A stretch of 64,000 nucleotides of DNA, from contig NZ_QXHD01000004.1 in the NCBI RefSeq assembly GCF_011009555.1, positions 4,593,528 to 4,657,527 of the forward strand. The letters run 5' to 3'. Made by a program: the position numbers and the translations under genes. This document shows, in pieces, positions 1 to 64,000 of the stretch. This stretch comes from Adonisia turfae CCMR0081 (GTDB lineage: Bacteria > Cyanobacteriota > Cyanobacteriia > Phormidesmidales > Phormidesmidaceae). How positions within the stretch are numbered: the stretch's first letter is position 1; the number at the start of each line of letters is the position of its first letter. Below the pieces are notes generated by a model that was not told where the DNA came from, made no database searches, and saw only the letters and a program-made list of their open reading frames with translations.

Positions 1-577
1 CAGGCGCAAAGTTAGGACGCTGCCTCAGGAAAAATAGATCATTTGGAGCATTGTCCAGAATGAAATAGCGAAAGGTAACCGTCTGATTAGGATTTACAAC
101 GCCCCCCGTAAAGTTCACAAAGTCTCGCACATCCGTAACTTCATCAACCACTGAAAAGGCATTGGAGCGTGGCCTAACACTGGGAATACCTTGGGCAAAG
201 GATAAACCATCTTCCTCAGGGCTAGGCACCCGAAACTGTTCCTGTAGCTCATGGTCAAAAAACACCCAAGGCGTGTTAGTGCGGTTGGTCACCACTGACT
301 CTAGACGAAACCCGATCAACCCCTCCCTACGTAGTCCTTCAATGGATAAGAACAGATCTATATTAGGCCCCGTAACATCTTGAAAAATTCTTAAGGCATC
401 AGACGTTCTTTCTCCCCTTGTAATTCTAAAATCACCTGTAACTTCCCTGAATGTTAGATTTTCTAAAACAAGGGTGGCGGCTTCGGCTGGAGCCGCCCAC
501 AGCCCTAACGTTACAAGCAGAGCAACCGTTAGCCCCCGCTTGCGCGGAACATACTGGGAAAAGGCGATGAGAGACAT
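1..577 (-). CDS. secreted protein, C-terminus cut by window edge
   Basis: An open frame runs leftward from an ATG at 577 off the window edge (192 codons visible). The N-terminus has a positively charged stretch (residues 9-15, PRKRG), a hydrophobic core rich in Leu, Val and Ala, and an Ala-x-Ala-type cleavage region (PAEAATL) near residue 33, so it should be exported. The mature part looks beta-rich and has no cysteines that I can see. Secreted cyanobacterial proteins of this look often carry a C-terminal PEP-CTERM anchor, but that end lies outside the window. The function is not recognised. No obvious Shine-Dalgarno precedes the start. Confidence 0.6.
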   Translation of the reverse strand, partial: MSLIAFSQYVPRKRGLTVALLVTLGLWAAPAEAATLVLENLTFREVTGDFRITRGERTSDALRIFQDVTGPNIDLFLSIEGLRREGLIGFRLESVVTNRTNTPWVFFDHELQEQFRVPSPEEDGLSFAQGIPSVRPRSNAFSVVDEVTDVRDFVNFTGGVVNPNQTVTFRYFILDNAPNDLFFLRQRPNFAP

Positions 578-689
578 ATTTTAAAGGGAAAATTCTGCTT
601 TGCCTTTAGTCTAGCTAAACAGAATCAATTCATGTTGATTTTCCTGATGTCAGCCTTTCTTCCCTGTGTTAAGCAACCCGCCTAACAAT

Positions 690-1601
690 TTACCAAGCTA
701 TAGGTTGCTTTAGAGAACTTAATGCTTCTTCTAATTTCATAGTCAATCGCTCAATGGTATTGTCCGTACTCAAAACCGGTCGACCATGTTTAATCACCCT
801 GGCTAACGTATCTGCCGCAGACGGGGACAGAAGTTTTGTCGGCTGAGATGACAATATCTGCTGTCCCCACTTAGCCCGCAGCCATCCTGCCTGTAATGAC
901 GAGCGCAATCCCCTCGCATAGTTTGGATAGTCTGGAAGGGGTAACAATCTCTGGGGACGATAGGGCACAGCGATTGAGGCGCACCAGTCTTGCCATTTAA
1001 AACTCAGAATTCTGGGGCTGGTAATCATAGGAATCCAAGCCGTTCTGAGAGCATCGGCCACAATCGCCCCATGCATTGCTTCCGCTAGTAAAACATCAAT
1101 ACAGCTAATGGCCTCTAAGACCTGTTCTATGGGCCAACGAGGATCAATGTAACCAATACCCACCTCTTCACATCGGGATTTCCAGATGCCATCGGCAAAA
1201 TTAGCATGGTGAATATGGGGCATAAACCCATGGGAAAACACTTTTTTGCCGATGGGAGAGAAGCAACGACGCACCAGGATGCCTCCATCTGTAATTGCTT
1301 TTTGGCGAGGTAGTTTTAGACGACGGGCCGATAACGGCCCCCGAACGCAGGCAATGTGCCAATGGGGCGGAATTTCGGTCAGAGGCTGTTCATAGCCTGC
1401 ACCGCTACTAAATATAATCAGACGCTGTGCATGGGCCGTGCGCTCTGGCAATCGATGATTCAATAATGTCCCTGTACCAATAAATTGGGTGGATTCATCA
1501 TCATCAAAAAAATTTGGTAGGAGTTGGGGCCACAACCACCTATTCAGCTCATCACCAAAATTAGGTTGGCCATCCCGTCGTTGGTAATAAAAGATTTTCA
1601 T
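690..1601 (-). CDS. polysaccharide pyruvyl transferase-like protein
   Basis: This 303-residue protein begins MKIFYYQ...NFGDELNRWLWP. That N-terminal pattern, in which GDELN follows the first strand, is characteristic of the polysaccharide pyruvyl-transferase superfamily. Members add ketal pyruvate, or in related forms other groups, to exopolysaccharide and cell-wall sugars. Further family-like stretches are GTGTLLN (about residues 42-48), a central CVRGPLSARRL, and SCIDVLLAEAMHGAIVADAL (about 166-185), which carries the conserved Glu-x-Met-His-Gly. The sugar acceptor cannot be predicted. The gene stands alone: the next gene to the left is also on the minus strand but 113 bases away, and a long gap lies upstream. 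Confidence 0.75.
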   Translation of the reverse strand: MKIFYYQRRDGQPNFGDELNRWLWPQLLPNFFDDDESTQFIGTGTLLNHRLPERTAHAQRLIIFSSGAGYEQPLTEIPPHWHIACVRGPLSARRLKLPRQKAITDGGILVRRCFSPIGKKVFSHGFMPHIHHANFADGIWKSRCEEVGIGYIDPRWPIEQVLEAISCIDVLLAEAMHGAIVADALRTAWIPMITSPRILSFKWQDWCASIAVPYRPQRLLPLPDYPNYARGLRSSLQAGWLRAKWGQQILSSQPTKLLSPSAADTLARVIKHGRPVLSTDNTIERLTMKLEEALSSLKQPIAW

Positions 1602-2277
1602 AGGCTATGGCTATTTTCGCATGCTTGATCCCTGTACACTCCCTTGGTTAAGTTTTTTTTAGGTTAAATTATCACACCTACTTTCCATGTTCATCTTTTA
1701 ATTTAGTGGGCACTTTAACCATATCAAATCAACAATGAGATTAAACATTTTCATCTTAATCTTGTTGTTAACTAATAATTAATGTCAAGCTAAATTGATC
1801 GCTTGTTCGAATGCTTTACCATCTAAATCACTGCCAAAATGGTCGATATGTTCATCAGTTTGTTGGCAACATAAGATCATTTTTATCCTCTTCTAGATCC
1901 TAGGCGAGAGAAAATTAATGCGTTAGTTTGACGCTGATTAAGTCCTGCGCTTCACCCTTTATAAACCGTGAACAACACGTTTGATTTTTGGGGTTCGCCC
2001 CCATCTCCTAAAAGCTTTGGGGACGGGTCCAGTCTCCTCGGCTTAACTCCTCGAACCGAAATTTGAACGCTCGCCAAATGTCCAAAACCGGAAAAGAAAC
2101 CCCAATGTCTGATAGCTAATGAGAACCCATTGCTTACTTGGACCGTGCGATTTTTAACTGGCCGCATTGATAGTTATCGTAGATTCACGTACGTAGAGAC
2201 TCTGATTGCAGATCATGGCAATGGCTACGCCATAAAAAGATTTTAGAATCTTCCAAATTTTCCATAGGAGAGGATTG
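1602..2277. other. intergenic region before the chemotaxis operon
   Basis: There is no convincing gene in this 676-base gap. A 71-codon frame at 1952-2167 on the minus strand has unremarkable composition and no family resemblance, so I leave it out. The stretch must hold the promoter of the chemotaxis operon that starts at 2278. A small frame at 1785-1880 is listed separately. Confidence 0.5.
1785..1880 (-). CDS. possible 31-residue small protein
   Basis: The frame starts with ATG at 1880 and reads MILCCQQTDEHIDHFG and on to ...FEQAINLA, then stops. A good Shine-Dalgarno-like AGAGGA lies about 6 bases before the ATG, which is better than chance would usually give. The peptide is soluble-looking, acidic and has an unusual Cys-Cys near its start. 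It could be a small gene, or the decayed start of a longer one. I recognise no family. Confidence 0.2.
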   Translation of the reverse strand: MILCCQQTDEHIDHFGSDLDGKAFEQAINLA

Positions 2278-3525
2278 ATGCTTCACTTTAAACCTAAACA
2301 GCTAGGCGATTCAATCTTAGAATTGCAACATAGTAATTTTAGTGGAGTTGCCTATGTAGAGCTACTGCCAAATGTTCTCCAGAAGAAACATCCTACTGTT
2401 TTAGTGTTGCATAATGGAGAACTTACGTATTGTGGGTTCTCACTACCTGATCCAACGAACTTTTCCAAAGCGCTGGGGCAACAGTTCGATTTAGAAATCA
2501 TGGCAACGGCTTTACAGCTTGCCCAGAAAAGAATTGATGATCAGACCTCTATACGTAAATATCTAGAACTTTTTATTCGACTTAAGTTATTTGCCTGGGA
2601 CGATATCGAAAGATATATGCGCAAGCAAGTCATCTTAACCCTAGAACAAATCTTTCCCTACGCTGGCAAGATCGTATTAAATAGGTCTGTTGCCGTGGAT
2701 CTTACCTATGGAGACGATGGTCATGGATTTACGTGGGATCAGCTTGAACTGGAGTTCATGCAGCGACAACAGGTATGGGCGTCCCTAGCGGATGTAATTC
2801 CAGCAGCCAATGCCATTCCTTATCAGCTTAACCATAGTCGCCAAACGATCACCGATGATTGGGCCAAGCAACATGTACCCCAATGGATAGATGGTCAGCG
2901 CACGCTGTATGATATTGCCCACCACATCAATCTAGATCCCCTGGAACTTGCCCATAAGTATCGCAAACTTGTTCAAATGGACTGGATTACGTTTGAACAA
3001 GAGAAGTATCTGGCTGCGCTTCAAAAGCCTCAGAAAACAGTTATTAATCAACCTCCGACAACGAATGAGTCGCAGAAAGTTAATGTTAATTCTTTAGAAA
3101 AGAGTACACATAGTCCCGCCATTCCTACCGCTAACGCAGTCGCTGAGAATCGGCCTACGATTCTCAGTGTTGATGACAGCTTAGTGGTACAAACCATGAT
3201 TAAACGGGCTATTGGCGAGCAATATAATGTGCTATTGGCGAGCAATGCCATGGATGCTCTTAGCCTATTAAATAAGGAAAAAATCGAACTAATGCTGTTG
3301 GATGTAACGATGCCTGACATTGATGGACTAGAACTTTGTCGAACCGTACGCAGCATTGGTCGATTTCGGGATCTGCCAATTGTGATGCTCACTGCTAAAG
3401 ATGGAATGTTTAATAAAATCAGAGGGCAAATTGTTGGCTCAACCCATTATTTGACCAAACCAGTTGATCGTCCAAAACTGTTGGAGGTTTTGACAAAGTA
3501 TGCTCCCATTACGGTGATGTCATAA
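2278..3525 (+). CDS. PatA/PixG-type response regulator
   Basis: First gene of the chemotaxis-like operon. The N-terminal part (about residues 1-275) resembles the PatA/DUF4388 region of cyanobacterial regulators. After a Gln/Thr/Asn-rich linker comes a CheY-type receiver (about 290-410), with SVDDS for the acidic pocket, the phospho-acceptor Asp in MLLDVTMPD and the Lys in LTKPV. PatA-type regulators head the Pix/Tax operons that control type IV pilus phototaxis in Synechocystis, and PatA controls heterocyst pattern in Anabaena. No DNA-binding domain is visible, so it probably acts by protein contacts. I chose ATG 2278 over the TTG just before it because AGGAGAGG lies 4 bases upstream. Confidence 0.85.
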   Translation: MLHFKPKQLGDSILELQHSNFSGVAYVELLPNVLQKKHPTVLVLHNGELTYCGFSLPDPTNFSKALGQQFDLEIMATALQLAQKRIDDQTSIRKYLELFIRLKLFAWDDIERYMRKQVILTLEQIFPYAGKIVLNRSVAVDLTYGDDGHGFTWDQLELEFMQRQQVWASLADVIPAANAIPYQLNHSRQTITDDWAKQHVPQWIDGQRTLYDIAHHINLDPLELAHKYRKLVQMDWITFEQEKYLAALQKPQKTVINQPPTTNESQKVNVNSLEKSTHSPAIPTANAVAENRPTILSVDDSLVVQTMIKRAIGEQYNVLLASNAMDALSLLNKEKIELMLLDVTMPDIDGLELCRTVRSIGRFRDLPIVMLTAKDGMFNKIRGQIVGSTHYLTKPVDRPKLLEVLTKYAPITVMS

Positions 3526-3546
3526 CACTTTTATCGTTAAATAGCT

Positions 3547-4647
3547 ATGATGGACAACCAATCCTACTTGTTTTTTGAACTTGATGATTTGCAGTATGGC
3601 ATTGAAACCTCTCAAGTTCGAGAGATTTTGAAACTTCCCGAATTAACACCGATTGCCGATGCGCCAGGCGATATTATTGGTATTCTGAATTTTCGAGGCA
3701 AAATTCTGCCGATTATGCATCTCGCGAAGCGCTTAGGGCAGGGCAGTCCCCTTTGTCAGCTTAGTGACAGTATTATTGTTATTGAGTGGCAAGGTTTGCA
3801 GGTTGGTATGGTGGTCAACCAGGTTTATGATGTTCAGTCTTTGTCGCCATCTATCATTGAAGCGGTTCCCACCTATGAGTTGAGGGAGCATGCCCATACG
3901 GCATTTGCTGCAGGTATTGCTAAGGTCAATGATAGTCTGATCACATTGTTGAACCCAGAGACATTAATTCGCCAAACGGATGCAGTAGAGACCATAGCCT
4001 TAGAGTCTAAACTGGATGATGTCGAGTCTGACGGTACGACGGCTTATCCAAATGAGCAGGTATTTGAAGCCCAACAGATGCCTATTATCACCAACTTTTT
4101 CTCACTGTATTGTCCGAATATTTCGTCAGAGGAACGGCAGATTTTTCGCCAGAGGGCCGATGCCCTCGTCCATTCCCTAGAAAGCTCTGGGGCTGATATT
4201 AATAAGTTGTTGCCTTTGGCCGTATTCAGATTAGAGGAGGAATACTTTGGCCTAGATCTGCAACGGGTGCGGGAATTTATTAATGTGCGCAATGTCAGGG
4301 CCATTCCCTGTTGCCCTCCCCACATTATGGGCAACATTAATTTGCGCGGAGAAGTGATGACCTTAATTGATATTCGAGGGGCGTTGAATATCTCTCAGGC
4401 AGTGGACGAAGTGCCTAAGGCTGTTGTGATTGAGGTTGATGATATTGCTGCTGGTATAACGGTTGATCAAGTGCTGGATGTAATCTATATTCCCCCATCA
4501 GACATTGCTTCTATGCCTGCAGCGTTACCTCAGCATTCTCAAGTATTTTTCCAAGGGGCCACACGCTACCGTGAGAAAAACTTGAGTATTCTTGACCTCC
4601 CTAAGCTCTTTTCGGATGGGGGGTTAATTGTTGATCAAGCAGCCTAG
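3547..4647 (+). CDS. CheW-type coupling protein with two CheW domains
   Basis: This 366-residue protein contains two CheW folds. The first is near residues 3-145 (YLFFELDDLQYGIETSQVREIL, then GILNFRGKILPI). The second is near 220-355 (FRLEEEYFGLDLQRVREFI, then GNINLRGEVMTLIDI). Ordinary CheW has one domain and about 160 residues. Coupling proteins link receptors to CheA in the chemoreceptor array, and a double-domain form could bridge two partners. It starts 21 bases after the PatA-type gene, so the two are co-transcribed. Either Met of the initial Met-Met could be the start. Confidence 0.88.
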   Translation: MMDNQSYLFFELDDLQYGIETSQVREILKLPELTPIADAPGDIIGILNFRGKILPIMHLAKRLGQGSPLCQLSDSIIVIEWQGLQVGMVVNQVYDVQSLSPSIIEAVPTYELREHAHTAFAAGIAKVNDSLITLLNPETLIRQTDAVETIALESKLDDVESDGTTAYPNEQVFEAQQMPIITNFFSLYCPNISSEERQIFRQRADALVHSLESSGADINKLLPLAVFRLEEEYFGLDLQRVREFINVRNVRAIPCCPPHIMGNINLRGEVMTLIDIRGALNISQAVDEVPKAVVIEVDDIAAGITVDQVLDVIYIPPSDIASMPAALPQHSQVFFQGATRYREKNLSILDLPKLFSDGGLIVDQAA

Positions 4648-4721
4648 CAAGCCCCTGGTGCTACCGACCACTCTCAACGTTCTTGACCAATTTATTTGCA
4701 ATCTAACTTAGGATCGATCCC

Positions 4722-6080
4722 ATGAGAATTACTGCACAGCTCAAATACAGTATTATCGGACTGGCTGTTTTGACCGCAGGTGTAACCATCTTTGAAAATG
4801 TTCGAACTCAGGAGGGTGAGTTTGATGGTTCTATGGTAAACAAAGCAGGTATTGTTCGCGGAGCTAGCCAAAGACTTGTTAAACTGGAAATCCATGGCCA
4901 ACCCAGTGATGAACTGATCACTAAAATCGATACTCATATTGATGGTCTGCTCAACGGTTCTGAAGAGCTGAAGCTGCATAAGCAGAAGGATAAGACGTTT
5001 GTCGATGCTATGGAAAAGGTTGATGCCAACTGGGAGGTATTAAAGGCAGATGTTCTTGAATATCGTAGAGATCCTAGTCAAAAGACTCAGTTGATCAAAG
5101 ACAGTGAAACCTTCTTTGAAGACACTGATAAAGCTGTACAGGCAGCGGAGAACATTACGGTGGCGCACATTAAAGAAGTAGGTAACACGCAGTTGGCGTT
5201 TTTTATCTTTGACATTGCGGTACTGGGCTTTATTTTCTGGCTTGTTTTGCGGACAGCGAAACTACTGCAAACCTCGATTGCATCGGTGGCTAACAGTTCT
5301 TCAGATATTGCGGCAACGGTTGAAGCGCAGGAACAGGCTGTCACAGAACAGACCTCATCGGTAACCCAAACCACCTCTACCATTGAGGACCTGGGTGCGG
5401 CGTCACTCCAGGCGGCTCAAAAGGCGGATACCTCTGCTGACGGTGCCCGTGAAGCCCTGACCCTATCGGAAACTGGAAGCCAGGCGGTGGAAAACACGGT
5501 ACAGGAGATTGAGGAGCTACAGTCTAAGGTGGGTGCGATCGCAGATCAGATTATGCAGCTGAGTGAACAAACCGACCAGATTTCGATCATTTCAAACCTG
5601 GTGGCGGACGTGGCAGACCAAACGAACATGTTAGCCCTAAATGCAGCGGTAGAGGCAGCCCGAGCCGGTGAACAAGGAAAGGGTTTCGCGGTGGTTGCGG
5701 GTGAAATTCGAAAGCTGGCAGACCAAAGTCGTGACTCAGCCAGTAAGATTGGTACCCTGGTAGAAGCGATTCAGTCCTCCATTAACAGCACGGTAATGGT
5801 GACAGACGAAGGGACGAAAACAGCAAAAGCAGGTATTGAAACCGCAAAAGATACCGCCAATGTCTTTAATCAGATTGCAGAAGCGATTAACGAAGTCTAT
5901 AACAACTCTCAACAGATCGCCCAAACTGCAAAACGGCAGGCGGTTGGTGTACAGCAGGCTGTCTCTGCGATGAACACCATTAACTTGGGAGCAAAAGAGA
6001 CCGTTAGTGCAGTGAGTAAAGTACAAGACTCCACCGAAACACTGAAAACGATTGCCAAAGAACTACAGGTCGCAATCTAA
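4722..6080 (+). CDS. methyl-accepting chemotaxis protein, PilJ-like sensor
   Basis: This receptor has 452 residues. A hydrophobic N-terminal segment (about residues 9-22) precedes a short sensor region holding VNKAGIVRGASQRLVKLE, which resembles the PilJ / type IV pili sensor domain. A second membrane segment lies near 157-177. The rest is a coiled-coil signalling domain with the conserved hairpin tip DQTNMLALNAAVEAARAGEQ. I see no HAMP domain between membrane and signalling parts. It should report to the CheW and CheA encoded on either side. No CheR is encoded in this window, so adaptation by methylation is uncertain. Near-palindromic sequence (about 6092-6122) lies between it and the CheA gene. 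Confidence 0.9.
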   Translation: MRITAQLKYSIIGLAVLTAGVTIFENVRTQEGEFDGSMVNKAGIVRGASQRLVKLEIHGQPSDELITKIDTHIDGLLNGSEELKLHKQKDKTFVDAMEKVDANWEVLKADVLEYRRDPSQKTQLIKDSETFFEDTDKAVQAAENITVAHIKEVGNTQLAFFIFDIAVLGFIFWLVLRTAKLLQTSIASVANSSSDIAATVEAQEQAVTEQTSSVTQTTSTIEDLGAASLQAAQKADTSADGAREALTLSETGSQAVENTVQEIEELQSKVGAIADQIMQLSEQTDQISIISNLVADVADQTNMLALNAAVEAARAGEQGKGFAVVAGEIRKLADQSRDSASKIGTLVEAIQSSINSTVMVTDEGTKTAKAGIETAKDTANVFNQIAEAINEVYNNSQQIAQTAKRQAVGVQQAVSAMNTINLGAKETVSAVSKVQDSTETLKTIAKELQVAI

Positions 6081-6145
6081 CCTTCTGTTGTGGGGTAGAG
6101 AGATTAATCATCTCACCCCATCTACCCCATTCATCAAGAAATATC

Positions 6146-8665
6146 ATGTTTATCGAAGATGAAGAACTGCGAACGCTCTATCGAGACGCAAGTAAAGACC
6201 ATTTAGACAACTTAGAAGCTGGGTTTCTACATTTAGAAAAAAATCCAGATGATCTAAATAATCTAAAAAATCTATTGCGGGCTGCCCACTCGTTAAAGGG
6301 AGACTCCCGCATGTTAGGTGTCCAGGAAGCGGAAACTTTAACACATCAATTAGAGGAACTCTTAAGTGGTGTCGAAAAAGGGGAACGAGATGTCACACCT
6401 GCCTTCTGTGATTGTCTCTATCAGGGGTTAGACGCCATCCGCAAAATTGCCCATGAGGCCTTTACGGGGGAAGCGTCAAATGTCAGTGTGTTTCATGTGA
6501 TGGCTCAGCTGATCAATGCTGGAGAAGCCTCTGAGCCAATCACCATTGCCCCTGCTGCTGAGGAGCGGGCCATGCTGGAATGGATGCCCACCAATGCGCC
6601 CCCACAGCCTGACTATAACGACTCTGTTGCCGTCATCACGCCTCCTGTCATAGAAGAGGAAGAGACGACCTTAGGCATGGGCGCTAATCTTGAGCACTCT
6701 GTCCTCAAACGACCTACTCCAGACGAAACCAGTGTTGTTATTCCCCCTCCGCCAACCATAGAAGAGGAGACAGCCTTAGAAGAGGAGACGGCCTTAGCCA
6801 TAGGTGCTGACGCCCCCCCTATCTCCAGATCGCTAACTCCAGACGACCCCCAAGAAAGCACTCAGCAGCCATCTCAGTCTGAGACGATGTCACATGAGGG
6901 CTATCACATTGACACTATTCGGGTTGAAGCCACTAAGCTTGATACCTTAATGACCCAAGCCAGTGAGTTAGCTGTGACCAAACGACGGATTACTCGTCGG
7001 ATGGATGATATTGATCAAGTGCTTCTGTTCTGGGAGAACTGGGTTCGTGATAGTTTAAAGCAAAAATTAACGTTGAATAGTCTGGAGAATGCACAATCAA
7101 CAGACCAAGCCCTAAATTCGATACAGGCCTTACAACAAACCACAGACGAGCGTCTAGATCAACTAGGCGATCTCTTAAAGCAGCTCAGAAATACCTCCTA
7201 TGAAGACTCTGCCCAGTTAGAGACCCTCTCTAATGATTTAGAATCAGGGATTCTCAAACTGCGCCAGGTGCCATTGTCCAGTATGTTTAACCTTTTCCCT
7301 CGTATGGTCAGGGATTTGGCAAGACAGCAGAGAAAGAGCATTAATTTAGTCATTGAGGGAGAAGATATTCAGGCAGATAAACGGATCTTAGAAGAGATGA
7401 AGGCACCGTTGAGCCATCTTATCCGTAATGCCATTGACCATGGAATTGAGGCTCCAAGCGAGCGCATTGCCATGGATAAGGTTTCTATGGCTACAATTTG
7501 CATCAAGGCTCGACAGCGAAATAATCGCCTTGAAATTGAAGTCATTGATGATGGTCGTGGTCTTAGTTTAGAAAGCATTAAACGTACAGCTCTGCGCCGG
7601 GGACTCTATACCGAAGCCCAGTTGGACAAGATGGGCGATGAGGAACTTCAATACTTGATCTTCACGCCTGGATTTTCCACTCGAACGGTTGTCACTGAAA
7701 TTTCTGGTCGGGGTGTGGGATTAGATGTTGTACGGGTTAATGTGGAGCGCCTGAAGGGAACTATTCAAGTGGATTCCACCCCTGGTCAAGGCTGTACATT
7801 TCGATTCACCATCAACACCAGTTTAGCCACAGAATCGGCCTTGATTGTTGAAGCTAACCAGGCATCCTATGCCATTCCTGTTGAATCTATTGAAAACATG
7901 ATGCGGGTTATCCCCCAGGATATCTTCACCCTTGATGGCAATCCGGCAATTACATTTCGAGAGAATCCATTGTCTGTTGCCTGGTTGACAGATCTGTTGG
8001 GATTGCCTGTATCAGTAGCTACCCAACCTCAGCTGAATAGCGTTAACCCATCAGTCCCCTGTGTTGTCCTTAAAGTTGGACCTAGCCAATTAGGCATATT
8101 TGTTGATAACCTAATCGATCAACAGGATATTGTGTTGAAGCCCCATAGCAAACTCCTTAAACAAGTACGCAATATTTCTGGCGCAACTATTTTGGGATCA
8201 GGGGAAGTCTGTATGGTACTCAGCCCCCAGGACCTGATTAAATCTTCCAGAGGTGAGAAAATCGGCGCTAAGGTTACTGATTGGGAGCCTATAGCGGTTA
8301 AACCGAAAGTCCTGCTAGTGGAAGACTCGATTCCGATTCGTACCCAGGTAAGACGGATTCTCGAAGGGGCGGGCTATCAGGTAACAACAGCGGTCGATGG
8401 TCTTGATGGCTTCAATAAACTACAAACAGGAGATTCCTATGATGCTGTGGTGTCTGATGTGGAAATGCCCAATCTCAGTGGCCTGGAATTAACGACCCGT
8501 ATTCGTCAGGAGGCACAATATGAAAAATTGCCCATTATCTTAGTTACAACATTGGCTAAAGATGAAGATAAACAGCGTGGTGCTGACGCTGGAGCCAATG
8601 CCTACATCACCAAAGGTGATTTTGACCAAAGTCTACTTCTCACTACTCTTAGGAGTTTAATTTAA
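6146..8665 (+). CDS. CheA-type hybrid histidine kinase with C-terminal receiver
   Basis: An 839-residue kinase. The order is: HPt domain with phospho-His 48 in LRAAHSLKGDSRM; an acidic, Pro- and Thr-rich linker with imperfect EEETALE repeats (about 165-240); dimerisation region; ATPase with LIRNAIDHGIEAP, IDDGRGLSLE and GRGVGLDVV; a CheW-like domain (about 560-690); and a CheY-type receiver with phospho-acceptor Asp in VVSDVEMPN. This arrangement matches the PixL/TaxAY CheA hybrids of cyanobacterial phototaxis operons. The linker is rich in repeated Glu and may vary in length between strains. It follows the receptor gene by 65 bases and is followed after two bases by the CheB-type receiver. 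Confidence 0.93.
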   Translation: MFIEDEELRTLYRDASKDHLDNLEAGFLHLEKNPDDLNNLKNLLRAAHSLKGDSRMLGVQEAETLTHQLEELLSGVEKGERDVTPAFCDCLYQGLDAIRKIAHEAFTGEASNVSVFHVMAQLINAGEASEPITIAPAAEERAMLEWMPTNAPPQPDYNDSVAVITPPVIEEEETTLGMGANLEHSVLKRPTPDETSVVIPPPPTIEEETALEEETALAIGADAPPISRSLTPDDPQESTQQPSQSETMSHEGYHIDTIRVEATKLDTLMTQASELAVTKRRITRRMDDIDQVLLFWENWVRDSLKQKLTLNSLENAQSTDQALNSIQALQQTTDERLDQLGDLLKQLRNTSYEDSAQLETLSNDLESGILKLRQVPLSSMFNLFPRMVRDLARQQRKSINLVIEGEDIQADKRILEEMKAPLSHLIRNAIDHGIEAPSERIAMDKVSMATICIKARQRNNRLEIEVIDDGRGLSLESIKRTALRRGLYTEAQLDKMGDEELQYLIFTPGFSTRTVVTEISGRGVGLDVVRVNVERLKGTIQVDSTPGQGCTFRFTINTSLATESALIVEANQASYAIPVESIENMMRVIPQDIFTLDGNPAITFRENPLSVAWLTDLLGLPVSVATQPQLNSVNPSVPCVVLKVGPSQLGIFVDNLIDQQDIVLKPHSKLLKQVRNISGATILGSGEVCMVLSPQDLIKSSRGEKIGAKVTDWEPIAVKPKVLLVEDSIPIRTQVRRILEGAGYQVTTAVDGLDGFNKLQTGDSYDAVVSDVEMPNLSGLELTTRIRQEAQYEKLPIILVTTLAKDEDKQRGADAGANAYITKGDFDQSLLLTTLRSLI

Positions 8666-8667
8666 CC

Positions 8668-9081
8668 ATGGCTAACCCCATTAAAGTTGTTTTAGTTGAA
8701 GATTCTGCCATTGCCTTACAAATTCTACAGCGGTTAATCGATTCATCACCCGAGGTAGATGTTGTTGGTACCGCTCAAGATGGCTCTGATGGCTTGAAAG
8801 TAATTGCTCAAACAATGCCAGATGTTATCTGTACCGACCTACAGATGCCCAAAATGGATGGTCTAGAGTTTACGAAAAAAGTCATGTCTGAATTTCCTCG
8901 ACCGATTCTGGTGGTAAGTAATACTGTACACCCAGGCGATGTAGACAATATCTATAACTTAATGCAGGCAGGAGCACTAGACTTTTTTCCAAAGCCCACT
9001 TCCGGATCAGCCACAGACTATGAAAGACTTAAAAATTCGTTGATTACTAAAATCAAAGTCTTAGCAAGTAAGAGAGTGTAA
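8668..9081 (+). CDS. solitary CheB-type receiver without methylesterase domain
   Basis: This 137-residue receiver has the acidic pair Glu11-Asp12, phospho-acceptor Asp57 (VICTDLQMPKMDG) and Lys109 in DFFPKP. The features RPILVVSNT and MQAGALDFFPKP are those of CheB receivers rather than CheY. In CheB about 200 more residues would form the methylesterase; here the protein ends after residue 137 and nothing of that domain follows. It may act as a phosphate sink or bind the array without enzyme activity. The start lies 2 bases after the CheA stop, so translation is probably coupled. It is the last gene of the operon. Confidence 0.85.
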   Translation: MANPIKVVLVEDSAIALQILQRLIDSSPEVDVVGTAQDGSDGLKVIAQTMPDVICTDLQMPKMDGLEFTKKVMSEFPRPILVVSNTVHPGDVDNIYNLMQAGALDFFPKPTSGSATDYERLKNSLITKIKVLASKRV

Positions 9082-9106
9082 TCTTGGCTCTGGGTGTTTA
9101 GTTTCA

Positions 9107-9152
9107 GCCTGGTCCCCTGGTTCTTCTGTTGGGAAGAATCAGGGGACCAGGC
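9107..9152 (+). terminator. long hairpin closing the chemotaxis operon
   Basis: The arms GCCTGGTCCCCTG and CAGGGGACCAGGC pair perfectly over 13 bases. An inner TTCTTC/GAAGAA adds six more pairs around a TGTTGG loop. It starts 26 bases after the last stop of the operon. No run of T follows, so it may act as a bidirectional or processing hairpin rather than a classical terminator. Confidence 0.55.
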
Positions 9153-9895
9153 GATTCTAGTCTATGTTCTCTTCCAGAGGACTGTTGTTGTGGCAATGTG
9201 CAATATAATGTACACACATCTCGGCAGAGAGTTCAGAATCCTGCATTACCCCCCTAAAGCCCTCCGGGCATGGGCTAAAGCTAAGGTAAGGGGTGAAACT
9301 CCAGTCCTCCCCCTTACCAAGCAGGGTCGTTTCATGTTCACCAGAGAAAATCTGTAAGGCTTATTACTTCGTTCATACTGAATCGAAATATGATCGGAGG
9401 GAGCCAAAACCGGTTGCTTGGGGTCCCTCCGAGTTCCCCAAACCCCCATGGTTAGGGCCGGGAGGCCGCCCTAAGACCCAGCCGCCTAGGTTGTCCTCAA
9501 TGGCATTAACTTAAGGGTTACGGCGGGGTCGATTAATCAGGTTATCGCATTGTTGTTTGGCCCACTTCCAAGTAGGGCATGTCTTTCCTCAAATGAGCTT
9601 TCAATACCTTCAAATTTTCCGTCTAGACAATGAAATAGCCCTGCCCTTACCAAGGGGGAGTTAGAGGGGGTGAGGCAACCACGAATGCTAGTTTCCAGTA
9701 CTTGTAGGGAAGGTTTAATCTGAAAAATGCTGGCTTCGGACAAGTCTGTTGGATCGATGCATTCCCTAGATCAGCAACAGCAAAAATCCAGAACGATTGA
9801 CAGCCGTTCTGGACATAAACTAATGGAGAGCTATCTGACGCTATGGGAGTTAGGAGCAACCTAATGTAATTTATTTTGCTACCTAGCTTTGATTA
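9153..9895. other. repeat-rich gap without genes
   Basis: The short frames here overlap one another on both strands and match no family I know. The sequence is dominated by GC-rich repeats: CCCTTACC-type arms at about 9300 and 9647, and one copy of a dispersed repeat at 9395-9538. I see no gene. Confidence 0.5.
9395..9538 (+). repeat. dispersed repeat family A, copy 1
   Basis: This copy shares a core of about 31 identical bases with 41331-41495, beginning AACCGGTTGCTTGGGGT and continuing through CCCTCCGAGTTCCC. After a divergent middle it again shares GCCGCCCTA, TAGGTT..TCCT and GGGTTACGG..GGG.CGATTA. In this copy CGGAGGGA (9395) can pair with TCCCTCCG in the core. Confidence 0.6.
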
Positions 9896-10273
9896 CTAAA
9901 CTTGTAGGGCTTGCTCAATCTGGCGTAGCTTAATACGAGCTAGACCTAAATTTGCTTTTTCTCGATCCATCACCATGTAAAAGAAGACACCTTCAAGGGC
10001 TTCACAAATGCGAATTAAGTGATACTGATTCTTCAAGCTGATGAGAATATCTTCGATGGGTGATGTGATTCCTAGACCCTCACGGGCTCTGTTTTTAGCC
10101 TTAATCACTTCAGAGTTGAGGGCAATTGCTTGCTCTAGCTGCATTGAGGAGAATGTAGCTTCATCTTTACTAACCTGACCTAGGGAAAATCCTGTAGACC
10201 AATCTCCAATAGCAGCTCCGATCGCACCATCGACAGATAGTGAGCTTTGAATAGACTCTTTGACGTTATTCAT
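9896..10273 (-). CDS. roadblock/LC7-like protein, probable
   Basis: From ATG at 10273 the protein has 125 residues and begins MNNVKESIQSSLSVDGAIGA. The order of an amphipathic helix, GAIGAAIGDW, SGFSLG and a later IRICEALEGVFFYMV strand is that of small roadblock/LC7-type proteins, which act with small GTPases or in motility signalling. The frame stays open up to a GTG at 10417, but that extension reaches into a repeat element and looks non-conserved, so I prefer the later ATG. The Shine-Dalgarno is weak. It lies near the chemotaxis operon but faces it. Family assignment is by pattern only. Confidence 0.5.
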   Translation of the reverse strand: MNNVKESIQSSLSVDGAIGAAIGDWSTGFSLGQVSKDEATFSSMQLEQAIALNSEVIKAKNRAREGLGITSPIEDILISLKNQYHLIRICEALEGVFFYMVMDREKANLGLARIKLRQIEQALQV

Positions 10274-10409
10274 TTTAACCAACAACCTTAGTAACAATAA
10301 TGTTGATGTTGTACAAGCTGAACATGCTTGAGCTGACCCTAAGATTCCCGAACAAGGCTTAGGTGTTTCATTTGTCTTAGATCTTGCACTCATGTTGGTG
10401 ATGGGACAA

Positions 10410-10592
10410 TAACCCACGCTGGGTTCAAAACCCAGCGCTAATCAAGGGCTGTCTGCTGAAGCGACAACTTGGCTGTGGGGCTCTGGATATAGACCTTTTA
10501 CCGATCACTCAACCCCTACTCTTCGAGAAGTCTTACGCCTATAGTGGATTTTGATGGGATTAGCCGTGCGACTTTGAGTCCACAGTGGGCTA
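10410..10592 (+). mobile_element. MITE-like element, copy 1 (divergent)
   Basis: The element is bounded by TAACCCAC (10410-10417) and GTGGGCTA (10585-10592), which are inverted with one mismatch. Its inside aligns with 28801-28960: hairpin CGCTGGGTT-CAA-AACCCAGCG, then GGGCTGTC, GACAA, TTGGCTG, and near the right end GCGACTTTGAGTCC. It carries no coding frame. It lies between the roadblock-like gene and the glycosyltransferase and may affect the promoter of the latter. Confidence 0.6.
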
Positions 10593-10635
10593 ACTGATAA
10601 AATTATCGTAACCATTTACAAATTCCTGGGGAAGT

Positions 10636-11655
10636 TTGAAGAATTCTGCGTCTGTTGATATTTGCTTTTACATTCCGACGACATTTTGGCCTACTCAGTT
10701 ACCCTTCTCAAGTGCTGAGAACTGGTCGGGATTTGGGTTAGGGATTTATGCCTGGACTGTACAGACGTATCTCAAACTACGGGAAGCAGGGGTTGCCTGT
10801 CGGCTAACTGATCAACTGCCTGAGGAGGGCATTGTTCTCTTTCATGCCAATGCCACTCGGGGAGGGAATATTCGCCCCGGTGCCCATCGGTTGCTTATTT
10901 GTTTGAAGGCAGAGGCAACGTTATGCGCTCAGGCCCAATTCCATGTGGTACAAAATCCTTGTGAGGCAGTTGGATGGTTAGGTTGTTATTTCATACCCCA
11001 TTGGCCGCAACCTGGACTACAGCCTCGTTTGGCAGAGCGAAAAAATCGGTTTGAAACTATTGCATTTTTAGGACATCGCAACAGTTTAGCTGCTGAGCTC
11101 ATGGAACCAGAGTGGGAGAAACAGCTACAGCAGCGCGGCCTGAACTGGCTACCTGTAATTAATACTAATGTGTGGGATAGCCATCAAGCCGTGGATACTC
11201 GCTGGAATGATTATCGAAACATTGATGCGATTGTGGCGGTGCGTCAGTTTAATCTGAAGCGTCCTGGCTATCGTCGTAAGCCTGCCACTAAACTTTATAA
11301 TGCCTGGTTAGCGGGTGTTCCAGCCATAGTGGGTCGAGAGCTGGCCTACCAAACGGTGGGTACTGCTGGTGTGAACTATTTAGAAGCTAACTCTATGGCA
11401 GAACTGTTGTCTTGTTTAGATAGACTGCGACAAGATAGCTTACTGCGGGCAAGGATTGTCAAAAAAGGACAAATCCGCTCCATTCACTATACTCCAGAAG
11501 TGATTACTCAGCGATGGCAACAGTTTTTGAATGAGGTGGCGATACCAGCTTACCAGGCCTGGTGTAGCTGTTCTGACTGGCGACGTCAGGTGCAATATGG
11601 GCAGGCTAGGTTAAGGAATTATGGCGATCGCATCACCCGTCGTCTAAATCTCTAA
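10636..11655 (+). CDS. glycosyltransferase-like protein (GT-B type)
   Basis: This 339-residue protein begins VDICFYIPTTFWP after three or four residues. The C-terminal half has the GT-B signature region KPATKLYNAWLAGVPAIVG..LAY (about residues 214-240), where the sugar-nucleotide donor would bind, followed by a helix with HYTPEVITQRW. The substrate is not known. The only in-frame initiators are TTG codons; TTG 10636 is the first after an in-frame stop at 10609. Its GGGGAAG ribosome site lies very close to the TTG, so the start is uncertain. A MITE-like element ends 43 bases upstream. Confidence 0.65.
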   Translation: MKNSASVDICFYIPTTFWPTQLPFSSAENWSGFGLGIYAWTVQTYLKLREAGVACRLTDQLPEEGIVLFHANATRGGNIRPGAHRLLICLKAEATLCAQAQFHVVQNPCEAVGWLGCYFIPHWPQPGLQPRLAERKNRFETIAFLGHRNSLAAELMEPEWEKQLQQRGLNWLPVINTNVWDSHQAVDTRWNDYRNIDAIVAVRQFNLKRPGYRRKPATKLYNAWLAGVPAIVGRELAYQTVGTAGVNYLEANSMAELLSCLDRLRQDSLLRARIVKKGQIRSIHYTPEVITQRWQQFLNEVAIPAYQAWCSCSDWRRQVQYGQARLRNYGDRITRRLNL

Positions 11656-11796
11656 CCAGTCATTTTCTATACCTTCCTCAAATGCCAGCCGCGGGGTTGT
11701 AGAAAGTTAGCGATGCCCAGGGTGGAAAGTGTAGAGCCGAACCCATGACCGTCATCCCATGGGTAACATTAGTTAACACCGTAGGGGCAAAATACC

Positions 11797-12162
11797 AACC
11801 AGGGCAATGGCCTTGGCCACATCCATGGGTGCACCGCCACCCACCGCCACAATGCTGTCAGCTTGATGGTGGTGATAGGTCTCCAGCCCAGCTATTCCAT
11901 GTAGTTCACCAACGTAGAAATCAGATCAAACTGGCGCATAAGATTGATCTGATCGTAGCAAGGACGTTCTGCAACATCCTTCTCATCGGCAATCACACTT
12001 TTCTACGGAAGCGATCTGGGTAGCTGGCACCAGCTTTGCCCGGGTACCGCCCAACAGGTCAGTATATGAAACCAGAAAAAATTTAATGCCCAGCTCTTTT
12101 GCTTTTTCGACCAGTGTTTGCGTCTGCGTCTGCGTTCCTACCATAATCTGAGGATCCATAGG
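11797..12162 (-). pseudogene. glutamine synthetase-like remnant joined to an iron-alcohol-dehydrogenase fragment
   Basis: Reading leftward from ATG 12162, the frame gives KAKELGIKFFLVSYTDLLGG.TRAKLVPA, which is the N-terminus of a GlnT-like (type III/gamma-glutamylmethylamide-type) glutamine synthetase. It breaks at an in-frame stop. From 11988 to 11881 another frame gives RPCYDQINLMRQFDLISTL..YME-stop-LGW, an internal piece of the same family with a TAG where a Glu is expected. At about 11862-11800 the sequence ADSIVAVGGGAPMDVAKAIA is instead typical of iron-containing alcohol dehydrogenases. Deletion, stops and fusion show that it is dead. Confidence 0.7.
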
Positions 12163-12440
12163 CTATGCTCCCTCAGTAAAACAGCAGTAATAGGCAGCTT
12201 TTGTAGCTGTGGCTACCATCTGATGAAGCATCACACTTAATCAAGCTGCTTGACCTATAAATCATAGCGATTACAAGAGTTCAGCCTTGATAAATAGCTG
12301 TCGCTTATCATAACAAATGTAACAATAGTGACTATTCATTTAGTCAACTTGAGGACAGTTTGATATGGGTAATATCGCTAGCATGGCTTTTAGCTAACCG
12401 CCTGTTGGCATCAAACTATAGGTTGAAGATTGCGATCGCA
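12163..12440. other. upstream region of the GATase gene
   Basis: AT-rich sequence without a gene. It presumably holds the promoter of the rightward GATase gene. A TGCGATCGCA HIP1 site sits immediately before its ATG. Confidence 0.5.
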
Positions 12441-13154
12441 ATGAAAATTCTAGTTATTCAAAACAGTGTTCGAGATCCCATTGGCATTTTAGGAGACCAT
12501 TTAATCTATCAGGGTGCTGAACTGACCACCTGGTTCCCAGAACAGCAACCCAACTTACCTGAAGGAGCGTTTTCAGGGCTAATTATCCTGGGGGGACATA
12601 TGAATGCCCATGAGGATGACAAGTATCCTCATTTACAGCAGGTGGTTACTCTGATTCATCAATTTCACGCTGAGAACAAGCCCACCATGGGTGTGTGTCT
12701 GGGGTCTCAGTTAATTGCCCGAGCCTTTGGTTCTCAGGTATATCCCCACAGTACACCAGAATTGGGATTTTCTCCGTTGGCGGTGGTGACAGATGCCGTC
12801 ACAGAGCCCTGGCTAAAAAATTGCCCTGTCAATCTGCACATTATGCAGTGGCACTTCGACACATTTGATCTGCCAGGGCCAGCAACATTGTTAATGACCA
12901 ACGATATTTGTAAGCATCAAGCCTATCGCATCGGCACCAATATCTATGGGTTTCAGTTTCACCTGGAAGTTACCCCAGAGATTATTGTGGATTGGCTAAC
13001 GGCGAAAAGTGACTGGATTGATACCCACTATCCCAATCTAGACCAGCAAATACAGAAACAGATAAACATCCATACTGACAATGCTGCCACCTTTGCAGAA
13101 CAGGTTGCTTACCATTGGCTTACACTGTTTCCTGATGCTGTTTCCAAATGGTGA
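12441..13154 (+). CDS. class I glutamine amidotransferase-like protein
   Basis: From ATG 12441 the protein has 237 residues. It has the nucleophile elbow GVCLGSQLIARAFG with the catalytic Cys, and the catalytic His in YGFQFHLEVTPEI. These are the hallmarks of free-standing type 1 glutamine amidotransferase domains related to that of GMP synthase. Such proteins release ammonia from glutamine or hydrolyse gamma-glutamyl bonds. The frame opens earlier at 12360, but that extension has no support; MKILVIQNS is the natural first strand. Remnants of a glutamine-synthetase-like gene on both sides suggest it once belonged to a gamma-glutamyl pathway. Confidence 0.8.
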   Translation: MKILVIQNSVRDPIGILGDHLIYQGAELTTWFPEQQPNLPEGAFSGLIILGGHMNAHEDDKYPHLQQVVTLIHQFHAENKPTMGVCLGSQLIARAFGSQVYPHSTPELGFSPLAVVTDAVTEPWLKNCPVNLHIMQWHFDTFDLPGPATLLMTNDICKHQAYRIGTNIYGFQFHLEVTPEIIVDWLTAKSDWIDTHYPNLDQQIQKQINIHTDNAATFAEQVAYHWLTLFPDAVSKW

Positions 13155-13159
13155 AGGGT

Positions 13160-13663
13160 TCAAAGTTGAAAGAGGACAACCATCAACAAGATTGAAGTCA
13201 GGCTCGCTAATAGGGTTCGGCTTACGTTCCATTGATTCCAACGAGGTTCAAAGTGCAGACGGGCGGTTCTGAGCGCCGTTCCCTCCATGGCATCGATCTG
13301 TAGCATTTGGAGTTTGTTATTTAGCGGGACGTTAATTGTGAATGTGGGTAATTGGACGCCAAGGATATAGAGCAGCGGAGTTACAAGCAACAGCATACTC
13401 TGCATGCCATCCAGTTGCCCAATACCCAATCCGGCAGCGGCCAACAACGCTACGATTGAACCAACCCAGGTGGCGACAAATATCGGCTGGTTATTTTGGA
13501 TAACTCCGTCGATCACTTGAAAAGCCCGGATAAACTCCCGATCATTTAACGTTTTAATTCCTGGCATAACGACTGAGGCAAACGCAAAAAGGAAGCCTGC
13601 CACGAGAGAACATAACAATGTTGCCAAGAGTAAGATAATTTGGAAGCTAGCTGTGGTTGACAT
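13160..13663 (-). CDS. DUF1772 (anthrone oxygenase-like) membrane protein
   Basis: A 167-residue protein with four hydrophobic segments, near residues 7-30, 62-82, 88-105 and 148-166. The pattern FASVVMPG close to the first membrane helix and the conserved N-x-x-x-N/W region before the last helix fit the DUF1772 family, which includes fungal anthrone oxygenases. Bacterial members are mostly uncharacterised inner-membrane proteins. It converges with the GATase gene, with only five bases between the two stop codons. Confidence 0.75.
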   Translation of the reverse strand: MSTTASFQIILLLATLLCSLVAGFLFAFASVVMPGIKTLNDREFIRAFQVIDGVIQNNQPIFVATWVGSIVALLAAAGLGIGQLDGMQSMLLLVTPLLYILGVQLPTFTINVPLNNKLQMLQIDAMEGTALRTARLHFEPRWNQWNVSRTLLASLTSILLMVVLFQL

Positions 13664-13787
13664 GGGTTGAGTCTCCTAATTTGAGGGGTCGCTATAGTGA
13701 TATTTCGGAAACTATATAGGGAGATGAAATCGCAACAGAGTAAAAAATTTTTGATAGATGATGCGATCGCGCCACTCCCAGAAATTT

Positions 13788-13821
13788 CCTCGACAGTTTC
13801 AGCTTATGGAAACTGCCGAGG
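13788..13821. repeat. 13-bp inverted repeat
   Basis: CCTCGACAGTTTC and GAAACTGCCGAGG pair with one mismatch around an eight-base loop. It lies in a gene-free stretch upstream of the DUF1772 gene. No T run follows. Confidence 0.5.
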
Positions 13822-13914
13822 TGGGGCTGTCTATTTCTTGCGGGACTATCACAATCTTGCGGCGGATGGCCAACATCCTTTGGAGGGCCAGCATATTAGT
13901 TTACGAACCCACTC

Positions 13915-14172
13915 TTAAGGTAGGCAGTAAAGATAGTTTTCTACATCCCAATCACTGGTGGTAGCCAGGAAGCGTATCCACTCATCTCGTTTGTATTCGT
14001 CAAAGAGACGATACATTTCACCGGGCAATGCCGACTTAATGACCTCATCATCGGCAAGCCGTTCTAAGGCCTCCCCAAAACACATGGGTAGCTTCTTCAG
14101 ATAAGGATTCACCATCGAATCCACTGCCCGATATTCAAACCGTCCCGGTGCAGAAACTCTCAGACAACAGGG
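13915..14172 (-). pseudogene. C-terminal fragment of a GlnT-like glutamine synthetase
   Basis: The minus strand reads APGRFEYRAVDSMVNPYL, then a Leu/Met-rich stretch, then FDEYKRDEWIRFLATTSDWD and a stop. The Gly-Arg-Phe-Glu-x-Arg and N-P-Y-L motifs and the closing SDWE/D...YL pattern are those of the C-terminus of type III/GlnT glutamine synthetases. Nothing of the family is visible just upstream. It lies about 1.75 kb away from the N-terminal remnant at 11881-12162 and on the wrong side of it for the same strand, so the gene was rearranged or two copies decayed. Confidence 0.65.
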
Positions 14173-14345
14173 GGAAAACGGCTTCCAGAGAATCCACTTT
14201 CATCTGATTTTGTTGGGCAGTTGGTGAGTCGTTTAAGTCCCCTGTTTCATGGAGAATTTGAAACAGGCATCTACCCCGATGAGTGGTATTAGCTTTCGAG
14301 GCTGAGTCTACCCGATGTAACGCGGGAAATGTGTAACGCATGGAA

Positions 14346-14380
14346 ATGAGATCGCACCACCCGCCGTCTCAACCTCTAAA
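14346..14380 (+). pseudogene. possible tail of a second glycosyltransferase copy
   Basis: The sequence GATCGCACCACCCGCCGTCT and the bases after it encode DRTTRRLNL-stop. The functional glycosyltransferase ends DRITRRLNL-stop at 11626-11655, and the DNA just before is also similar. This suggests a decayed duplicate of that gene's end. The match is only about 35 bases, and part of it is a common HIP1-like motif, so chance is not excluded. Confidence 0.35.
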
Positions 14381-14573
14381 GCTTCCACCAAACCATGGCC
14401 CACTCCCCTGATCGGCATCACCCAAGTCACTCAGCTACTCTCAGAAAAGTCTTATGAAAAATTCAGTTTTTGGTCAGATGGCACTCAGCCGCTGGCGACA
14501 TGTTTGTAATCGGGGGGCAACAGTTTTCAGTCTCAGAAACTGTCACTAGATTAATTTTTATAGATTTCCAATT

Positions 14574-15056
14574 ATGACGAGGCCTGATCACATGGTGATA
14601 GATAGGAAAGTTGAAGTTGTTGCTGTGGCATACTTGAATCTCAACATTCGCTATAGTGAAGCTGAAGCATTAGTCTCAGCATGGCATAAACAATATCCTC
14701 AATATGATTACCAGACATTAGTTCAATGGATTTTGGCTGGGGATGTCACTTATGTTGATGGGCAACTTAAGTTGGCCGCCTACGCAACGTCAGAAGATTT
14801 AAAACAACTCGTTATTCAGATGCGAAGTGCGGCTGGAGTTAGTATTAAAGACCGTCGGCATAACCTCACGACGTATCGAAAGTGTTTTGTTGGGTCTGAA
14901 GCTGTCCAATGGTTAATGGGTAACTTGGGTCTGACTCTCGATGAAGCTGTACGTGTAGGACAGCGCTTGTTAAAGCGCGGCATTATTCATCACGTTGTCG
15001 ATGAGCAAGACTTCAAGAACGACTATTTGTTTTATCGCTTTTATGCAGATGAGTAA
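14574..15056 (+). CDS. DEP-domain protein
   Basis: A 160-residue protein. The C-terminal half (about residues 76-157) is a DEP domain: SIKDRRHNLTTYRKCFVG, then SEAVQWLMGNLGLTLDEAV, GQRLLKRGIIHHV and NDYLFYRFY. DEP domains bind membranes or signalling proteins. The N-terminal half (about 15-60) has a helix-turn pattern without a family I can name. No enzyme domain is present. ATG 14592 is an alternative start; neither has a strong ribosome site. The gene stands alone. Confidence 0.75.
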   Translation: MTRPDHMVIDRKVEVVAVAYLNLNIRYSEAEALVSAWHKQYPQYDYQTLVQWILAGDVTYVDGQLKLAAYATSEDLKQLVIQMRSAAGVSIKDRRHNLTTYRKCFVGSEAVQWLMGNLGLTLDEAVRVGQRLLKRGIIHHVVDEQDFKNDYLFYRFYADE

Positions 15057-15297
15057 TACTGATGCTTAAGGAAGCACACCCCTAGCGGCTGCACCATGAC
15101 CACCCTAGTTTCCCTGTTTTTGAGCAATCACTGCAATTGGGCCATCACCTGATGGTCCTTCATTTCACCGGATGGGGATGCCTCTGCCTTAGCAAAAATA
15201 TTAACGATAGAGCCAGTTGAATTTCCTCGTGTTGAAATAGAAAATGCTCCTGGTTGGTCTCAAAATGAATTGAGTGTTAGTCTTTAATAGGTGCTTA

Positions 15298-16155
15298 TCA
15301 CTGCCAATTTGCAAACCGCTGTCGTTGTCGTTGTGCCATCCAACAGGTGATTTCCCACACATCGGCAACGGGCATGTTCGTATACGGTAAGGTCTGCATG
15401 TAACCGTCGTAGAGAAACTCTGGCATCATTGTCGTTTGTGCCATACCTCTTATCCGTTGTTTCTCCCAGATTAAACTCCACCATCGTTCATGGGCCGTAA
15501 GCGCTTCTTGGTATTCTGGTGCGCGAGGATCAGAAACCTGGGCATGTTGAGGATAACCAACCCGACACTGGATATGCTGCGCCCGTTCAGCACACAGTTC
15601 CAAAATAGACCATTCTGTATCAATCAGGCGTTCACAAACAACACACCAGTGGCTAAAGTCACAGGTGAGCTTCATTGAAGGATATTCTTTTAACAGGTCG
15701 CGAGTCGTCCAAGGATTGTACAGTGAACGACTGCGATGGGTTTCAAAACTGACGATACAGCCAGAAGTGTGCTCTAATTCCAGGGCACGTCCAAAAAAGT
15801 CTACATTTTGCTGCCAGGACCAGGCATCATAACCACACATGGTGGAGACAAACAGCGCTCCCATATCCTGGGCATGGTCAATCACCCATTTCAAGTCACC
15901 CAGATGATCGTCGATGCTGCGGTCGGGGCGAGGTATCCACCAGTCTTTGGGGTCGTTCGAATCGCTCCCCGTGGTAGCTTCTGCGATAAAAACCAAATCA
16001 TTATCCTGAAGCAGCTGCCGGAGTTGTTGTTGTTGCTGCTTGTCTTGTGGAATAGGTCCTTCGATACCGTCAAAGCCGTCGTTGAGGGTTTGTTGCACCA
16101 GTAGGTCTAGGTCAGTTGGCCCGGTCCACCATGAGCGTAAGATGAGAAGTTTCAC
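15298..16155 (-). CDS. sugar-phosphate isomerase/epimerase family protein (TIM barrel)
   Basis: A 285-residue protein of the xylose-isomerase-like TIM-barrel superfamily. FDGIEGPI fits the second strand, IVSFETHRSRSLYNP carries the metal-ligand Glu and following His, and LTCDFSHWCVVCERL carries the metal-ligand Asp and His. Members isomerise or epimerise sugars, hydroxypyruvate or inositol derivatives with a divalent metal. The substrate cannot be told. It is the last of a leftward group and starts 28 bases after the carbamoylase-type hydrolase, so co-transcription with it is likely. Confidence 0.75.
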   Translation of the reverse strand: MKLLILRSWWTGPTDLDLLVQQTLNDGFDGIEGPIPQDKQQQQQLRQLLQDNDLVFIAEATTGSDSNDPKDWWIPRPDRSIDDHLGDLKWVIDHAQDMGALFVSTMCGYDAWSWQQNVDFFGRALELEHTSGCIVSFETHRSRSLYNPWTTRDLLKEYPSMKLTCDFSHWCVVCERLIDTEWSILELCAERAQHIQCRVGYPQHAQVSDPRAPEYQEALTAHERWWSLIWEKQRIRGMAQTTMMPEFLYDGYMQTLPYTNMPVADVWEITCWMAQRQRQRFANWQ

Positions 16156-16183
16156 AACAGTCTTGTGTTAAAAAAAGAGATAT

Positions 16184-17449
16184 TTATATCGCCAGCTGTA
16201 ACAACACTTGCAATAACACATTTGCCCCATTCTCTAAATCTTTAGGAGCTGTGTATTCTTTTACATTATGGCTAATGCCATGGGCGCTAGGAACAAAAAT
16301 CATAGCCGTAGGAGCCATGGGCGCAATTAACCCGGCATCATGACCGGCTCCACTGGGCATGGATTTGACCGATAGTCCTAATCCCTCAGCTGTTTTTGTT
16401 ACTAGGTCAATTATGCCAGCGTCAAAGACAACGGGTTCAAAGCAAGCTAAAGAACGACTGGTAATTTTCAGCCCCTCTGCCTTGGCGATGGCAGCGATTT
16501 TAGTATTCATTCGGGCTTCAGCGTCTTTTAAACAGGTTTCATCGGTGTTGCGCAAATCAACGGTGAGGCTAGCTTCTTGGGCAATTACATTGATCAAGCC
16601 AGGTTTTACTTGCATGGAACCGACAGTAGCCACTTGATTACCCCCCATGTCCAGGGCAAGATTGCGGGCAGCGATTGCGATCGCACTTGCCCCATAGCCT
16701 GCATCATGGCGCAAATGCATCGGCGTAGTACCGGCATGGTTCGACACACCCTTCACGGTGTACTCTTTCCAGGACATCCCCTGAACACCAGTCACTGCAC
16801 CAATCTGGAAACCTTCTAATTCCAGTACTGGCCCCTGCTCGATGTGCAATTCCACAAATGCTTTTACCGGTTGACTACCGCAGGGCACTGTTCCGACATA
16901 GCCAATCCGTTCTAAATTTTCGCCAACGGTAGTACCGTCAACTCCCACTGAGGTCAGAGCGTTTTCTACCGGGAAGCCACCGCTAAATACCCAGCTACCC
17001 ATCATATCGGGCTGAAATCGGGCTCCTTCTTCATTGGTAAAAAAGGCCACTGCGATCGGATGACGGGTTAGAATGTTGTTTTCATTCAGGGTGGCGATGA
17101 TTTCTAACCCAGCCAGTACCCCAAAATTGCCATCGTAACGGCCCCCCGTTGCCACCGTATCGATGTGGGAGCCGGTCATCACTGGAGGGCCAGCTTCTAG
17201 ACCGGCACGGGTGGCGACAACGTTGCCGATCTGGTCAATGGTGATGGTCAGTCCTAGCTCTCTCATCCAGCTAACAACCAGGTCTCGACCAGCTTTGTCT
17301 TCGTCGGTGAGAGCAAGACGACAGACACCGCCATCTGAGATCGCACCAATTTGAGCTAGCTGATCTAACCGTTGGAGAAGACGCTCCTTGTTGATACGTA
17401 AATCAGCGAGGGAGAATGAACTTGTAAGAGAAGAGAGCTGAGAAACCAT
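16184..17449 (-). CDS. Zn-dependent amidase, hydantoinase/carbamoylase family (M20-like)
   Basis: A 421-residue enzyme of the M20-related family that includes N-carbamoyl-L-amino-acid hydrolase, allantoate amidohydrolase and beta-ureidopropionase. Metal ligands are visible in TGSHIDTVATGGRYDG, the catalytic/metal Glu pair in FTNEEGARF, a His in VELHIEQGPVLE, and a late His in SGAGHDAG. These enzymes release ammonia and CO2 from carbamoyl compounds. Next to an AtzG/AtzE pair this suggests a role in recovering nitrogen from ureido compounds. The exact substrate is not decided by the sequence. Confidence 0.85.
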   Translation of the reverse strand: MVSQLSSLTSSFSLADLRINKERLLQRLDQLAQIGAISDGGVCRLALTDEDKAGRDLVVSWMRELGLTITIDQIGNVVATRAGLEAGPPVMTGSHIDTVATGGRYDGNFGVLAGLEIIATLNENNILTRHPIAVAFFTNEEGARFQPDMMGSWVFSGGFPVENALTSVGVDGTTVGENLERIGYVGTVPCGSQPVKAFVELHIEQGPVLELEGFQIGAVTGVQGMSWKEYTVKGVSNHAGTTPMHLRHDAGYGASAIAIAARNLALDMGGNQVATVGSMQVKPGLINVIAQEASLTVDLRNTDETCLKDAEARMNTKIAAIAKAEGLKITSRSLACFEPVVFDAGIIDLVTKTAEGLGLSVKSMPSGAGHDAGLIAPMAPTAMIFVPSAHGISHNVKEYTAPKDLENGANVLLQVLLQLAI

Positions 17450-17615
17450 TGTATAAGCTTAGTCCTGACGAATGATCAACATTACTAAATTTGCCTAAAT
17501 CTTATCGAAGAATTATGGTTATTCAACTTATTGAAGGGGATCTGGAATAACAACCGTAAACTGCTAATCTGGTTTCTGAAAATCTTCAGTTACCTCATTG
17601 CCTAAAGCCAGCTCT

Positions 17616-18221
17616 CTAATTCCGCTCTACCGGAATCTGAATATCACTCCGCTTTAACCCATCTGGAATAAACGGTCCATCATAGAAAAACCGTCGCGGC
17701 GGCCCCACCACCTCATACTCCGGATGCGCCGTCAGCCAATCCTGTAACTGCTGTACACCCCGCGTATACACCCCATAGCCATAACCACCCCGCAATCCAA
17801 TACTTACCACCGTCATCGGCAATATATCCTCCACCCGCACATTCTGCGCCACCTCTTTCGGTACCACATCCAAACTGCGATACAAAAACGAAACTGCCGC
17901 ATCTCCGTCTGAAATAGTGCCTGTCTGTAGCGTCGCCGTCGGATACCGCGTCTCCACCGGAGCTGTCATCGAAATATCATTGTCGCTAATGTGACGAAAT
18001 AACGGCGAAAACCCACGAGATGCCGCCTTACCTAAGTCGCCCCGCACCTGCACCGTCGCCGCTCGGTAGGCCGGATACTGCTTAATTTCAATCTCACCCT
18101 TCGCCGTAGGGGGTGGAAACCCCTCTGGCAAAGGCGCAGATGCGGCCCGATAGCCCCAGACAAACAGCGCTCCTAAGCCAACGATTATCCCAACAATTAG
18201 CAGTCCCTGACTTGGTTTCAT
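17616..18221 (-). CDS. SOUL heme-binding family protein
   Basis: A 201-residue protein with an N-terminal membrane anchor or signal (residues 7-26). The rest matches the SOUL/HBP fold: IEIKQYPAYRAATV, GFSPLFRHISDNDISMTAPV, VSFLYRS and a closing YDGPF. SOUL proteins bind heme or other tetrapyrroles. In a cyanobacterium this could concern pigment turnover. It lies 30 bases after the amidase gene and on the same strand, but its link with the nitrogen enzymes is not obvious. Confidence 0.85.
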   Translation of the reverse strand: MKPSQGLLIVGIIVGLGALFVWGYRAASAPLPEGFPPPTAKGEIEIKQYPAYRAATVQVRGDLGKAASRGFSPLFRHISDNDISMTAPVETRYPTATLQTGTISDGDAAVSFLYRSLDVVPKEVAQNVRVEDILPMTVVSIGLRGGYGYGVYTRGVQQLQDWLTAHPEYEVVGPPRRFFYDGPFIPDGLKRSDIQIPVERN

Positions 18222-18251
18222 AATATTGGGGCTAATAACTGAATCAAAGAA

Positions 18252-19655
18252 CTACTCTAGCGCAGATGTCATCGCCAGGGGAGCTTGAGTGATGCCAGCC
18301 TGTTCCAGGGCCACCGCTGCTGTAAAGAGAGACTGCTCATCATAGGGACGGGCAATCAGCTGCACACCCACGGGTAACTCTCCAGGTAGGTGAACGGGAA
18401 CGGAAAGGACTGGTAAACCAATAAATGATAAAGGCTGAGTATAAAATCCTAGATGGGGGCGTACCAAGACCGTCTCACCGTCTAGCTCCATGGTGGTTTG
18501 CTCAATGAGAGGAGCCGGGCAGGGTGTTGTTGGTGCTACAATCAGGTCCACGGTTTTGAATAGTTCACGGACCTGGTCTCGATACCAACGCCGAAAACGT
18601 TGGGCTTGAATATACCAGCTACTGGGGATTAATGCCCCTGCTAAAAAGCGATCGCACGTCGCTGAATCAAAGTCTTGTGGCTGAGTTTGTAAGCGAGATA
18701 AATGCAGCTGACTCCCTTCGCTGGCGGTAATCAAATAGGCTGCAGCTCTGGCTCGTGCGGCTTCTGGGATCGTCACAGTACGGGTGACATTGAGGGCCGT
18801 GACGACCTTGTCTAAGGCCTGGGCAACGGTGGGGGCCATGCCTTTGGCAAAGTGATCGGTTGCGATCGCAACCCGCATTCCAGCCATATCGCCTGACAAA
18901 TCAGGGATAATCTCCGGACGATCCGTACAAATAGGGTCTCGTGCATCTGGGCCTTGCAATATTTGAAAGGCATTGGCAACATCTGCAACAGAACGGCCAA
19001 ACGGGCCAATATGATCGAGACTGCTAGAGAACAAAAAAGCCCCTGCCCGCGATAACCGACCATAGGTGGGCTTCAGGCCATATACACCACATAAAGCCGC
19101 AGGCACCCGAATGGAACCATTCGTGTCAGACCCTAGGGTTAACGGCACTAAACCGGCAGCGACAGCAGCAGCAGATCCACCCGATGACCCGCCCGAGATG
19201 CGCGTCAAGTCATGGGGATTTGGGGTGGCATCATAGTGCTCGTTGACCGTGACAAATCCATAGGCGTACTCATCCATATTGAGGGCTCCCACCAGAATTG
19301 CCCCTGCCGCTTTGAGGCGAGCAACAGCGGTTGCATCCTGGGTGGCTGGTAAATTGGCCTGATTAATTTTGGAACCAGCTAAGGTAACAGTGCCAGCAAT
19401 GTCAAAGAGATTTTTAACCGCAAAGGGAACACCGGCTAAGGGACCTACCGGTTCTCCTGTTGCCTGTTTACGATCTAGTGTAGCGGCAGCCTCTAATGCT
19501 GACGATGCTAGGACTGTCGTAAAACAATTCAAGCGTTCATTCTGGGTTTGAATACGCTCCAGGGTAGCTGTTACCACCTCTTGGGCTGTGATTACTCCCC
19601 GTTGGAAATGGGCAGTAATTTCTGCGGCGGTTGATGTGATTGCTGATGGGGTCAT
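18252..19655 (-). CDS. atzE: AtzE-like amidase (1-carboxybiuret hydrolase type)
   Basis: A 467-residue amidase-signature enzyme. The catalytic Lys is in PFAVKNLFDIAG, and the Ser-cisSer part is in RISGGSSGGSAAAVAAG followed by GSDTNGSIRVPAALCG. The preceding gene encodes a short AtzG-like protein, and its stop overlaps this start by four bases (ATGA). That arrangement is that of the AtzE-AtzG complex, which hydrolyses 1-carboxybiuret to biuret-type products in cyanuric-acid breakdown and probably also acts in general nitrogen metabolism. The true substrate here could be another amide. Assignment to the AtzE subgroup rests mainly on the partner gene. Confidence 0.8.
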   Translation of the reverse strand: MTPSAITSTAAEITAHFQRGVITAQEVVTATLERIQTQNERLNCFTTVLASSALEAAATLDRKQATGEPVGPLAGVPFAVKNLFDIAGTVTLAGSKINQANLPATQDATAVARLKAAGAILVGALNMDEYAYGFVTVNEHYDATPNPHDLTRISGGSSGGSAAAVAAGLVPLTLGSDTNGSIRVPAALCGVYGLKPTYGRLSRAGAFLFSSSLDHIGPFGRSVADVANAFQILQGPDARDPICTDRPEIIPDLSGDMAGMRVAIATDHFAKGMAPTVAQALDKVVTALNVTRTVTIPEAARARAAAYLITASEGSQLHLSRLQTQPQDFDSATCDRFLAGALIPSSWYIQAQRFRRWYRDQVRELFKTVDLIVAPTTPCPAPLIEQTTMELDGETVLVRPHLGFYTQPLSFIGLPVLSVPVHLPGELPVGVQLIARPYDEQSLFTAAVALEQAGITQAPLAMTSALE

Positions 19656-19870
19656 GGTTCAAACCTTGGCGCAGACTCAAGATTATCAGGTAATGGAAAG
19701 TCTAAGACGGGCTGCGCAATAGTGTGAACACGCTCAAAGTTTTCGACCACACTAGCCATCTGTTCTGGCGGAATAGCTAAATTTAACAGCTGTGCTGATT
19801 GTCGCACGTAGGTGGCTGCATCAAAAGGACTGTTGAATTGATCGGTTGCTTCTGGAGAGGGTGTGGCCAT
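19652..19870 (-). CDS. atzG: AtzG-like subunit (DUF4089)
   Basis: From ATG 19870 this is a 72-residue protein: FDAATYVRQSAQLLNLAIPP, then VVENFERVHTIAQPVLDFPLP. That is the pattern of AtzG/DUF4089, the small subunit that stabilises AtzE. A GTG at 19897 would add nine residues (MTYDFCSAP) and has AGGTGA nearby, so it cannot be excluded. The stop overlaps the AtzE start by four bases, which suggests translational coupling and equal amounts of both subunits. Confidence 0.75.
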   Translation of the reverse strand: MATPSPEATDQFNSPFDAATYVRQSAQLLNLAIPPEQMASVVENFERVHTIAQPVLDFPLPDNLESAPRFEP

Positions 19871-19992
19871 GGGGGCTGAACAAAAATCATATGTCACCTA
19901 TTATCTCTTAAATTATACATGGCAACTCTTATGAATGTTCCATGATACGGAACCAATGCTTTCTCATACGTTTTATCCACAATCAGACTAAT

Positions 19993-20028
19993 CCTTGAGA
20001 GACCTTTCTATAGAAAGGTCTCTCAAGG
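19993..20028. terminator. perfect 36-base palindrome after the cellulase gene
   Basis: CCTTGAGAGACCTTTCTA is followed directly by its reverse complement, giving an 18-bp stem without a spacer. It begins 28 bases after the stop of the leftward cellulase gene, so it is probably its terminator. A T run is missing, and the atzG promoter lies just beyond. Confidence 0.55.
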
Positions 20029-20056
20029 AAAAGAGACTTTTGAATTGTTAATCGAT

Positions 20057-22240
20057 CTAACCAATCATTACTTCTGGCAAAGCAGCGAGTGCCGTATCAT
20101 TGAGCGGCTCACCACCGTATAGGCTGTATGACCGAGCCACTGCCCCCGTAAATCCAGCATTGTAATCAAGGGCAACTTCATTAGTAATATAATTTGTCCG
20201 TTCATCAATGTAGCTGTAGTCATTGGGTGAACTGGGTCCGCCGACTAATGCGCCATACAAGATATGTTCGTTAGGAGCGCTACTATTGATGTCAGTTGTG
20301 CCTGAAGCACCTCGGTGGTGGGGGTTCAGGGCAAAATCATCACCAAAGCCAACTTGATAGCTGAAGTTGTTGGGATTATTACCTAAAATATAGTCAACCT
20401 GCCCTTGCGCAAAATTGCTGTAACGGTTGTCATAGTCATTGACGGTGTCACTATAAATTCCGGCTAAAAAGGCCGTGTTGGCACTATACCGTAGTGAACC
20501 CCATTGATCGAGCCAGGCAAGCCCTCCCTCTGTATAGGTAATTCCATTCCCATTCCGATTACTCCAGTAGTCAAGCCATGTCTCAGCATCGTTGCGATAT
20601 TGGCTATTTCCGGTCTCCTGTGCTAGTAAAACAGCTGTCCCGTAAGATTTATTATCCCAACTTTGGGTCCATTGTTTATTCACTCCTTTGTAAGAGTCTT
20701 TGGCTTTAGATAAATACCCCGATTCGCCAGCTTTTACCAACCAGGCGGCACCCCAGGCAAGTTCATCTTCATAGCCACTCCAGGAATTGTAGTAGTTTGC
20801 GGCATCGGGAATAGAGTCAGAGTATTTGCCACGATAGGTATCAGCAAAGTCATAAAGTTGTTTTGCGTTGGTTAACAACTTATCTGCATAGTTAGCATTG
20901 GTGGACTTAAAGACGATTGATGCAGCAGCTAAGGCTGCGGCTGTCTCCCCAGCCAAATCAGATCCAGGATTGTTACTATCAACTTTGTAAGCTGGACGCT
21001 CCATCGTCATAGATTCTGCTGAACCCCAGTAGGCATGGTCAGTTCCACCATTACCCACCTGTCCCCATAGAGCTGTTGTTCCATTACTGTTGGTCTCATG
21101 TGCTTTCAGAAAATAGTCAGTTCCCCATTTAATGGCAGCAAGAACCTCATCCAGTTGACCACTTTTCTCATAAGCCTCACGATATTCAATGACTCCCCAG
21201 CTTAGAAGCGTTATTGAAGATGCCATGGGCAATCCAAATTTTACATGGTCTCCTGCATCATAATAGCCACCTGAGAGATCCACTCCAACATCTGCACCAT
21301 CATTGAGAGCCGAGTCATCTCGCCATGCAATGCGATTCTCTTTTGGTAAATCGCCAGAGCGTTGAGCCTCAATAAACAACAGAGATTTCTGTAAGGATTC
21401 ACCATAGTTATAATCTCCGCCGTTATCAGGTGGTGAAAGATTCGGGGGGCTAGGTGGAGTTGGAGTTACCTCAGGTATGTCTGGATCAGACTCTGGTGGA
21501 GTAACATTCTCATTGTTATCCTCATCGAAAATTGTATCCTCATTCAGGACAAAGTTTGAGGGATCCTTTGGGGAACCGTTTGCATTGAAGCCAATAAAAA
21601 TTGGCTCACCTGTTGCTATTGTGCTGTTGTAGTCAACATTCTCTATTGTGTAGAGATTACCGTTTTGGCTGATGACCTTACCACCCCAAATATTAGTGAT
21701 ATCGAAATCTGCTTCAAACTCAAGTTGCCAACCATCAATTGCCGTTGATTCTAAATTTGTTATCTCAAAACCACCTGTAAATCCACTTCCCCAATTGTTT
21801 GCAACGGTGAAGTCAATGTCTGCTGGAGCAGAATTTGTAAGAGGTGGGGTGGGTTGAGGGTCGGGAGTCGGCGCAGATTCAGGGGTAGGTATCGGTGTAG
21901 ATTCGGGAGTTGGCATAGGAACAGAAACTAATGCAATACTTGAATCATTGAGCTGAACGTTGCTAATGCTTAGATCAACATCACTGGCAGCGTTTGCACT
22001 AAACCCAATACTTATGCTGTTGTTTGAGGTTACTTGTTTATTCCAATCTAATGCGCGAACGACATATTTTGAGTCTTTGTGACTAACAATTTCTGCATTC
22101 CAAAAATTAGAGATCTCAAAATTGCTTTCAAACTCCAATGTCCAACCATCTAGGGGCGTATCACTTGGGTTGCCAATCGTAATGGAACCATTGAAACCGC
22201 TATTCCAGCGATCATTCTCTAGGAACTCAACAGAATACAT
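20057..22240 (-). CDS. GH9 endoglucanase with two N-terminal CBM2 domains
   Basis: A 727-residue modular protein. Residues 1-100 and about 140-245 are two family-2 cellulose-binding modules, with repeated RWNSGFNG / NWGSGFTG and GWTLEFE / GWQLEFE patterns. Two Pro/Thr-rich linkers (PTPESTPIPTP-type) follow each. From about 283 comes a GH9 catalytic domain: AWRDDSAL, GGYYDAGDHVKFGLPMA with the catalytic Asp, HHRGASG, and ITNEVALDYNAGF with the catalytic Glu. It should cut beta-1,4-glucan. No signal peptide is present: the first CBM begins at residue 2, so export, if any, must use another route. After YSLYGG only 17 residues remain. The ribosome site is weak. Confidence 0.9.
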   Translation of the reverse strand: MYSVEFLENDRWNSGFNGSITIGNPSDTPLDGWTLEFESNFEISNFWNAEIVSHKDSKYVVRALDWNKQVTSNNSISIGFSANAASDVDLSISNVQLNDSSIALVSVPMPTPESTPIPTPESAPTPDPQPTPPLTNSAPADIDFTVANNWGSGFTGGFEITNLESTAIDGWQLEFEADFDITNIWGGKVISQNGNLYTIENVDYNSTIATGEPIFIGFNANGSPKDPSNFVLNEDTIFDEDNNENVTPPESDPDIPEVTPTPPSPPNLSPPDNGGDYNYGESLQKSLLFIEAQRSGDLPKENRIAWRDDSALNDGADVGVDLSGGYYDAGDHVKFGLPMASSITLLSWGVIEYREAYEKSGQLDEVLAAIKWGTDYFLKAHETNSNGTTALWGQVGNGGTDHAYWGSAESMTMERPAYKVDSNNPGSDLAGETAAALAAASIVFKSTNANYADKLLTNAKQLYDFADTYRGKYSDSIPDAANYYNSWSGYEDELAWGAAWLVKAGESGYLSKAKDSYKGVNKQWTQSWDNKSYGTAVLLAQETGNSQYRNDAETWLDYWSNRNGNGITYTEGGLAWLDQWGSLRYSANTAFLAGIYSDTVNDYDNRYSNFAQGQVDYILGNNPNNFSYQVGFGDDFALNPHHRGASGTTDINSSAPNEHILYGALVGGPSSPNDYSYIDERTNYITNEVALDYNAGFTGAVARSYSLYGGEPLNDTALAALPEVMIG

Positions 22241-22837
22241 AATTATGAGGGGTTAGATATTGCTACGGCAAAACAGAGTCGTTTCTGACCTATGGGCATG
22301 CAAAAACATCAGCCAAGCAGGAGTGTCGACTGGTGAAAAATACATGCGAATATTTTTGAAAGAACCAACCTTACAGGGAGTCAGTAATGTCTCAACCTTG
22401 TGCTGACGAGTATTTTAATTATTCAATAAATAGCCAAGAGAACACGTGGCTTGAAAAACTTGTCAAAACGTACTGCCACTACAATGCGCAACGTTAGTTT
22501 CAATCCATCGGCAAGTTGATACACAGGAACAGGCCACACGAGAAGCAAGTGGCGATGCTATAACTCAGCTCTCAAGCGTTTACGTTAAGCCTTATGGAAG
22601 ATGAGCCTTTGAAATTGTGGACATATCCCACAAACCTATTAACCCTGATTAAATAAAGTGTCAAGCTTTTCTGTTGTTAACGTCAATTTAACATAAATTT
22701 TTCAAGGTTGCAAGAATTTCATCCAAATTCTCTTATTCCGGATAGCTTAGGATTTCGATGAGAATTGAAGGTGTTGTCGTTTTTTTGATCACACGAAAAT
22801 GAATGGAATACCTTATTCTCGCTAGTTACCTATAGTG
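22241..22837. other. AT-rich intergenic region
   Basis: I see no gene or strong structure. It holds the promoter of the cellulase gene on the right-hand side of 22240 and the end of the sterol-desaturase-like gene. Confidence 0.5.
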
Positions 22838-23697
22838 TTATTTTTTACCATTGGGTTGCCAACCTGGTTTACCAAAGATGTACTTTAAAGCACAGGAAAA
22901 TCGCTTGCTATGCCTAACATCTTTGATGATTTGCCATAACTCATAGAAGTTAATGACAATTGGATTGACCGACCCGATCTGTTTGGTAAGGCCATAGGTG
23001 ATTTTCTCAGTCTCAGCTTGGTAAGTGTCAAATAGGTGATCCCAGATAATCAAGATTCCGTCATAGTTTTTGTCAATACACCTCGGACCTACCCCATGAT
23101 GAACACGATGAACTGATGGTGTATTAAAGATGTTATCTAACCAACCCAGCTTTCCGATTCTTTCAGTGTGAATCCAGGTTTGATAAACAACAACTATCAC
23201 TAAGGCAATCAGTGTTTGAATAACATCAAAGCCTATTAAAATCATCGGAATGAAAATATCCACTCAATTAGACTTTCAACCCAGGCTAACCGCAGGGATG
23301 TGGTGAGATTATACTCAGGGGATGAATGGTGAACGCTGTGATACGACCACAAAATGCGTACCTCATGCTCCCAACGGTGCATCCAATAATACGTGAAATC
23401 TGCCAGAATAAGGGCCATTCCCCAAGTCCACCAGGTTAAGGGTAGCCTCCAGGGAATAAAATATTCAACAGCAAATAGACCTAACACAAAGACCAGTCCG
23501 TAAAAGGTGCGATCTAACAGCAGACCCACAAAAGCAATGCCGGAGTTCGCAAAAGTCTCTCCCTGAGCCCGACGACGCACAAAAACAATATCCCATACAG
23601 CTTCAAGAATGATAGCCACAAAAAAGATGAGATCGATTAATTCCAGAGCTTCAAATATTTCCATAAATCCATCAAAACGGGTGAAATCAATGTCCAT
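22838..23697 (-). pseudogene. sterol desaturase/fatty acid hydroxylase family, broken by one frameshift
   Basis: Two overlapping frames together make a complete desaturase of about 285 residues. The first (23697-23242) has several membrane segments and the His boxes HRWEH and HSVHHSS. The second (to 22838) begins in FIPMILIGFDV and has HRVHHG. Together these are the di-iron ligands of the family. At 23253-23256 the plus strand has four A; five would restore WIFFIPMILIG. So a single base is missing in a homopolymer. This may be a real inactivating mutation or a sequencing error. A TetR-type gene lies 102 bases upstream, on the same strand, and similar operator-like boxes precede both. Confidence 0.8.
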
Positions 23698-23734
23698 TTG
23701 GGCTTATCCTCCTTACTCTCTTTAGTTTTTATAT

Positions 23735-23744
23735 CGAGCGCTTG
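23735..23744. promoter_or_regulatory. operator-like box before the desaturase gene
   Basis: TATATCGAGCGCTTGG shares 13 bases, TATATCGAGCGCT, with the box before the TetR gene. The centre CGAGCGCTTG is nearly palindromic. It lies about 38 bases before the desaturase ATG and is a plausible TetR site. Confidence 0.5.
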
Positions 23745-23799
23745 GTTTATTTTGACCACAAAAAGTTTCTATGGCGCGATGCAACTTATAACGACATAT

Positions 23800-24381
23800 T
23801 TACTGTCTACTGGGAGAATGCTTCTCGAAATAGGCAAGCAGCATCTGTGTTAATAGATGAATTTGTTCCTTAAATGAGAAACTGCTATCGTCCTCTAATT
23901 GCTCAATCAAAATGCCATTAATGAGGGTCCAAATAAATCGAGCGAGCTTCAGATCGGTGAGGTCTAAAAATTCAGATATCTCCTGCTGACTTCTCTGATC
24001 AATTTTTTGAAAGACAGGATTGTCATTAATTTCCGCTATGTCGTGATGTTGATAAAAATCCACCCAAATTGCGGCTTGTTTAATAAAGTGATCCTCATTC
24101 TCTACTAAAAGCGTCTCCAGCGCTTGCATGCGATCCAAAAGCGTATGTCCACGCGTGGCTGCTTTAAATAACTGAAACTCCTGCATACTCACTTCTTCCA
24201 CTAGCTGCTCAAATAAAGCCTGCTTACTAGGGAAATAGTGATACATTGCCCCGGTTGAGATACCTAGCTCCTTGGATAGCTTTCTTGTTGTGACATTGGC
24301 ATACCCTTCCTCTGCAAACAAATTAAAACATTTGTACAGAATTTCTTTTCGGTATTGCTCAGAGTCAACTATCTTAGGCAT
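23800..24381 (-). CDS. TetR/AcrR family transcriptional regulator
   Basis: A 193-residue regulator. The N-terminal helix-turn-helix is LFAEEGYANVTTRKLSKELG followed by ISTGAMYHYFPSKQALFEQLV (about residues 18-62), the usual TetR core. The C-terminal part is helical, ending in LLTQMLLAYFEKH, and would bind a ligand. The perfect palindrome CGAGCGCTCG about 11 bases before its own ATG and a near copy before the desaturase suggest that it represses both. The ligand may be a lipid or sterol-like substance, by association only. Confidence 0.9.
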   Translation of the reverse strand: MPKIVDSEQYRKEILYKCFNLFAEEGYANVTTRKLSKELGISTGAMYHYFPSKQALFEQLVEEVSMQEFQLFKAATRGHTLLDRMQALETLLVENEDHFIKQAAIWVDFYQHHDIAEINDNPVFQKIDQRSQQEISEFLDLTDLKLARFIWTLINGILIEQLEDDSSFSFKEQIHLLTQMLLAYFEKHSPSRQ

Positions 24382-24391
24382 GATTTTATAT

Positions 24392-24401
24392 CGAGCGCTC
24401 G
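24392..24401. promoter_or_regulatory. palindromic operator before the TetR gene
   Basis: CGAGCGCTCG is a perfect 10-base palindrome inside TATATCGAGCGCTCGCTC, 11-20 bases before the TetR ATG. A near copy lies before the desaturase gene. It is a probable autoregulatory site. Confidence 0.5.
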
Positions 24402-24489
24402 CTCTATTATATTCACTTCAAAATTTTAGTGTCAAGTGGTGACGTCGAAATTGAATTGGTCTGATCATGTGTCATTTCTAGTTCAATGT

Positions 24490-24527
24490 ACAGGGACACC
24501 AGATATTTGAATATCTGGTGTCCCTGT
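24490..24527. terminator. 18-bp hairpin after the nblA operon
   Basis: ACAGGGACACCAGATATT pairs perfectly with AATATCTGGTGTCCCTGT around a TG loop. It lies 39 bases after the stop of the leftward 81-codon gene. No clear T run follows on either strand. Confidence 0.6.
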
Positions 24528-24566
24528 AATCAGAGATCGATATCAAGATAAAGTATCCGTCAGCTT

Positions 24567-24812
24567 CTAGGCTGGTTCTGGACCATTAAATAGCGACAGT
24601 TGGCTAGCCTGATCGCTAGCAATAAGTTCCCAACCTTCACGCAACAGTTTTTGAAACGTGGAAAACCCGCGTGAACCGATGGCCATATGGTCAGGGCTTA
24701 TAAACTGAGGGAACATCGTGTAAGGACGCCAGGATGTTCCCTGCTCGATGCGCAGATGTAGAATCTTTTCTTGCCCGTTATCCTGGGGTAGCCAGGCCAT
24801 TTGTTTAATCAT
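24567..24812 (-). CDS. unknown 81-residue protein downstream of nblA
   Basis: The frame MIKQMAWLPQDNGQEKILHL and on is preceded by TTAAGGAGGTTACC, an almost ideal ribosome site seven bases before the ATG. This makes it a real gene. The protein is soluble and Trp-rich, with a pattern that ends in GFSTFQKLLREGWELIASD, which could be an amphipathic helix. I recognise no family. It follows nblA on the same strand after 70 bases that contain a 13-bp hairpin, so it may be co-transcribed and share conditions of expression (nutrient or light stress). A role with phycobilisomes is inference. Confidence 0.7.
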   Translation of the reverse strand: MIKQMAWLPQDNGQEKILHLRIEQGTSWRPYTMFPQFISPDHMAIGSRGFSTFQKLLREGWELIASDQASQLSLFNGPEPA

Positions 24813-24831
24813 GGTAACCTCCTTAACCCAA

Positions 24832-24858
24832 GGGCTGATCGAGTCACTCGATCAGCCC
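24832..24858. promoter_or_regulatory. hairpin between nblA and the next gene
   Basis: GGGCTGATCGAGT and ACTCGATCAGCCC pair perfectly around a single C. It lies 24 bases after the nblA stop and 19 bases before the next ATG. It could be an RNA-processing or attenuating hairpin, or the nblA terminator. Confidence 0.55.
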
Positions 24859-24882
24859 ACTTACACTCCTTTGAGCATGGCT

Positions 24883-25062
24883 TTATAGCTTCAAGTAACA
24901 TTCTTTGAACGTGTGCCTGATCCAATTATCTTTCAGCATGAGCTGACGCATGGCTTCAAGCAAATACTCTTGAGCTTGATCGGGGGCAAGGTTTTCAACC
25001 TGTTCCCTGAGGACTTTAAGTTGAAATTCTTGCTCTAATGATAGTGTTCCAGGTGTACTCAT
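24883..25062 (-). CDS. nblA: NblA phycobilisome degradation protein
   Basis: From ATG 25062 the protein has 59 residues: LSLEQEFQLKVLREQVENLA, then QAQEYLLEAMRQLMLKDNWI and a short Lys-rich tail. These two helices with the acidic-polar pattern are those of NblA, which dimerises, binds phycobiliproteins and delivers the antenna to Clp protease during nutrient starvation. The frame is open further upstream (to 25158), but a strong AAGGAGG seven bases before this ATG and family length fix the start. It shows that the organism makes phycobilisomes. Confidence 0.9.
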   Translation of the reverse strand: MSTPGTLSLEQEFQLKVLREQVENLAPDQAQEYLLEAMRQLMLKDNWIRHTFKECYLKL

Positions 25063-25745
25063 AAGATCCTCCTTGGGCTCTGCAAAAGCCCACGTATACC
25101 AGCTATTAGTGACTGATTCACATGGTATGGTGTAGAGTCCTTTACAGGAATGTCCCAAAGAATACCTCTCTTAACTAGCGGAGCTGACCTGTTGAAGTTT
25201 AACGACTCAGGCTATGTCCAACAGCTGTTAGCGCTCTACGACAAGTGTGAATAGTACTGCCTCAATAGCTATCCAATTTTCAAGGTGACACACTCAAAAC
25301 GAACGACCCTGAAGCGAAATGAGTATGTTGGCTATCGGGACACGTAGCAGAATCAGAGGTAGGTCAGTCTTTTTTCGTTTCAATATAAATGTTGTAAGAC
25401 TTTCTATCTCCAAGAAAGAGCAAGCCTGGACAGTGTTTGGGGATTATTTTGATAGACAATGGGTGTCAAGCTTGTGTTTTCTTATATTCATTATAGCAAA
25501 CATAATTTCCCTACTTTCGCAACAGTACTTTACAGTTGTTGTTGCAGCAACAGGTTGATTTTGAGGCTAAGGGAGCTGCGGCCAAATGATGCACTCGCTC
25601 AACCCGGTTTTGACTTCGCTCAACCGTCCAGCTTTGAGAGTTGAGGCTTTGATGGTGAGCTCAGCCGAACCGCGAAGTTGAAACTCGCTCTACGGGTATT
25701 TCATTTTCGACCCATCCCCTAAGGCTAAGATGAGGTCTTTTTACG
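25063..25745. other. nblA leader and gene-free stretch
   Basis: The first part is the nblA leader. The rest holds no gene that I trust: a 79-codon frame at 25319-25558 ends in a hydrophobic stretch but has no ribosome site or family. At 25590-25690 short imperfect CGCTCAACC repeats look like the remains of a repeat element. Confidence 0.4.
25074..25092 (-). promoter_or_regulatory. hairpin adjoining the nblA ribosome site
   Basis: On the minus strand TGGGCT and AGCCCA form a 6-bp stem with a TTTGCAG loop. The 3' arm ends directly at the AAGGAGG ribosome site of nblA. It could modulate translation. Confidence 0.4.
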
Positions 25746-26344
25746 TTATAGGTTTCTGGTTCTCATACTGTCAATGACGTGCTCCCCAACAAAGTTAGGT
25801 CCTGCAAACGTTTGATGCACAGATGGAGGTTGATGGATCCGTCCAGTAATGGGTTCAAAGTCTTTGATATTAAAAGCGTAGGGCCATACACTGCCATCCC
25901 ATCCCACCACGTCTAGGGGATGATGGGTGTAACAATATTGGGTGAGGCTGCTCCTGGCTTTCACTCGCACTTCAAAAACCCCCATTTCATCATGGGTCAA
26001 TAGTTTCTCCGGTGGTCGAATATCGCGCTCACAGTAGGGAGCTTGTTCTAAAAATTGTCCCTGGGGACTGAGGTATTGCTGCGGTGGCTGGATATGCCCC
26101 GAGGCTTCTAGAGATAGATGGATTTGCTCCACTCCCCTTTCTGGTATCAGCCGCCAAAGCACACCCGCTGGAATTATTAGATAGTCTCCTGACCGATAGT
26201 GCAGTTCTCCCAGCTGACTTTCCAAACACCCTTTGCCCTGGTGAATAAACAAGAGTTCATCCCCATGGGCAAAGCGATACCAGTAGGTCATGGGCTCGTT
26301 AGGATGGGCAATGGCAAGGGTAACATCAGCATTAGAGAGTAAGG
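25746..26344 (-). pseudogene. homogentisate 1,2-dioxygenase fragment
   Basis: The readable core is HGD: NADVTLAIAHPNEPMTYWYR, GDELLFIHQGKGCLESQ, then HHPLDVVGWDGSVWPYAFNI and FEPITGRIHQPPSVHQTF. Homogentisate dioxygenase opens the ring in tyrosine catabolism. It lacks the N-terminal 60-80 residues of the family and stops at GPNFV followed by an unrelated tail, so the C-terminal third with the iron-binding His/Glu residues is missing. The frame continues to 26432 but that part reads through a palindrome into the neighbour on the other strand. It is thus non-functional. Confidence 0.75.
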
Positions 26345-26376
26345 GTAGGAGAGATGCGATCGCACCTCTCCTACCC
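26343..26376. repeat. 34-base palindrome centred on GCGATCGC
   Basis: GGGTAGGAGAGATGCGATCG pairs with CGATCGCACCTCTCCTACCC; 16 of 17 base pairs match. It sits exactly between two divergent truncated genes. Confidence 0.7.
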
Positions 26377-26386
26377 CACTTACCTT

Positions 26387-26970
26387 CCCACAGCACTCTC
26401 TTTTTTGAAATTCCTCTGGATGCTACACTCACTGACTACATTTCTGCTCTCCAGGGCACTCGAGCAGCTGTCAAGGTCCGTACGGGAGGGCTAACCGCAG
26501 CTGATTTTCCCACCGTTGAAGCCCTAGCCCAGTTTCTTGTCACCTGCGCTGCGGCCCGACTTCCCTTTAAAGCGACTGCCGGGCTACACCATCCGTTACG
26601 CAGTTGGCAACCCTTGCCCAACGGTGATTCGGTTCAGATGCATGGCTTGCTTAACCTAGTGATCGCAGCCGCTTTTGCCTATGGCTATGGGGCCACTGCA
26701 GCCGAGATTGCCAGCATTTTACAAATCGATACCCTTAATGATCTAATTTTCTCGGAACACGAGATTATTTGCCATAGCCCCCTCTGGTCACAGGAATCGG
26801 AACTATCCACAATAGCGGGACATTTACCATTAGACAGCCTTGCCCGTATACGCAGTCGTTATTTCCTAGGAATTGGTTCCTGTTCTTTCCAAGAACCCTT
26901 GGCCGAGCTTTACCGTTTGAAGCTGTTCAACGATCCTGCGTCGGTAACGTCCTATGTCCTCTCTACCTGA
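26387..26970 (+). pseudogene. C-terminal part of a conserved protein of unknown function, truncated
   Basis: The frame opens at 26290, but its first 30 or so codons are antisense to the homogentisate-dioxygenase remnant; coherent coding starts near 26387 with TLFFEIPLD. It continues with AAVKVRTGGLTAADFPTVEA, LPFKATAGLHHPLRSW, MHGLLNLVIAAAFA and a closing FLGIGSCSFQEPLAEL. These are strongly structured motifs of a family I remember only as uncharacterised proteins. The beginning seems to be missing. It lies between pieces of homogentisate dioxygenase and fumarylacetoacetase, so it may have belonged to tyrosine catabolism. Confidence 0.45.
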
Positions 26971-26982
26971 CACCACCCATGA

Positions 26983-27183
26983 CCCACATCGGACACCTGG
27001 GGGTTCCTCTTAGAAATTACCCACCAGGGCAAAAAGCCCATCCAGTTATCCACGGGAGAACAGCGTTTTTTCTTAGCTGACGGTGACGAAATCAGTCTGC
27101 GAGGATATTGTGAGACACCAGGTTACAAAAAAATTGGGTTTGGCGAATGTCGGGGACACGTTCTCGCTGCGATCACTCAATAA
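26983..27183 (+). pseudogene. fumarylacetoacetase C-terminal remnant
   Basis: The frame reads WGFLLEITHQGKKPIQLSTG, EQRFFLADGDEISLRGYC, and GYKKIGFGECRGHVLAAI followed by a stop. This is the C-terminus of fumarylacetoacetase, the last enzyme of tyrosine catabolism. An in-frame stop lies immediately before the first codons and more than 300 family residues are absent, so it is a fragment. Confidence 0.7.
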
Positions 27184-27525
27184 TATTTGCTAGAATAAAA
27201 GTACATATGCACTATCTGGAGTTTTTATGATGCAAATTCCCTCTTTTTAGTGAGATCCCTGTTTCTAATTGCGACAGAGGTTTTTCTAACCTTTGTTCAG
27301 CTCGACGATTTAGCTGATTACAGCGAGTATGTCTTTAAGGTTAAAGAATCTCGCATGTTGGCCCTGTGGGCACTGGTGAAATATGAAGTCTAAGGATTTC
27401 TGCTAAGACATTATGTTTTTTGTCAAAATCAACACAGTATTAAATATTTTCTTCACACTATAGGTATCTCCTAATGTGCTCCGAATACCTTGGCAGTGAA
27501 ATGTCACTTCGGAGGAAATCTGATA
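27184..27525. other. leader of the leucine-dehydrogenase gene
   Basis: There is no gene that I can support. From a GTG near 27252 a frame of about 47 codons (ending ...MLALWALVKYEV-stop) is open, without a ribosome site. The remaining AT-rich sequence must hold the promoter for the gene at 27526. Confidence 0.4.
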
Positions 27526-28659
27526 ATGAAACGTATATTTGAGTTTGGTGACTCTCTAGGGCCAGACAAAGTTGTTCATATTTATGACCACCATAGCGGA
27601 TTAAAAGCTATTCTCGTGGTAGATAATGTTGCTTGTGGTCCTGCCATGGGAGGTGTTCGCATGGCTCCCGATGTCACTACGGAAGAAGTCTTTCGACTGG
27701 CACGAGCCATGACATTTAAGAATGCAGTGGCCAATCTTCCCTATGGTGGTGGGAAAGCGGCCATTCTTGCTAACCCAAAAGTACCTGCAGCCAAAAAAGA
27801 AACCTTGATGAGAGCGTTTGGGGTAGCGATCAAAGAAATAACTAGCTACATTCCTGGTCCTGACATGGGCACAGATGAAGCCTGTATGGCCTGGGTGCAG
27901 GAGGAAACCGGTAGAGCCATTGGTTTACCATCAGCAGTCGGTGGTATTCCCTTAGATGAAATTGGAGTCACTGGCTATGGCCTTAGCGTTGTTGCCGATG
28001 TGGCCAGCGAATTTTGTTCTATTGATCTGAGCACAGCCAAGTTTGTGGTTCAAGGGGCTGGTTCAGTAGGGCTGCATACAGCCAGTTTTCTAGCAGCTAG
28101 GGGAGCCCTTCTGATCGGCGTAACCGATTCCCAGGGCACCTTGTTTAATCCTGATGGTATCGACATTGATCAACTGACTGAATTAAAACGTCAAGGCAAG
28201 AGTGTGCTTGATTATGCTGACGGAGGCAAACTGTCTCGTGATGCTGTCATTGATATTCCTTGTGATATCTGGATTCCTGCGGCTAGACCCGATGTCATTG
28301 ACGCTGACAACGTCAATCGGCTAAAGACTAAACTGGTTATTCAAGGAGCCAACATTCCATTTACGGCTAAGGCAGAACAAATCTGTCATGACCGCAATAT
28401 CCTGGTCATCCCTGACTTTATTGCCAATGTGGGTGGTGTGATTTGTGGTGCCGTAGAATATGGCGGCGGTACCAAGGAGATCGCGTTTCAAACCATTGAG
28501 GAAAAAATTCGCAAGAACACAACTCTAATGTTGGAAAACGTTGCAAGTACGGGTAAGCTACCTCGACAAATTGCAATTGAGATAGCTGAACAGCGCATAC
28601 GCAGAGCTACAGCTTATCGCAGTAAGCGCCATGGCCCTGGGTTACAGCTGATTGCGTAG
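27526..28659 (+). CDS. leucine dehydrogenase-type (Glu/Leu/Phe/Val dehydrogenase)
   Basis: From ATG 27526 the protein has 377 residues. MGGVRMAPDVTTEEVFRLA and MTFKNAVANLPYGGGKA form the substrate site with the two conserved Lys, GPDMGTDEACMAWVQEE carries the catalytic Asp region, and FVVQGAGSVGLHTASFLA is the NAD-binding Rossmann turn. It reversibly deaminates branched-chain (or aromatic) amino acids to 2-oxo acids. The choice of start is supported by GGAGGA 12 bases ahead; the open frame begins 36 bases earlier. It lies beside other amino-acid enzymes. Confidence 0.88.
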   Translation: MKRIFEFGDSLGPDKVVHIYDHHSGLKAILVVDNVACGPAMGGVRMAPDVTTEEVFRLARAMTFKNAVANLPYGGGKAAILANPKVPAAKKETLMRAFGVAIKEITSYIPGPDMGTDEACMAWVQEETGRAIGLPSAVGGIPLDEIGVTGYGLSVVADVASEFCSIDLSTAKFVVQGAGSVGLHTASFLAARGALLIGVTDSQGTLFNPDGIDIDQLTELKRQGKSVLDYADGGKLSRDAVIDIPCDIWIPAARPDVIDADNVNRLKTKLVIQGANIPFTAKAEQICHDRNILVIPDFIANVGGVICGAVEYGGGTKEIAFQTIEEKIRKNTTLMLENVASTGKLPRQIAIEIAEQRIRRATAYRSKRHGPGLQLIA

Positions 28660-28697
28660 ATAACGTTTGGGAAGGGTGTCTTGGGTTTGTTGCAGAA

Positions 28698-28746
28698 TAA
28701 CGAGTAACGAGTAACGAGTAACAAGTAACAAGTAACGAGTAACAAG
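28698..28746. repeat. seven tandem heptamers
   Basis: Seven units of TAACGAG or TAACAAG follow each other without gaps, about 40 bases after the leucine-dehydrogenase stop. The change G/A is at the same position in all units. Confidence 0.8.
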
Positions 28747-28761
28747 CGAGGCCAGTTGCTA

Positions 28762-29008
28762 AGATATCCTACAGTTACACTAAGGTCGGTTGTGAAGCAT
28801 TAACCCACGTTGGGTTCAAAACCCAACGCTAATTGAGGGCTGTCCACTCAAGGGACAAGATTGGCTGGGCAGCTCTAAATAGAGAGCTTTTAGGGAGTCT
28901 TTAACCGCTTGAGCGGTTTTGAGCCAGTTAGCCTTGCGACTTTGAGTCCAAGGTGGGTTAATGCTTCTTTGCCAGGTGCAAAATCTCAGATATCCTACAG
29001 TTACACTA
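28762..29008. repeat. 21-base direct repeats flanking the MITE-like element
   Basis: AGATATCCTACAGTTACACTA occurs at 28762-28782 and identically at 28988-29008; the right copy contains the end of the truncated kbl frame. It is longer than a usual target duplication and is separated from the element by 14 to 23 bases. Confidence 0.7.
28797..28964. mobile_element. MITE-like element, copy 2 (perfect ends)
   Basis: Left end GCATTAACCCAC and right end GTGGGTTAATGC are perfect inverted repeats; with GAA/TTC outside they extend to 15 bases (28794-28967). Just inside the left end lies a 9-bp hairpin, CGTTGGGTT-CAA-AACCCAACG. In the other copy (10410-10592) the same hairpin has C-G where this one has T-A. 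A second hairpin AACCGC-TTGA-GCGGTT lies near 28901. No coding frame is present. It must have been moved by a transposase encoded elsewhere. Confidence 0.7.
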
Positions 29009-29794
29009 GATTAAGCCAATTTGTTTGCCTATCTTGGTAAATGCGGCAATGCACTGGTCCAGATGCTCACGGCTATGGGCTGCGGAAATCTGCACCCGAA
29101 TGCGGGCCTTACCCTTAGGTACCACTGGATAGCTAAAACCAATCACATAGATGCCCTCTTTCAGAAGTTCTGCTGCCATAGTTTGAGCTAGATGGGCGTC
29201 ATAGAGCATGATTGGCACAATGGGATGGGTGCCAGGTGCAATGGCAAATCCCTGTGCTGACATGCACTGCCGAAAATAGCGCGTATTTTCATTTAATCGT
29301 TCCCTGAGATTATGGCTCTGTTCAATTAAATCCAGAGCTTTGAGACTGGTGTAGACAATGACCGGGGCTAGGGTATTTGAGAATAGATACGGTCGCGATC
29401 GCTGCCTTAAAAGCTCCACCACAGATCTACACCCGGCTGTAAACCCGCCAGAGGCTCCTCCCAGGGCTTTACCCAGAGTGCTGGTGACGATATCCACTCG
29501 CCCTATGACACCACAATGCTCAATGGTACCGCGCCCAGTGGGGCCAAAGAATCCGGTAGCATGGCTGTCATCCACCATCACCATGGCATCGTAGCGATCG
29601 GCCAGGTTGCAAATCTCCCTGAGCTTAGCCACATCACCATCCATGCTAAACACTCCGTCCGTGGCGATCAGCCGTCGTTTTGCTGCCTGGGAGGTTTGCA
29701 GCGCAGTCTCAAGGTCTTTCATGTCACTGTGACCATAGCGATAGCGCTGGGCCTTGCTGAGGCGAATACCATCAATAATGCTGGCATGATTCAG
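29006..29794 (-). pseudogene. kbl: 2-amino-3-ketobutyrate CoA ligase (kbl), N-terminus lost
   Basis: The frame is clear from [20 protein letters not shown] (about 29794) to the end. It includes [45 protein letters not shown] with the PLP Lys, and [20 protein letters not shown]. This is the C-terminal 60 percent of Kbl, which with threonine dehydrogenase breaks threonine down to glycine and acetyl-CoA. About 150 N-terminal residues are missing; an in-frame stop lies right before NHAS. The open frame with its own ATG starts only at 29722. A partial enzyme lacking the first domain should not be active. Confidence 0.75.
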
Positions 29795-30111
29795 ATATCA
29801 AGGGTTCTGGTATCTCTTGTAACATGGTCACCACAGTTTTTTATGGGTACCCCTTAATCTTAAAAATCCGATGTAGGAAGAATCCAAAAATCAGAAGATA
29901 GAAGTCGGAATATAGTCACCGATTGACTTCTGACTTCTGAGCCCTGAATTCTATACCTGGAAAAACGTTTGCTTTCAACGAGTCCTCCATCATATTTTTT
30001 TTCTTAACAAAATCCACACATTCTAGTTTGGTTCGTCCATGATCTACATAGAAAAGAGATTAGGATCGACTTAATTCTTTAAATTAAAGTCAAGCCTTTG
30101 GGGGAAGTAAG
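29795..30111. other. intergenic region with short repeats
   Basis: No gene is visible. Near 29895-29940 short stretches TCAGAAGATAGAAGTC and GACTTCTGACTTCTGA form imperfect inverted repeats. The promoter of the rightward operon lies in the AT-rich last 100 bases. Confidence 0.45.
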
Positions 30112-30771
30112 ATGCCTCAGTTGGCACCACATATTTTTAATATGTTGCATCAGCAAGGGGTGCAACATGCGTTTGGCATTCCTGGAGATTTTGCCTTAAC
30201 GCTCTGCGATGCGTTGGCTGAGAGTGAGATTCAACCTATTGTGATGACCCATGAACCCTCGGCTGGCTTTGCAGCTGATGCCTATTCACGCATTCGAGGT
30301 TTAGGGCTGGCCGTTGTCATCTATGGTGTGGGTGGTTTGAACATGGTGAACCCCGTGGCGGGAGCCTATGCCGAAAAGTCACCGTTGGTCGTGGGCACGT
30401 TTTTGACTGATATTAACTTGGGTCTGTTTAGCGCTCACTTAGAGCCAGCCTATGCCATTTCTGCGACCTCAGAGCATATCTCGGTGAAGCATCACCAATA
30501 TCCCAATGACGGTGCCTATGCGTCATTGCGGATGATGGCCCATCAAACGGCGGACTTTGTGAAGATTCCTCGTTTGGATTATGCCCAGCTAGCTGAGTTG
30601 ATGGGCGGTAGGGGGTTTGTGATCAAAACGGGTGAACAACTCTGCCAGGCGTTTAATCAGGCGCGTACATCTGAGTCTTTCTGCGTCTTTGATGTGCATC
30701 TCGCAGCCGACGATGTTTCTCCAGCCTCGCAACAAATTGCCTCTCTATTCGCCAAAACATTAAAGGGATAA
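30112..30771 (+). CDS. thiamine-diphosphate decarboxylase-like protein with central deletion
   Basis: Residues 1-110 are the PYR domain of a pyruvate/indolepyruvate decarboxylase-type enzyme, with the key Glu in VMTHEPSAGFAADAYSR and VIYGVGGLNMVNPVAGAYAE. After about residue 125 the protein continues with the far C-terminal part of the PP domain: NDGAYASLRMM and IPRLDYAQLAELMGGRG. About 300 residues, including the middle domain and the GDG..NN thiamine-diphosphate motif, are absent, yet the frame is intact at 219 residues. Either it is an in-frame pseudogene or a regulatory truncated form. It is first of a rightward run of amino-acid genes. Confidence 0.7.
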   Translation: MPQLAPHIFNMLHQQGVQHAFGIPGDFALTLCDALAESEIQPIVMTHEPSAGFAADAYSRIRGLGLAVVIYGVGGLNMVNPVAGAYAEKSPLVVGTFLTDINLGLFSAHLEPAYAISATSEHISVKHHQYPNDGAYASLRMMAHQTADFVKIPRLDYAQLAELMGGRGFVIKTGEQLCQAFNQARTSESFCVFDVHLAADDVSPASQQIASLFAKTLKG

Positions 30772-30812
30772 GAATTTTCAAATCACATCCGCACCTGTGC
30801 CAGGAACGACCT

Positions 30813-31496
30813 ATGATTACTCAAACGATATCAAATAGAAAACAATTTAGCTGTCTGAGTAGCTACGCGATTGAAACCATTAGCGATCGCAATCTCAAGA
30901 CTATCCAACCCTTTTTTGAGAGATTACCAGCCGATCCCTATTTGGAAGGGCATTACCGGTTTCGGCGGTTTTCTCATTTTCAAGAAACAAACAAGCAAAT
31001 GATGCAGTTGTCCCATGCATTTTTCTATCAGAGCAAGACCTACAATCCACTATTGGGTAATGTTAAGCGAGACTATGAAGAACTGTCTGGTTCACTGGTT
31101 CAATCTGATGCGTTTCAGCAAACCCTGCTCACATTTTTTGAGTTCTGCAGACAATGTTCACCGTTTCATGAAGTGGGCGTACATCAGATTCGCGTGACCG
31201 CAGACCAGAGCGAGACGGGTAATCCTGCCCCCGAGGGCATTCACCATGACGGTGTCGATCTGGTTGGGATTCTTTGCATCGCTCGCCATGGCGTATCAGG
31301 CGCTGAAACCCAACTGTCTATTTTAAAAGGATCTGACCCCGTTTTCCGTAAAGTACTTAATCCTGGAGAGCTGCTCGTATTTAATGACCACCAGTTTTTC
31401 CACTACACCACCCCAATTGTGCCTGTAGAAGACAGCGGTTACCGCGATGTCTTTGTCTTCACCTGTCCAGATCTTCCCTTTAATCTCCCTGAGTAG
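30813..31496 (+). CDS. 2-oxoglutarate/Fe(II) dioxygenase, isoleucine-dioxygenase-like (PF10014 type)
   Basis: This 227-residue protein has the iron-binding His-x-Asp in PEGIHHDGVDLVGI, and the distal His in FNDHQFFHYTTPI. Both patterns fit the PF10014 family that includes the L-isoleucine 4-hydroxylase (IDO) of Bacillus, in which free aliphatic amino acids are hydroxylated. It could hydroxylate a branched or related amino acid. Its gene is followed after 13 bases by a PLP enzyme and then threonine ammonia-lyase. The specific substrate is inference. Confidence 0.8.
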   Translation: MITQTISNRKQFSCLSSYAIETISDRNLKTIQPFFERLPADPYLEGHYRFRRFSHFQETNKQMMQLSHAFFYQSKTYNPLLGNVKRDYEELSGSLVQSDAFQQTLLTFFEFCRQCSPFHEVGVHQIRVTADQSETGNPAPEGIHHDGVDLVGILCIARHGVSGAETQLSILKGSDPVFRKVLNPGELLVFNDHQFFHYTTPIVPVEDSGYRDVFVFTCPDLPFNLPE

Positions 31497-31509
31497 AGGA
31501 GTATTTCCA

Positions 31510-32793
31510 GTGTCTCAATCTGTTGTTGTTCCCGCTTCTGACACCGCCACTTTACCCCTAGACTGGATTCGTCCCCAGTTTCCCGCCCTGGCTCAGGCAA
31601 TGAATGGTAGTCCGATCGCCTTTCTCGATGGTCCCGGTGGCACCCAGGTGCCCCAACGGGTGATGGATGCCATGACAGATTATCTCATCCACAGCAATGC
31701 CAATGCCCATGGAGCGTTCGCCACCAGTCAGCGTACCGATGAGGTTATAGCAGCGGCCCGTGGGGCCATGGCTGATTTTTTGGGATGTAACCCTAACGAA
31801 ATTGTTTTCGGTCCCAACATGACCACCCTCACCTTTGCCATCAGCCGTGCCATCGGTCATGAGCTACTGCCAGGAGATGAGATTTTGGTCACCTGTCTGG
31901 ACCATGATGCCAATGTTGCCCCATGGTTAGCCTTAAGAGAACAGGGTATGATCGTTCACACGGTGGATATGCATCCTGAAGACTGCACCCTGGATCTCGA
32001 AGACTTGACCAGCAAGCTCAGTCTTCGTACCCGTCTGTTGGCCATTACCTATGCATCCAATGCGGTGGGCACCCTCAATGATTTGCCAACAATTATTCAA
32101 CTCGCCCATGATGTTGGAGCCTGGGTTTATGTGGATGCAGTCCACTATGCCGCCCATGGACCCATCGATGTCCAGCAGCTCGATTGTGACTTTTTAGTCT
32201 GTTCTCCCTACAAATTTTTTGGTCCCCATATGGGGGTTTTATATGGCAAACGAGAACACCTGGAGCGGTTGCACCCCTATAAGGTGAGACCAGCCTCAGA
32301 TGTGATTCCCGATCGATGGGAGACCGGTACCCAGAACCATGAAGGATTAGCCGGTGTGACTGCTGCTATAGAATACCTAGCAGACTTAGGACGGCTTGTG
32401 TCTCCCCAAGTGAGCAATCGTCGTGGGGCTGTATTCGCAGCGATGACGGCAATTCGTCACTCTGGAGAAAAACTTTGTCAGGTATTGATCGAGGGACTGT
32501 TACAGCTGCCAGGGATAACAGTGTATGGCATTACTGCACCAGAACAGATACTGTGGCGTTTGCCAACAGTGGCAATTCGCATGACAAAGCATCCCCCAGC
32601 AGCTATGGCAAAAATATTAGGAGAACAAGGAATTTTTACGTGGCATGGCAATTTTTATGCGCTAAATTTGACACAACGACTGGGAGTTGAAGATCAGGGT
32701 GGACTGTTACGGATTGGTCTAGTGCATTACAACACATTAGCTGAGATCAATCGTCTGTTGGCAGCACTGGCAGACATGGACCTCACTCGATAG
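31510..32793 (+). CDS. cysteine desulfurase-like PLP enzyme (class V aminotransferase fold)
   Basis: From GTG 31510 the protein has 427 residues. I chose this start because AGAGGAG lies eleven bases upstream and the ATG at 31447 would overlap the dioxygenase by 50 bases. It begins IRPQFPALAQ and has FLDGPGGTQVPQRV, NANAHGAFATSQRTDEV, YVDAVHYAAHGPIDV with the PLP-binding Asp, and VCSPYKFFGPHMGVLYG with the Schiff-base Lys. This is the SufS/NifS-like family often labelled cysteine-desulfurase-like. The mobile Cys loop of true desulfurases is not clear, so another C-S lyase or aminotransferase activity is possible. Confidence 0.82.
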   Translation: MSQSVVVPASDTATLPLDWIRPQFPALAQAMNGSPIAFLDGPGGTQVPQRVMDAMTDYLIHSNANAHGAFATSQRTDEVIAAARGAMADFLGCNPNEIVFGPNMTTLTFAISRAIGHELLPGDEILVTCLDHDANVAPWLALREQGMIVHTVDMHPEDCTLDLEDLTSKLSLRTRLLAITYASNAVGTLNDLPTIIQLAHDVGAWVYVDAVHYAAHGPIDVQQLDCDFLVCSPYKFFGPHMGVLYGKREHLERLHPYKVRPASDVIPDRWETGTQNHEGLAGVTAAIEYLADLGRLVSPQVSNRRGAVFAAMTAIRHSGEKLCQVLIEGLLQLPGITVYGITAPEQILWRLPTVAIRMTKHPPAAMAKILGEQGIFTWHGNFYALNLTQRLGVEDQGGLLRIGLVHYNTLAEINRLLAALADMDLTR

Positions 32794-32822
32794 TCTTGCC
32801 GTCGCTATTGTAGGAACTGCCG

Positions 32823-34058
32823 ATGACCATTACCCTCGATCAAATTCGCCAGGCTGCTCAGCAAATCCACTCAGGCATTGTCCATACTCCTTGTGTCTAC
32901 TCCACCAAACTCTCACAGCTGACCAATACAAGAGTGGCATTAAAATTTGAAAATCTTCAGTTTACTGGTTCTTTCAAAGATCGTGGTTCCCTCTACAAAC
33001 TGCTGTCGCTGTCGACCACACAGCAGCAGCAAGGTGTCGTAGCCATGTCAGCAGGCAACCATGGCCAGGCAGTTGCTTACCATGCCCAACGGTTAGGCAT
33101 TCCAGCCGTAATTGTCATGCCTCAATTCACTCCTAGTGTCAAAGTTGAACGCACCCAAAGCTTTGGTGCAGAGATACATCTGTATGGCGACACCCTGGAT
33201 GCAGCTAAAACCCTGGCCCAACAACTGGCTCAGGAACGTCAGCTTACCTTAATTCATCCCTACGATGATTCGTTTATTATTGCCGGGCAGGGGACTGTTG
33301 CCATAGAGATGTTCAAGGATTGTCCTGACCTTGACAGCATCATTGTCCCCATTGGCGGCGGTGGCTTAATTGCTGGGATTGCCATTGCGGCTAAACAGAT
33401 GCGTCCCAGTATCCACATCATTGGTGTGCAAACTACTCGCTATCCATCCATGTATCAGGCAATTGCTGGCAAACAGCCTTGTTTTGGCTACAGCACCATT
33501 GCTGAGGGGATTGCCGTCAAAACCCCAGGTGGTTTGACATTACCCATCGTTCAGAATCTGGTGGATGATATTGTCCTGGTGGAAGAAACAGACATTGAAC
33601 AGGCGGTTCGACTGCTTTTAGAAGTTGAGAAAACCGTGGTTGAAGGGGCTGGTGCGGTGGGGTTAGCGGCCCTGCTAAAGAGGCATAAAAAATTCTCTGG
33701 GAAGACAGTGGGTATTGTTCTCAGTGGAGGCAATATTGATTTACTGATTCTTGCTTCAATTTTGCAACGTAGTTTAGTAAGAGATCAGCGTCTAGTGCGG
33801 CTACAGGTGAATATTCGCGATATTCCTGGCGCTTTGGCAGCTGTATCTCAAATCATTGCTGAAACCCAGGCCAATATTGTTGGGGTAGAGCACCATCGGA
33901 TGTTTACCGGTCTACCGGTACAATCTGCAATTTTAGAATTTTCCCTACTGATCCGAGGGCATCAACATCTTGAGCAGATTCTCAATAAGCTAAAATTAGC
34001 TGGACATGATGCCCATAGCATTCCCCTGGATGTTGATCTTGCGACTTGTCACGCCTAA
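32823..34058 (+). CDS. threonine ammonia-lyase (catabolic/ACT type)
   Basis: A 411-residue fold-type II PLP enzyme. PLP Lys is in FTGSFKDRGSLYKL, then SAGNHGQAVAYHA and the glycine loop PIGGGGLIAGIA. The C-terminal part (about 325-405) is one ACT-like domain, RLQVNIRDIPGALAAVSQII. It deaminates threonine or serine to 2-oxobutyrate or pyruvate. At 411 residues it is shorter than biosynthetic IlvA with two ACT domains and matches the one-ACT type. It follows the PLP gene by 29 bases and ends the operon. Confidence 0.88.
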   Translation: MTITLDQIRQAAQQIHSGIVHTPCVYSTKLSQLTNTRVALKFENLQFTGSFKDRGSLYKLLSLSTTQQQQGVVAMSAGNHGQAVAYHAQRLGIPAVIVMPQFTPSVKVERTQSFGAEIHLYGDTLDAAKTLAQQLAQERQLTLIHPYDDSFIIAGQGTVAIEMFKDCPDLDSIIVPIGGGGLIAGIAIAAKQMRPSIHIIGVQTTRYPSMYQAIAGKQPCFGYSTIAEGIAVKTPGGLTLPIVQNLVDDIVLVEETDIEQAVRLLLEVEKTVVEGAGAVGLAALLKRHKKFSGKTVGIVLSGGNIDLLILASILQRSLVRDQRLVRLQVNIRDIPGALAAVSQIIAETQANIVGVEHHRMFTGLPVQSAILEFSLLIRGHQHLEQILNKLKLAGHDAHSIPLDVDLATCHA

Positions 34059-34108
34059 AATCTATCACGCTTTAGGACGGTTGAGCTGTGTTCTTTAGTC
34101 ACATGCAA

Positions 34109-34732
34109 TCACCCCTTAAATCCGATCTCTTGCAAGATTCTCTCAACCTTAGCGCGGTGATTTTTCTCCCATTCTTCTAAAGATTGGGTTGCATCTTTCT
34201 CTGCCCGTCGCTTAGCCATATCCCAGATAGTCTCTTGTTGTTTAGCTGGGATAACTGCAATTCCTTCTTCATCAGCAACAACAATATCTCCTGTATCGAC
34301 CTGTACACCACCGCAAATGATTGTGCTTTGTAAGGAGCCTGACCCTTGTTTTTTACCTGGGATTGGCATTGCCCCGCGAGCAAACACCGGAAACCGTAGC
34401 TCACGGACTTCTGCCACATCACGAATCACACCATCAATAACAAAACCAACGATACCTCTTTTTTGAGCTGTGGCATAAACATTACCACCGGACATAGCAT
34501 AGTCTATGTCTCCGGCTTTTACGACAATTATGGAACCTGGTTCTGCTCGATAGATGGCTGCATGGAGCATCAGGTTATCGCCTGGAGCACAGCTGACAGT
34601 ATACGCTGGCCCGGCAATTCGGGGGATATGGGGCCACATTTCCCTGATCCCCATATCCATAAACTGTTCACGTCCTAGAAGGGCATCAGCATAGGTTGTT
34701 GGAGACAGTTCACTGAATTTTGAAGGGGCCAT
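34109..34732 (-). CDS. RraA-like / HMG aldolase family protein
   Basis: A 207-residue protein of the RraA superfamily. RIAGPAYTVSCAPGDNLMLH is the first conserved region; GFVIDGVIRDVAEVRELRFPVF with Arg and Asp is the substrate/metal site of 4-hydroxy-4-methyl-2-oxoglutarate aldolases. Members are aldolases or oxaloacetate decarboxylases, or, in E. coli RraA, RNase E inhibitors. Catalytic residues are kept, so a pyruvate-type aldolase is likelier. The gene converges with the threonine ammonia-lyase gene. Confidence 0.8.
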   Translation of the reverse strand: MAPSKFSELSPTTYADALLGREQFMDMGIREMWPHIPRIAGPAYTVSCAPGDNLMLHAAIYRAEPGSIIVVKAGDIDYAMSGGNVYATAQKRGIVGFVIDGVIRDVAEVRELRFPVFARGAMPIPGKKQGSGSLQSTIICGGVQVDTGDIVVADEEGIAVIPAKQQETIWDMAKRRAEKDATQSLEEWEKNHRAKVERILQEIGFKG

Positions 34733-34829
34733 GGGTTAGATCTGGATAACGATAACTATGTGCTAGGTTTCTAACACATAGTCGTCACAGTCGACGACCT
34801 TGAGGGCATTGAGCCTAAGGTATGGAATG

Positions 34830-37436
34830 TCACAACCAACTACCAATGAGCAGGTAATTGGCCCAAATATAGGGGGTTGTGTATCCGTAGTCGTGAATTA
34901 AGGACAACTGTGCCTGACGTACGGCATTAGCAATTGACATTCCTGGTTGAGTCAATAATTCGTAGAAACGGATCATGAATTGGGTGTTGGGTGTATCTTG
35001 GGCAATCCATAGGGTTGATAGGACGCTACGGGTGCCTGTTCTAGCCGCTAGGCCAGCCAATCCTAGGACTGCTCGTTTATCCCCCTGGGCGGTTTCACAG
35101 GCACTCAGCACAACAAGTTCAAGGGGGTGGACACCGCCTCGACTGCCTAGCCAAATCAGATTGTTTAGGTCTTGGGCTGAAATCTGTTCTTCGTAGGCGA
35201 CGACATAGGTTTCATCTGGATCAGAGCTAAAAACACCGTGGGTTTTCCAATGGATGGCGGAAAAATTACCTGTTTCTAACTGCTGCTGCAGATTTTGATG
35301 GGTAAAAGATTCATTGAGCAACACATTGCTGCTATCTACATATTGGGAAATACCGTCTAGCTCTTCTCTCACCTTAGCAATGGCAGGAAACTGGGTTTGT
35401 TTAATTTCCTGAGATAGCTCCATACCCCCCATGAGAACCCGCAGTGATGGATTGGCAGTCTCGGGTGTGAATATCTGGAGTCGGGGTGCGATCGCAACCG
35501 CATAACCCTTTTCAATCAAATACTGTTCGCCATCGTAGAGCACCGCCATGGGAATATTTCGTAAGGGCCCATCCAACACAAATACAAGGGTTTGGATGGA
35601 CGCCTGGTTCAGGTCCGTTGCCAAGGGCCGAATCAGCCAGTCATAGACGGTCTGGGCATCGGTCAATACTTCAGGTGTTTTACTGGGATTTGCTAAGTTT
35701 GCCTGCAAAGCTAGCAGGGTGGTGTCCGCTGTTTCTTTAGCAATCAGTGTCTCCCGGTACAGAGTTTTGCCAGGTAACTGGGCAATCATGGCGATGCGAT
35801 CGCTCAAAATGATTGGATACAGAATGGCAGTCTGGTCATCCTGCACTTGATCCACAGTTCTAGCATCAAGGGTGCAGCCCAGATAGTTTTCCAACTCCGC
35901 CAGCTGTAGCTGATCAACTGTCTGGATTGCCTCCTCTAAGGGCTGCGTCTGTTCGTCATGGTCTGAGAGCAACAGCTCAATATATTCACGATAAACGGGC
36001 TCCACATGATCGCGAAAGGAGAACTGCACATTTGTATTGACGCTCAGCAAGTTGTTACGAACCTGCTGCAAGCTTCTGATAGCCGATTTATAGCCCTGAA
36101 TTGCCCCTTGGCGATCGGTTTGCTGTTGTCGTAATCTGCCCAGTTGCCACTCCCAACGGTAGCGAATCTCAGGGGCATCTACGGTTTCTAATGTGAGCAA
36201 TGCTTGCTGTGTTAGATGCTGGGCATCGGCCCATTGCTGCATGTGTTCATACAGAGTCCCTAACTGCCCCAAGGCATAGGCTTCTGCCCGTTGATCCTTC
36301 AGGATACGAGCCTGCTGAATAGCTTTGGATAACAGCTTGGCAATTTCTTTTGGCTGTAGAGTTGTATGAATAACCGAGCTAGAACTCTCTGTGAGAGATG
36401 ATTGTACTTTCATCAAGCTCTCAGCCAGGTGAATATGGGCATGGATTGCAGACCTGCTAGCAGGTAATTGTCCAATGGCCCGCTGCACCTGGGGTAATAG
36501 CTGCATTGCCTGGGCTATTTGGTTACGCTCAACCCATAACCGAAACAAATTCAATTGAGCCAATGGAGAGTCATTGGTATTGATGGCTTGTTGATAGGCT
36601 GCTTGGGCAGACTGACTATGTTGCTCTGCCTCTGCCTGACGCCCAATGGTTCCATCGCGATGGGCCAGCAACCATTCTGTATTCCCTAACTCTAAAAAGA
36701 GATTACTTGTCTGACTGGGCTGGGTGTTTAATGAGATTCCCTCTTGCAGTAAGCTGAGAGCCGTGTCTAAGTCACCAATTTGTCGCAGCACACTACTTAA
36801 GTTGTATAGCCCTGCCGCTTTTAGATCATTGTTGGGCTGTTGTTGAATGCCTTGATAAACAGTTTCTAACAGTGTTTTGGCCTGGTGGTTGAGGCCCAGG
36901 TATTGTAATACGCGAGCCTGATTGATTTGTGCGATCGCGACCCCTGCTTCATCTCCTGCTTGTCTATAGGTTTGGGCTGCTGATCGCCAATGGGCTAAAG
37001 CAACATCGGCATCTCCTTGCAGCCACCGTAGTTTGCCTTGGGTATTAAGAACCTTGGCATAAATCACAGCCTGAGATGCTGAGATTGTCCGTAAATCAAC
37101 CGGATCAATTAGGCTCAGGCTATCCTGTAAGCTTTGACTAGCCTCATCTAACAGACCCAACTGCTGCTGAGCTAGAGAGAGATAGCTGAGGATAAGGGCC
37201 TGTCCCCAAGGATCGGTTTTGAAGGATAGGTTTGCTTGCTGCCACTGTTGAATTGCTTGGGCATAGTGTTCAATCTCATAATAGGCTAACCCTTTTTTTA
37301 GTAATTCTTGAGGAGACGCAGCTGCTAACGAGACATTTGTACGTCCCAGAGCAACATCCATAGCTGTTGGCATAACAGCTGGTGTCACCAAAGTAATCGC
37401 AAGGCTTATTAAGCCAATCAATAAACACCATCTCAT
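34830..37436 (-). CDS. exported CHAT-domain protein with TPR repeats
   Basis: An 868-residue protein. It starts with a signal peptide (MRWCLLIGLISLAITLVTPA), then has about ten tetratricopeptide-type helical repeats (about 45-500). The C-terminal third is a CHAT (caspase HetF-associated with TPRs) domain with catalytic His733 (IHWKTHGVFSSDP) and Cys780 (LVVLSACETAQGD), so it may be an active caspase-like protease outside the cytoplasm. It follows the haemagglutinin gene after 25 bases, and both are read from the same strand. Cyanobacteria often pair such CHAT proteins with two-partner-secretion proteins. The target is unknown. Confidence 0.88.
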   Translation of the reverse strand: MRWCLLIGLISLAITLVTPAVMPTAMDVALGRTNVSLAAASPQELLKKGLAYYEIEHYAQAIQQWQQANLSFKTDPWGQALILSYLSLAQQQLGLLDEASQSLQDSLSLIDPVDLRTISASQAVIYAKVLNTQGKLRWLQGDADVALAHWRSAAQTYRQAGDEAGVAIAQINQARVLQYLGLNHQAKTLLETVYQGIQQQPNNDLKAAGLYNLSSVLRQIGDLDTALSLLQEGISLNTQPSQTSNLFLELGNTEWLLAHRDGTIGRQAEAEQHSQSAQAAYQQAINTNDSPLAQLNLFRLWVERNQIAQAMQLLPQVQRAIGQLPASRSAIHAHIHLAESLMKVQSSLTESSSSVIHTTLQPKEIAKLLSKAIQQARILKDQRAEAYALGQLGTLYEHMQQWADAQHLTQQALLTLETVDAPEIRYRWEWQLGRLRQQQTDRQGAIQGYKSAIRSLQQVRNNLLSVNTNVQFSFRDHVEPVYREYIELLLSDHDEQTQPLEEAIQTVDQLQLAELENYLGCTLDARTVDQVQDDQTAILYPIILSDRIAMIAQLPGKTLYRETLIAKETADTTLLALQANLANPSKTPEVLTDAQTVYDWLIRPLATDLNQASIQTLVFVLDGPLRNIPMAVLYDGEQYLIEKGYAVAIAPRLQIFTPETANPSLRVLMGGMELSQEIKQTQFPAIAKVREELDGISQYVDSSNVLLNESFTHQNLQQQLETGNFSAIHWKTHGVFSSDPDETYVVAYEEQISAQDLNNLIWLGSRGGVHPLELVVLSACETAQGDKRAVLGLAGLAARTGTRSVLSTLWIAQDTPNTQFMIRFYELLTQPGMSIANAVRQAQLSLIHDYGYTTPYIWANYLLIGSWL

Positions 37437-37461
37437 GTCGTTTTCCCGAGCTTTATGCTTG

Positions 37462-40083
37462 TTACTTTTGTCTCCAACAGTTGCTATGGGATAGTCCAGG
37501 CGGTGACGTAGTTAAGATAACATCACCCGTATCGTTCACCAACCAACTCTCTGCTTCTGTAATCGCAGTAGACTCGGTCCAAGGATAGGGGAATCGTAAA
37601 TCGTCCAATACCTCAGCATCACTCAGAACATTGCTTCCTAAAGGCGTAATCCCACCTCGACCCGATGTGTAAAACTCTCCTTGGGCGGCGATTGCTGTGG
37701 GATCGCAACCCTGGGCAATTAGCTGAGAAGAATCTAACAAACCAGCTGGCAATGAGGTGACTCCCTGCTCAGGTTCAACACTAAGATTGTTGATCTCAAT
37801 CGTACCACTAATGCCAAATTCGGAGCTTGCTGTAATATCACTCAACGGTGTCCGTCTCGGACGAGGCCTGATGCCAAAAATATTTTGCGCCGTGATATCG
37901 ACATTTCCTCCCCGTCCTTGAAATGCATTTGCCGTGATGTCGCTGTTTTCTTCAGAGATCGCAATAATAAAGCCTTCTGGGGCATTAATAGAGATGTTGC
38001 CGCCATCACCGATTCCGTCTTCTATCCCTGCATTGGTAGAAATCAAACTGCCATTCCGTAAGAGCAGAAAATCTTCAATCTGTAAATTAATATTTCCCCC
38101 TGTATTGCCGTTAGTTGCTGCAGAGATTTCGCTACCATCTTTCAGAATTGCCGTATTAGCCGTGACTTGAATATCACCCCCCTCGCCCTCGCCCTGACTA
38201 TCAACGCTAATAGTGCCACCGTCTAGAATTTGCAGAGAATCAGTGATCACTCTGATACTGCCTCCTTCTCCTCTACCGGTATCATTGACAGCGCTAAAGA
38301 TCCCGCTGAGAGAGCCACCCGCAGATTCACCCTGAATCATCAGGTCATTGGTTTGAACAGTAATCCGACCAGCATCACCAATGCCGGCGGTACTGGCTCG
38401 AACAATGGCCCCATCCATGATGGTCAAGGTATCGCTGATCAGAGTGATATCTCCACCTTGACCTTCCGCAGGAGGGGCATTTGGAAACAGGGTTGAACGC
38501 TGCACGTCGGCCAGAATACCTCCAACTCGCTCATTATCTCCTGGAAAGTCTTTTATAAAGGTGTCTGAGCCATCCAATACAATATCCTGCGCTTCAATGG
38601 TGAGCGTTCCAGCATCGCCAAAGCCTGCAGTTGCTACTGAAATATTAGCTCCATTACGGACAGCTACCGTTTCTGCAATAATGGTGAGATTGCCACCGCG
38701 CCCCCTGGCTCCAACTTGCAGAGTACTGCCAATAGCACTAGGGAAACCTAGCTCATTCACTCCATCCACAATGACAGCATCACTAACCTGAATATTAATG
38801 TCCCCGGCAATGCCGTCACCCACAACAGTGGCACTGTTTGACGCACCATCATTGATGATTAGAGAACCGTTCCTAACAGTAATATCGACACCTCCTGACT
38901 CTCCTACTCCTCCTTGGCGAACGACACTATTAAAACCGCTGGGTAAAGGAACGCCGTTGCTATCTCTGCCTACACCAGAAACCAAAATCAAGTTTTGGAT
39001 ATCCAATGTGATTTTGCCAGTATTGCCTGCACTAAAGGATGTTGCAACAAGTTGTCCACCATTGATGAGGTGCAGTTCTTGACCCATAATGGTGATATTG
39101 CCACCATTACCCGTAGCACCCTGCAAAATCTCGTTGAATAGCTTTCCTTGATCAAGTGTGACCCTGCCGGTAGCATCAATGACAATATCCCCCGCCTGAC
39201 TGTCTGAGGTACCCGAGAAGAAATCGATGCCAGCCAATAGTCCTGTTCTAACTCCTATCAGGCTGACATCATGACCAGATACAACAATGTCACCGCCATT
39301 GTCAGCAGTCACATCAACCCTAGCATCGTTATTCATCGACACATTGCCGCGATCCACTTGACTTGGAAACGTCAGACGAATTTCCTCGTTATCTATGGCT
39401 AGTCCAAGGGTCCCAAGACCTGCTAAACCTCCTAGCTCAACCCGTCCTCCTACAGCTGATAATTGTCCCTCTGTGAGAGCAATGTCACCGCCAGCTAAAA
39501 TAAGGCTTTGAGATGGGTCAACTGCAACAGTCGCAGCACTTGTAATCGGTTGTGGGGTGTCAGTCCAATACGCTAACCCCACTGGCATACTGACGGTTAA
39601 TAGAGGAAAGTCTCCAGGGTTTGTTGCACTAAAGATTCGCTGATCGTCAAATTCAATCGCGTCAGCCGTTGTTGCTAAAAAGGAGCCGCCGATCTCCAGC
39701 TGTGCACTGGGTCCCAAAATAATGCCATTGGGATTGAGTAGAAAAAGATTAGCAGTACCGTTGGCTTGAATCAAACCATCAATATTAGATATAGAATCTC
39801 CCGTAACCCTGCCCAAAATAGTCTCTATTTGTAAACCATTATTAAAAATAGCTTGTCCGCCAGTTGGCACAGAAAACTCGCGGAAACTGTGAAATAAATT
39901 AGTCCCCCTAACGGTGCCGCCATTAATCGTACAGACATTACAATTTTCGGGTACGTTAGAGGGGATCGGCAATGTAGTATCGGGGGTAACTTGGGCAAGG
40001 GTTTGAGGCCCAAACTGCCCTACTAGCAATGGCACAATCGCCACACCACCAACAAGAACCTTTATTATTAAACGATGCATCAT
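37462..40083 (-). CDS. two-partner secretion haemagglutinin-type protein (TpsA-like)
   Basis: From ATG 40083 the protein has 873 residues. MMHRLIIKVLVGGVAIVPL up to QTLAQV is a signal peptide. Residues 30-170 form the filamentous-haemagglutinin N-terminal (TPS) domain with NGGTVRGTNLFHSFREFSV and GLIQANGTANLFLLNPNGII. The remainder is a repetitive beta-helix with many GGxITVxAxxxxLxxG-type turns. It should be secreted through a TpsB pore in the outer membrane; none is encoded nearby. The open frame begins at 40176, but only the later Met gives a proper signal. The C-terminal part carries Cys residues (QGCDPTAIA) as is usual in cyanobacterial members. Confidence 0.88.
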   Translation of the reverse strand: MMHRLIIKVLVGGVAIVPLLVGQFGPQTLAQVTPDTTLPIPSNVPENCNVCTINGGTVRGTNLFHSFREFSVPTGGQAIFNNGLQIETILGRVTGDSISNIDGLIQANGTANLFLLNPNGIILGPSAQLEIGGSFLATTADAIEFDDQRIFSATNPGDFPLLTVSMPVGLAYWTDTPQPITSAATVAVDPSQSLILAGGDIALTEGQLSAVGGRVELGGLAGLGTLGLAIDNEEIRLTFPSQVDRGNVSMNNDARVDVTADNGGDIVVSGHDVSLIGVRTGLLAGIDFFSGTSDSQAGDIVIDATGRVTLDQGKLFNEILQGATGNGGNITIMGQELHLINGGQLVATSFSAGNTGKITLDIQNLILVSGVGRDSNGVPLPSGFNSVVRQGGVGESGGVDITVRNGSLIINDGASNSATVVGDGIAGDINIQVSDAVIVDGVNELGFPSAIGSTLQVGARGRGGNLTIIAETVAVRNGANISVATAGFGDAGTLTIEAQDIVLDGSDTFIKDFPGDNERVGGILADVQRSTLFPNAPPAEGQGGDITLISDTLTIMDGAIVRASTAGIGDAGRITVQTNDLMIQGESAGGSLSGIFSAVNDTGRGEGGSIRVITDSLQILDGGTISVDSQGEGEGGDIQVTANTAILKDGSEISAATNGNTGGNINLQIEDFLLLRNGSLISTNAGIEDGIGDGGNISINAPEGFIIAISEENSDITANAFQGRGGNVDITAQNIFGIRPRPRRTPLSDITASSEFGISGTIEINNLSVEPEQGVTSLPAGLLDSSQLIAQGCDPTAIAAQGEFYTSGRGGITPLGSNVLSDAEVLDDLRFPYPWTESTAITEAESWLVNDTGDVILTTSPPGLSHSNCWRQK

Positions 40084-40231
40084 GCAAACGCTTACCCCCA
40101 TCCATTTCATAGTGCACTCAGGGTTGTAACAAAGAGTACAAAAGACAGATTCCAGCTCGAATATTTCTACCCACACAATACACTAAGGACTTAAAGTCCG
40201 TAAATTAACAGTATGTGCTTATAGATAAATG

Positions 40232-41230
40232 TTACGGGCAAGATACGGCTACTGGATTAGTCTTTAATGACACCGGCAATCTTTTTTCAACATGATTAAG
40301 GTCCATAAACAAATCGGTGCGTAGATATCTTTCACCAAAACTGGACTGAAGAATAACAATTAACTTGCCAGCATTTTCAGGGCGCTTAGCGACTTGGATT
40401 GCTGCTGAGAGCACAGCACCTGTGGCAATGCCCGAGAGTAAACCTTCTTCATGGGCAAGGCGACGACCATATGCGATCGCATCTTCATCTGATACCGTTA
40501 TCACCTCATCGATCAGGTCGGTGCGCAAGATTGTAGGAATAAAGCCAGCCCCCAGCCCTTGAATTTTGTGGAGACCGGGTTTTCCACCCGATAGCACTGG
40601 ACTGCGCTCAGGTTCAACGGCGATGGCCTGGAAGCAGGGTTTGCGAGCTTTCATCACTTCGGCGATACCCGAAATCGTCCCCCCTGTTCCTACACCAGCC
40701 ACGAGGATGTCAACCTGCCCTTCCGTATCTCGCCAAATCTCTTCAGCGGTGGTTGCCCGATGAATCCTGGGGTTAGCAAAATTTTGAAATTGATTTAATA
40801 AAAATGCATCTGGCAAGGTTTTCACCAGCACCTGGGCCTGGGCAATGGCCCCCCTCATACCCTCTTCTCTAGGGGTGAGTATAATTTCTGCACCATAGGC
40901 CTGCACTAGGGTAAGCCGGTCTAGACTCATGGTTTCTGGCATGGTCAGCATCAGTCGATAACCCTTGGCCGCCGCTACCATGGCCAGGGCGATTCCAGTA
41001 TTGCCTGCGGTGGGTTCCACCAAAACAGTTTTTCCGGGTTGAATCTGATCTGCGGCTTCCGCCGCCTGAATCATACTCAAGCCTACCCGATCCTTTACGG
41101 AACTGGTAGGGTTCATACCTTCTAGTTTCATCACAATCTGGCCCCAACAGTTTTCTGCCTGGGGAATGGTGTTGAGGTTTACTAGGGGGGTATTACCAAT
41201 CAGTTGAGTAATATTCTTTGCAATTTTCAT
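40232..41230 (-). CDS. cysK: cysteine synthase
   Basis: From ATG 41230 the protein has 332 residues: [18 protein letters not shown], the PLP Lys in [26 protein letters not shown], and [13 protein letters not shown] for the phosphate of PLP. It makes cysteine from O-acetylserine and sulfide. The frame opens with a TTG two codons earlier, which I do not prefer. There is a second PLP-binding enzyme family (desulfurase-like) in this window but no close link. The gene stands alone. Confidence 0.9.
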
Positions 41231-41584
41231 GATCAAAAATGTCTGATAGGGCGCATTTATATTCCTTGTTTAGGGTTAGCGTTAATAATCGACTGTGTGC
41301 CGATATACCTTGAGAAGTTGGCTCAAAGCAGAACCGGTTGCTTGGGGTCCCTCCGAGTTCCCTTTCCGGAAATAGTCAAGTTCTCTCAGCTAGGCAACCT
41401 GGGGTTTCCCCATGGGCATGGCGGGATGCCGCCCTACAACCCTCATACTAGGTTATTCCTAATCGCACTAAGTTGGGGTTACGGAAGGGGCGATTATAGA
41501 TATCCTGGACTGCTTACTGCAACAAATTTAGAGGATAAAATCTAAATCATGAAATTGTTGCTTGATGGTTTCTAAGTGTCATGT
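41231..41584. other. intergenic region mostly occupied by a dispersed repeat
   Basis: This gap between cysK and the decarboxylase has no gene. Most of it is copy 2 of dispersed repeat family A. Confidence 0.55.
41331..41495 (+). repeat. dispersed repeat family A, copy 2
   Basis: It matches 9395-9538 in the core starting AACCGGTTGCTTGGGGT, in CATGG and GCCGCCCTA near the middle, and in GGGTTACGG.AGGGGCGATTA at the end. About 20 extra bases lie in the middle compared with copy 1. Confidence 0.6.
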
Positions 41585-42100
41585 TTAAGCCACACTTTTA
41601 ACCTGTGGAAAACTGGCTGGCAGCTCACTGGGTGGACAGTTGATCACATCGTCACGGTCAGGGCCACAGTTTTCTAAAAAGAAAATCTTGGCAAATTCAC
41701 AAATAATCATTTTGGGATAGGTGGGTCCCTGCTTACGATAGTGATACATGCGTTCAAGGTGTTCATTTTGATAACAAACGGTTTTTTGGGGATCCTGTTC
41801 TATCCACTGGGGTAAGAAAATAGCACCGTGTAATTCTTTTTGGGCGAGATTAATGGTGACGCAAACAATGGTACCGGTGGGTTCATCCCAGGAGATTTTA
41901 AAGGTGTGCTCGGCAATTTTGACAATATCTGCCTGCTGGTCGGTTACCCAGCGACCGGCCACAATGCCGCTATGGATGCGATAAGCAAAGGTGTTTTTAT
42001 TTTTGACATAAATCTCATACTGCCAGCCATTGTCGTAGGTATAGACCAGATGTTTGCCCACAAGTTCATGGGGCTGATGCATAGATTGATGCAACGTCAT
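41585..42100 (-). CDS. padC: phenolic acid decarboxylase
   Basis: A 171-residue protein. LVGKHLVYTYDNGWQYEIYV and TFAYRIHSGIVAGRWVTDQ match the conserved beta-barrel of phenolic acid decarboxylases, with the catalytic Tyr pair and Arg; KISWDEPTGTIVCVTINL has the catalytic Glu. It converts p-coumaric, ferulic or caffeic acid to the vinyl-phenol. The next gene upstream on the same strand encodes the aromatic ammonia-lyase, only 39 bases away. The two would make vinyl-phenol from tyrosine. An interesting point is whether it serves detoxification or makes a signal or defence compound. Confidence 0.88.
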   Translation of the reverse strand: MTLHQSMHQPHELVGKHLVYTYDNGWQYEIYVKNKNTFAYRIHSGIVAGRWVTDQQADIVKIAEHTFKISWDEPTGTIVCVTINLAQKELHGAIFLPQWIEQDPQKTVCYQNEHLERMYHYRKQGPTYPKMIICEFAKIFFLENCGPDRDDVINCPPSELPASFPQVKSVA

Positions 42101-42139
42101 GGGTGACCTCCATCGGTATGGTTATAAATTAAAAGAGAG

Positions 42140-43843
42140 CTAATTTAAACTAGAGATTGTTGGGCCAATGGCAGCTACAATGTGCCCCTCAGCGGCGATG
42201 TCAGCGGCAATCAGAGCAATATGTTCATCTAAGGCCTGTTCGTCGTCATTCCAGATGTAAGGATGATCGGCGGAGAGAGATTTACCAACAACTGTGTGGA
42301 TAGCTGAATACAGGTGTTGCGATGCAGGGGATAGGTGTTGGGATGCATCATAATGACCCGCAAGCTGATGGGTTCGTAAATCCGCGGCTTGCACTCCAAA
42401 AATGAGTGCGATCGCAATATACTGTTGAAAAATCTCAATGGACTGACAGGTCAGATAGGCCGAGCCAAACCCCTGACTATTGAGATTTTGGTTAAATTGT
42501 TCAGCATGGGTGGGAAACCGATCAGCCAGAGAATTTCCATAGAAAGTCAACAGGGGCATCATGGAATTTCCAGTGATTTGCAGCCCCTTTAACCCCATAT
42601 TCACGGGTCGTTGCGGATTGCCCACTAAAGATGCCGGTAGACCATTATTAAATTCTGGCATGGCCAGCATGGCAATTTGTACATCTAAATGCTTAGCCAG
42701 CAAACCCAGGTAATAGCGCAGGCTATCCATGGCCGTGCCAATGTATTGGCCCAGAAAATTACCGCCGTGATAGCTTGCTTGCTGGGCCACATCAATTAAA
42801 GGATTATCCGTAGCAGAATTAATCTCGGTTTCAATCTGTTCCGTAATCCGTTGAATGCCATCTACAATCGGGCCGGTGTACTGGGGCAAACACCGTAACG
42901 AATAACGATCCTGAATCGGTTGTTCCCCACGGTAGTCATGCACACCATCAAGCTCATTCAGAATAAGATCGGACCCTGACAGCAGATCAAGCATATGCTG
43001 AGCGGCCCATAGCTGCCCGGTGTGGGGCTTATGGCGATGGATAAAGGGATGAAATGACTGATTGGTCCCTTGTAACCCTTGAATTGCCAGGGCATGCATG
43101 CCCATGGATAGGGCCAACAGAATTTTGGCATCATAGGCACAGTTGGCGGCGATGCCCGTCATCATGGCCGTCCCATTCATCATGGCCAATCCCTCTTTGG
43201 GCTGCAGATCTAATGGGGGTAGGCCCAATCGTTTAAGGGCTTCAGGCGCTGGCATCGTTTCTCCCTGGAAGTCAACCCTATACTGTTCACTTAACCCGAC
43301 GAGAGAACCCGCCACATAGGCCAGGGGCGTCAAATCACCGCTAGCCCCAATGGAGCCAAACTCTCTGACATGGGGGGTGACATTGGTATTGAGGAATGTT
43401 TCAATGCGCTTGATCAACTCTAAGCGAATGCCAGAGGCTCCATAGAGATGGGAGTTTGCCCTCAGCAACATACCAGCACGCACGTGGGTCTTGGGTAGAT
43501 TCTGCCCAGCCCCAACCTTATGAAATCTCATCAGATTGTTTTGTAGATCTTGGGCTTGCTTAGGGGAAATGACCACATTGGCCATGCCACCAAAACCGCT
43601 GGTGACCCCATAGACCGGTTGTCCAGAACTAACGGCCTGGGCGATATATTCAGCCGAGCCATGTACTCCCTGTAAAACCTGCTCATTATGGCTAATTTGA
43701 ACTTTGGTATGGTGACGAGCGACCTGTATAACCTGGCGAATGGTCAAAGGCCGTTCGCCGATCACAATTGCTTGTCGGTTAGAGTTGAGCGTTGAACATT
43801 CATTAGGATAAGCATGGGGGGGAGCTGTTGGTGTTAGTGTCAT
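42140..43843 (-). CDS. aromatic amino-acid ammonia-lyase (PAL/TAL family)
   Basis: The 567-residue protein has the length of Anabaena variabilis PAL. The prosthetic MIO ring should form from Ala167-Ser168-Gly169 in FGSIGASGDLTPLAY. The catalytic Tyr78 is in PVYGVTSGFGGMANV. The selectivity pair, Phe107-Leu108 in Anabaena PAL, is Phe107-His108 here (LMRFHKVGAG); histidine at 108 resembles HAL, while tyrosine lyases usually have His at 107. So the preference between Phe and Tyr is open, though the adjoining phenolic-acid decarboxylase points to tyrosine. It ends 39 bases before that gene. Confidence 0.9.
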   Translation of the reverse strand: MTLTPTAPPHAYPNECSTLNSNRQAIVIGERPLTIRQVIQVARHHTKVQISHNEQVLQGVHGSAEYIAQAVSSGQPVYGVTSGFGGMANVVISPKQAQDLQNNLMRFHKVGAGQNLPKTHVRAGMLLRANSHLYGASGIRLELIKRIETFLNTNVTPHVREFGSIGASGDLTPLAYVAGSLVGLSEQYRVDFQGETMPAPEALKRLGLPPLDLQPKEGLAMMNGTAMMTGIAANCAYDAKILLALSMGMHALAIQGLQGTNQSFHPFIHRHKPHTGQLWAAQHMLDLLSGSDLILNELDGVHDYRGEQPIQDRYSLRCLPQYTGPIVDGIQRITEQIETEINSATDNPLIDVAQQASYHGGNFLGQYIGTAMDSLRYYLGLLAKHLDVQIAMLAMPEFNNGLPASLVGNPQRPVNMGLKGLQITGNSMMPLLTFYGNSLADRFPTHAEQFNQNLNSQGFGSAYLTCQSIEIFQQYIAIALIFGVQAADLRTHQLAGHYDASQHLSPASQHLYSAIHTVVGKSLSADHPYIWNDDEQALDEHIALIAADIAAEGHIVAAIGPTISSLN

Positions 43844-43930
43844 AATTAGAGGCCAATATAAAAAATGTGGATAATCGGCCCAATGCTGTTTAAGGGGTTT
43901 CTCAACAGTATTGGACCGGTGTTCTAGGGA

Positions 43931-44566
43931 CTATTTGTTGGGTTGGGGCGTCATGCGCAGATAGGGCTTAATCTCAGTAACGCCTTTGGGAAACGTCTGC
44001 TTGGCAGCCTCGGTAGAGATTGCAGGAGACACAACCACATCCTCACCACTCTCCCAATCCACAGGTGTGGCAACACTGTAGTTATCAGTGAGTTGTAAGG
44101 AGTCAAGCACCCGCAGAATTTCGTTGAAATTGCGACCAGTGCTAGGAGGATATGTCAGAGTCAGTCTCAGGGTTTTGTTGGGATCAATGATAAACACAGT
44201 CCGTACGGTCACTTTGGCATTAGCCTTAGGGTGGATCATGCCATAGAGATCGGAAACGCTTTTATCCTCATCGGCAATGATGGGATAGTTAATGGTTGTG
44301 TTTTGGGTTTCATTGATGTCGCTAATCCAGCCCTGGTGAGAGGCAACCCCATCAACGCTGAGGGCAATCACCTTGGCCCCACGTTGGGCAAAGTCAGGCT
44401 TGAGTGTGGCCACTCGGCCCAATTCCGTTGTGCAAACTGGGGTGTAGTCCGCTGGGTGAGAGAATAAGATTACCCAGTTGTTGCCTGCCCAGTCGTAGAA
44501 GTTGATTTCACCTTCGGTGGTTTGTTGGGTGAAGTTCGGAACGGTATCGCCAAGTTGTAAAGACAT
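43931..44566 (-). CDS. 1-Cys peroxiredoxin (Prx6 type)
   Basis: A 211-residue peroxiredoxin with peroxidatic Cys45 in SHPADYTPVCTTELGRVATL, and no resolving Cys later. The long C-terminal part with GRNFNEILRVLDSLQLT and a PKGVTEIKPYLRMTP tail is typical of the Prx6/1-Cys class. It removes hydrogen peroxide and alkyl hydroperoxides. A good AAGGAGCCT ribosome site precedes the ATG. It lies between the acyl-CoA dehydrogenase-like and the ammonia-lyase genes, with larger gaps on both sides. Confidence 0.9.
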   Translation of the reverse strand: MSLQLGDTVPNFTQQTTEGEINFYDWAGNNWVILFSHPADYTPVCTTELGRVATLKPDFAQRGAKVIALSVDGVASHQGWISDINETQNTTINYPIIADEDKSVSDLYGMIHPKANAKVTVRTVFIIDPNKTLRLTLTYPPSTGRNFNEILRVLDSLQLTDNYSVATPVDWESGEDVVVSPAISTEAAKQTFPKGVTEIKPYLRMTPQPNK

Positions 44567-44895
44567 AATAGTAGGCTCCTTAAATGATTTAGAAAGTTGT
44601 TGGAAGATAATATGGTTGGCATTTTCAGAAACGGTTAAAAGCTTCTGCTGCTAAGGAGGTGGTCTGGCTAAGATATGAGGCATCTATATATCTAATCGGT
44701 GTGCGGGTAAATAACCTACTGTTTTGAGAGGCTTAGCGATATCTGGTTCCCCTTGGTAAGGGGAACCGTCAGGGAGGGGTTTGGATAACTGGCGCAAACG
44801 ATCGAGACCCCTCCGCCTACGGCACCTCCCCTTGCTAAGGGGAGGACTCTTGTAGACACTATTGCTTGACTGGGATTTTATTTATGTGCAATTGT
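44567..44895. other. intergenic region with GC-rich hairpins
   Basis: There is no gene. Two hairpins stand out: GGTTCCCC-TTGGTAA-GGGGAACC-like at 44745-44767 and CCTCCCCTTGCTAAGGGGAGG at 44825-44845, between which GAGGGGT and ACCCCTC also pair. CCCCTT..TAAGGGG repeats of this form are common in cyanobacterial intergenic DNA. Confidence 0.55.
44745..44845. repeat. nested inverted-repeat element
   Basis: Two outer hairpins (44745-44767 and 44825-44845) enclose a third inverted repeat (GAGGGGT / ACCCCTC). The whole is nearly symmetrical, like a small REP-type element. Confidence 0.5.
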
Positions 44896-46074
44896 CTAAC
44901 CCCAGCGGGGTTGTTCATCTAAGTTGATGCCCAAGCCAATTTTGGCAACAATTTCGTGGGTGAGAGCCGAATTGGCTGGGTGGAACCGTCCAGCTCGGGC
45001 ATCTCGAAAGAGACGTTCGAGTTCGCTCTTTTTGAACATGCCAAAGCCGCCGGAGAGATCAAGGGCTCGATCCACAATCTGCCAGGAACTTTCGACGGCA
45101 TGATATTTGGCGGAGACTAACTTTTCTGGCCACTGGCCTCCATGATCTACGCCATTGGACCAATCTTCAGCAATTTTTTCGATGTGGGGGCCAATGGTGT
45201 CTAATTCTAGAATCATATCGGCAATACCATGTTGAATCTCGGCATGGTGAGACATGGGATGTTGTAGAGCAATAGACGTTTTCTTCTTGGCGGCTTCCAG
45301 TGTGAGGTCTAAGGCGCGCTGTGCGATCGCATAGTACACATTGGCAAAGCCCATCAAGGCCCAGGCAAAAACGCACAGCACAAAATAGTCAGCACCACCA
45401 AAACCAGCTGGCACCACCCTAGAGACATAATTATCTGGAATAAACACATCCTCTAGAATAGTGTCATCGCTGCGGGTGGCCCTCATCCCCAACACATCCC
45501 AGGTCTGTTTGATGTGGTAGCCAGCAGTGTCACGATGCATAAAAGCATGAACAATTTTGGGATGATCAGGATCGCTGGCATCCATGCCATGAATGCCCAG
45601 CCAATCCCAAACCGGTGTCAGACTGCCAAAGGATTTCCGTCCCTGGAATCGGTAGCCACCCTTAACGTGAGTAGCTGTTGTTGTGGAGTAGAGCAGCGGA
45701 ATATCATTGCCACTTTCCGCATGCCCGGCGGCAAAGACATCACCCTGCGCCGCTCGCTCTAAAATCCAATCGGTTGAATGGTCACCAGACCGATACAAAT
45801 CAGCCGCTAACCCAACCCAATAGTGGTGCATATTCAAACAGACCGCTGTAGCAGGGGCATGGTAAGCAAGACGGCGGGTTTCCTTAGCCATTTCAGCCAG
45901 GGTTAACCCTTTGCCACCAAACTCGGGAGGGACTGTCAGTAACAAATAACCTGCGGCTTTTAACTCATCAAAATCTTCTTGACAAAATCGGTTCTCACGA
46001 TCGTAGGTGGCAGCTCGTTCAGCGCAGCGATTCAGCAGTTCATCATTTAATCGAGGAACAGTTAATGTTGACAT
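44896..46074 (-). CDS. acyl-CoA dehydrogenase-like flavoprotein
   Basis: From ATG 46074 the protein has 392 residues. YLLLTVPPEFGGKGLTLAEM, GHAESGNDIPL, MRATRSDDTILEDVFIPD and a C-terminal RLFRDARAGRFHPANS are the acyl-CoA-dehydrogenase fold with its FAD site. Subgroups include flavin-dependent monooxygenases such as DszC, so oxidation of an aromatic or thio compound is possible. The catalytic Glu of true dehydrogenases is not obvious. The start follows AGGAGAATTAATC. It may be linked to the phenolic branch downstream, but the gap of 329 bases makes that weak. Confidence 0.75.
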   Translation of the reverse strand: MSTLTVPRLNDELLNRCAERAATYDRENRFCQEDFDELKAAGYLLLTVPPEFGGKGLTLAEMAKETRRLAYHAPATAVCLNMHHYWVGLAADLYRSGDHSTDWILERAAQGDVFAAGHAESGNDIPLLYSTTTATHVKGGYRFQGRKSFGSLTPVWDWLGIHGMDASDPDHPKIVHAFMHRDTAGYHIKQTWDVLGMRATRSDDTILEDVFIPDNYVSRVVPAGFGGADYFVLCVFAWALMGFANVYYAIAQRALDLTLEAAKKKTSIALQHPMSHHAEIQHGIADMILELDTIGPHIEKIAEDWSNGVDHGGQWPEKLVSAKYHAVESSWQIVDRALDLSGGFGMFKKSELERLFRDARAGRFHPANSALTHEIVAKIGLGINLDEQPRWG

Positions 46075-46336
46075 GATTAATTCTCCTATTTTCAATTTTT
46101 GATTTATCTTTGCCACTTGTTAAACCGTGGCATACTCAAAGGCATCACCTTAAGCAAGCATAGCCAAGCAACCTGAACCTAAGTAATACAATGCTTTCAA
46201 GGTTCAGAGAAGCAATTTACGATTGCTAATTTAAGAGATGAGCTGATCTAGACCCTTATTATTTGATGATGTCTGATAGCTAAAGCCATCTGGAGGAGCA
46301 GCAATACCAAATTTTGGGGATTATGAGATTTTGGCA
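46075..46336. other. upstream region of the flavoprotein gene
   Basis: No gene. TGAACCT (46174) and AGGTTCA (46200) form a 7-bp inverted repeat about 100 bases before the flavoprotein ATG and may be an operator. Confidence 0.4.
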
Positions 46337-46444
46337 AACTTACTTTGCCAGCAGTGTTAGTTTGTCTGCATAGGTGGAGACAGTGTGTCTAACTTACTTT
46401 GCCAGCAGTGTTAGTTTGTCTGCATAGGTGGAGACAGTATATCT
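46337..46444. repeat. 54-base tandem duplication over the end of a gene
   Basis: Two 54-base units (46337-46390 and 46391-46444), each beginning AACTTACTTTGCCAGCAGTG, differ at very few bases. The unit covers the last codons and stop of the peptidoglycan-binding-like gene. Confidence 0.85.
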
Positions 46445-46741
46445 AACTCTGTAGAAAAACTGTTTTAAGGCCTCAGGAAAAAGCTGAATGTCAGTTTCCT
46501 GACTCCAAAAGGTGAGGGCATACCAGGTTTTAGGGCCCATAAAACCTGTTTCAATGACGCCATATTGATCTTGAAAAGCAATTAAAGCTTGCTGAGTTTG
46601 GTCGTCAAATTGACCTGTTAATCTGCCGTTATATAAACCCAGTTCGTGCAGCTTCCCTTGCAGTTGAATCACCATGGGTCCCTGGTCACCTACATACAGC
46701 GTTTCAAGCGGCAGGTCAATGTTCTTACCACCTGCTTTCAT
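46394..46741 (-). CDS. peptidoglycan-binding-domain (PG_binding_1) protein
   Basis: A 115-residue protein. VGDQGPMVIQLQGKLHELGLYNGRLTG followed by FDDQTQQALIAFQDQYG and GFMGPKTWYAL is one PG_binding_1 repeat (about residues 17-77). The C-terminal tail is basic and amphipathic. No signal peptide is present on it. The ATG overlaps the stop of the small upstream membrane-protein gene by ATGA, so both are translated together and the partner may anchor it. The stop codon lies in a duplicated 54-base unit. Confidence 0.8.
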   Translation of the reverse strand: MKAGGKNIDLPLETLYVGDQGPMVIQLQGKLHELGLYNGRLTGQFDDQTQQALIAFQDQYGVIETGFMGPKTWYALTFWSQETDIQLFPEALKQFFYRVRYTVSTYADKLTLLAK

Positions 46742-46884
46742 AGGTTAGAAACTCCTTCAGTCTCCTGTAATAACAATCTTGTGGGTGATAACGTCATTGC
46801 CCAATAAAGCACAGGGCAAAGCAGAATTATACATAGGGCCATCGTTGTAATGGGTCGCAGCCCCTGAGTTTGTTCAAGCAACAT
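46738..46884 (-). CDS. small single-pass membrane protein
   Basis: From ATG 46884 it has 48 residues: MLLEQTQGLRPITTMALCII, then a hydrophobic stretch LLCPVLYWAMT and a short polar tail. GGAGA lies ten bases upstream. It overlaps the next gene by four bases. It is not recognised. The frame is open to 47073, but I see no support for that extension. Confidence 0.55.
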   Translation of the reverse strand: MLLEQTQGLRPITTMALCIILLCPVLYWAMTLSPTRLLLQETEGVSNL

Positions 46885-47179
46885 TGTAAATTTCTCCAGA
46901 AGCGAATGTGCGGTTAAACTAGTGTGTGTTTGGACGCTAGCGCATTGTATTTCAAATGCAGATTGCTTTTGTGTTGTCCATAGGGGTCTCAAGAAATGAG
47001 AAGGGGAAATCTGCAAATATCTAAACTGTTTACATAAGTTTATGAATAAGTTGTGATGTCCTTGGGTGGGCACACGATAACGCCCCTATAGAATTGTTTG
47101 ATTAATTGCATGCCATATCCCAGGGCGTGCACAAGGCAACGCCCCTACAGGGTTATGCATTTTGGTTCGGGATTTTGTA
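46885..47179. other. intergenic region with two repeat units
   Basis: Two related stretches, GGGTGGGCACACGATAACGCCCC (from 47064) and GGGCGTGCACAAGGCAACGCCCC (from 47123), are typical GGGGCG-type cyanobacterial repeats. No gene. Confidence 0.5.
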
Positions 47180-47917
47180 TCAGTTTTCTAAGGTGATGAC
47201 TGGGCCTGAAAAGGGTGCGGTAGAGAGTTCTGTAGCATCGATAGACTGCAATAGCATATTCCAGTTTTCTTGGATTTGTGGGTCTTGGGGAGACTCTTGT
47301 AACTGCTCAGCCACTCTCGCTAGGGTGTCGTACCAAATGTTCGGGGCATCTACCTGAATTTGTTGGTCTCGCTCAGGGGTGCTGGCAACTCGTTGCACCG
47401 AACCTGTAATCGTTAAGTCGGGTTGGGCATTAATATTGTCGTGGCAATATAGCTGAAAATACCAACGATAGGGCTGATCTTCTGTTAAGGCATGCTCCGG
47501 TAGTGAGGGCACCGTCACGCTGACAATTCCGGGAGACTCAGGTAAGGTAAAACGAACATGGTAATGACGCTGCTGTTCTCCAGGCCATAGGAGTAAGGAA
47601 AATTCTCCATACTTTACCTGGTCTGCTGCAAACGGATTAAAAAATAAAAACGTGGGCTGGGCAGCTGTGGTCAAAACAGGATTTTCAACAGGAATAAGCG
47701 CCCGTAGGTCCTCATTAAAAGCATGACATGAGGATGCCAGTGGATTTAAGCCACCCCCTGGTGTTGTGCGATTGGGGGGTAGGGGGGTAGAGGGCGGTTC
47801 CGGAGGTCGCTGGCTAACGGTTGTCTGATTGATTGATTGAGCTAGGGCCGCTGTTATGGGAAAGTTCCAACTCCCTATTAACAGGCTAGATACGATAACG
47901 AGTTTCCAAACAGTCAT
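47180..47917 (-). CDS. DUF928 family exported protein
   Basis: From ATG 47917 the protein has 245 residues. Residues 1-22 (MTVWKLVIVSSLLIGSWNF...ALAQ) are a signal peptide; a Pro-rich stretch PPEPPSTPLPPNRTTPGGG follows. The pattern SSCHAFNEDLRALIPVEN...LFFNPFAADQ, then EDQPYRWYFQLYCHDN and a helical C-terminal, is that of DUF928, a cyanobacterial family of unknown function that regularly accompanies CHAT-CHASE2 and DUF1822 genes. It is the fourth gene of the leftward cluster and begins 80 bases after the CHAT-CHASE2 gene. Confidence 0.82.
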   Translation of the reverse strand: MTVWKLVIVSSLLIGSWNFPITAALAQSINQTTVSQRPPEPPSTPLPPNRTTPGGGLNPLASSCHAFNEDLRALIPVENPVLTTAAQPTFLFFNPFAADQVKYGEFSLLLWPGEQQRHYHVRFTLPESPGIVSVTVPSLPEHALTEDQPYRWYFQLYCHDNINAQPDLTITGSVQRVASTPERDQQIQVDAPNIWYDTLARVAEQLQESPQDPQIQENWNMLLQSIDATELSTAPFSGPVITLEN

Positions 47918-47997
47918 CTTAAATTCCGGGGGCAACAGAACAGATATAGGCGTATTTCAATTAAATTGCCAGAATCATCTATGGGTTGAAATTCTGA

Positions 47998-50418
47998 TCA
48001 GCGATGTTTTTTTGATAGTTCCATCATGAAGGCTACACAGCAGATGGCCAAAAATACGGAAAAAATGGCAGACATAAAGGGGAGCCATAAACCCTGGGTA
48101 ATCGCTGTCACGGACACTCGTTCTAAGCCCCAGTATAGAGAGATGAGGCCAAAGGTCAATCCTAGGGGGATGATGAGTTTGAACGATAATGGGGGTCGGT
48201 TATATAACCAGCTGGTAAATAGGCTGCCAAGGAGGGACCATCCTAAAATCCAAAGACCATCTAAGCAGGGTAGATTTTGCCAATGGGGTAGTTTACCGAT
48301 CAGCGGTCGTTGGTCTAGAGCGGCACTAAGCAGCTGACTGACCATGTGGCTGTGGACCCAAACACCGGGCATTTCTCCATAGGGAGTATTAACGTTATCC
48401 TTGGCGACCGCAGCGGTATAGCCGACTAATACTAGGCGATCGCGCACCATATCTGGGTTCAGCTGTCCTGTTAATACTGAATCGAGGGAGACTGCTTGCC
48501 CTGGTTGAGCCGCCCTGTAGTTCAGCATGAGTTGGCTACTGAGACCGTCCAGGTTTTGATAAGCGGCAAATCGACGGGACAGGGGGCGAAGAGTAATGGC
48601 ACCAAATTGCCAGTGGTTATTCTCGTTAGTTTTTAGTGGTGTAACACCTGCTTGGGATAGGTACCGGTAGGCGAGCTGAAAACTCAAACTATAGGGTGTA
48701 GCACAACTGGGGCGGGTGGAAACTAAGGTTGGCGAATAGGAAATCAGATGGCGGCGAACCACATTATTGACTTGTTGCAATGTCAGGGCAGTGGCTACTG
48801 CGTTGGGTTGGCCCTGGGAGATTTGTAAAGGAGAGTCCAACAGAAAATCACTAAACCCCACCTGGGAAATCTGCTGCTCGTCTGAGAACTCAGGGGGTGA
48901 ACCATAATCCTGTCCAGGCATATCGTAGGCGCAGACAGTGAATAGATTAGAATGCTGGCGAAACTGATCGATCAATGCCTGTCGGCCTGTTCCCCTGGGG
49001 CGAAATCGATGCATATCAAATGCGATCGCAACCGGCTCAAATTCCTGTAGTACATCCACCGTTTGGGCTAGTACCGCATCTGAGAGGGGATATCCTCCTA
49101 ATTCATCCAAATCTGTCTCGTTGACCTCCACCAATAAAATGCGAGAATCAATGGTTTCAGCGGGTCGCGATCGCAACAAATGATCGTACGCTGCCAGCTC
49201 ATAGGGTTGCAACCAACCCAAATGCTGCACAATCAAGACCATGATTGTCACCACCAAACTAAGCCAAACCGGTTGCAACCAGTTAAATCGGTGGGATGCA
49301 GTGGGTGCCGCCGGTAGGGCAGCGGGTTTACCCTGCAGCGTATGCCAGTCAGGGGGAGGGGTGAGAAAGTTTTGATAGATGACCGGCAACCAACTGGCAC
49401 AGGGATACTGATGCTCCAGCCCCTGTAGTCGTTCCCTTGCCTGGCGCGCCGACAAATACAGCGATTCTCCATGGGCAAAGGCTTCTAAAAAGTATTTGAG
49501 AAACGCCTCTGCCACCTGATCGATCACAGGTTCTCGCATGACGATCATTTGGGGAATCGATAGCTGCTGCAACGCCTGCACCAGCCCCAATCCATCACAG
49601 GAATTAAAAATTGCTAGCTGCAAGCCTTGATCAATGGCTTTGCGCAAGCCATAGCGTAGCTCCGACAGGGTAAGGCTATCGGTGGGGTTAATAAAAATCC
49701 GTCCCTGGTCCCGATAGGTCTCGCTATGGCCAGCAAAGAATAAAATATCCCAGGGCGTTTCCCAAAGACGATCGTTTAACTGTTGGCGATCAGGCTCCAC
49801 TAAAAATGAGACGTCTGCCTGGGGTAGTCCAGCCAGTAAACGCTGATCGGCTTCTATATTAATACCGTGGCTATGGCCCAAAATAGCCAAGATTCTGACC
49901 GGATGAGATACGGTTGACTTAACAGAAGGACGTACGGCCTCATATTCGGGGGTGCTCAGGGCCATTTCCGCATAGGGATAGCGATCAAAGAAATCCCATT
50001 CATGCCAGGGCAGTTTCTGAACATCAACATTCTGAGTGCGAATCAACAATCGAATGGTGTCATCCCGGCTCAGTTCTTCTCGCAAACGCCGATCAATGGG
50101 TTGAAAAGACTCAGAATTTAACCACGTTTGAAACCAGTCACATAGTACCTGGGCTGACTGTTGACAATCCACCAGACGCTGATTGATAAATCCTTTGTGA
50201 ATAATCTTGTGGCCTTTGATCCGTAACGGCATACCCAAGGGGCGATAGGCATCCTGCCAGTGGCGGTGCAGGTGGGCCAACATCCCTGGATTGGGGGGTA
50301 AAAATCCTTTTACTTTTAAGGCATGCGGTTCATTTTCAGCCTGAATTTCCAGGGTTGTCCGAAACCCTGAGGTAGCCAAATCTCCATCTAACTCTAGAAC
50401 TACCCACCGTCCAGCCAT
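47998..50418 (-). CDS. CHAT-CHASE2 membrane protein
   Basis: An 806-residue protein. Residues 1-360 contain a CHAT protease domain with catalytic His231 (DILFFAGHSETYRDQG) and Cys274 (LAIFNSCDGLGL). A membrane helix (about 387-410) precedes a CHASE2 sensory domain outside the membrane (about 415-690), and three C-terminal membrane helices close it. So an extracytoplasmic signal could control a cytoplasmic caspase-like protease. No kinase or cyclase output is present. It lies between DUF1822 and DUF928. The gene has a HIP1-like site near its middle. Confidence 0.88.
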   Translation of the reverse strand: MAGRWVVLELDGDLATSGFRTTLEIQAENEPHALKVKGFLPPNPGMLAHLHRHWQDAYRPLGMPLRIKGHKIIHKGFINQRLVDCQQSAQVLCDWFQTWLNSESFQPIDRRLREELSRDDTIRLLIRTQNVDVQKLPWHEWDFFDRYPYAEMALSTPEYEAVRPSVKSTVSHPVRILAILGHSHGINIEADQRLLAGLPQADVSFLVEPDRQQLNDRLWETPWDILFFAGHSETYRDQGRIFINPTDSLTLSELRYGLRKAIDQGLQLAIFNSCDGLGLVQALQQLSIPQMIVMREPVIDQVAEAFLKYFLEAFAHGESLYLSARQARERLQGLEHQYPCASWLPVIYQNFLTPPPDWHTLQGKPAALPAAPTASHRFNWLQPVWLSLVVTIMVLIVQHLGWLQPYELAAYDHLLRSRPAETIDSRILLVEVNETDLDELGGYPLSDAVLAQTVDVLQEFEPVAIAFDMHRFRPRGTGRQALIDQFRQHSNLFTVCAYDMPGQDYGSPPEFSDEQQISQVGFSDFLLDSPLQISQGQPNAVATALTLQQVNNVVRRHLISYSPTLVSTRPSCATPYSLSFQLAYRYLSQAGVTPLKTNENNHWQFGAITLRPLSRRFAAYQNLDGLSSQLMLNYRAAQPGQAVSLDSVLTGQLNPDMVRDRLVLVGYTAAVAKDNVNTPYGEMPGVWVHSHMVSQLLSAALDQRPLIGKLPHWQNLPCLDGLWILGWSLLGSLFTSWLYNRPPLSFKLIIPLGLTFGLISLYWGLERVSVTAITQGLWLPFMSAIFSVFLAICCVAFMMELSKKHR

Positions 50419-50597
50419 AGTCTTTTGGGCACCACTGACCTCTAATATAATGGGTCAGTCAAATTCAACCGTGATTGTGCCACGTACATATAAGATTCTT
50501 GCCATTGCTGATGTAGGGGATACATCGATCTGGTAGTATCGCTCTAAATCAGTATCTTTCAGATTACATCCTGCCGAGACTCAGCAATGGCAGATTT

Positions 50598-51524
50598 TTA
50601 AATGGCAAATTGCTCGGTCAGTATTGACTGGTCAAGACTAATTTGGACGGCAAAATTTTCACCCGGTTCAGCACTAAATTGAAACTCTAACCCTTCACTT
50701 TGGCGACCTTCTGCTTGCAAAACCGGTGTTTTGGCCTGATCCATCACCATCAAATGTAGAGACGGCGGTAAATGGGCCTGTTGCCCTGCTGGATAAAGCT
50801 CCACGGTAATGTCAAAGGCAACACTGTCATCAGCCGGGGCAATACCCACCAAAAATAAGACCTGAGTGCCTGGCGTAAAGGTTAAAAATTTACCTCGTTT
50901 AACACCTTTGGCCACTTGCTCCATTAATTCTTGATGCGCCAACGAATTTCTAAAACTATAGGCGGGCATCTGGGTTTGCCAGTCAGCAAAAATCTGTTCG
51001 AGGCTGGCCCAGCCCTCATCGACTACATTGTCTAACCACTGTAGCAATGCGGATGGCTGCTCCTTTGGAGCTGTCTGCTTCACTACATTTTGAGCCAGGT
51101 AAGCGGGGAACTGATCCATGGGCTGTAGTTGCTGGGTTGTTACAGGTGTCTCTGACGGTTGAGTCAGAAATCCCAGCAGTGTAGCCTCCGTTAACTCACT
51201 ATCCAGCTGAACAAAGACATAGCCCGCGCGATCTGTCCACACATCTTCCGAGATAGTCCAGGCAGTTTGTTCGGGTAACACTGGGCAACACTCTAAACGA
51301 CCGACCCCAGTTACCCACAAATCTGTAGCATTACTGAGCACCTGTAATGTAGGATTCCAGCTTATACTTTGCTCTAGGTCAGTCTCTATACCAAGACAGG
51401 TCAGATAAAATCTCACGGTTTGTAAACTCAGGGTGTTGAGATAAACCTGTTTTGCCTTTTGAGGATCGCTGTGATGCTGATAAAATTGCTGGGCTATTTG
51501 GTGAAAACGGTCAGTCAGCGGCAT
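50598..51524 (-). CDS. DUF1822 family protein
   Basis: From ATG 51524 it has 308 residues; ATG 51557 and GTG 51587 are alternative starts. The family features are an N-terminal FHQIAQQFYQHHSDPQKAKQ-VYLNTLS helix pair, VTGVGRLECCPVL, then GYVFVQLDSELTEATLLGF, and a C-terminal beta-sandwich (TVELYPAGQQAHLPPSL). DUF1822 is restricted to cyanobacteria and has no known function. It seems soluble. It lies between a sigma-like gene and CHAT-CHASE2. Confidence 0.8.
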   Translation of the reverse strand: MPLTDRFHQIAQQFYQHHSDPQKAKQVYLNTLSLQTVRFYLTCLGIETDLEQSISWNPTLQVLSNATDLWVTGVGRLECCPVLPEQTAWTISEDVWTDRAGYVFVQLDSELTEATLLGFLTQPSETPVTTQQLQPMDQFPAYLAQNVVKQTAPKEQPSALLQWLDNVVDEGWASLEQIFADWQTQMPAYSFRNSLAHQELMEQVAKGVKRGKFLTFTPGTQVLFLVGIAPADDSVAFDITVELYPAGQQAHLPPSLHLMVMDQAKTPVLQAEGRQSEGLEFQFSAEPGENFAVQISLDQSILTEQFAI

Positions 51525-51621
51525 CCTAAATTTTGTTGGCTGGCAGTGAGTGGTCATTGTTCTAGGGTTGAGTAGGGGTGATCGCACAGTGGTTGAAAGA
51601 AACGGAGAGTGGGGAGTGGGG

Positions 51622-52278
51622 CTAGTTGGCGTGGGTGGTTAAGTACTCTTTAAATTTGGGGGCAAATTTGGTTAGACAACGTAAGTAGAAGGAGCTGAGG
51701 GTGACGACTTTAACCCCTAGTTCATCGGAGATTTCTTTCCAGGAATAGCCACCTAAAAATCTGAGGGCGAGATGCTGAAAGTTGGCTGCGGGTTTGTTGC
51801 GGATATGGGTTTCCTTAAACAAACCATCGCGGTCGTCACGAATGCACTGGAGCACTTCTTCAGATAGGGATGGGTTGGATTGCGATCGCAACTCCAGCGA
51901 CTCCTGTTTATCCAAAGCATCTAAAGTAATGCGCTTGACTTGAGAACGATCCATTCCTTTAGGCGCAACCGGCATAAAATCACGACTCGCCTCAATAAAG
52001 AATCGCTTTCTCATCAGAAAATTGGCCCATTGCAGCACTTCTAACTCTGGGTTATAACGGCTAATATCCTCACATAGATAGAGAAACAATTGCTGTTGCG
52101 CCTCCGCATAAATATCCTCATACAGGCCATAAAACTGACCTGAATAGGGACGCACTAACTTCTTTGAGCGATATATAGTATCGACCAAACGAGCCAATGC
52201 ACACTGCCGTTCGGGGGTTTGGGGAGGATGCTGCTGCGCCTCTATAGCCAATTGTTTAAGCTGTTGATCTAAATCCAT
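51622..52278 (-). CDS. sigma-70-family-like RNA polymerase sigma factor (cyanobacterial CHAT-linked type)
   Basis: A 218-residue protein. Residues about 25-105 resemble region 2 of sigma factors (LVDTIYRSKKLVRPYSGQFY..YAEAQQQLFLYLCEDISRYNP and VLQWANFLMRKRF). Residues about 165-210 form a helix-turn-helix like region 4 (LALRFLGGYSWKEISDELGVKVVTLSSFYLRCL). It may direct polymerase to the following genes. It is the first gene of the leftward cluster. The DNA-contact residues look divergent, so a non-canonical or regulatory role is possible. Confidence 0.72.
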   Translation of the reverse strand: MDLDQQLKQLAIEAQQHPPQTPERQCALARLVDTIYRSKKLVRPYSGQFYGLYEDIYAEAQQQLFLYLCEDISRYNPELEVLQWANFLMRKRFFIEASRDFMPVAPKGMDRSQVKRITLDALDKQESLELRSQSNPSLSEEVLQCIRDDRDGLFKETHIRNKPAANFQHLALRFLGGYSWKEISDELGVKVVTLSSFYLRCLTKFAPKFKEYLTTHAN

Positions 52279-52581
52279 GCGTCCTATAAGCCCAGAGGAT
52301 TAGGGAGTAAGACCGACCAAACAAAGCCCTCAGGCCAATGTATCGCCTAGCCTACCTAAAGGCATCTCAAAAATAAAGGCGCTAAATTTTATCGATTTCG
52401 AATTATGTTACGAATATTTACATTCGTGCATCCAGGGTGCCCAGATCTGTAGAGAGCGATCGCACCTTTCAGGTGTTCACAATACCTCAAGTTCTTATTG
52501 GGTTTGAGAGGTTGAGATCACGCCTTCTATAAGATGGGGTCGTTCATGAATCTGGATATCAGATGCTCCTCATTCGCCACA
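52279..52581. other. promoter region of the sigma/CHAT cluster
   Basis: No gene. GAGCGATCGCACC (HIP1) near 52456 is the only clear motif. CACACTACCGTGTGTG at the end of the receiver gene is a short palindrome. Confidence 0.45.
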
Positions 52582-52938
52582 CTACCGTGTGTGAGAACGA
52601 ACACAAGTCAATAGACTGTTAAACCGGAAAGGCTTGGCAATGAATGCTTGAGCCCCTAAGGAGAGAATTTCTTCTCGAACTTCGTCATTGTCAAGAGCTG
52701 TCACAACAATCACAGGAATCTGCACTGCTTGCGCACGGATTTCCTTTAAAACTTCCCTGCCATTTATTTCAGGTAGTCCTAAATCTAGCAATATAAGGTC
52801 GAATTTTCCTGATAAAGCTGAAGGTAGAGCTTGATTTCCATCTGATGCTATCTGGGTTTGATAACCTGCTTTTTTCAATCCTTTTGATACAAAGGCTGCG
52901 ATTCGGGGGTCATCTTCAACAATTAGAATAGTTGCCAC
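52582..52938 (-). CDS. stand-alone response-regulator receiver
   Basis: A 118-residue CheY-like receiver: acidic pair in IVEDDPRI, phospho-acceptor Asp in LILLDLGLPEINGREVL, Thr in VVTALD and Lys in AFIAKPFRF. The N-terminal resembles OmpR-type receivers, but the DNA-binding domain is absent after residue 118. It lies close to the sigma/CHAT cluster but 303 bases upstream of it, so a link is not proven. Confidence 0.88.
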   Translation of the reverse strand: MATILIVEDDPRIAAFVSKGLKKAGYQTQIASDGNQALPSALSGKFDLILLDLGLPEINGREVLKEIRAQAVQIPVIVVTALDNDEVREEILSLGAQAFIAKPFRFNSLLTCVRSHTR

Positions 52939-53487
52939 AGTACAAACTTTAATTCAGGCCGTCAACCCTGAAGGTTAAAGGCTTTTTTGGTAAAAAGATG
53001 TAGGTATAGACTCAGAATTTGCGGAAAAGTGCCAATTATTCGTTTAATAGGACATCTTAGCTGCTGAATGCAACCACTTATAGCACTGCACGTCCGTTCA
53101 CTCCCTAACCAAGGCTGACGCTGTCCCTTTTCCACAGCCCTGTGGGATACTTGGGGATAAACTGTATAAAATACAATACTTGATCAACATGCATTAAATA
53201 ACCCCCGATGTACTGAGCACTGGGGGCTACTTTGTTATAGGAATTTGAATAGGCAGTATGCCTGCCATCTATGGCTACAGTACCTAGGGCTAAATTCCTG
53301 ACACTTACCGACCCAGCCGATGGACACAGGTTTGCCATGGACGGATCTTAGCAACGCAGGGCGGAAAATATTGAGGCAAGTGGCATAGCCAAAGAGAGCC
53401 ATAGAGCTCATGTTTGTCGTTGAGGACAGATGCCAGGCATGTGCCATATCACAGCATATTGGGCAATGGATCACACAATCCCATCAG
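52939..53487. other. gene-poor region
   Basis: Two overlapping frames on the minus strand (53105-53338 and 53235-53474) have no family resemblance or ribosome site. They may be the remains of a mobile element, but I cannot identify one. Confidence 0.35.
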
Positions 53488-53526
53488 ACCTGAACAAACC
53501 TGAACATTTACCTGAATAAACCTGAA
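53488..53526. promoter_or_regulatory. four ACCTGAA direct repeats
   Basis: ACCTGAA starts at 53488, 53498, 53510 and 53520. The spacings of 10, 12 and 10 bases bring all copies to one side of the helix. This is the pattern of binding sites for tandem-binding regulators (PhoB/OmpR class) or of plasmid iterons. Confidence 0.6.
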
Positions 53527-53576
53527 CTTTCCGGTATGTTCGCTGCCCTTGAGATTCGCCATAGTAGGGACATCGG

Positions 53577-53613
53577 CCCGCTAATGTACGCCATTGAACT
53601 ATTAGCGGGTTTT
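53577..53613 (+). terminator. rho-independent-type terminator
   Basis: CCCGCTAAT and ATTAGCGGG form a perfect 9-bp stem and are followed directly by TTTT on the plus strand. No protein gene precedes it, which hints at a short transcript ending here. Confidence 0.55.
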
Positions 53614-53701
53614 CCTATGTGTAACATTGGCATTGTCATGCACCCGTCACGTAGGACAACAAGGGAGTAACGTTAGTGGCGACTGCTATGTATTCAATTC
53701 A

Positions 53702-53808
53702 TTAAACTTCCAATTTATAAGCTTGAGCTTGAGCCTGCTCTAAACCCTTAGGGTTGGCAGGGGCTCCAGTGGGGATATATCGCTGCTTCAAGTTTTGAGC
53801 TAACCACT
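53702..53808 (-). pseudogene. possible fragment of a tyrosine recombinase N-terminus
   Basis: The minus strand reads LAQNLKQRYIPTGAPANPKG and then LEQAQAQAYKLEV-stop. The K/R-Y-I/L-x-T/L-G..A...GL..A...A pattern resembles the arm-binding domain of cyanobacterial phage-type integrases. It is only 34 residues and an in-frame stop lies just before. The assignment is weak. Confidence 0.25.
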
Positions 53809-53933
53809 AGCTAAGTTTTGAGCTAAATGCAGAGCTATTGCCTATGATTCAGCCGAAAAAAGCAACGTGATTAGCGCGGCAGCAAAAACATTCAAAATGC
53901 CATCAGCACTAGCTTTGTTGATATATATAAGCT

Positions 53934-54278
53934 TTAGCCTTTGATCTTGACCTCAGCTTCAATCTCTTTGCTAAGAAAGAAATTTAGGAATGTACGAATC
54001 ACCGCAATCACGGCTAGCTGGCCCAGGGCCTCAAAGGAGGGAGCAATTGTTGTACCCAGGATATCGGCTCCCAGCTGAAATTCTAACCCCAGGGCTAGCC
54101 AGGACCCCAAAGTCAGTCGAATATCGATAAACGGTGGAGTATACAATCGTTTGGGTTGAACGAGCACCAGTCTGAGGCAGGCAATTAGCCCTAGTAAAAT
54201 GCACAATACTGAAATAGCTTCAAAACCCAATTGAAGTACCCTAACAATTGCGGCCAGTCCAACTTCCAACAGTTCCAT
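53934..54278 (-). CDS. DUF1622 membrane protein
   Basis: A 114-residue protein with three hydrophobic segments (about residues 17-39, 55-75, 82-101). VLLGLIACLRLVL...F.DIRLTLGSWLALGLEFQLGADILGT and a later VIAVIRTFLNFFLSKEIEAE are the core of DUF1622, small inner-membrane proteins of unknown function. It diverges from glgX with 70 bases between the starts. Confidence 0.8.
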   Translation of the reverse strand: MELLEVGLAAIVRVLQLGFEAISVLCILLGLIACLRLVLVQPKRLYTPPFIDIRLTLGSWLALGLEFQLGADILGTTIAPSFEALGQLAVIAVIRTFLNFFLSKEIEAEVKIKG

Positions 54279-54348
54279 AAATTACCCATGATTCTTCTGA
54301 CGTTTTCCATACCGTACCGCACGCTGCTGATTTAGGTCTGTCATCACC

Positions 54349-56439
54349 ATGGAACTTTATTTCTCACCAGGGCAGAGTTACCCTTTAGGCGCAACGGTTC
54401 AACCTGACGGTGTGAACTTTAGTCTTTTCTCCAAAAGTGCTCGCTCTGTAGAGTTGTTGCTATTTGATCATGCCAACGACCCACAGCCAGCCCATATCAT
54501 TTGCCTTGACCCACAACACAATCGAACCTTTTTCTACTGGCATATTTTTGTAGCAAATATCGGTGCTGGGCAAATCTATGCTTACCGAGTCCATGGGCCG
54601 TTTGAGCCACAGCGAGGATTGCGCTTTGACGGTCGTAAGGTTTTGCTTGATCCCTATGCCCTAGCCTTGGTGGGTGAAGAGAGGTATAACCGTTCTGCTG
54701 CCATTGGCCCTGGAGATAATTGCGCCCATGCCCTTAAGGGAGTGGTGGCCGATCTGACCACCTACGATTGGGAAAATGACGTCCACCCTTGCACCCCCTA
54801 CTCTGCCACTGTTATTTATGAACTCCATGTGGGAGGCTTTACCCGCAATCCAAATTCCGGAGTCGCTCCCGAAAAGCGTGGCACCTACGCTGGCCTGATG
54901 GAAAAAATACCCTACCTCAAGTCCTTAGGTATCACAGCGGTGGAACTGTTACCTATTCATTACTTTGATGCTGAGGATGCTAAACCGGGGCTCACCAACT
55001 ACTGGGGATACAGCACCCTTGGTTTTTTTGCCCCTCACCGTAGCTACAGTTCTCGTCGCGATCCGCTAGGGCCATTGGATGAGTTTCGCGATATGGTCAA
55101 AGCGCTGCACCGAGAAGGCATTGAGGTGATTTTAGATGTTGTCTTTAACCATACGGCGGAGGGGAATCATACAGGACCCACCTTATCATTTCGAGGGTTG
55201 GAAAATTCTGTTTACTACATGTTAGAAGAGTCTCCTGAGTATTATCGTAATTACAGTGGTTGCGGTAATACGTTTAAAGGTAATCATCCCATTAGTGGCA
55301 GATTGATTTTAGATTGTTTACGCTACTGGGTTGCCAAAATGCATGTGGATGGCTTTCGCTTTGATCTAGCCTCCATATTGACGCGGGATCATATTGGACA
55401 ACCCCCCGCGGGTGACATCTCATCTACCAATATTTTATGGGTGATTGAATCTGATCCGGCTTTAGCGGGGACAAAGCTGATTGCTGAAGCCTGGGATGCG
55501 GCTGGACTTTACCATGTTGGCGAATTTGTAGGCCTGGCAGACTGGTTTGCAGAATGGAATGGGCCATTTCGAGATGATATTCGCCGGTTTGTTAAAAGCG
55601 ATAATGCAACCGTCAAGCTGTTGGCCGATCGCATTTTAGCCAGTCCCGATATTTACAGCAGACAGGGGATTGATATTAATCGCAGTGTGAATTTTGTCAC
55701 CTGTCATGATGGATTCACCCTGAATGATTTGGTGTCTTATAACCATAAGCATAATGAAGCCAACGGTGAGAATAACCAGGACGGTGCTAACGATAACCAT
55801 AGTTGGAACTGTGGTGAGGAAGGACCCACGCAAAACCCACATATAGAGGCATTGCGGATACGGCAGATTAAAAACTTGTTTACCCTCTTGTTACTGTCCC
55901 AAGGGACTCCAATGGTGTTAATGGGCGACGAAGTGCGCCGCAGCCAGCTGGGTAACAACAACGCTTACTGTCAGGACAATGGTCTCAGCTGGTTTGATTG
56001 GGATGCCGTGGAAAAAGAAGCGGCTTTACTGCGATTTGTCACAGGACTGATTGACTTTATCCAAACCACTGAGATTTTTAAGCAGGAACAACTGTTAGAG
56101 GTGACCTACGGTAGTCAGTCTCCCCATATTGTTTGGCATGGTGTGCGTTTGGGGCAGCCTGATTGGGACGACAATTCCCACAGTTTGGCATTTACGCTAC
56201 GCCACCCCCAGCACGATGAACATCTATATGTGGCGTTCAATGCCTATTGGCAGCCCCTGAGTTTTGAGCTACCGCCCTTAGACAATAACGATTATTGGCA
56301 CCGCATTATCGATACAGCACTGCCGTCTCCAGAAGATTTTTGTCCCCTGGATGCTGCCCCTATGGTGAAGGATAAAACCTATCGAGTCGAGGCCAGATCT
56401 ACCATCGTTTTAAGGGTAAAAAATAACGTTGCCATGTAG
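54349..56439 (+). CDS. glgX: glycogen debranching enzyme GlgX (isoamylase type)
   Basis: A 696-residue enzyme. The N-terminal CBM48 (GATVQPDGVNFSLFSKSARS) is followed by a GH13 barrel: YELHVGGFTRNPNSG, DVVFNHTAEGNHTGP, DGFRFDLASIL with the nucleophile Asp, LIAEAWD with the acid/base Glu, and FVTCHDGFTLNDL with the third acid. It cleaves alpha-1,6 branches of glycogen. The protein is full-length. The ATG overlaps no other gene; promoters of glgX and the DUF1622 gene share 70 bases. Confidence 0.93.
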   Translation: MELYFSPGQSYPLGATVQPDGVNFSLFSKSARSVELLLFDHANDPQPAHIICLDPQHNRTFFYWHIFVANIGAGQIYAYRVHGPFEPQRGLRFDGRKVLLDPYALALVGEERYNRSAAIGPGDNCAHALKGVVADLTTYDWENDVHPCTPYSATVIYELHVGGFTRNPNSGVAPEKRGTYAGLMEKIPYLKSLGITAVELLPIHYFDAEDAKPGLTNYWGYSTLGFFAPHRSYSSRRDPLGPLDEFRDMVKALHREGIEVILDVVFNHTAEGNHTGPTLSFRGLENSVYYMLEESPEYYRNYSGCGNTFKGNHPISGRLILDCLRYWVAKMHVDGFRFDLASILTRDHIGQPPAGDISSTNILWVIESDPALAGTKLIAEAWDAAGLYHVGEFVGLADWFAEWNGPFRDDIRRFVKSDNATVKLLADRILASPDIYSRQGIDINRSVNFVTCHDGFTLNDLVSYNHKHNEANGENNQDGANDNHSWNCGEEGPTQNPHIEALRIRQIKNLFTLLLLSQGTPMVLMGDEVRRSQLGNNNAYCQDNGLSWFDWDAVEKEAALLRFVTGLIDFIQTTEIFKQEQLLEVTYGSQSPHIVWHGVRLGQPDWDDNSHSLAFTLRHPQHDEHLYVAFNAYWQPLSFELPPLDNNDYWHRIIDTALPSPEDFCPLDAAPMVKDKTYRVEARSTIVLRVKNNVAM

Positions 56440-56532
56440 GGGGGGACTGCGGTACACCCTCCAAGATGTAGGGCAATTCCCTGATTTTATATCCCTGGAT
56501 TACAGTAATGGATAAGTCGTTAGTCACAACCC

Positions 56533-58026
56533 ATGCAAGAAATCTGGTGGATTTTAATGTTTCGGCTGAGGGCGCAGCTGGCCTTAATCCAGCTGGCTGC
56601 GGTTGAACCCTATGGCAGCATTGCCTATGAGTATGAAAAGAATTCATACCCGCTGGCCATGGCCGATGTGCTGTGGGGACAACAATCATCAGGTCTAGCC
56701 TTTTTGCAGCAAATTGACGAGCAGGCTACGGAAACCCAGGGTATCGACCTGCTTTCAGGGTTTACCCTCAAAGGTCAGATGCGCAAGTATTTTTACTTTG
56801 GTGACCAGCTGGACCCGGCCTATCGACAGCGCATGTGGGATGCCATGTATGAATTCACCCTAACTGACCCGCTGACGCGCACAGCTGACCCACCGCGAAA
56901 ATTTTGGTCCCGTTCTAAGGATGACTGCAAAACACCGGTTGATTGTCGCAACACTGACAATTTAAGGGCCATGAGAGAAACCTCGGTGTACCTGATGGCG
57001 GAGGAAACCGGCAATGACGCCACCCGGTTGATTTATAAACAACACCTGGACCGCTACGTTTCTACACTGCTGGATATTGGCATGGGGGAATGGGACAGTC
57101 CGGTTTACCACGGGTATACCACGGCGGCCTATCTCAACCTGTATGACTTTGCTAAGGACCCTGAGGTTAAACAGCTGGCTAACGATGCCCTAGACTGGCT
57201 CTATCGTTCAGCGGCCATTAAGTACTGGCGCGGTAGCTGGAATGGGCCATCTAAACGCACCTATGGCGACAGTGCTGCCCGATTTTTCTGGCTGTATTTT
57301 GGCCATGGCCCCGTGCCCGATGAGCTTGAGCGGGACTGGATCTATGGGCTGACCAGTGATTACTTGCCGCCGGATGATGTGGTTGCGATCGCACAGCGTC
57401 GATTCTTCAAACCCATTGAACTACAGCGCACCCACCCCCACTACGAAAACTGGAAGCCGGAGCGTTATGGACCTGCCTTCTACGAAACCATCTACATCGG
57501 CCACAGCTACCAGCTAGGCAGTTTAGCCAGGGGCACCGGCGGCGATTGGAATGGCTTTAGCTTACGGGTGGCTAAGGGCAGCAGCAAGACTGACGAATTT
57601 ACCGTTAACACCAACCGCCCCCATAGCATTGCCCAATATGAAAACCTGCTGATCTGGCATGGCGCAGAAGCTCCCGAACTGACATTCCCCAATGCCCGTG
57701 TTGAAACAGTAGACGGCATCACCTTCCTGGCCTGTGACCAAACCTGGATAGCCGTGCACCATTTTGAGCGAGGTTTTGCCCTGGAGGTGGGTGAAGCCCA
57801 AACCCATGGCAGTTTTGCCGCGTTTAAGGAAGCTGTTGCCAAGCAATCTCAGCTGATTGTAGAAGCCGAGCGAGTGAACTATCGGGATAGTACTGGTAAG
57901 CGAGTTGCCATAGTCCCCCAGGTGAATGGTTTACCTGAGGTTTGGCGCGATGGCCAACCTTACGACTGGCAAACCCATAACCGTGAGCTATCCTTTCAAC
58001 TGCCGTTTCCCAGCGGTCAAAATTAA
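56533..58026 (+). CDS. uncharacterised 497-residue protein (possible alpha/alpha-toroid)
   Basis: A soluble, Trp/Tyr-rich protein. The first 300 residues are helical with repeats such as SVYLMAEETGNDATRLIYKQ and NLYDFAKDPEVKQLANDAL, GDSAARFFWLYFGHGP. After about 320 it becomes beta-rich (SLRVAKGSSKTDEFTVNTNR, FERGFALEVGEAQTHGSF). A helical barrel followed by beta-sandwich resembles polysaccharide lyases or heparinase-type proteins. No signal peptide is present and the N-terminus looks abrupt. I cannot name the family. It follows glgX by 93 bases, so they may be co-transcribed. Confidence 0.55.
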   Translation: MQEIWWILMFRLRAQLALIQLAAVEPYGSIAYEYEKNSYPLAMADVLWGQQSSGLAFLQQIDEQATETQGIDLLSGFTLKGQMRKYFYFGDQLDPAYRQRMWDAMYEFTLTDPLTRTADPPRKFWSRSKDDCKTPVDCRNTDNLRAMRETSVYLMAEETGNDATRLIYKQHLDRYVSTLLDIGMGEWDSPVYHGYTTAAYLNLYDFAKDPEVKQLANDALDWLYRSAAIKYWRGSWNGPSKRTYGDSAARFFWLYFGHGPVPDELERDWIYGLTSDYLPPDDVVAIAQRRFFKPIELQRTHPHYENWKPERYGPAFYETIYIGHSYQLGSLARGTGGDWNGFSLRVAKGSSKTDEFTVNTNRPHSIAQYENLLIWHGAEAPELTFPNARVETVDGITFLACDQTWIAVHHFERGFALEVGEAQTHGSFAAFKEAVAKQSQLIVEAERVNYRDSTGKRVAIVPQVNGLPEVWRDGQPYDWQTHNRELSFQLPFPSGQN

Positions 58027-58071
58027 ACAACCCCGCTATTTTTTTAATGTACAGACGTTCCATGGAACGTC

Positions 58072-59250
58072 TTACACCTTCACCAACCTAAATGCAGCCC
58101 CTAACCCAGAGCCCATCTCTTCAGGCGTAATTTTGCCATCATGATCCAGATCAAGGGCATCAAAGACAGCATCCGCACCCATCCATTCTTCACGGGTAAT
58201 AAAGCCATCACCGTCCAGATCATAGGCACGAAAAATGTCTTCGGCAGCGTGGCTAACCACCTCGTTCCCCTCAAGCTGAGATAGACGTTCTGCCAATAAG
58301 GATTCCAATGACTCCAGGGCCTTAGTAAACCCTTGAATACCTTCGGCTAGTTTTTCTGAAGCCATGCGGTTGGCCCCATGCATTTTTTCGAACGTTTCTT
58401 GATCAACTGAGATTTTCTGGATTGTCAGGTCTTGGGCTAGTTCAGGGGAAAGTTTACGCGGTAGCTGGGCCGTAACAGCATCCAATTGTGCCAAAAGCTT
58501 GGGTGAAATAGTCAGCAGATCGCACCCTGCTAGCTCTGTTAGCTCATCCGTATTACGGAAGCTAGCCCCCATCACCTCAGTGGTGTAACCAAACTTTTTA
58601 TAGTAGTTATAAATTTCAGCGACTGACAAAACACCTGGGTCCTCGGCGGGTTCGTAAGCGTCTTTACCGGTCTCTTTTTTATACCAGTCGAGAATGCGAC
58701 CAACAAAGGGAGAGATGAGTGTCACACCCGCCTCAGCACAGGCGATGGCCTGATGTAAACCAAATAGCAAGGTCAGATTGCAATGGATGCCCTCCTTTTC
58801 TAAAATCTCAGCGGCTTTAATGCCCTCCCAGGTAGAGGCAATTTTAATCAAAATTCTCTCACGGGAAATGCCGACACTCTCATATTGGGAAATCAGATCG
58901 CGCGCCGTAGCAATTGTCCCCTCAGTATCGTAGGACAATCGAGCATCGACTTCAGTGGATACCCGACCTGGAATAATTTCCAGAATTTTGCGGCCAAAGG
59001 CAACCGCCAGGCGCTTAAAGGCTAAATTGACAATTTCCTGAGTATTAGCATCAGGACCTGCATCCGCTTTTGCAGTTTGTAATGTTTCGTCAACAATGCC
59101 TTGATATTGGGGCATCTGTGCCGCCGCCGTAATCAGGGATGGATTGGTTGTGGCATCTCGCGGTTTAAACTGCTCAATTGCCTGAATATCGCCAGTATCG
59201 GCGACTACAACGGTCATTTCACGCAATTGTTCCAGGAGAGTTTGTGCCAT
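58072..59250 (-). CDS. tal: transaldolase with C-terminal EF-hands
   Basis: From ATG 59250 the protein has 392 residues. The TalB core has [19 protein letters not shown] and the Schiff-base Lys136 in [17 protein letters not shown]. After about 320 residues there are two EF-hand loops, [14 protein letters not shown] and [14 protein letters not shown]. Synechocystis transaldolase has the same tail. It works in the pentose-phosphate/Calvin cycles, and the tail may let calcium affect it. GGAG lies seven bases before this ATG; an earlier frame start at 59301 is less likely. Confidence 0.92.
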
Positions 59251-59623
59251 AGTTTGCTCCATTTTGTTGGCTGACCATGTCCTTATTGTAATCACCCTCA
59301 TCCAAAGTGATTGGAGATCTAAAGGCCGCCTATGGAATTAGGCAGATGTCTGCAAACCATGAGCCATAAATATTAAATTTTAATGATTGTTCTCTAAGAG
59401 TTTCAACAGCACTAATCGTCTTTGAAGAGATTAAAATCTATGCTGATGATGATAATCCAAGAGTAAGCTTTATAGCTTAAAAATTAGTAGGGTTATCCAA
59501 ACTGAACTTGCACACATAGAGTTTTAATGACTTCGTTACACAGGGTTTCTTTATAATCATGTCATGGGGTGGTGTCATTGACTCTAATTCTGGCATGAGT
59601 TGATCCCATGAATCTACACCACG
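59251..59623. other. AT-rich intergenic region
   Basis: I see no gene or strong structure; it should contain the promoter of the transaldolase gene. Confidence 0.5.
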
Positions 59624-61453
59624 TTATAGAAATGTTTTGATCAGTACAATCACAAGAAATCCTAGCAGCAAAGAAAGACCGATAAAATAACCTCGACGCA
59701 TGTAGGCTTCGGGCAGCATCGTCTCTGCTAAAATGGTAAGAATGGCACCGGCTCCAATCGACTCGATAAAGGAGGCTAGGTTTTCGGACGCACCTGCCAA
59801 AAGTAAGCTTCCTAAGCCCGCAACAATGCCCTGAATCAGCATAACCGATACCCACATGGTGACAATACGGGTAAACGGGAATCCTTGCTGGCGCATACCA
59901 TCTGAGCTAGACAGTGCTTCTGGATAGTTAGAGATAAATAGTCCAGCCAGTAGCGTGGCGCTGACGCCACCGCTGACGAGTGTGCCAGCACCAATGGTTA
60001 AGGACTCAGGAATGCCGTCTATTAACAGTCCTAACCATATGGCTAAAGGGGCATTGTTATGCTCCCCTAATGACTGAATCATGGCCTGGGCTGAGGGTAG
60101 CGTTTCGCCTCCTTGCAAATCATTAAATGCCTGTTGTAACCATGCCGTAGATTGTTTTTGAGAAAAATTTTGCTTTTGTTGTAAATAGCCAGTAATCTCT
60201 CCCTGGCGCAGAAATGTCTCAACGGCATGATTCAGATTCAGGGACTGTTTTAACAGCTCTTCAAAGTCGATTTTGCTCAGTTGCCAAAGGCAAACACTAC
60301 TGTCGGCAACAGCAGTCACCGTATGGCGTGCACCGGTTAAAAAGGAGAGTTCCCCAAAGGCATCCTTGGGATGAAGCCTGATCGCCTTTCGACTAGGACT
60401 TTTGGGATCGCTCTGGAGAACATGTCCTGCATGAATGATGTACAGGGTTTGGCCTTCCTCCCCCTGGTAAAAGAATGTTTGCCCAGCTCCAACTCGTCGA
60501 TATTGCAGACGGCTGGCAATTGCTTCAATATCTTCGCTTAGCAGGTATTGAAAAATGGGTAGTCGTTTAATCTGACGGGCAATTTGGATAAATTCGTTGG
60601 CCTTGTTATCGATGGACACAGCATCGGGAATTCGTGCGGCTGTTTGGAGGCAGGTCACTGTTTTTTCAACCCAGGCTTTAATCTCGTTACGGGTGAGATG
60701 GTGACGCTGTAGTAGGTATTGGGCAATTTCATCTCCCTGCACTAGATGTTGGGTGGCTTCATTCAGCTCAGGGCAGGTTTCTAGCAGATCTTCGAAGGAA
60801 TCTCTGGGTAAACTGGCGATTTCACAATCTGTGGTTGCGATCGCAACCGTCCCATGGGGAGCCCCTGTAAAAAACGCCATCCGACTAAAAATGTCCCCTC
60901 GTTTCAGCTGGGCAAACGGCTGCATATCCTGGTCAGGATCTAGCAACTGCACGTTTCCACTGTTGAGGATGTATAACGTCTCGCAGGCACTACCCGGCTG
61001 ATACAGTACGGTATTACTGGAATAGTGGCTAACCAGTAGACATTTAGTCAAGCGCTTTAGGGCGTGGGGTGTTAGCGAACGAAAGATCTCAAGTCGTCTT
61101 ACTTGTTTTAACAGGTCTTGGAAATGTTGCTCCTGATGATTGGCAATATGGGCAGCAGCCGTCGCTGGCTTTCGCAAAAAGCTGCCATATTTGTTCATAA
61201 ACTGATTGACCGTTGTAAAAAAGAGACTGCCAATAATACCACCTGTCACCAACTCAACAATAAATCCTTCCTCTACAGCATGGGAGACTAGATCCAGCAT
61301 CGTTGCTGCTAGTAACGCTCCGGCTCCAAATGCGGTCAGGGCACCGACAACCCGTCCCGAGGGTTGCCAAAAACGAGAGGTCACCGCCCCTAAAGGCATG
61401 GATGCCGCACATAGCAAACCAGATTGAAAGGCGCGTATAATCACAGGTTGCAT
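59624..61453 (-). CDS. ZIP-like membrane protein with two cyclic-nucleotide-binding domains
   Basis: A 609-residue protein. Three membrane segments (about residues 5-90) come first. Then two CRP-type cNMP-binding domains follow (about 115-235 and 285-410), with RGDIFSRMAFFTGAPHGTVAIA and PKDAFGELSFLTGARHTVTAVA as phosphate-binding cassettes. The remaining ZIP-like membrane part (about 460-609) includes LLIDGIPESLTIGAG and LFISNYPEALSSS. The His of the usual HNxPEG zinc motif is replaced (DGIPES, SNYPEA), so the metal is uncertain. A 44-base duplication surrounds the start. The family is known in cyanobacteria; its role may be nucleotide-gated transport. Confidence 0.78.
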   Translation of the reverse strand: MQPVIIRAFQSGLLCAASMPLGAVTSRFWQPSGRVVGALTAFGAGALLAATMLDLVSHAVEEGFIVELVTGGIIGSLFFTTVNQFMNKYGSFLRKPATAAAHIANHQEQHFQDLLKQVRRLEIFRSLTPHALKRLTKCLLVSHYSSNTVLYQPGSACETLYILNSGNVQLLDPDQDMQPFAQLKRGDIFSRMAFFTGAPHGTVAIATTDCEIASLPRDSFEDLLETCPELNEATQHLVQGDEIAQYLLQRHHLTRNEIKAWVEKTVTCLQTAARIPDAVSIDNKANEFIQIARQIKRLPIFQYLLSEDIEAIASRLQYRRVGAGQTFFYQGEEGQTLYIIHAGHVLQSDPKSPSRKAIRLHPKDAFGELSFLTGARHTVTAVADSSVCLWQLSKIDFEELLKQSLNLNHAVETFLRQGEITGYLQQKQNFSQKQSTAWLQQAFNDLQGGETLPSAQAMIQSLGEHNNAPLAIWLGLLIDGIPESLTIGAGTLVSGGVSATLLAGLFISNYPEALSSSDGMRQQGFPFTRIVTMWVSVMLIQGIVAGLGSLLLAGASENLASFIESIGAGAILTILAETMLPEAYMRRGYFIGLSLLLGFLVIVLIKTFL

Positions 61454-61524
61454 AGGACAACTTCAGATTGACAGACGCGTATAATCACAGGCTGCATAGG
61501 ACAACTTCAGATTGACAGGCGCGC
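61421..61524. repeat. 44-base tandem repeat across the ZIP-like start codon
   Basis: AGATTGA[A/C]AG[G/A]CGCG starts units at 61421, 61465 and (partly) 61509. Each full unit contains TATAATCACAGG and GCATAGGACAAC, including an ATG on the minus strand (61453 and 61497). Confidence 0.85.
61441..61497 (-). CDS. 18-codon upstream ORF made by the 44-base duplication
   Basis: The upstream copy starts ATG 61497 and encodes MQPVIIRVCQSEVVLCNL and a TGA at 61441-61443. It overlaps the real start (61453) in another frame, because 44 is not a multiple of three. Translation of this frame could reduce or couple expression of the ZIP-like gene. It may simply be a by-product of the repeat. Confidence 0.4.
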   Translation of the reverse strand: MQPVIIRVCQSEVVLCNL

Positions 61525-61637
61525 ACAATAATAAAGACCCAGGTTGGGGTTGTCGATGGGTGGATGAGTGATGGGGGAATGGGGTGACTATTTCAGCGCA
61601 AGCGCCTAACTTGCCAGTCAAGGCCTAAACCGTTAAT

Positions 61638-62843
61638 CTATGGCTTCTCTTGTTTCAAACAGTGCCAACAATCTTGGGCAATGGTCCAATCCTCTTGGGT
61701 GTGAATTACTAAAACACGCACCTTAGAATCAGTAGTGGCAATATCCTGATCGACAGGAGCCTTTTCATTTTTACTAGGATCTAGTGTCAGTCCTAAAAAA
61801 TCCATCGCCCCACAGGCATCAGCTCTAATCGAGGCATCATGCTCACCAATGCCAGCTGTAAAAACAATAGCATCTACACCGCCTAAACTCATGAGCATTG
61901 AACCAAAACAGGCCTTAAGACGATGGAGATAAACATCTCGGGCCAGTTGCGCATGGGAGTCTCCAGCAGCAATTGCCTGTCTAATGTGTCGTAAATCATG
62001 GGATATCCCAGAAATACCTTGAAGCCCTGACTCTTTATTAAGCATGTGGTCCAGCTCATCCGCGCCATAGCCTTGTCGCATCAGGTAAATCAAAATGCCG
62101 GGATCAACCGCCCCAGAACGGGTACCCATCATCAAACCATCCAGGGGAGTAAAGCCCATGGTGGTATCAATGCTGTGGCCATGGCGAACAGCCGAAAGAG
62201 AACCCCCATTGCCTAGATGACAAATAATCAGCCGTAAATCATCATTTCCTAACAGCTGGGCAGCTCGCTGACTACAATATTGATGGCTGATGCCATGAAA
62301 CCCATAGCGACGGATGCCCTGGTCTACCCAGCCATAGGGGCCTGGATAAATCGCTGCTACATCTGGCATCTGGCTATGGAAGGCCGTATCAAATACAGCT
62401 ACTTGGGGGACTGCCAGTAACTCCTCCATAAGCTCAATGCCTTCGAGATTGGCCGGATTATGGTTGGGGGCCAGCTGTTTTAGACAATCAATTTCTGCTT
62501 TTACTTCAGACGTAACAACGGTGCTAGCTTGGTAGGTCTGACCACCGTGCACAACTCGATGGCCAACCACATCAACCTCTTCCAGGTGCTTGAGAACCTG
62601 CGTTGTCCCCTGGCAAAGAGAACCCAGCACCTGAGAGAGAATTTCTCGCCGAGACGTTATGGCCAGTTTCTGTTCTAAAGCCTCACCAGCTTCAGTCTTA
62701 ACCTCGATCACAGCCTGTTTGGGATACCAATCAATTTGGGCCTCCCAAACAGGTGTAGGAGTATTCTCAGGCAGAGTCTCACCTAGGTCATACAAACAGA
62801 GCTTATGACTACTAGAACCGGCGTTGAGAACCAGGATCTTCAT
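61638..62843 (-). CDS. ackA: acetate kinase
   Basis: From ATG 62843 the protein has 401 residues: [89 protein letters not shown] and [14 protein letters not shown]. It interconverts acetyl-phosphate and acetate with ATP. The phosphoketolase gene upstream ends with TGA overlapping this ATG (ATGA). The two enzymes give acetate and ATP from xylulose-5-phosphate or fructose-6-phosphate. The open frame extends seven codons further upstream. Confidence 0.93.
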
Positions 62844-64000
62844 GTTGTGTAGGGCCACTTCCATTGAACAATTTCATCTTGGTCCTTACCATGCTCATGG
62901 GCATAGGCTAGGGATGCAATGATCTTGTTCTTCATCCGCTCTTTTGCATGGGCTGCAGCCGATCCCAGCTTCGGTACGCGGTTAATCACATCAATCACCA
63001 AGTTAAACCGGTCCACCTGGTTATTGATCGCCAGCTCCAGCGGTGTGTTGATATTTCCTTCCTCTTTATAGCCCCGTACATGGATACGTTCTTGCTTAGA
63101 ACGACGGTATACCAGCTTATGGATCAGCCAGGGATAGCCATGGAAGTTAAAGATCACGGGTTTATCGGGGGTGAATAGGGAGTTGAAATCCCAATCCGAT
63201 AGACCGTGGGGATGTTCTCCTTCGGACACTAGCCTAAACAGATCCACCACATTGACAAAGCGAATCTTCAGTTCAGGAAACTCTTCTCGCAAAATAGCGG
63301 TTGCCGCTAGCGCTTCCATGGTGGGAATATCACCGCAGCTGGCCATTACCACATCAGGTTCATCAGGCTCAGTTCCGCAGTCATCATTGCTAGCCCAATC
63401 CCAGATGCCGATGCCCTTAGTGCAATGGGCAATGGCCTCATCCATGGGCAAATACTGCAAATGCTTTTGCTTATCTGAAATGATGACATTGATGTAATCC
63501 GTACTGCGGAAGCAGTGATCAGCCACCGACAATAAGCAGTTGGCATCCGGTGGGAAATACAGTCTGACCACATCAGGGCTTTTATTGGTCACCAGATCGA
63601 TATAGCCGGGATCCTGATGGCTAAAGCCGTTATGATCCTGTCGCCAAACCAAGGACGACAACAGAATATTGAGGGACGATACCGACCGTCGCCAGGGCAC
63701 ATGGTTACGACAAATATCTAACCACTTGGCATGTTGATTAAACATGGAATCTACCACATGGGCAAAGGCCTCATAGGTATGGAAAAGGCCATGGCGTCCG
63801 GTCAGCAGGTAAGACTCTAGCCAACCCTGCAGCGTATGCTCGCTGAGCATTTCCATCACCCGACCATCGCGGGACAGCTCAGTTCCCCCCTCATCCTCCG
63901 GGTAGATATCTGCCATCCAAACCTTTTTGGTGACCTGATAGACATCTTGTAACCGGTTTGATGCGGTTTCATCGGGCCCCATCAATCGGAAGTTATTGGG
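62840..64000 (-). CDS. xfp: xylulose-5-phosphate/fructose-6-phosphate phosphoketolase, partial
   Basis: The C-terminal 386 codons of phosphoketolase; the rest is beyond the window. Visible regions include [95 protein letters not shown] and [20 protein letters not shown]. The enzyme cleaves xylulose-5-phosphate with inorganic phosphate to acetyl-phosphate and glyceraldehyde-3-phosphate using thiamine diphosphate. Overlap with ackA shows an xfp-ackA operon. Confidence 0.94.

Follow-up and report, generated by a model that had tools for sequence, protein, structure and literature searches.

Organization of the cluster and its products

The window analyzed here is a stretch of 64,000 nt from Adonisia turfae CCMR0081 (GCF_011009555.1; NZ_QXHD01000004.1, positions 4,593,528 to 4,657,527, forward strand). 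It carries a unit of four genes whose products are a sigma-like factor, a DUF1822 protein, a CHAT-CHASE2 membrane protein and a DUF928 protein (Table 1). The gene list and the Pfam matches agree with the genes, order, strand and coordinates given in a preliminary description of this DNA. The DUF1822, CHASE2, CHAT and DUF928 matches all clear their Pfam cut-offs by a wide margin.

Table 1. Features of the window, numbered from its first nucleotide
Feature	Position	Strand	Remarks
Sigma-70/ECF-like factor, diverged, 218 aa	51622..52278	-	first gene of the unit
DUF1822, predicted cytosolic adaptor/regulator, 329 aa	50598..51587	-	PF08852
CHAT-CHASE2 membrane protein, putative cysteine protease with C-terminal CHASE2 sensor, 806 aa	47998..50418	-	PF12770 and PF05226
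DUF928, predicted exported protein, 251 aa	47180..47935	-	PF06051
Candidate promoter-like pair TTYGTAAM-13-GAYARAATT	52385..52414	-	5' of the sigma-like gene
TPS (two-partner secretion) exoprotein, 904 aa	37462..40176	-	PF05860, 1.7e-55; associated, not core
CHAT-TPR protein with signal-like N-terminus, 868 aa	34830..37436	-	CHAT 3.3e-52 and TPR repeats; associated, not core
Small membrane protein	46738..47073	-	lineage-specific, outside the unit
PG-binding-like protein	46394..46741	-	PF01471 (PG_binding_1), 1.7e-14; lineage-specific, outside the unit

The CHAT-CHASE2 gene encodes a single polypeptide that matched both the CHASE2 (2.8e-54) and the CHAT (1.2e-12) models of Pfam. His231 and Cys274, previously described as intact, were present in all 79 homologues compared, and with this catalytic pair kept, the CHAT domain is a putative caspase-like cysteine protease. 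One hydrophobic segment occurs at approximately residues 384-402 and others at approximately 744-799; because their positions fit such a topology, the CHAT domain is predicted to be cytoplasmic and CHASE2 to lie outside. Residues 1-345 aligned across ten diverse members of the family, in which H231 and C274 were again invariant, and one of these members (L062) has no CHASE2. The C-terminus is therefore variable: it is CHASE2 in the window protein, while no Pfam CHASE2 match was obtained in L062 or in a further member, L046.

The DUF1822 protein was recognized by its Pfam model (1.2e-52). Its AF2 model (pLDDT 90) is a mixed alpha/beta structure whose C-terminal domain is rich in strands; it contains no TPR array, and DUF1822 is thus predicted not to be a TPR protein. 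A fold search of the PDB returned no match at E<=0.001. In three loci the C-terminal part of DUF1822 is fused to an NB-ARC/NACHT STAND NTPase, and the fusion occupies the place of the sigma-DUF1822 pair. From this we infer that the C-terminal domain of DUF1822 may be an adaptor that joins the CHAT protein to an interchangeable partner. The DUF928 protein (1.5e-36 against its Pfam model) has a hydrophobic, signal-like N-terminal segment at residues 12-30, in keeping with the signal peptide proposed earlier. Its fold search in the PDB gave one marginal match, the C-terminal domain of MtxA (E 9.9e-4, TM 0.35/0.47), and we did not adopt a function for DUF928 on this basis.

Assignment of the first gene to the sigma factors is weak. 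Its product gave a borderline match to sigma region 4 in Pfam (19 bits against a cut-off of 25.7) and matched the NCBIfam sigma70-ECF model TIGR02937 over residues 39-204 below threshold (2.9e-6, 27 bits, cut-off 42.9). A profile built from 25 relatives matched the ECF factor SigK in the PDB at 0.0072, although this was not the top match. The relatives have the gene in the equivalent position, which is occupied by two types: the short one found in the window and a long one with clear sigma regions (94.5 bits to the same sigma70-ECF model in L038, above the cut-off). Comparison of the short and long types with hhalign did not support homology. In the A. turfae genome, all ten DUF1822 genes have a gene just upstream on the same strand. 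Six of these partners are of the short or long sigma-like types; the remaining four are longer and their similarity to sigma factors is at best borderline.

Upstream of the sigma-like gene lies a promoter-like pair of motifs whose two blocks and spacing are identical in four orthologous loci and which has no other exact match within the 64-kb window. The pair was not enriched upstream of TPS, CHAT-TPR, DUF928 or DUF1822 genes, and we rejected the idea that the sigma-like and TPS genes share a promoter, given the lack of enrichment upstream of the latter. A generic scan for promoters and terminators gave no signal exceeding that of shuffled sequence.

Conservation of the four-gene unit

To establish how widely this order is kept, we scanned the CHAT-CHASE2 alignment against one genome per species (84,980 species) and retained the best 78 loci, all of which carry cyanobacterial titles. 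The preliminary description had proposed to count co-occurrence and had named the lack of a conserved neighborhood in other genomes as a refuting outcome; the neighborhood proved to be conserved. Among these independently fetched loci, DUF1822 lay immediately upstream of CHAT-CHASE2 in 62/76 (it was missing from this position in 14) and DUF928 immediately downstream in 67/74. In 41/72 a sigma-like gene of the same strand was recognized no more than 4.5 kb upstream, and 17 loci with DUF1822 had no recognized sigma-like gene in that interval. After collapse at 70% identity the corresponding counts were 33/41 for DUF1822, 37/42 for DUF928 and 27/41 for the sigma-like gene. Median gaps within the unit were 28, 96 and 60 bases. 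The arrangement is thus far beyond chance. The succession DUF1822, CHAT-CHASE2, DUF928 also occurs on plasmids in Nostoc sp. UHCC 0302 and in Anabaena cylindrica, where the sigma position is taken by a gene annotated as hypothetical. The A. turfae genome contains at least four paralogous clusters.

These data uphold part of the earlier interpretation, namely a conserved neighborhood that includes the sigma-like gene, and a caspase-like domain predicted to be cytosolic joined to an outward-facing sensor. Its suggestion that the two genes following DUF928 extend the unit to the cell wall is not upheld. The closest genome, a sister (G027), is the only one in which a relative of the small membrane gene was found; even there the PG-binding gene is not intact, and only its last 17 codons are left, in repeated copies. 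Neither gene was found in the paralogous clusters of A. turfae. We therefore rejected both as members of the unit, as they are not conserved.

DUF928, CHASE2 and the envelope neighborhood

DUF928 genes lie close to CHASE2 genes well outside the four-gene unit. In eight genomes, 31 of 46 DUF928 genes were within 3 kb of a CHASE2 gene (0.64 expected) and 15 were farther from any. The figures were 15/17 in A. turfae (0.32 expected) and 16/29 in the other genomes of the class (0.33 expected). Likewise, of 30 loci retrieved with DUF928 as the anchor (A. turfae supplied eight), 20 had CHASE2 within approximately 1.5 kb. The CHASE2 proteins near DUF928 in A. turfae carry guanylate cyclase, SpoIIE, histidine kinase, GGDEF-EAL, GGDEF and TIR domains. 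Since DUF928 is found near CHASE2 whatever the output domain, it goes with the CHASE2 sensor and not with the CHAT output.

Co-divergence across loci singles out the same pair. The strongest correlation was that between DUF928 and CHASE2 (rho 0.70), followed by sigma-DUF1822 and DUF1822-CHAT half (0.41 each), while sigma and CHASE2 did not co-diverge (-0.03). This pattern is that expected of a chain running sigma-DUF1822-CHAT/CHASE2-DUF928, to which physical linkage could contribute in part. DUF928 is therefore the likely partner of the CHASE2 sensor.

An envelope link does exist, and it consists of genes absent from the preliminary description: those for TPS exoproteins and secreted CHAT-TPR proteins. 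In the window both are encoded on the strand of DUF928, approximately 7 kb downstream of it, and the CHAT-TPR protein has a hydrophobic N-terminus predicted to be signal-like. In an orthologous locus (L186) they come after DUF928 with one gene between. Across the eight genomes, 27 of 46 DUF928 genes had a TPS exoprotein gene no farther than 12 kb away (2.7 expected), and in 13 of the 30 DUF928-anchored loci a CHAT-TPR or TPS gene lay within approximately 1.5 kb. TPS, CHAT-TPR or TpsB-like genes also occurred in 21 of 32 dereplicated CHAT-CHASE2 loci whose flanks reached 6 kb or more on both sides. TPS and CHAT genes cluster with each other as well, so that the counts are partly interdependent.

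One possibility, which we put forward with some reserve, is that DUF928 is a general extracytoplasmic partner of CHASE2 in cyanobacteria, as a ligand or co-receptor, and would couple surface assemblies of TPS exoproteins and secreted CHAT-TPR proteins to interchangeable cytosolic outputs. These outputs would include cyclases, kinases, c-di-GMP enzymes and TIR domains and, in the window, a CHAT protease acting via DUF1822 on a sigma factor. The sensor domain CHASE2 is widespread in bacteria, and its ligands are still called unclear (PMC10581220). A small exported protein encoded beside it far above chance, whatever the output of the receptor, is a concrete candidate partner.

A candidate signaling relay and its relation to known systems

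Our preferred reading, held tentatively and at somewhat less than even confidence, is that the unit is a transmembrane signaling relay, the version with a sigma factor and a protease as output of a broader cyanobacterial CHASE2-DUF928 surface-sensing module. It draws on gene order, conservation, the catalytic dyad, predicted topology, the pairing statistics and co-divergence. Exported DUF928 would contact extracytoplasmic CHASE2 and report the state of the cell surface, probably one linked to the TPS exoproteins and secreted CHAT-TPR proteins whose genes are frequent neighbors. The signal would cross the membrane and switch on or off the cytosolic CHAT cysteine protease, which may act on or through DUF1822; in the cytosol DUF1822 would serve the sigma-like factor encoded beside it as an adaptor or regulator, and this factor would then change transcription of its regulon. 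Several observations weigh against the relay: the short-type sigma assignment is weak, some loci lack DUF1822 or a recognized sigma-like gene at the expected place, 15 of 46 DUF928 genes have no CHASE2 gene within 3 kb, and the motif pair of the sigma-like gene was not enriched upstream of TPS genes. Two uncharacterized families, DUF928 and DUF1822, would thereby gain specific roles, and cyanobacterial caspase-like proteins would be tied to surface secretion and transcription and not to death alone.

The relay resembles in its working logic the Fec/Fpv-type systems, in which a surface state is passed through a membrane relay and proteolysis to release of an ECF sigma factor. The likeness is an analogy only and does not imply membership: none of the cluster proteins was identified as a FecR-type anti-sigma factor or a TonB receptor, and the protease is caspase-like.

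The core arrangement of sigma factor, DUF1822 and CHAT-CHASE2 is already published. Kaur et al. (2021, eLife; PMC8195603) described EACC2-caspase proteins encoded beside ECF sigma factors and DUF1822, and proposed that they are activated as autopeptidases with the sigma factor as one output. The window protein shares their conserved N-terminal region and caspase-like domain, and its CHASE2 is among the forms that their variable C-terminus may take, with TM helices; we apply the EACC2 name to the N-terminal domain from its position and from that paper. The window has the adjoining sigma and DUF1822 genes as well, with the short-type sigma assignment being weak. In the same paper DUF1822 is labeled a TPR protein, which the AF2 model contradicts; we treat this mismatch as a corrected description and not as a missing defining feature of these systems. 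DUF928 and the TPS/CHAT-TPR context, both present in the window, are not mentioned there. In the open-access literature searched, DUF928 is named in one paper and DUF1822 in two, and we found no account of a general DUF928-CHASE2 pairing, of the TPS/CHAT-TPR context of CHAT-CHASE2 loci, or of the predicted non-TPR fold and STAND fusions of DUF1822. The general partnership, the envelope context and the DUF1822 findings are therefore additions to the known core. A 2017 survey of WD40 proteins (PMC5587647) did record a CHASE2-DUF928 neighborhood beside WD40 proteins, in Nostoc punctiforme, one of its seven species, whereas the pairing is general in our analysis. In Trichodesmium, a 2012 survey described a protein that begins with a metacaspase and ends in a CHASE2 receptor (on this protein: PMC3501461, PMC2853523). 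As predicted for the window protein, its caspase-like domain lies in the cytosol and its CHASE2 outside, with one TM segment ahead of CHASE2 and three behind; the accounts of it consulted here do not describe sigma, DUF1822 or DUF928 neighbors.

It could be argued, following the framing of Kaur et al., that the cluster serves conflict or programmed death, such that the caspase-like domain self-activates on a signal of invasion or damage and the sigma-like factor drives suicide or defense. A proposal of this kind was published for the same architecture in that study of death and immunity, DUF1822 is fused to STAND NTPases in three loci, and a TIR-CHASE2 protein is encoded beside DUF928 elsewhere in the A. 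turfae genome. However, no PADLOC-DB model matched the four core proteins or the CHAT-TPR protein at E<=0.01, and CHASE2-DUF928 pairs carry mostly ordinary signaling outputs. Surface sensing is also indicated by the number of paralogous clusters within a single genome (at least four), by the exported component and by the TPS/CHAT-TPR context, and we consider a death or defense role unlikely.

Another possibility is that a sigma-DUF1822 regulator and a CHASE2-DUF928 sensor are stacked by coincidence, as two independent units that exchange no signal. This would agree with the absence of co-divergence between sigma and CHASE2, with the wide occurrence of DUF928-CHASE2 without DUF1822, and with four of the ten A. 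turfae DUF1822 genes that have an upstream partner and no CHAT-CHASE2 gene after them. On the other hand, the position of DUF1822 immediately upstream of CHAT-CHASE2 in most of the best 78 loci, its co-divergence with the CHAT half, and the joining of CHAT and CHASE2 on one linking polypeptide all speak for a connection, and stacking without signaling therefore seems to us improbable.

Within the relay, proteolysis of a partner by CHAT-CHASE2 is proposed by analogy, because HetF, a related CHAT membrane protein of Anabaena/Nostoc, has reported protease activity on PatU3 (review PMC12288457). HetF is likewise a cyanobacterial membrane protein with a CHAT domain and transmembrane segments, but its reported layout is CHAT, TM, TPR, while the window protein has CHASE2. 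It is very improbable that CHAT-CHASE2 is itself orthologous to HetF and has a part in cell division or differentiation. Its match to the NCBIfam HetF model NF045509 is local and weak, covering the catalytic region (residues 198-277, E=9e-4, 17.6-19.2 bits against a cut-off of 1200). A separate candidate in A. turfae, at C10:438225, scored 631 bits against 19 for CHAT-CHASE2 and is also below the cut-off; we rejected orthology on this comparison.

DUF1822 fusions, possible alternatives to DUF928, and other company of CHASE2

At three fetched loci (L072, L187, and L188), the C-terminal part of DUF1822 is joined to an NB-ARC/NACHT STAND NTPase in a single protein, and this fusion replaces the sigma-DUF1822 pair. 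The position of DUF928 after other CHAT-CHASE2 type genes is taken at L048, L049, and L046 by small proteins whose N-termini are signal-like and for which Pfam gives no match. It is possible that these proteins are alternative exported partners in DUF928's place. AAA-like ATPases are further company of CHASE2, either fused to it (L050) or encoded by a separate gene (L064).

Coordinates of these genes, numbered within each locus
Feature	Coordinates	Context
STAND NTPase-DUF1822 fusion	L072:8079-9950	immediately 5' of CHAT-CHASE2
STAND NTPase-DUF1822 fusion	L187:12107-14029	immediately 5' of CHAT-CHASE2
STAND NTPase-DUF1822 fusion	L188:12280-14076	immediately 5' of CHAT-CHASE2
Small protein, signal-like N-terminus	L048:4208-4903	3' of CHAT-CHASE2 type gene
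Small protein, signal-like N-terminus	L049:4200-4895	3' of CHAT-CHASE2 type gene
Small protein, signal-like N-terminus	L046:4576-5415	3' of CHAT-CHASE2 type gene
AAA_35-CHASE2 fusion	L050:3063-5366	
AAA-like gene, separate	L064:2090-5733	Planktothrix plasmid; 5' of CHASE2-DUF928
TIR-CHASE2 protein	L027:1-2766	Adonisia turfae genome, C11:5284014 region

Repertoire of the Adonisia turfae genome

The caspase-like and surface repertoire of the 8.66-Mb Adonisia turfae genome (G000; contigs C10 and C11) is unusually large, with 59 CHAT matches, 27 CHASE2 matches, and 36 places encoding two-partner secretion exoproteins. A CHAT gene and one for DUF928 lie close to the gene for this genome's TIR-CHASE2 protein; the TIR portion of that protein gives matches to TIR models of PADLOC, for example ThsB.

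PG-binding gene in the sister genome

In the sister genome, four tandem copies of 54 bp each, from the final 17 codons of the PG-binding gene, occupy the position of the window's intact gene (L184:7670-7882).
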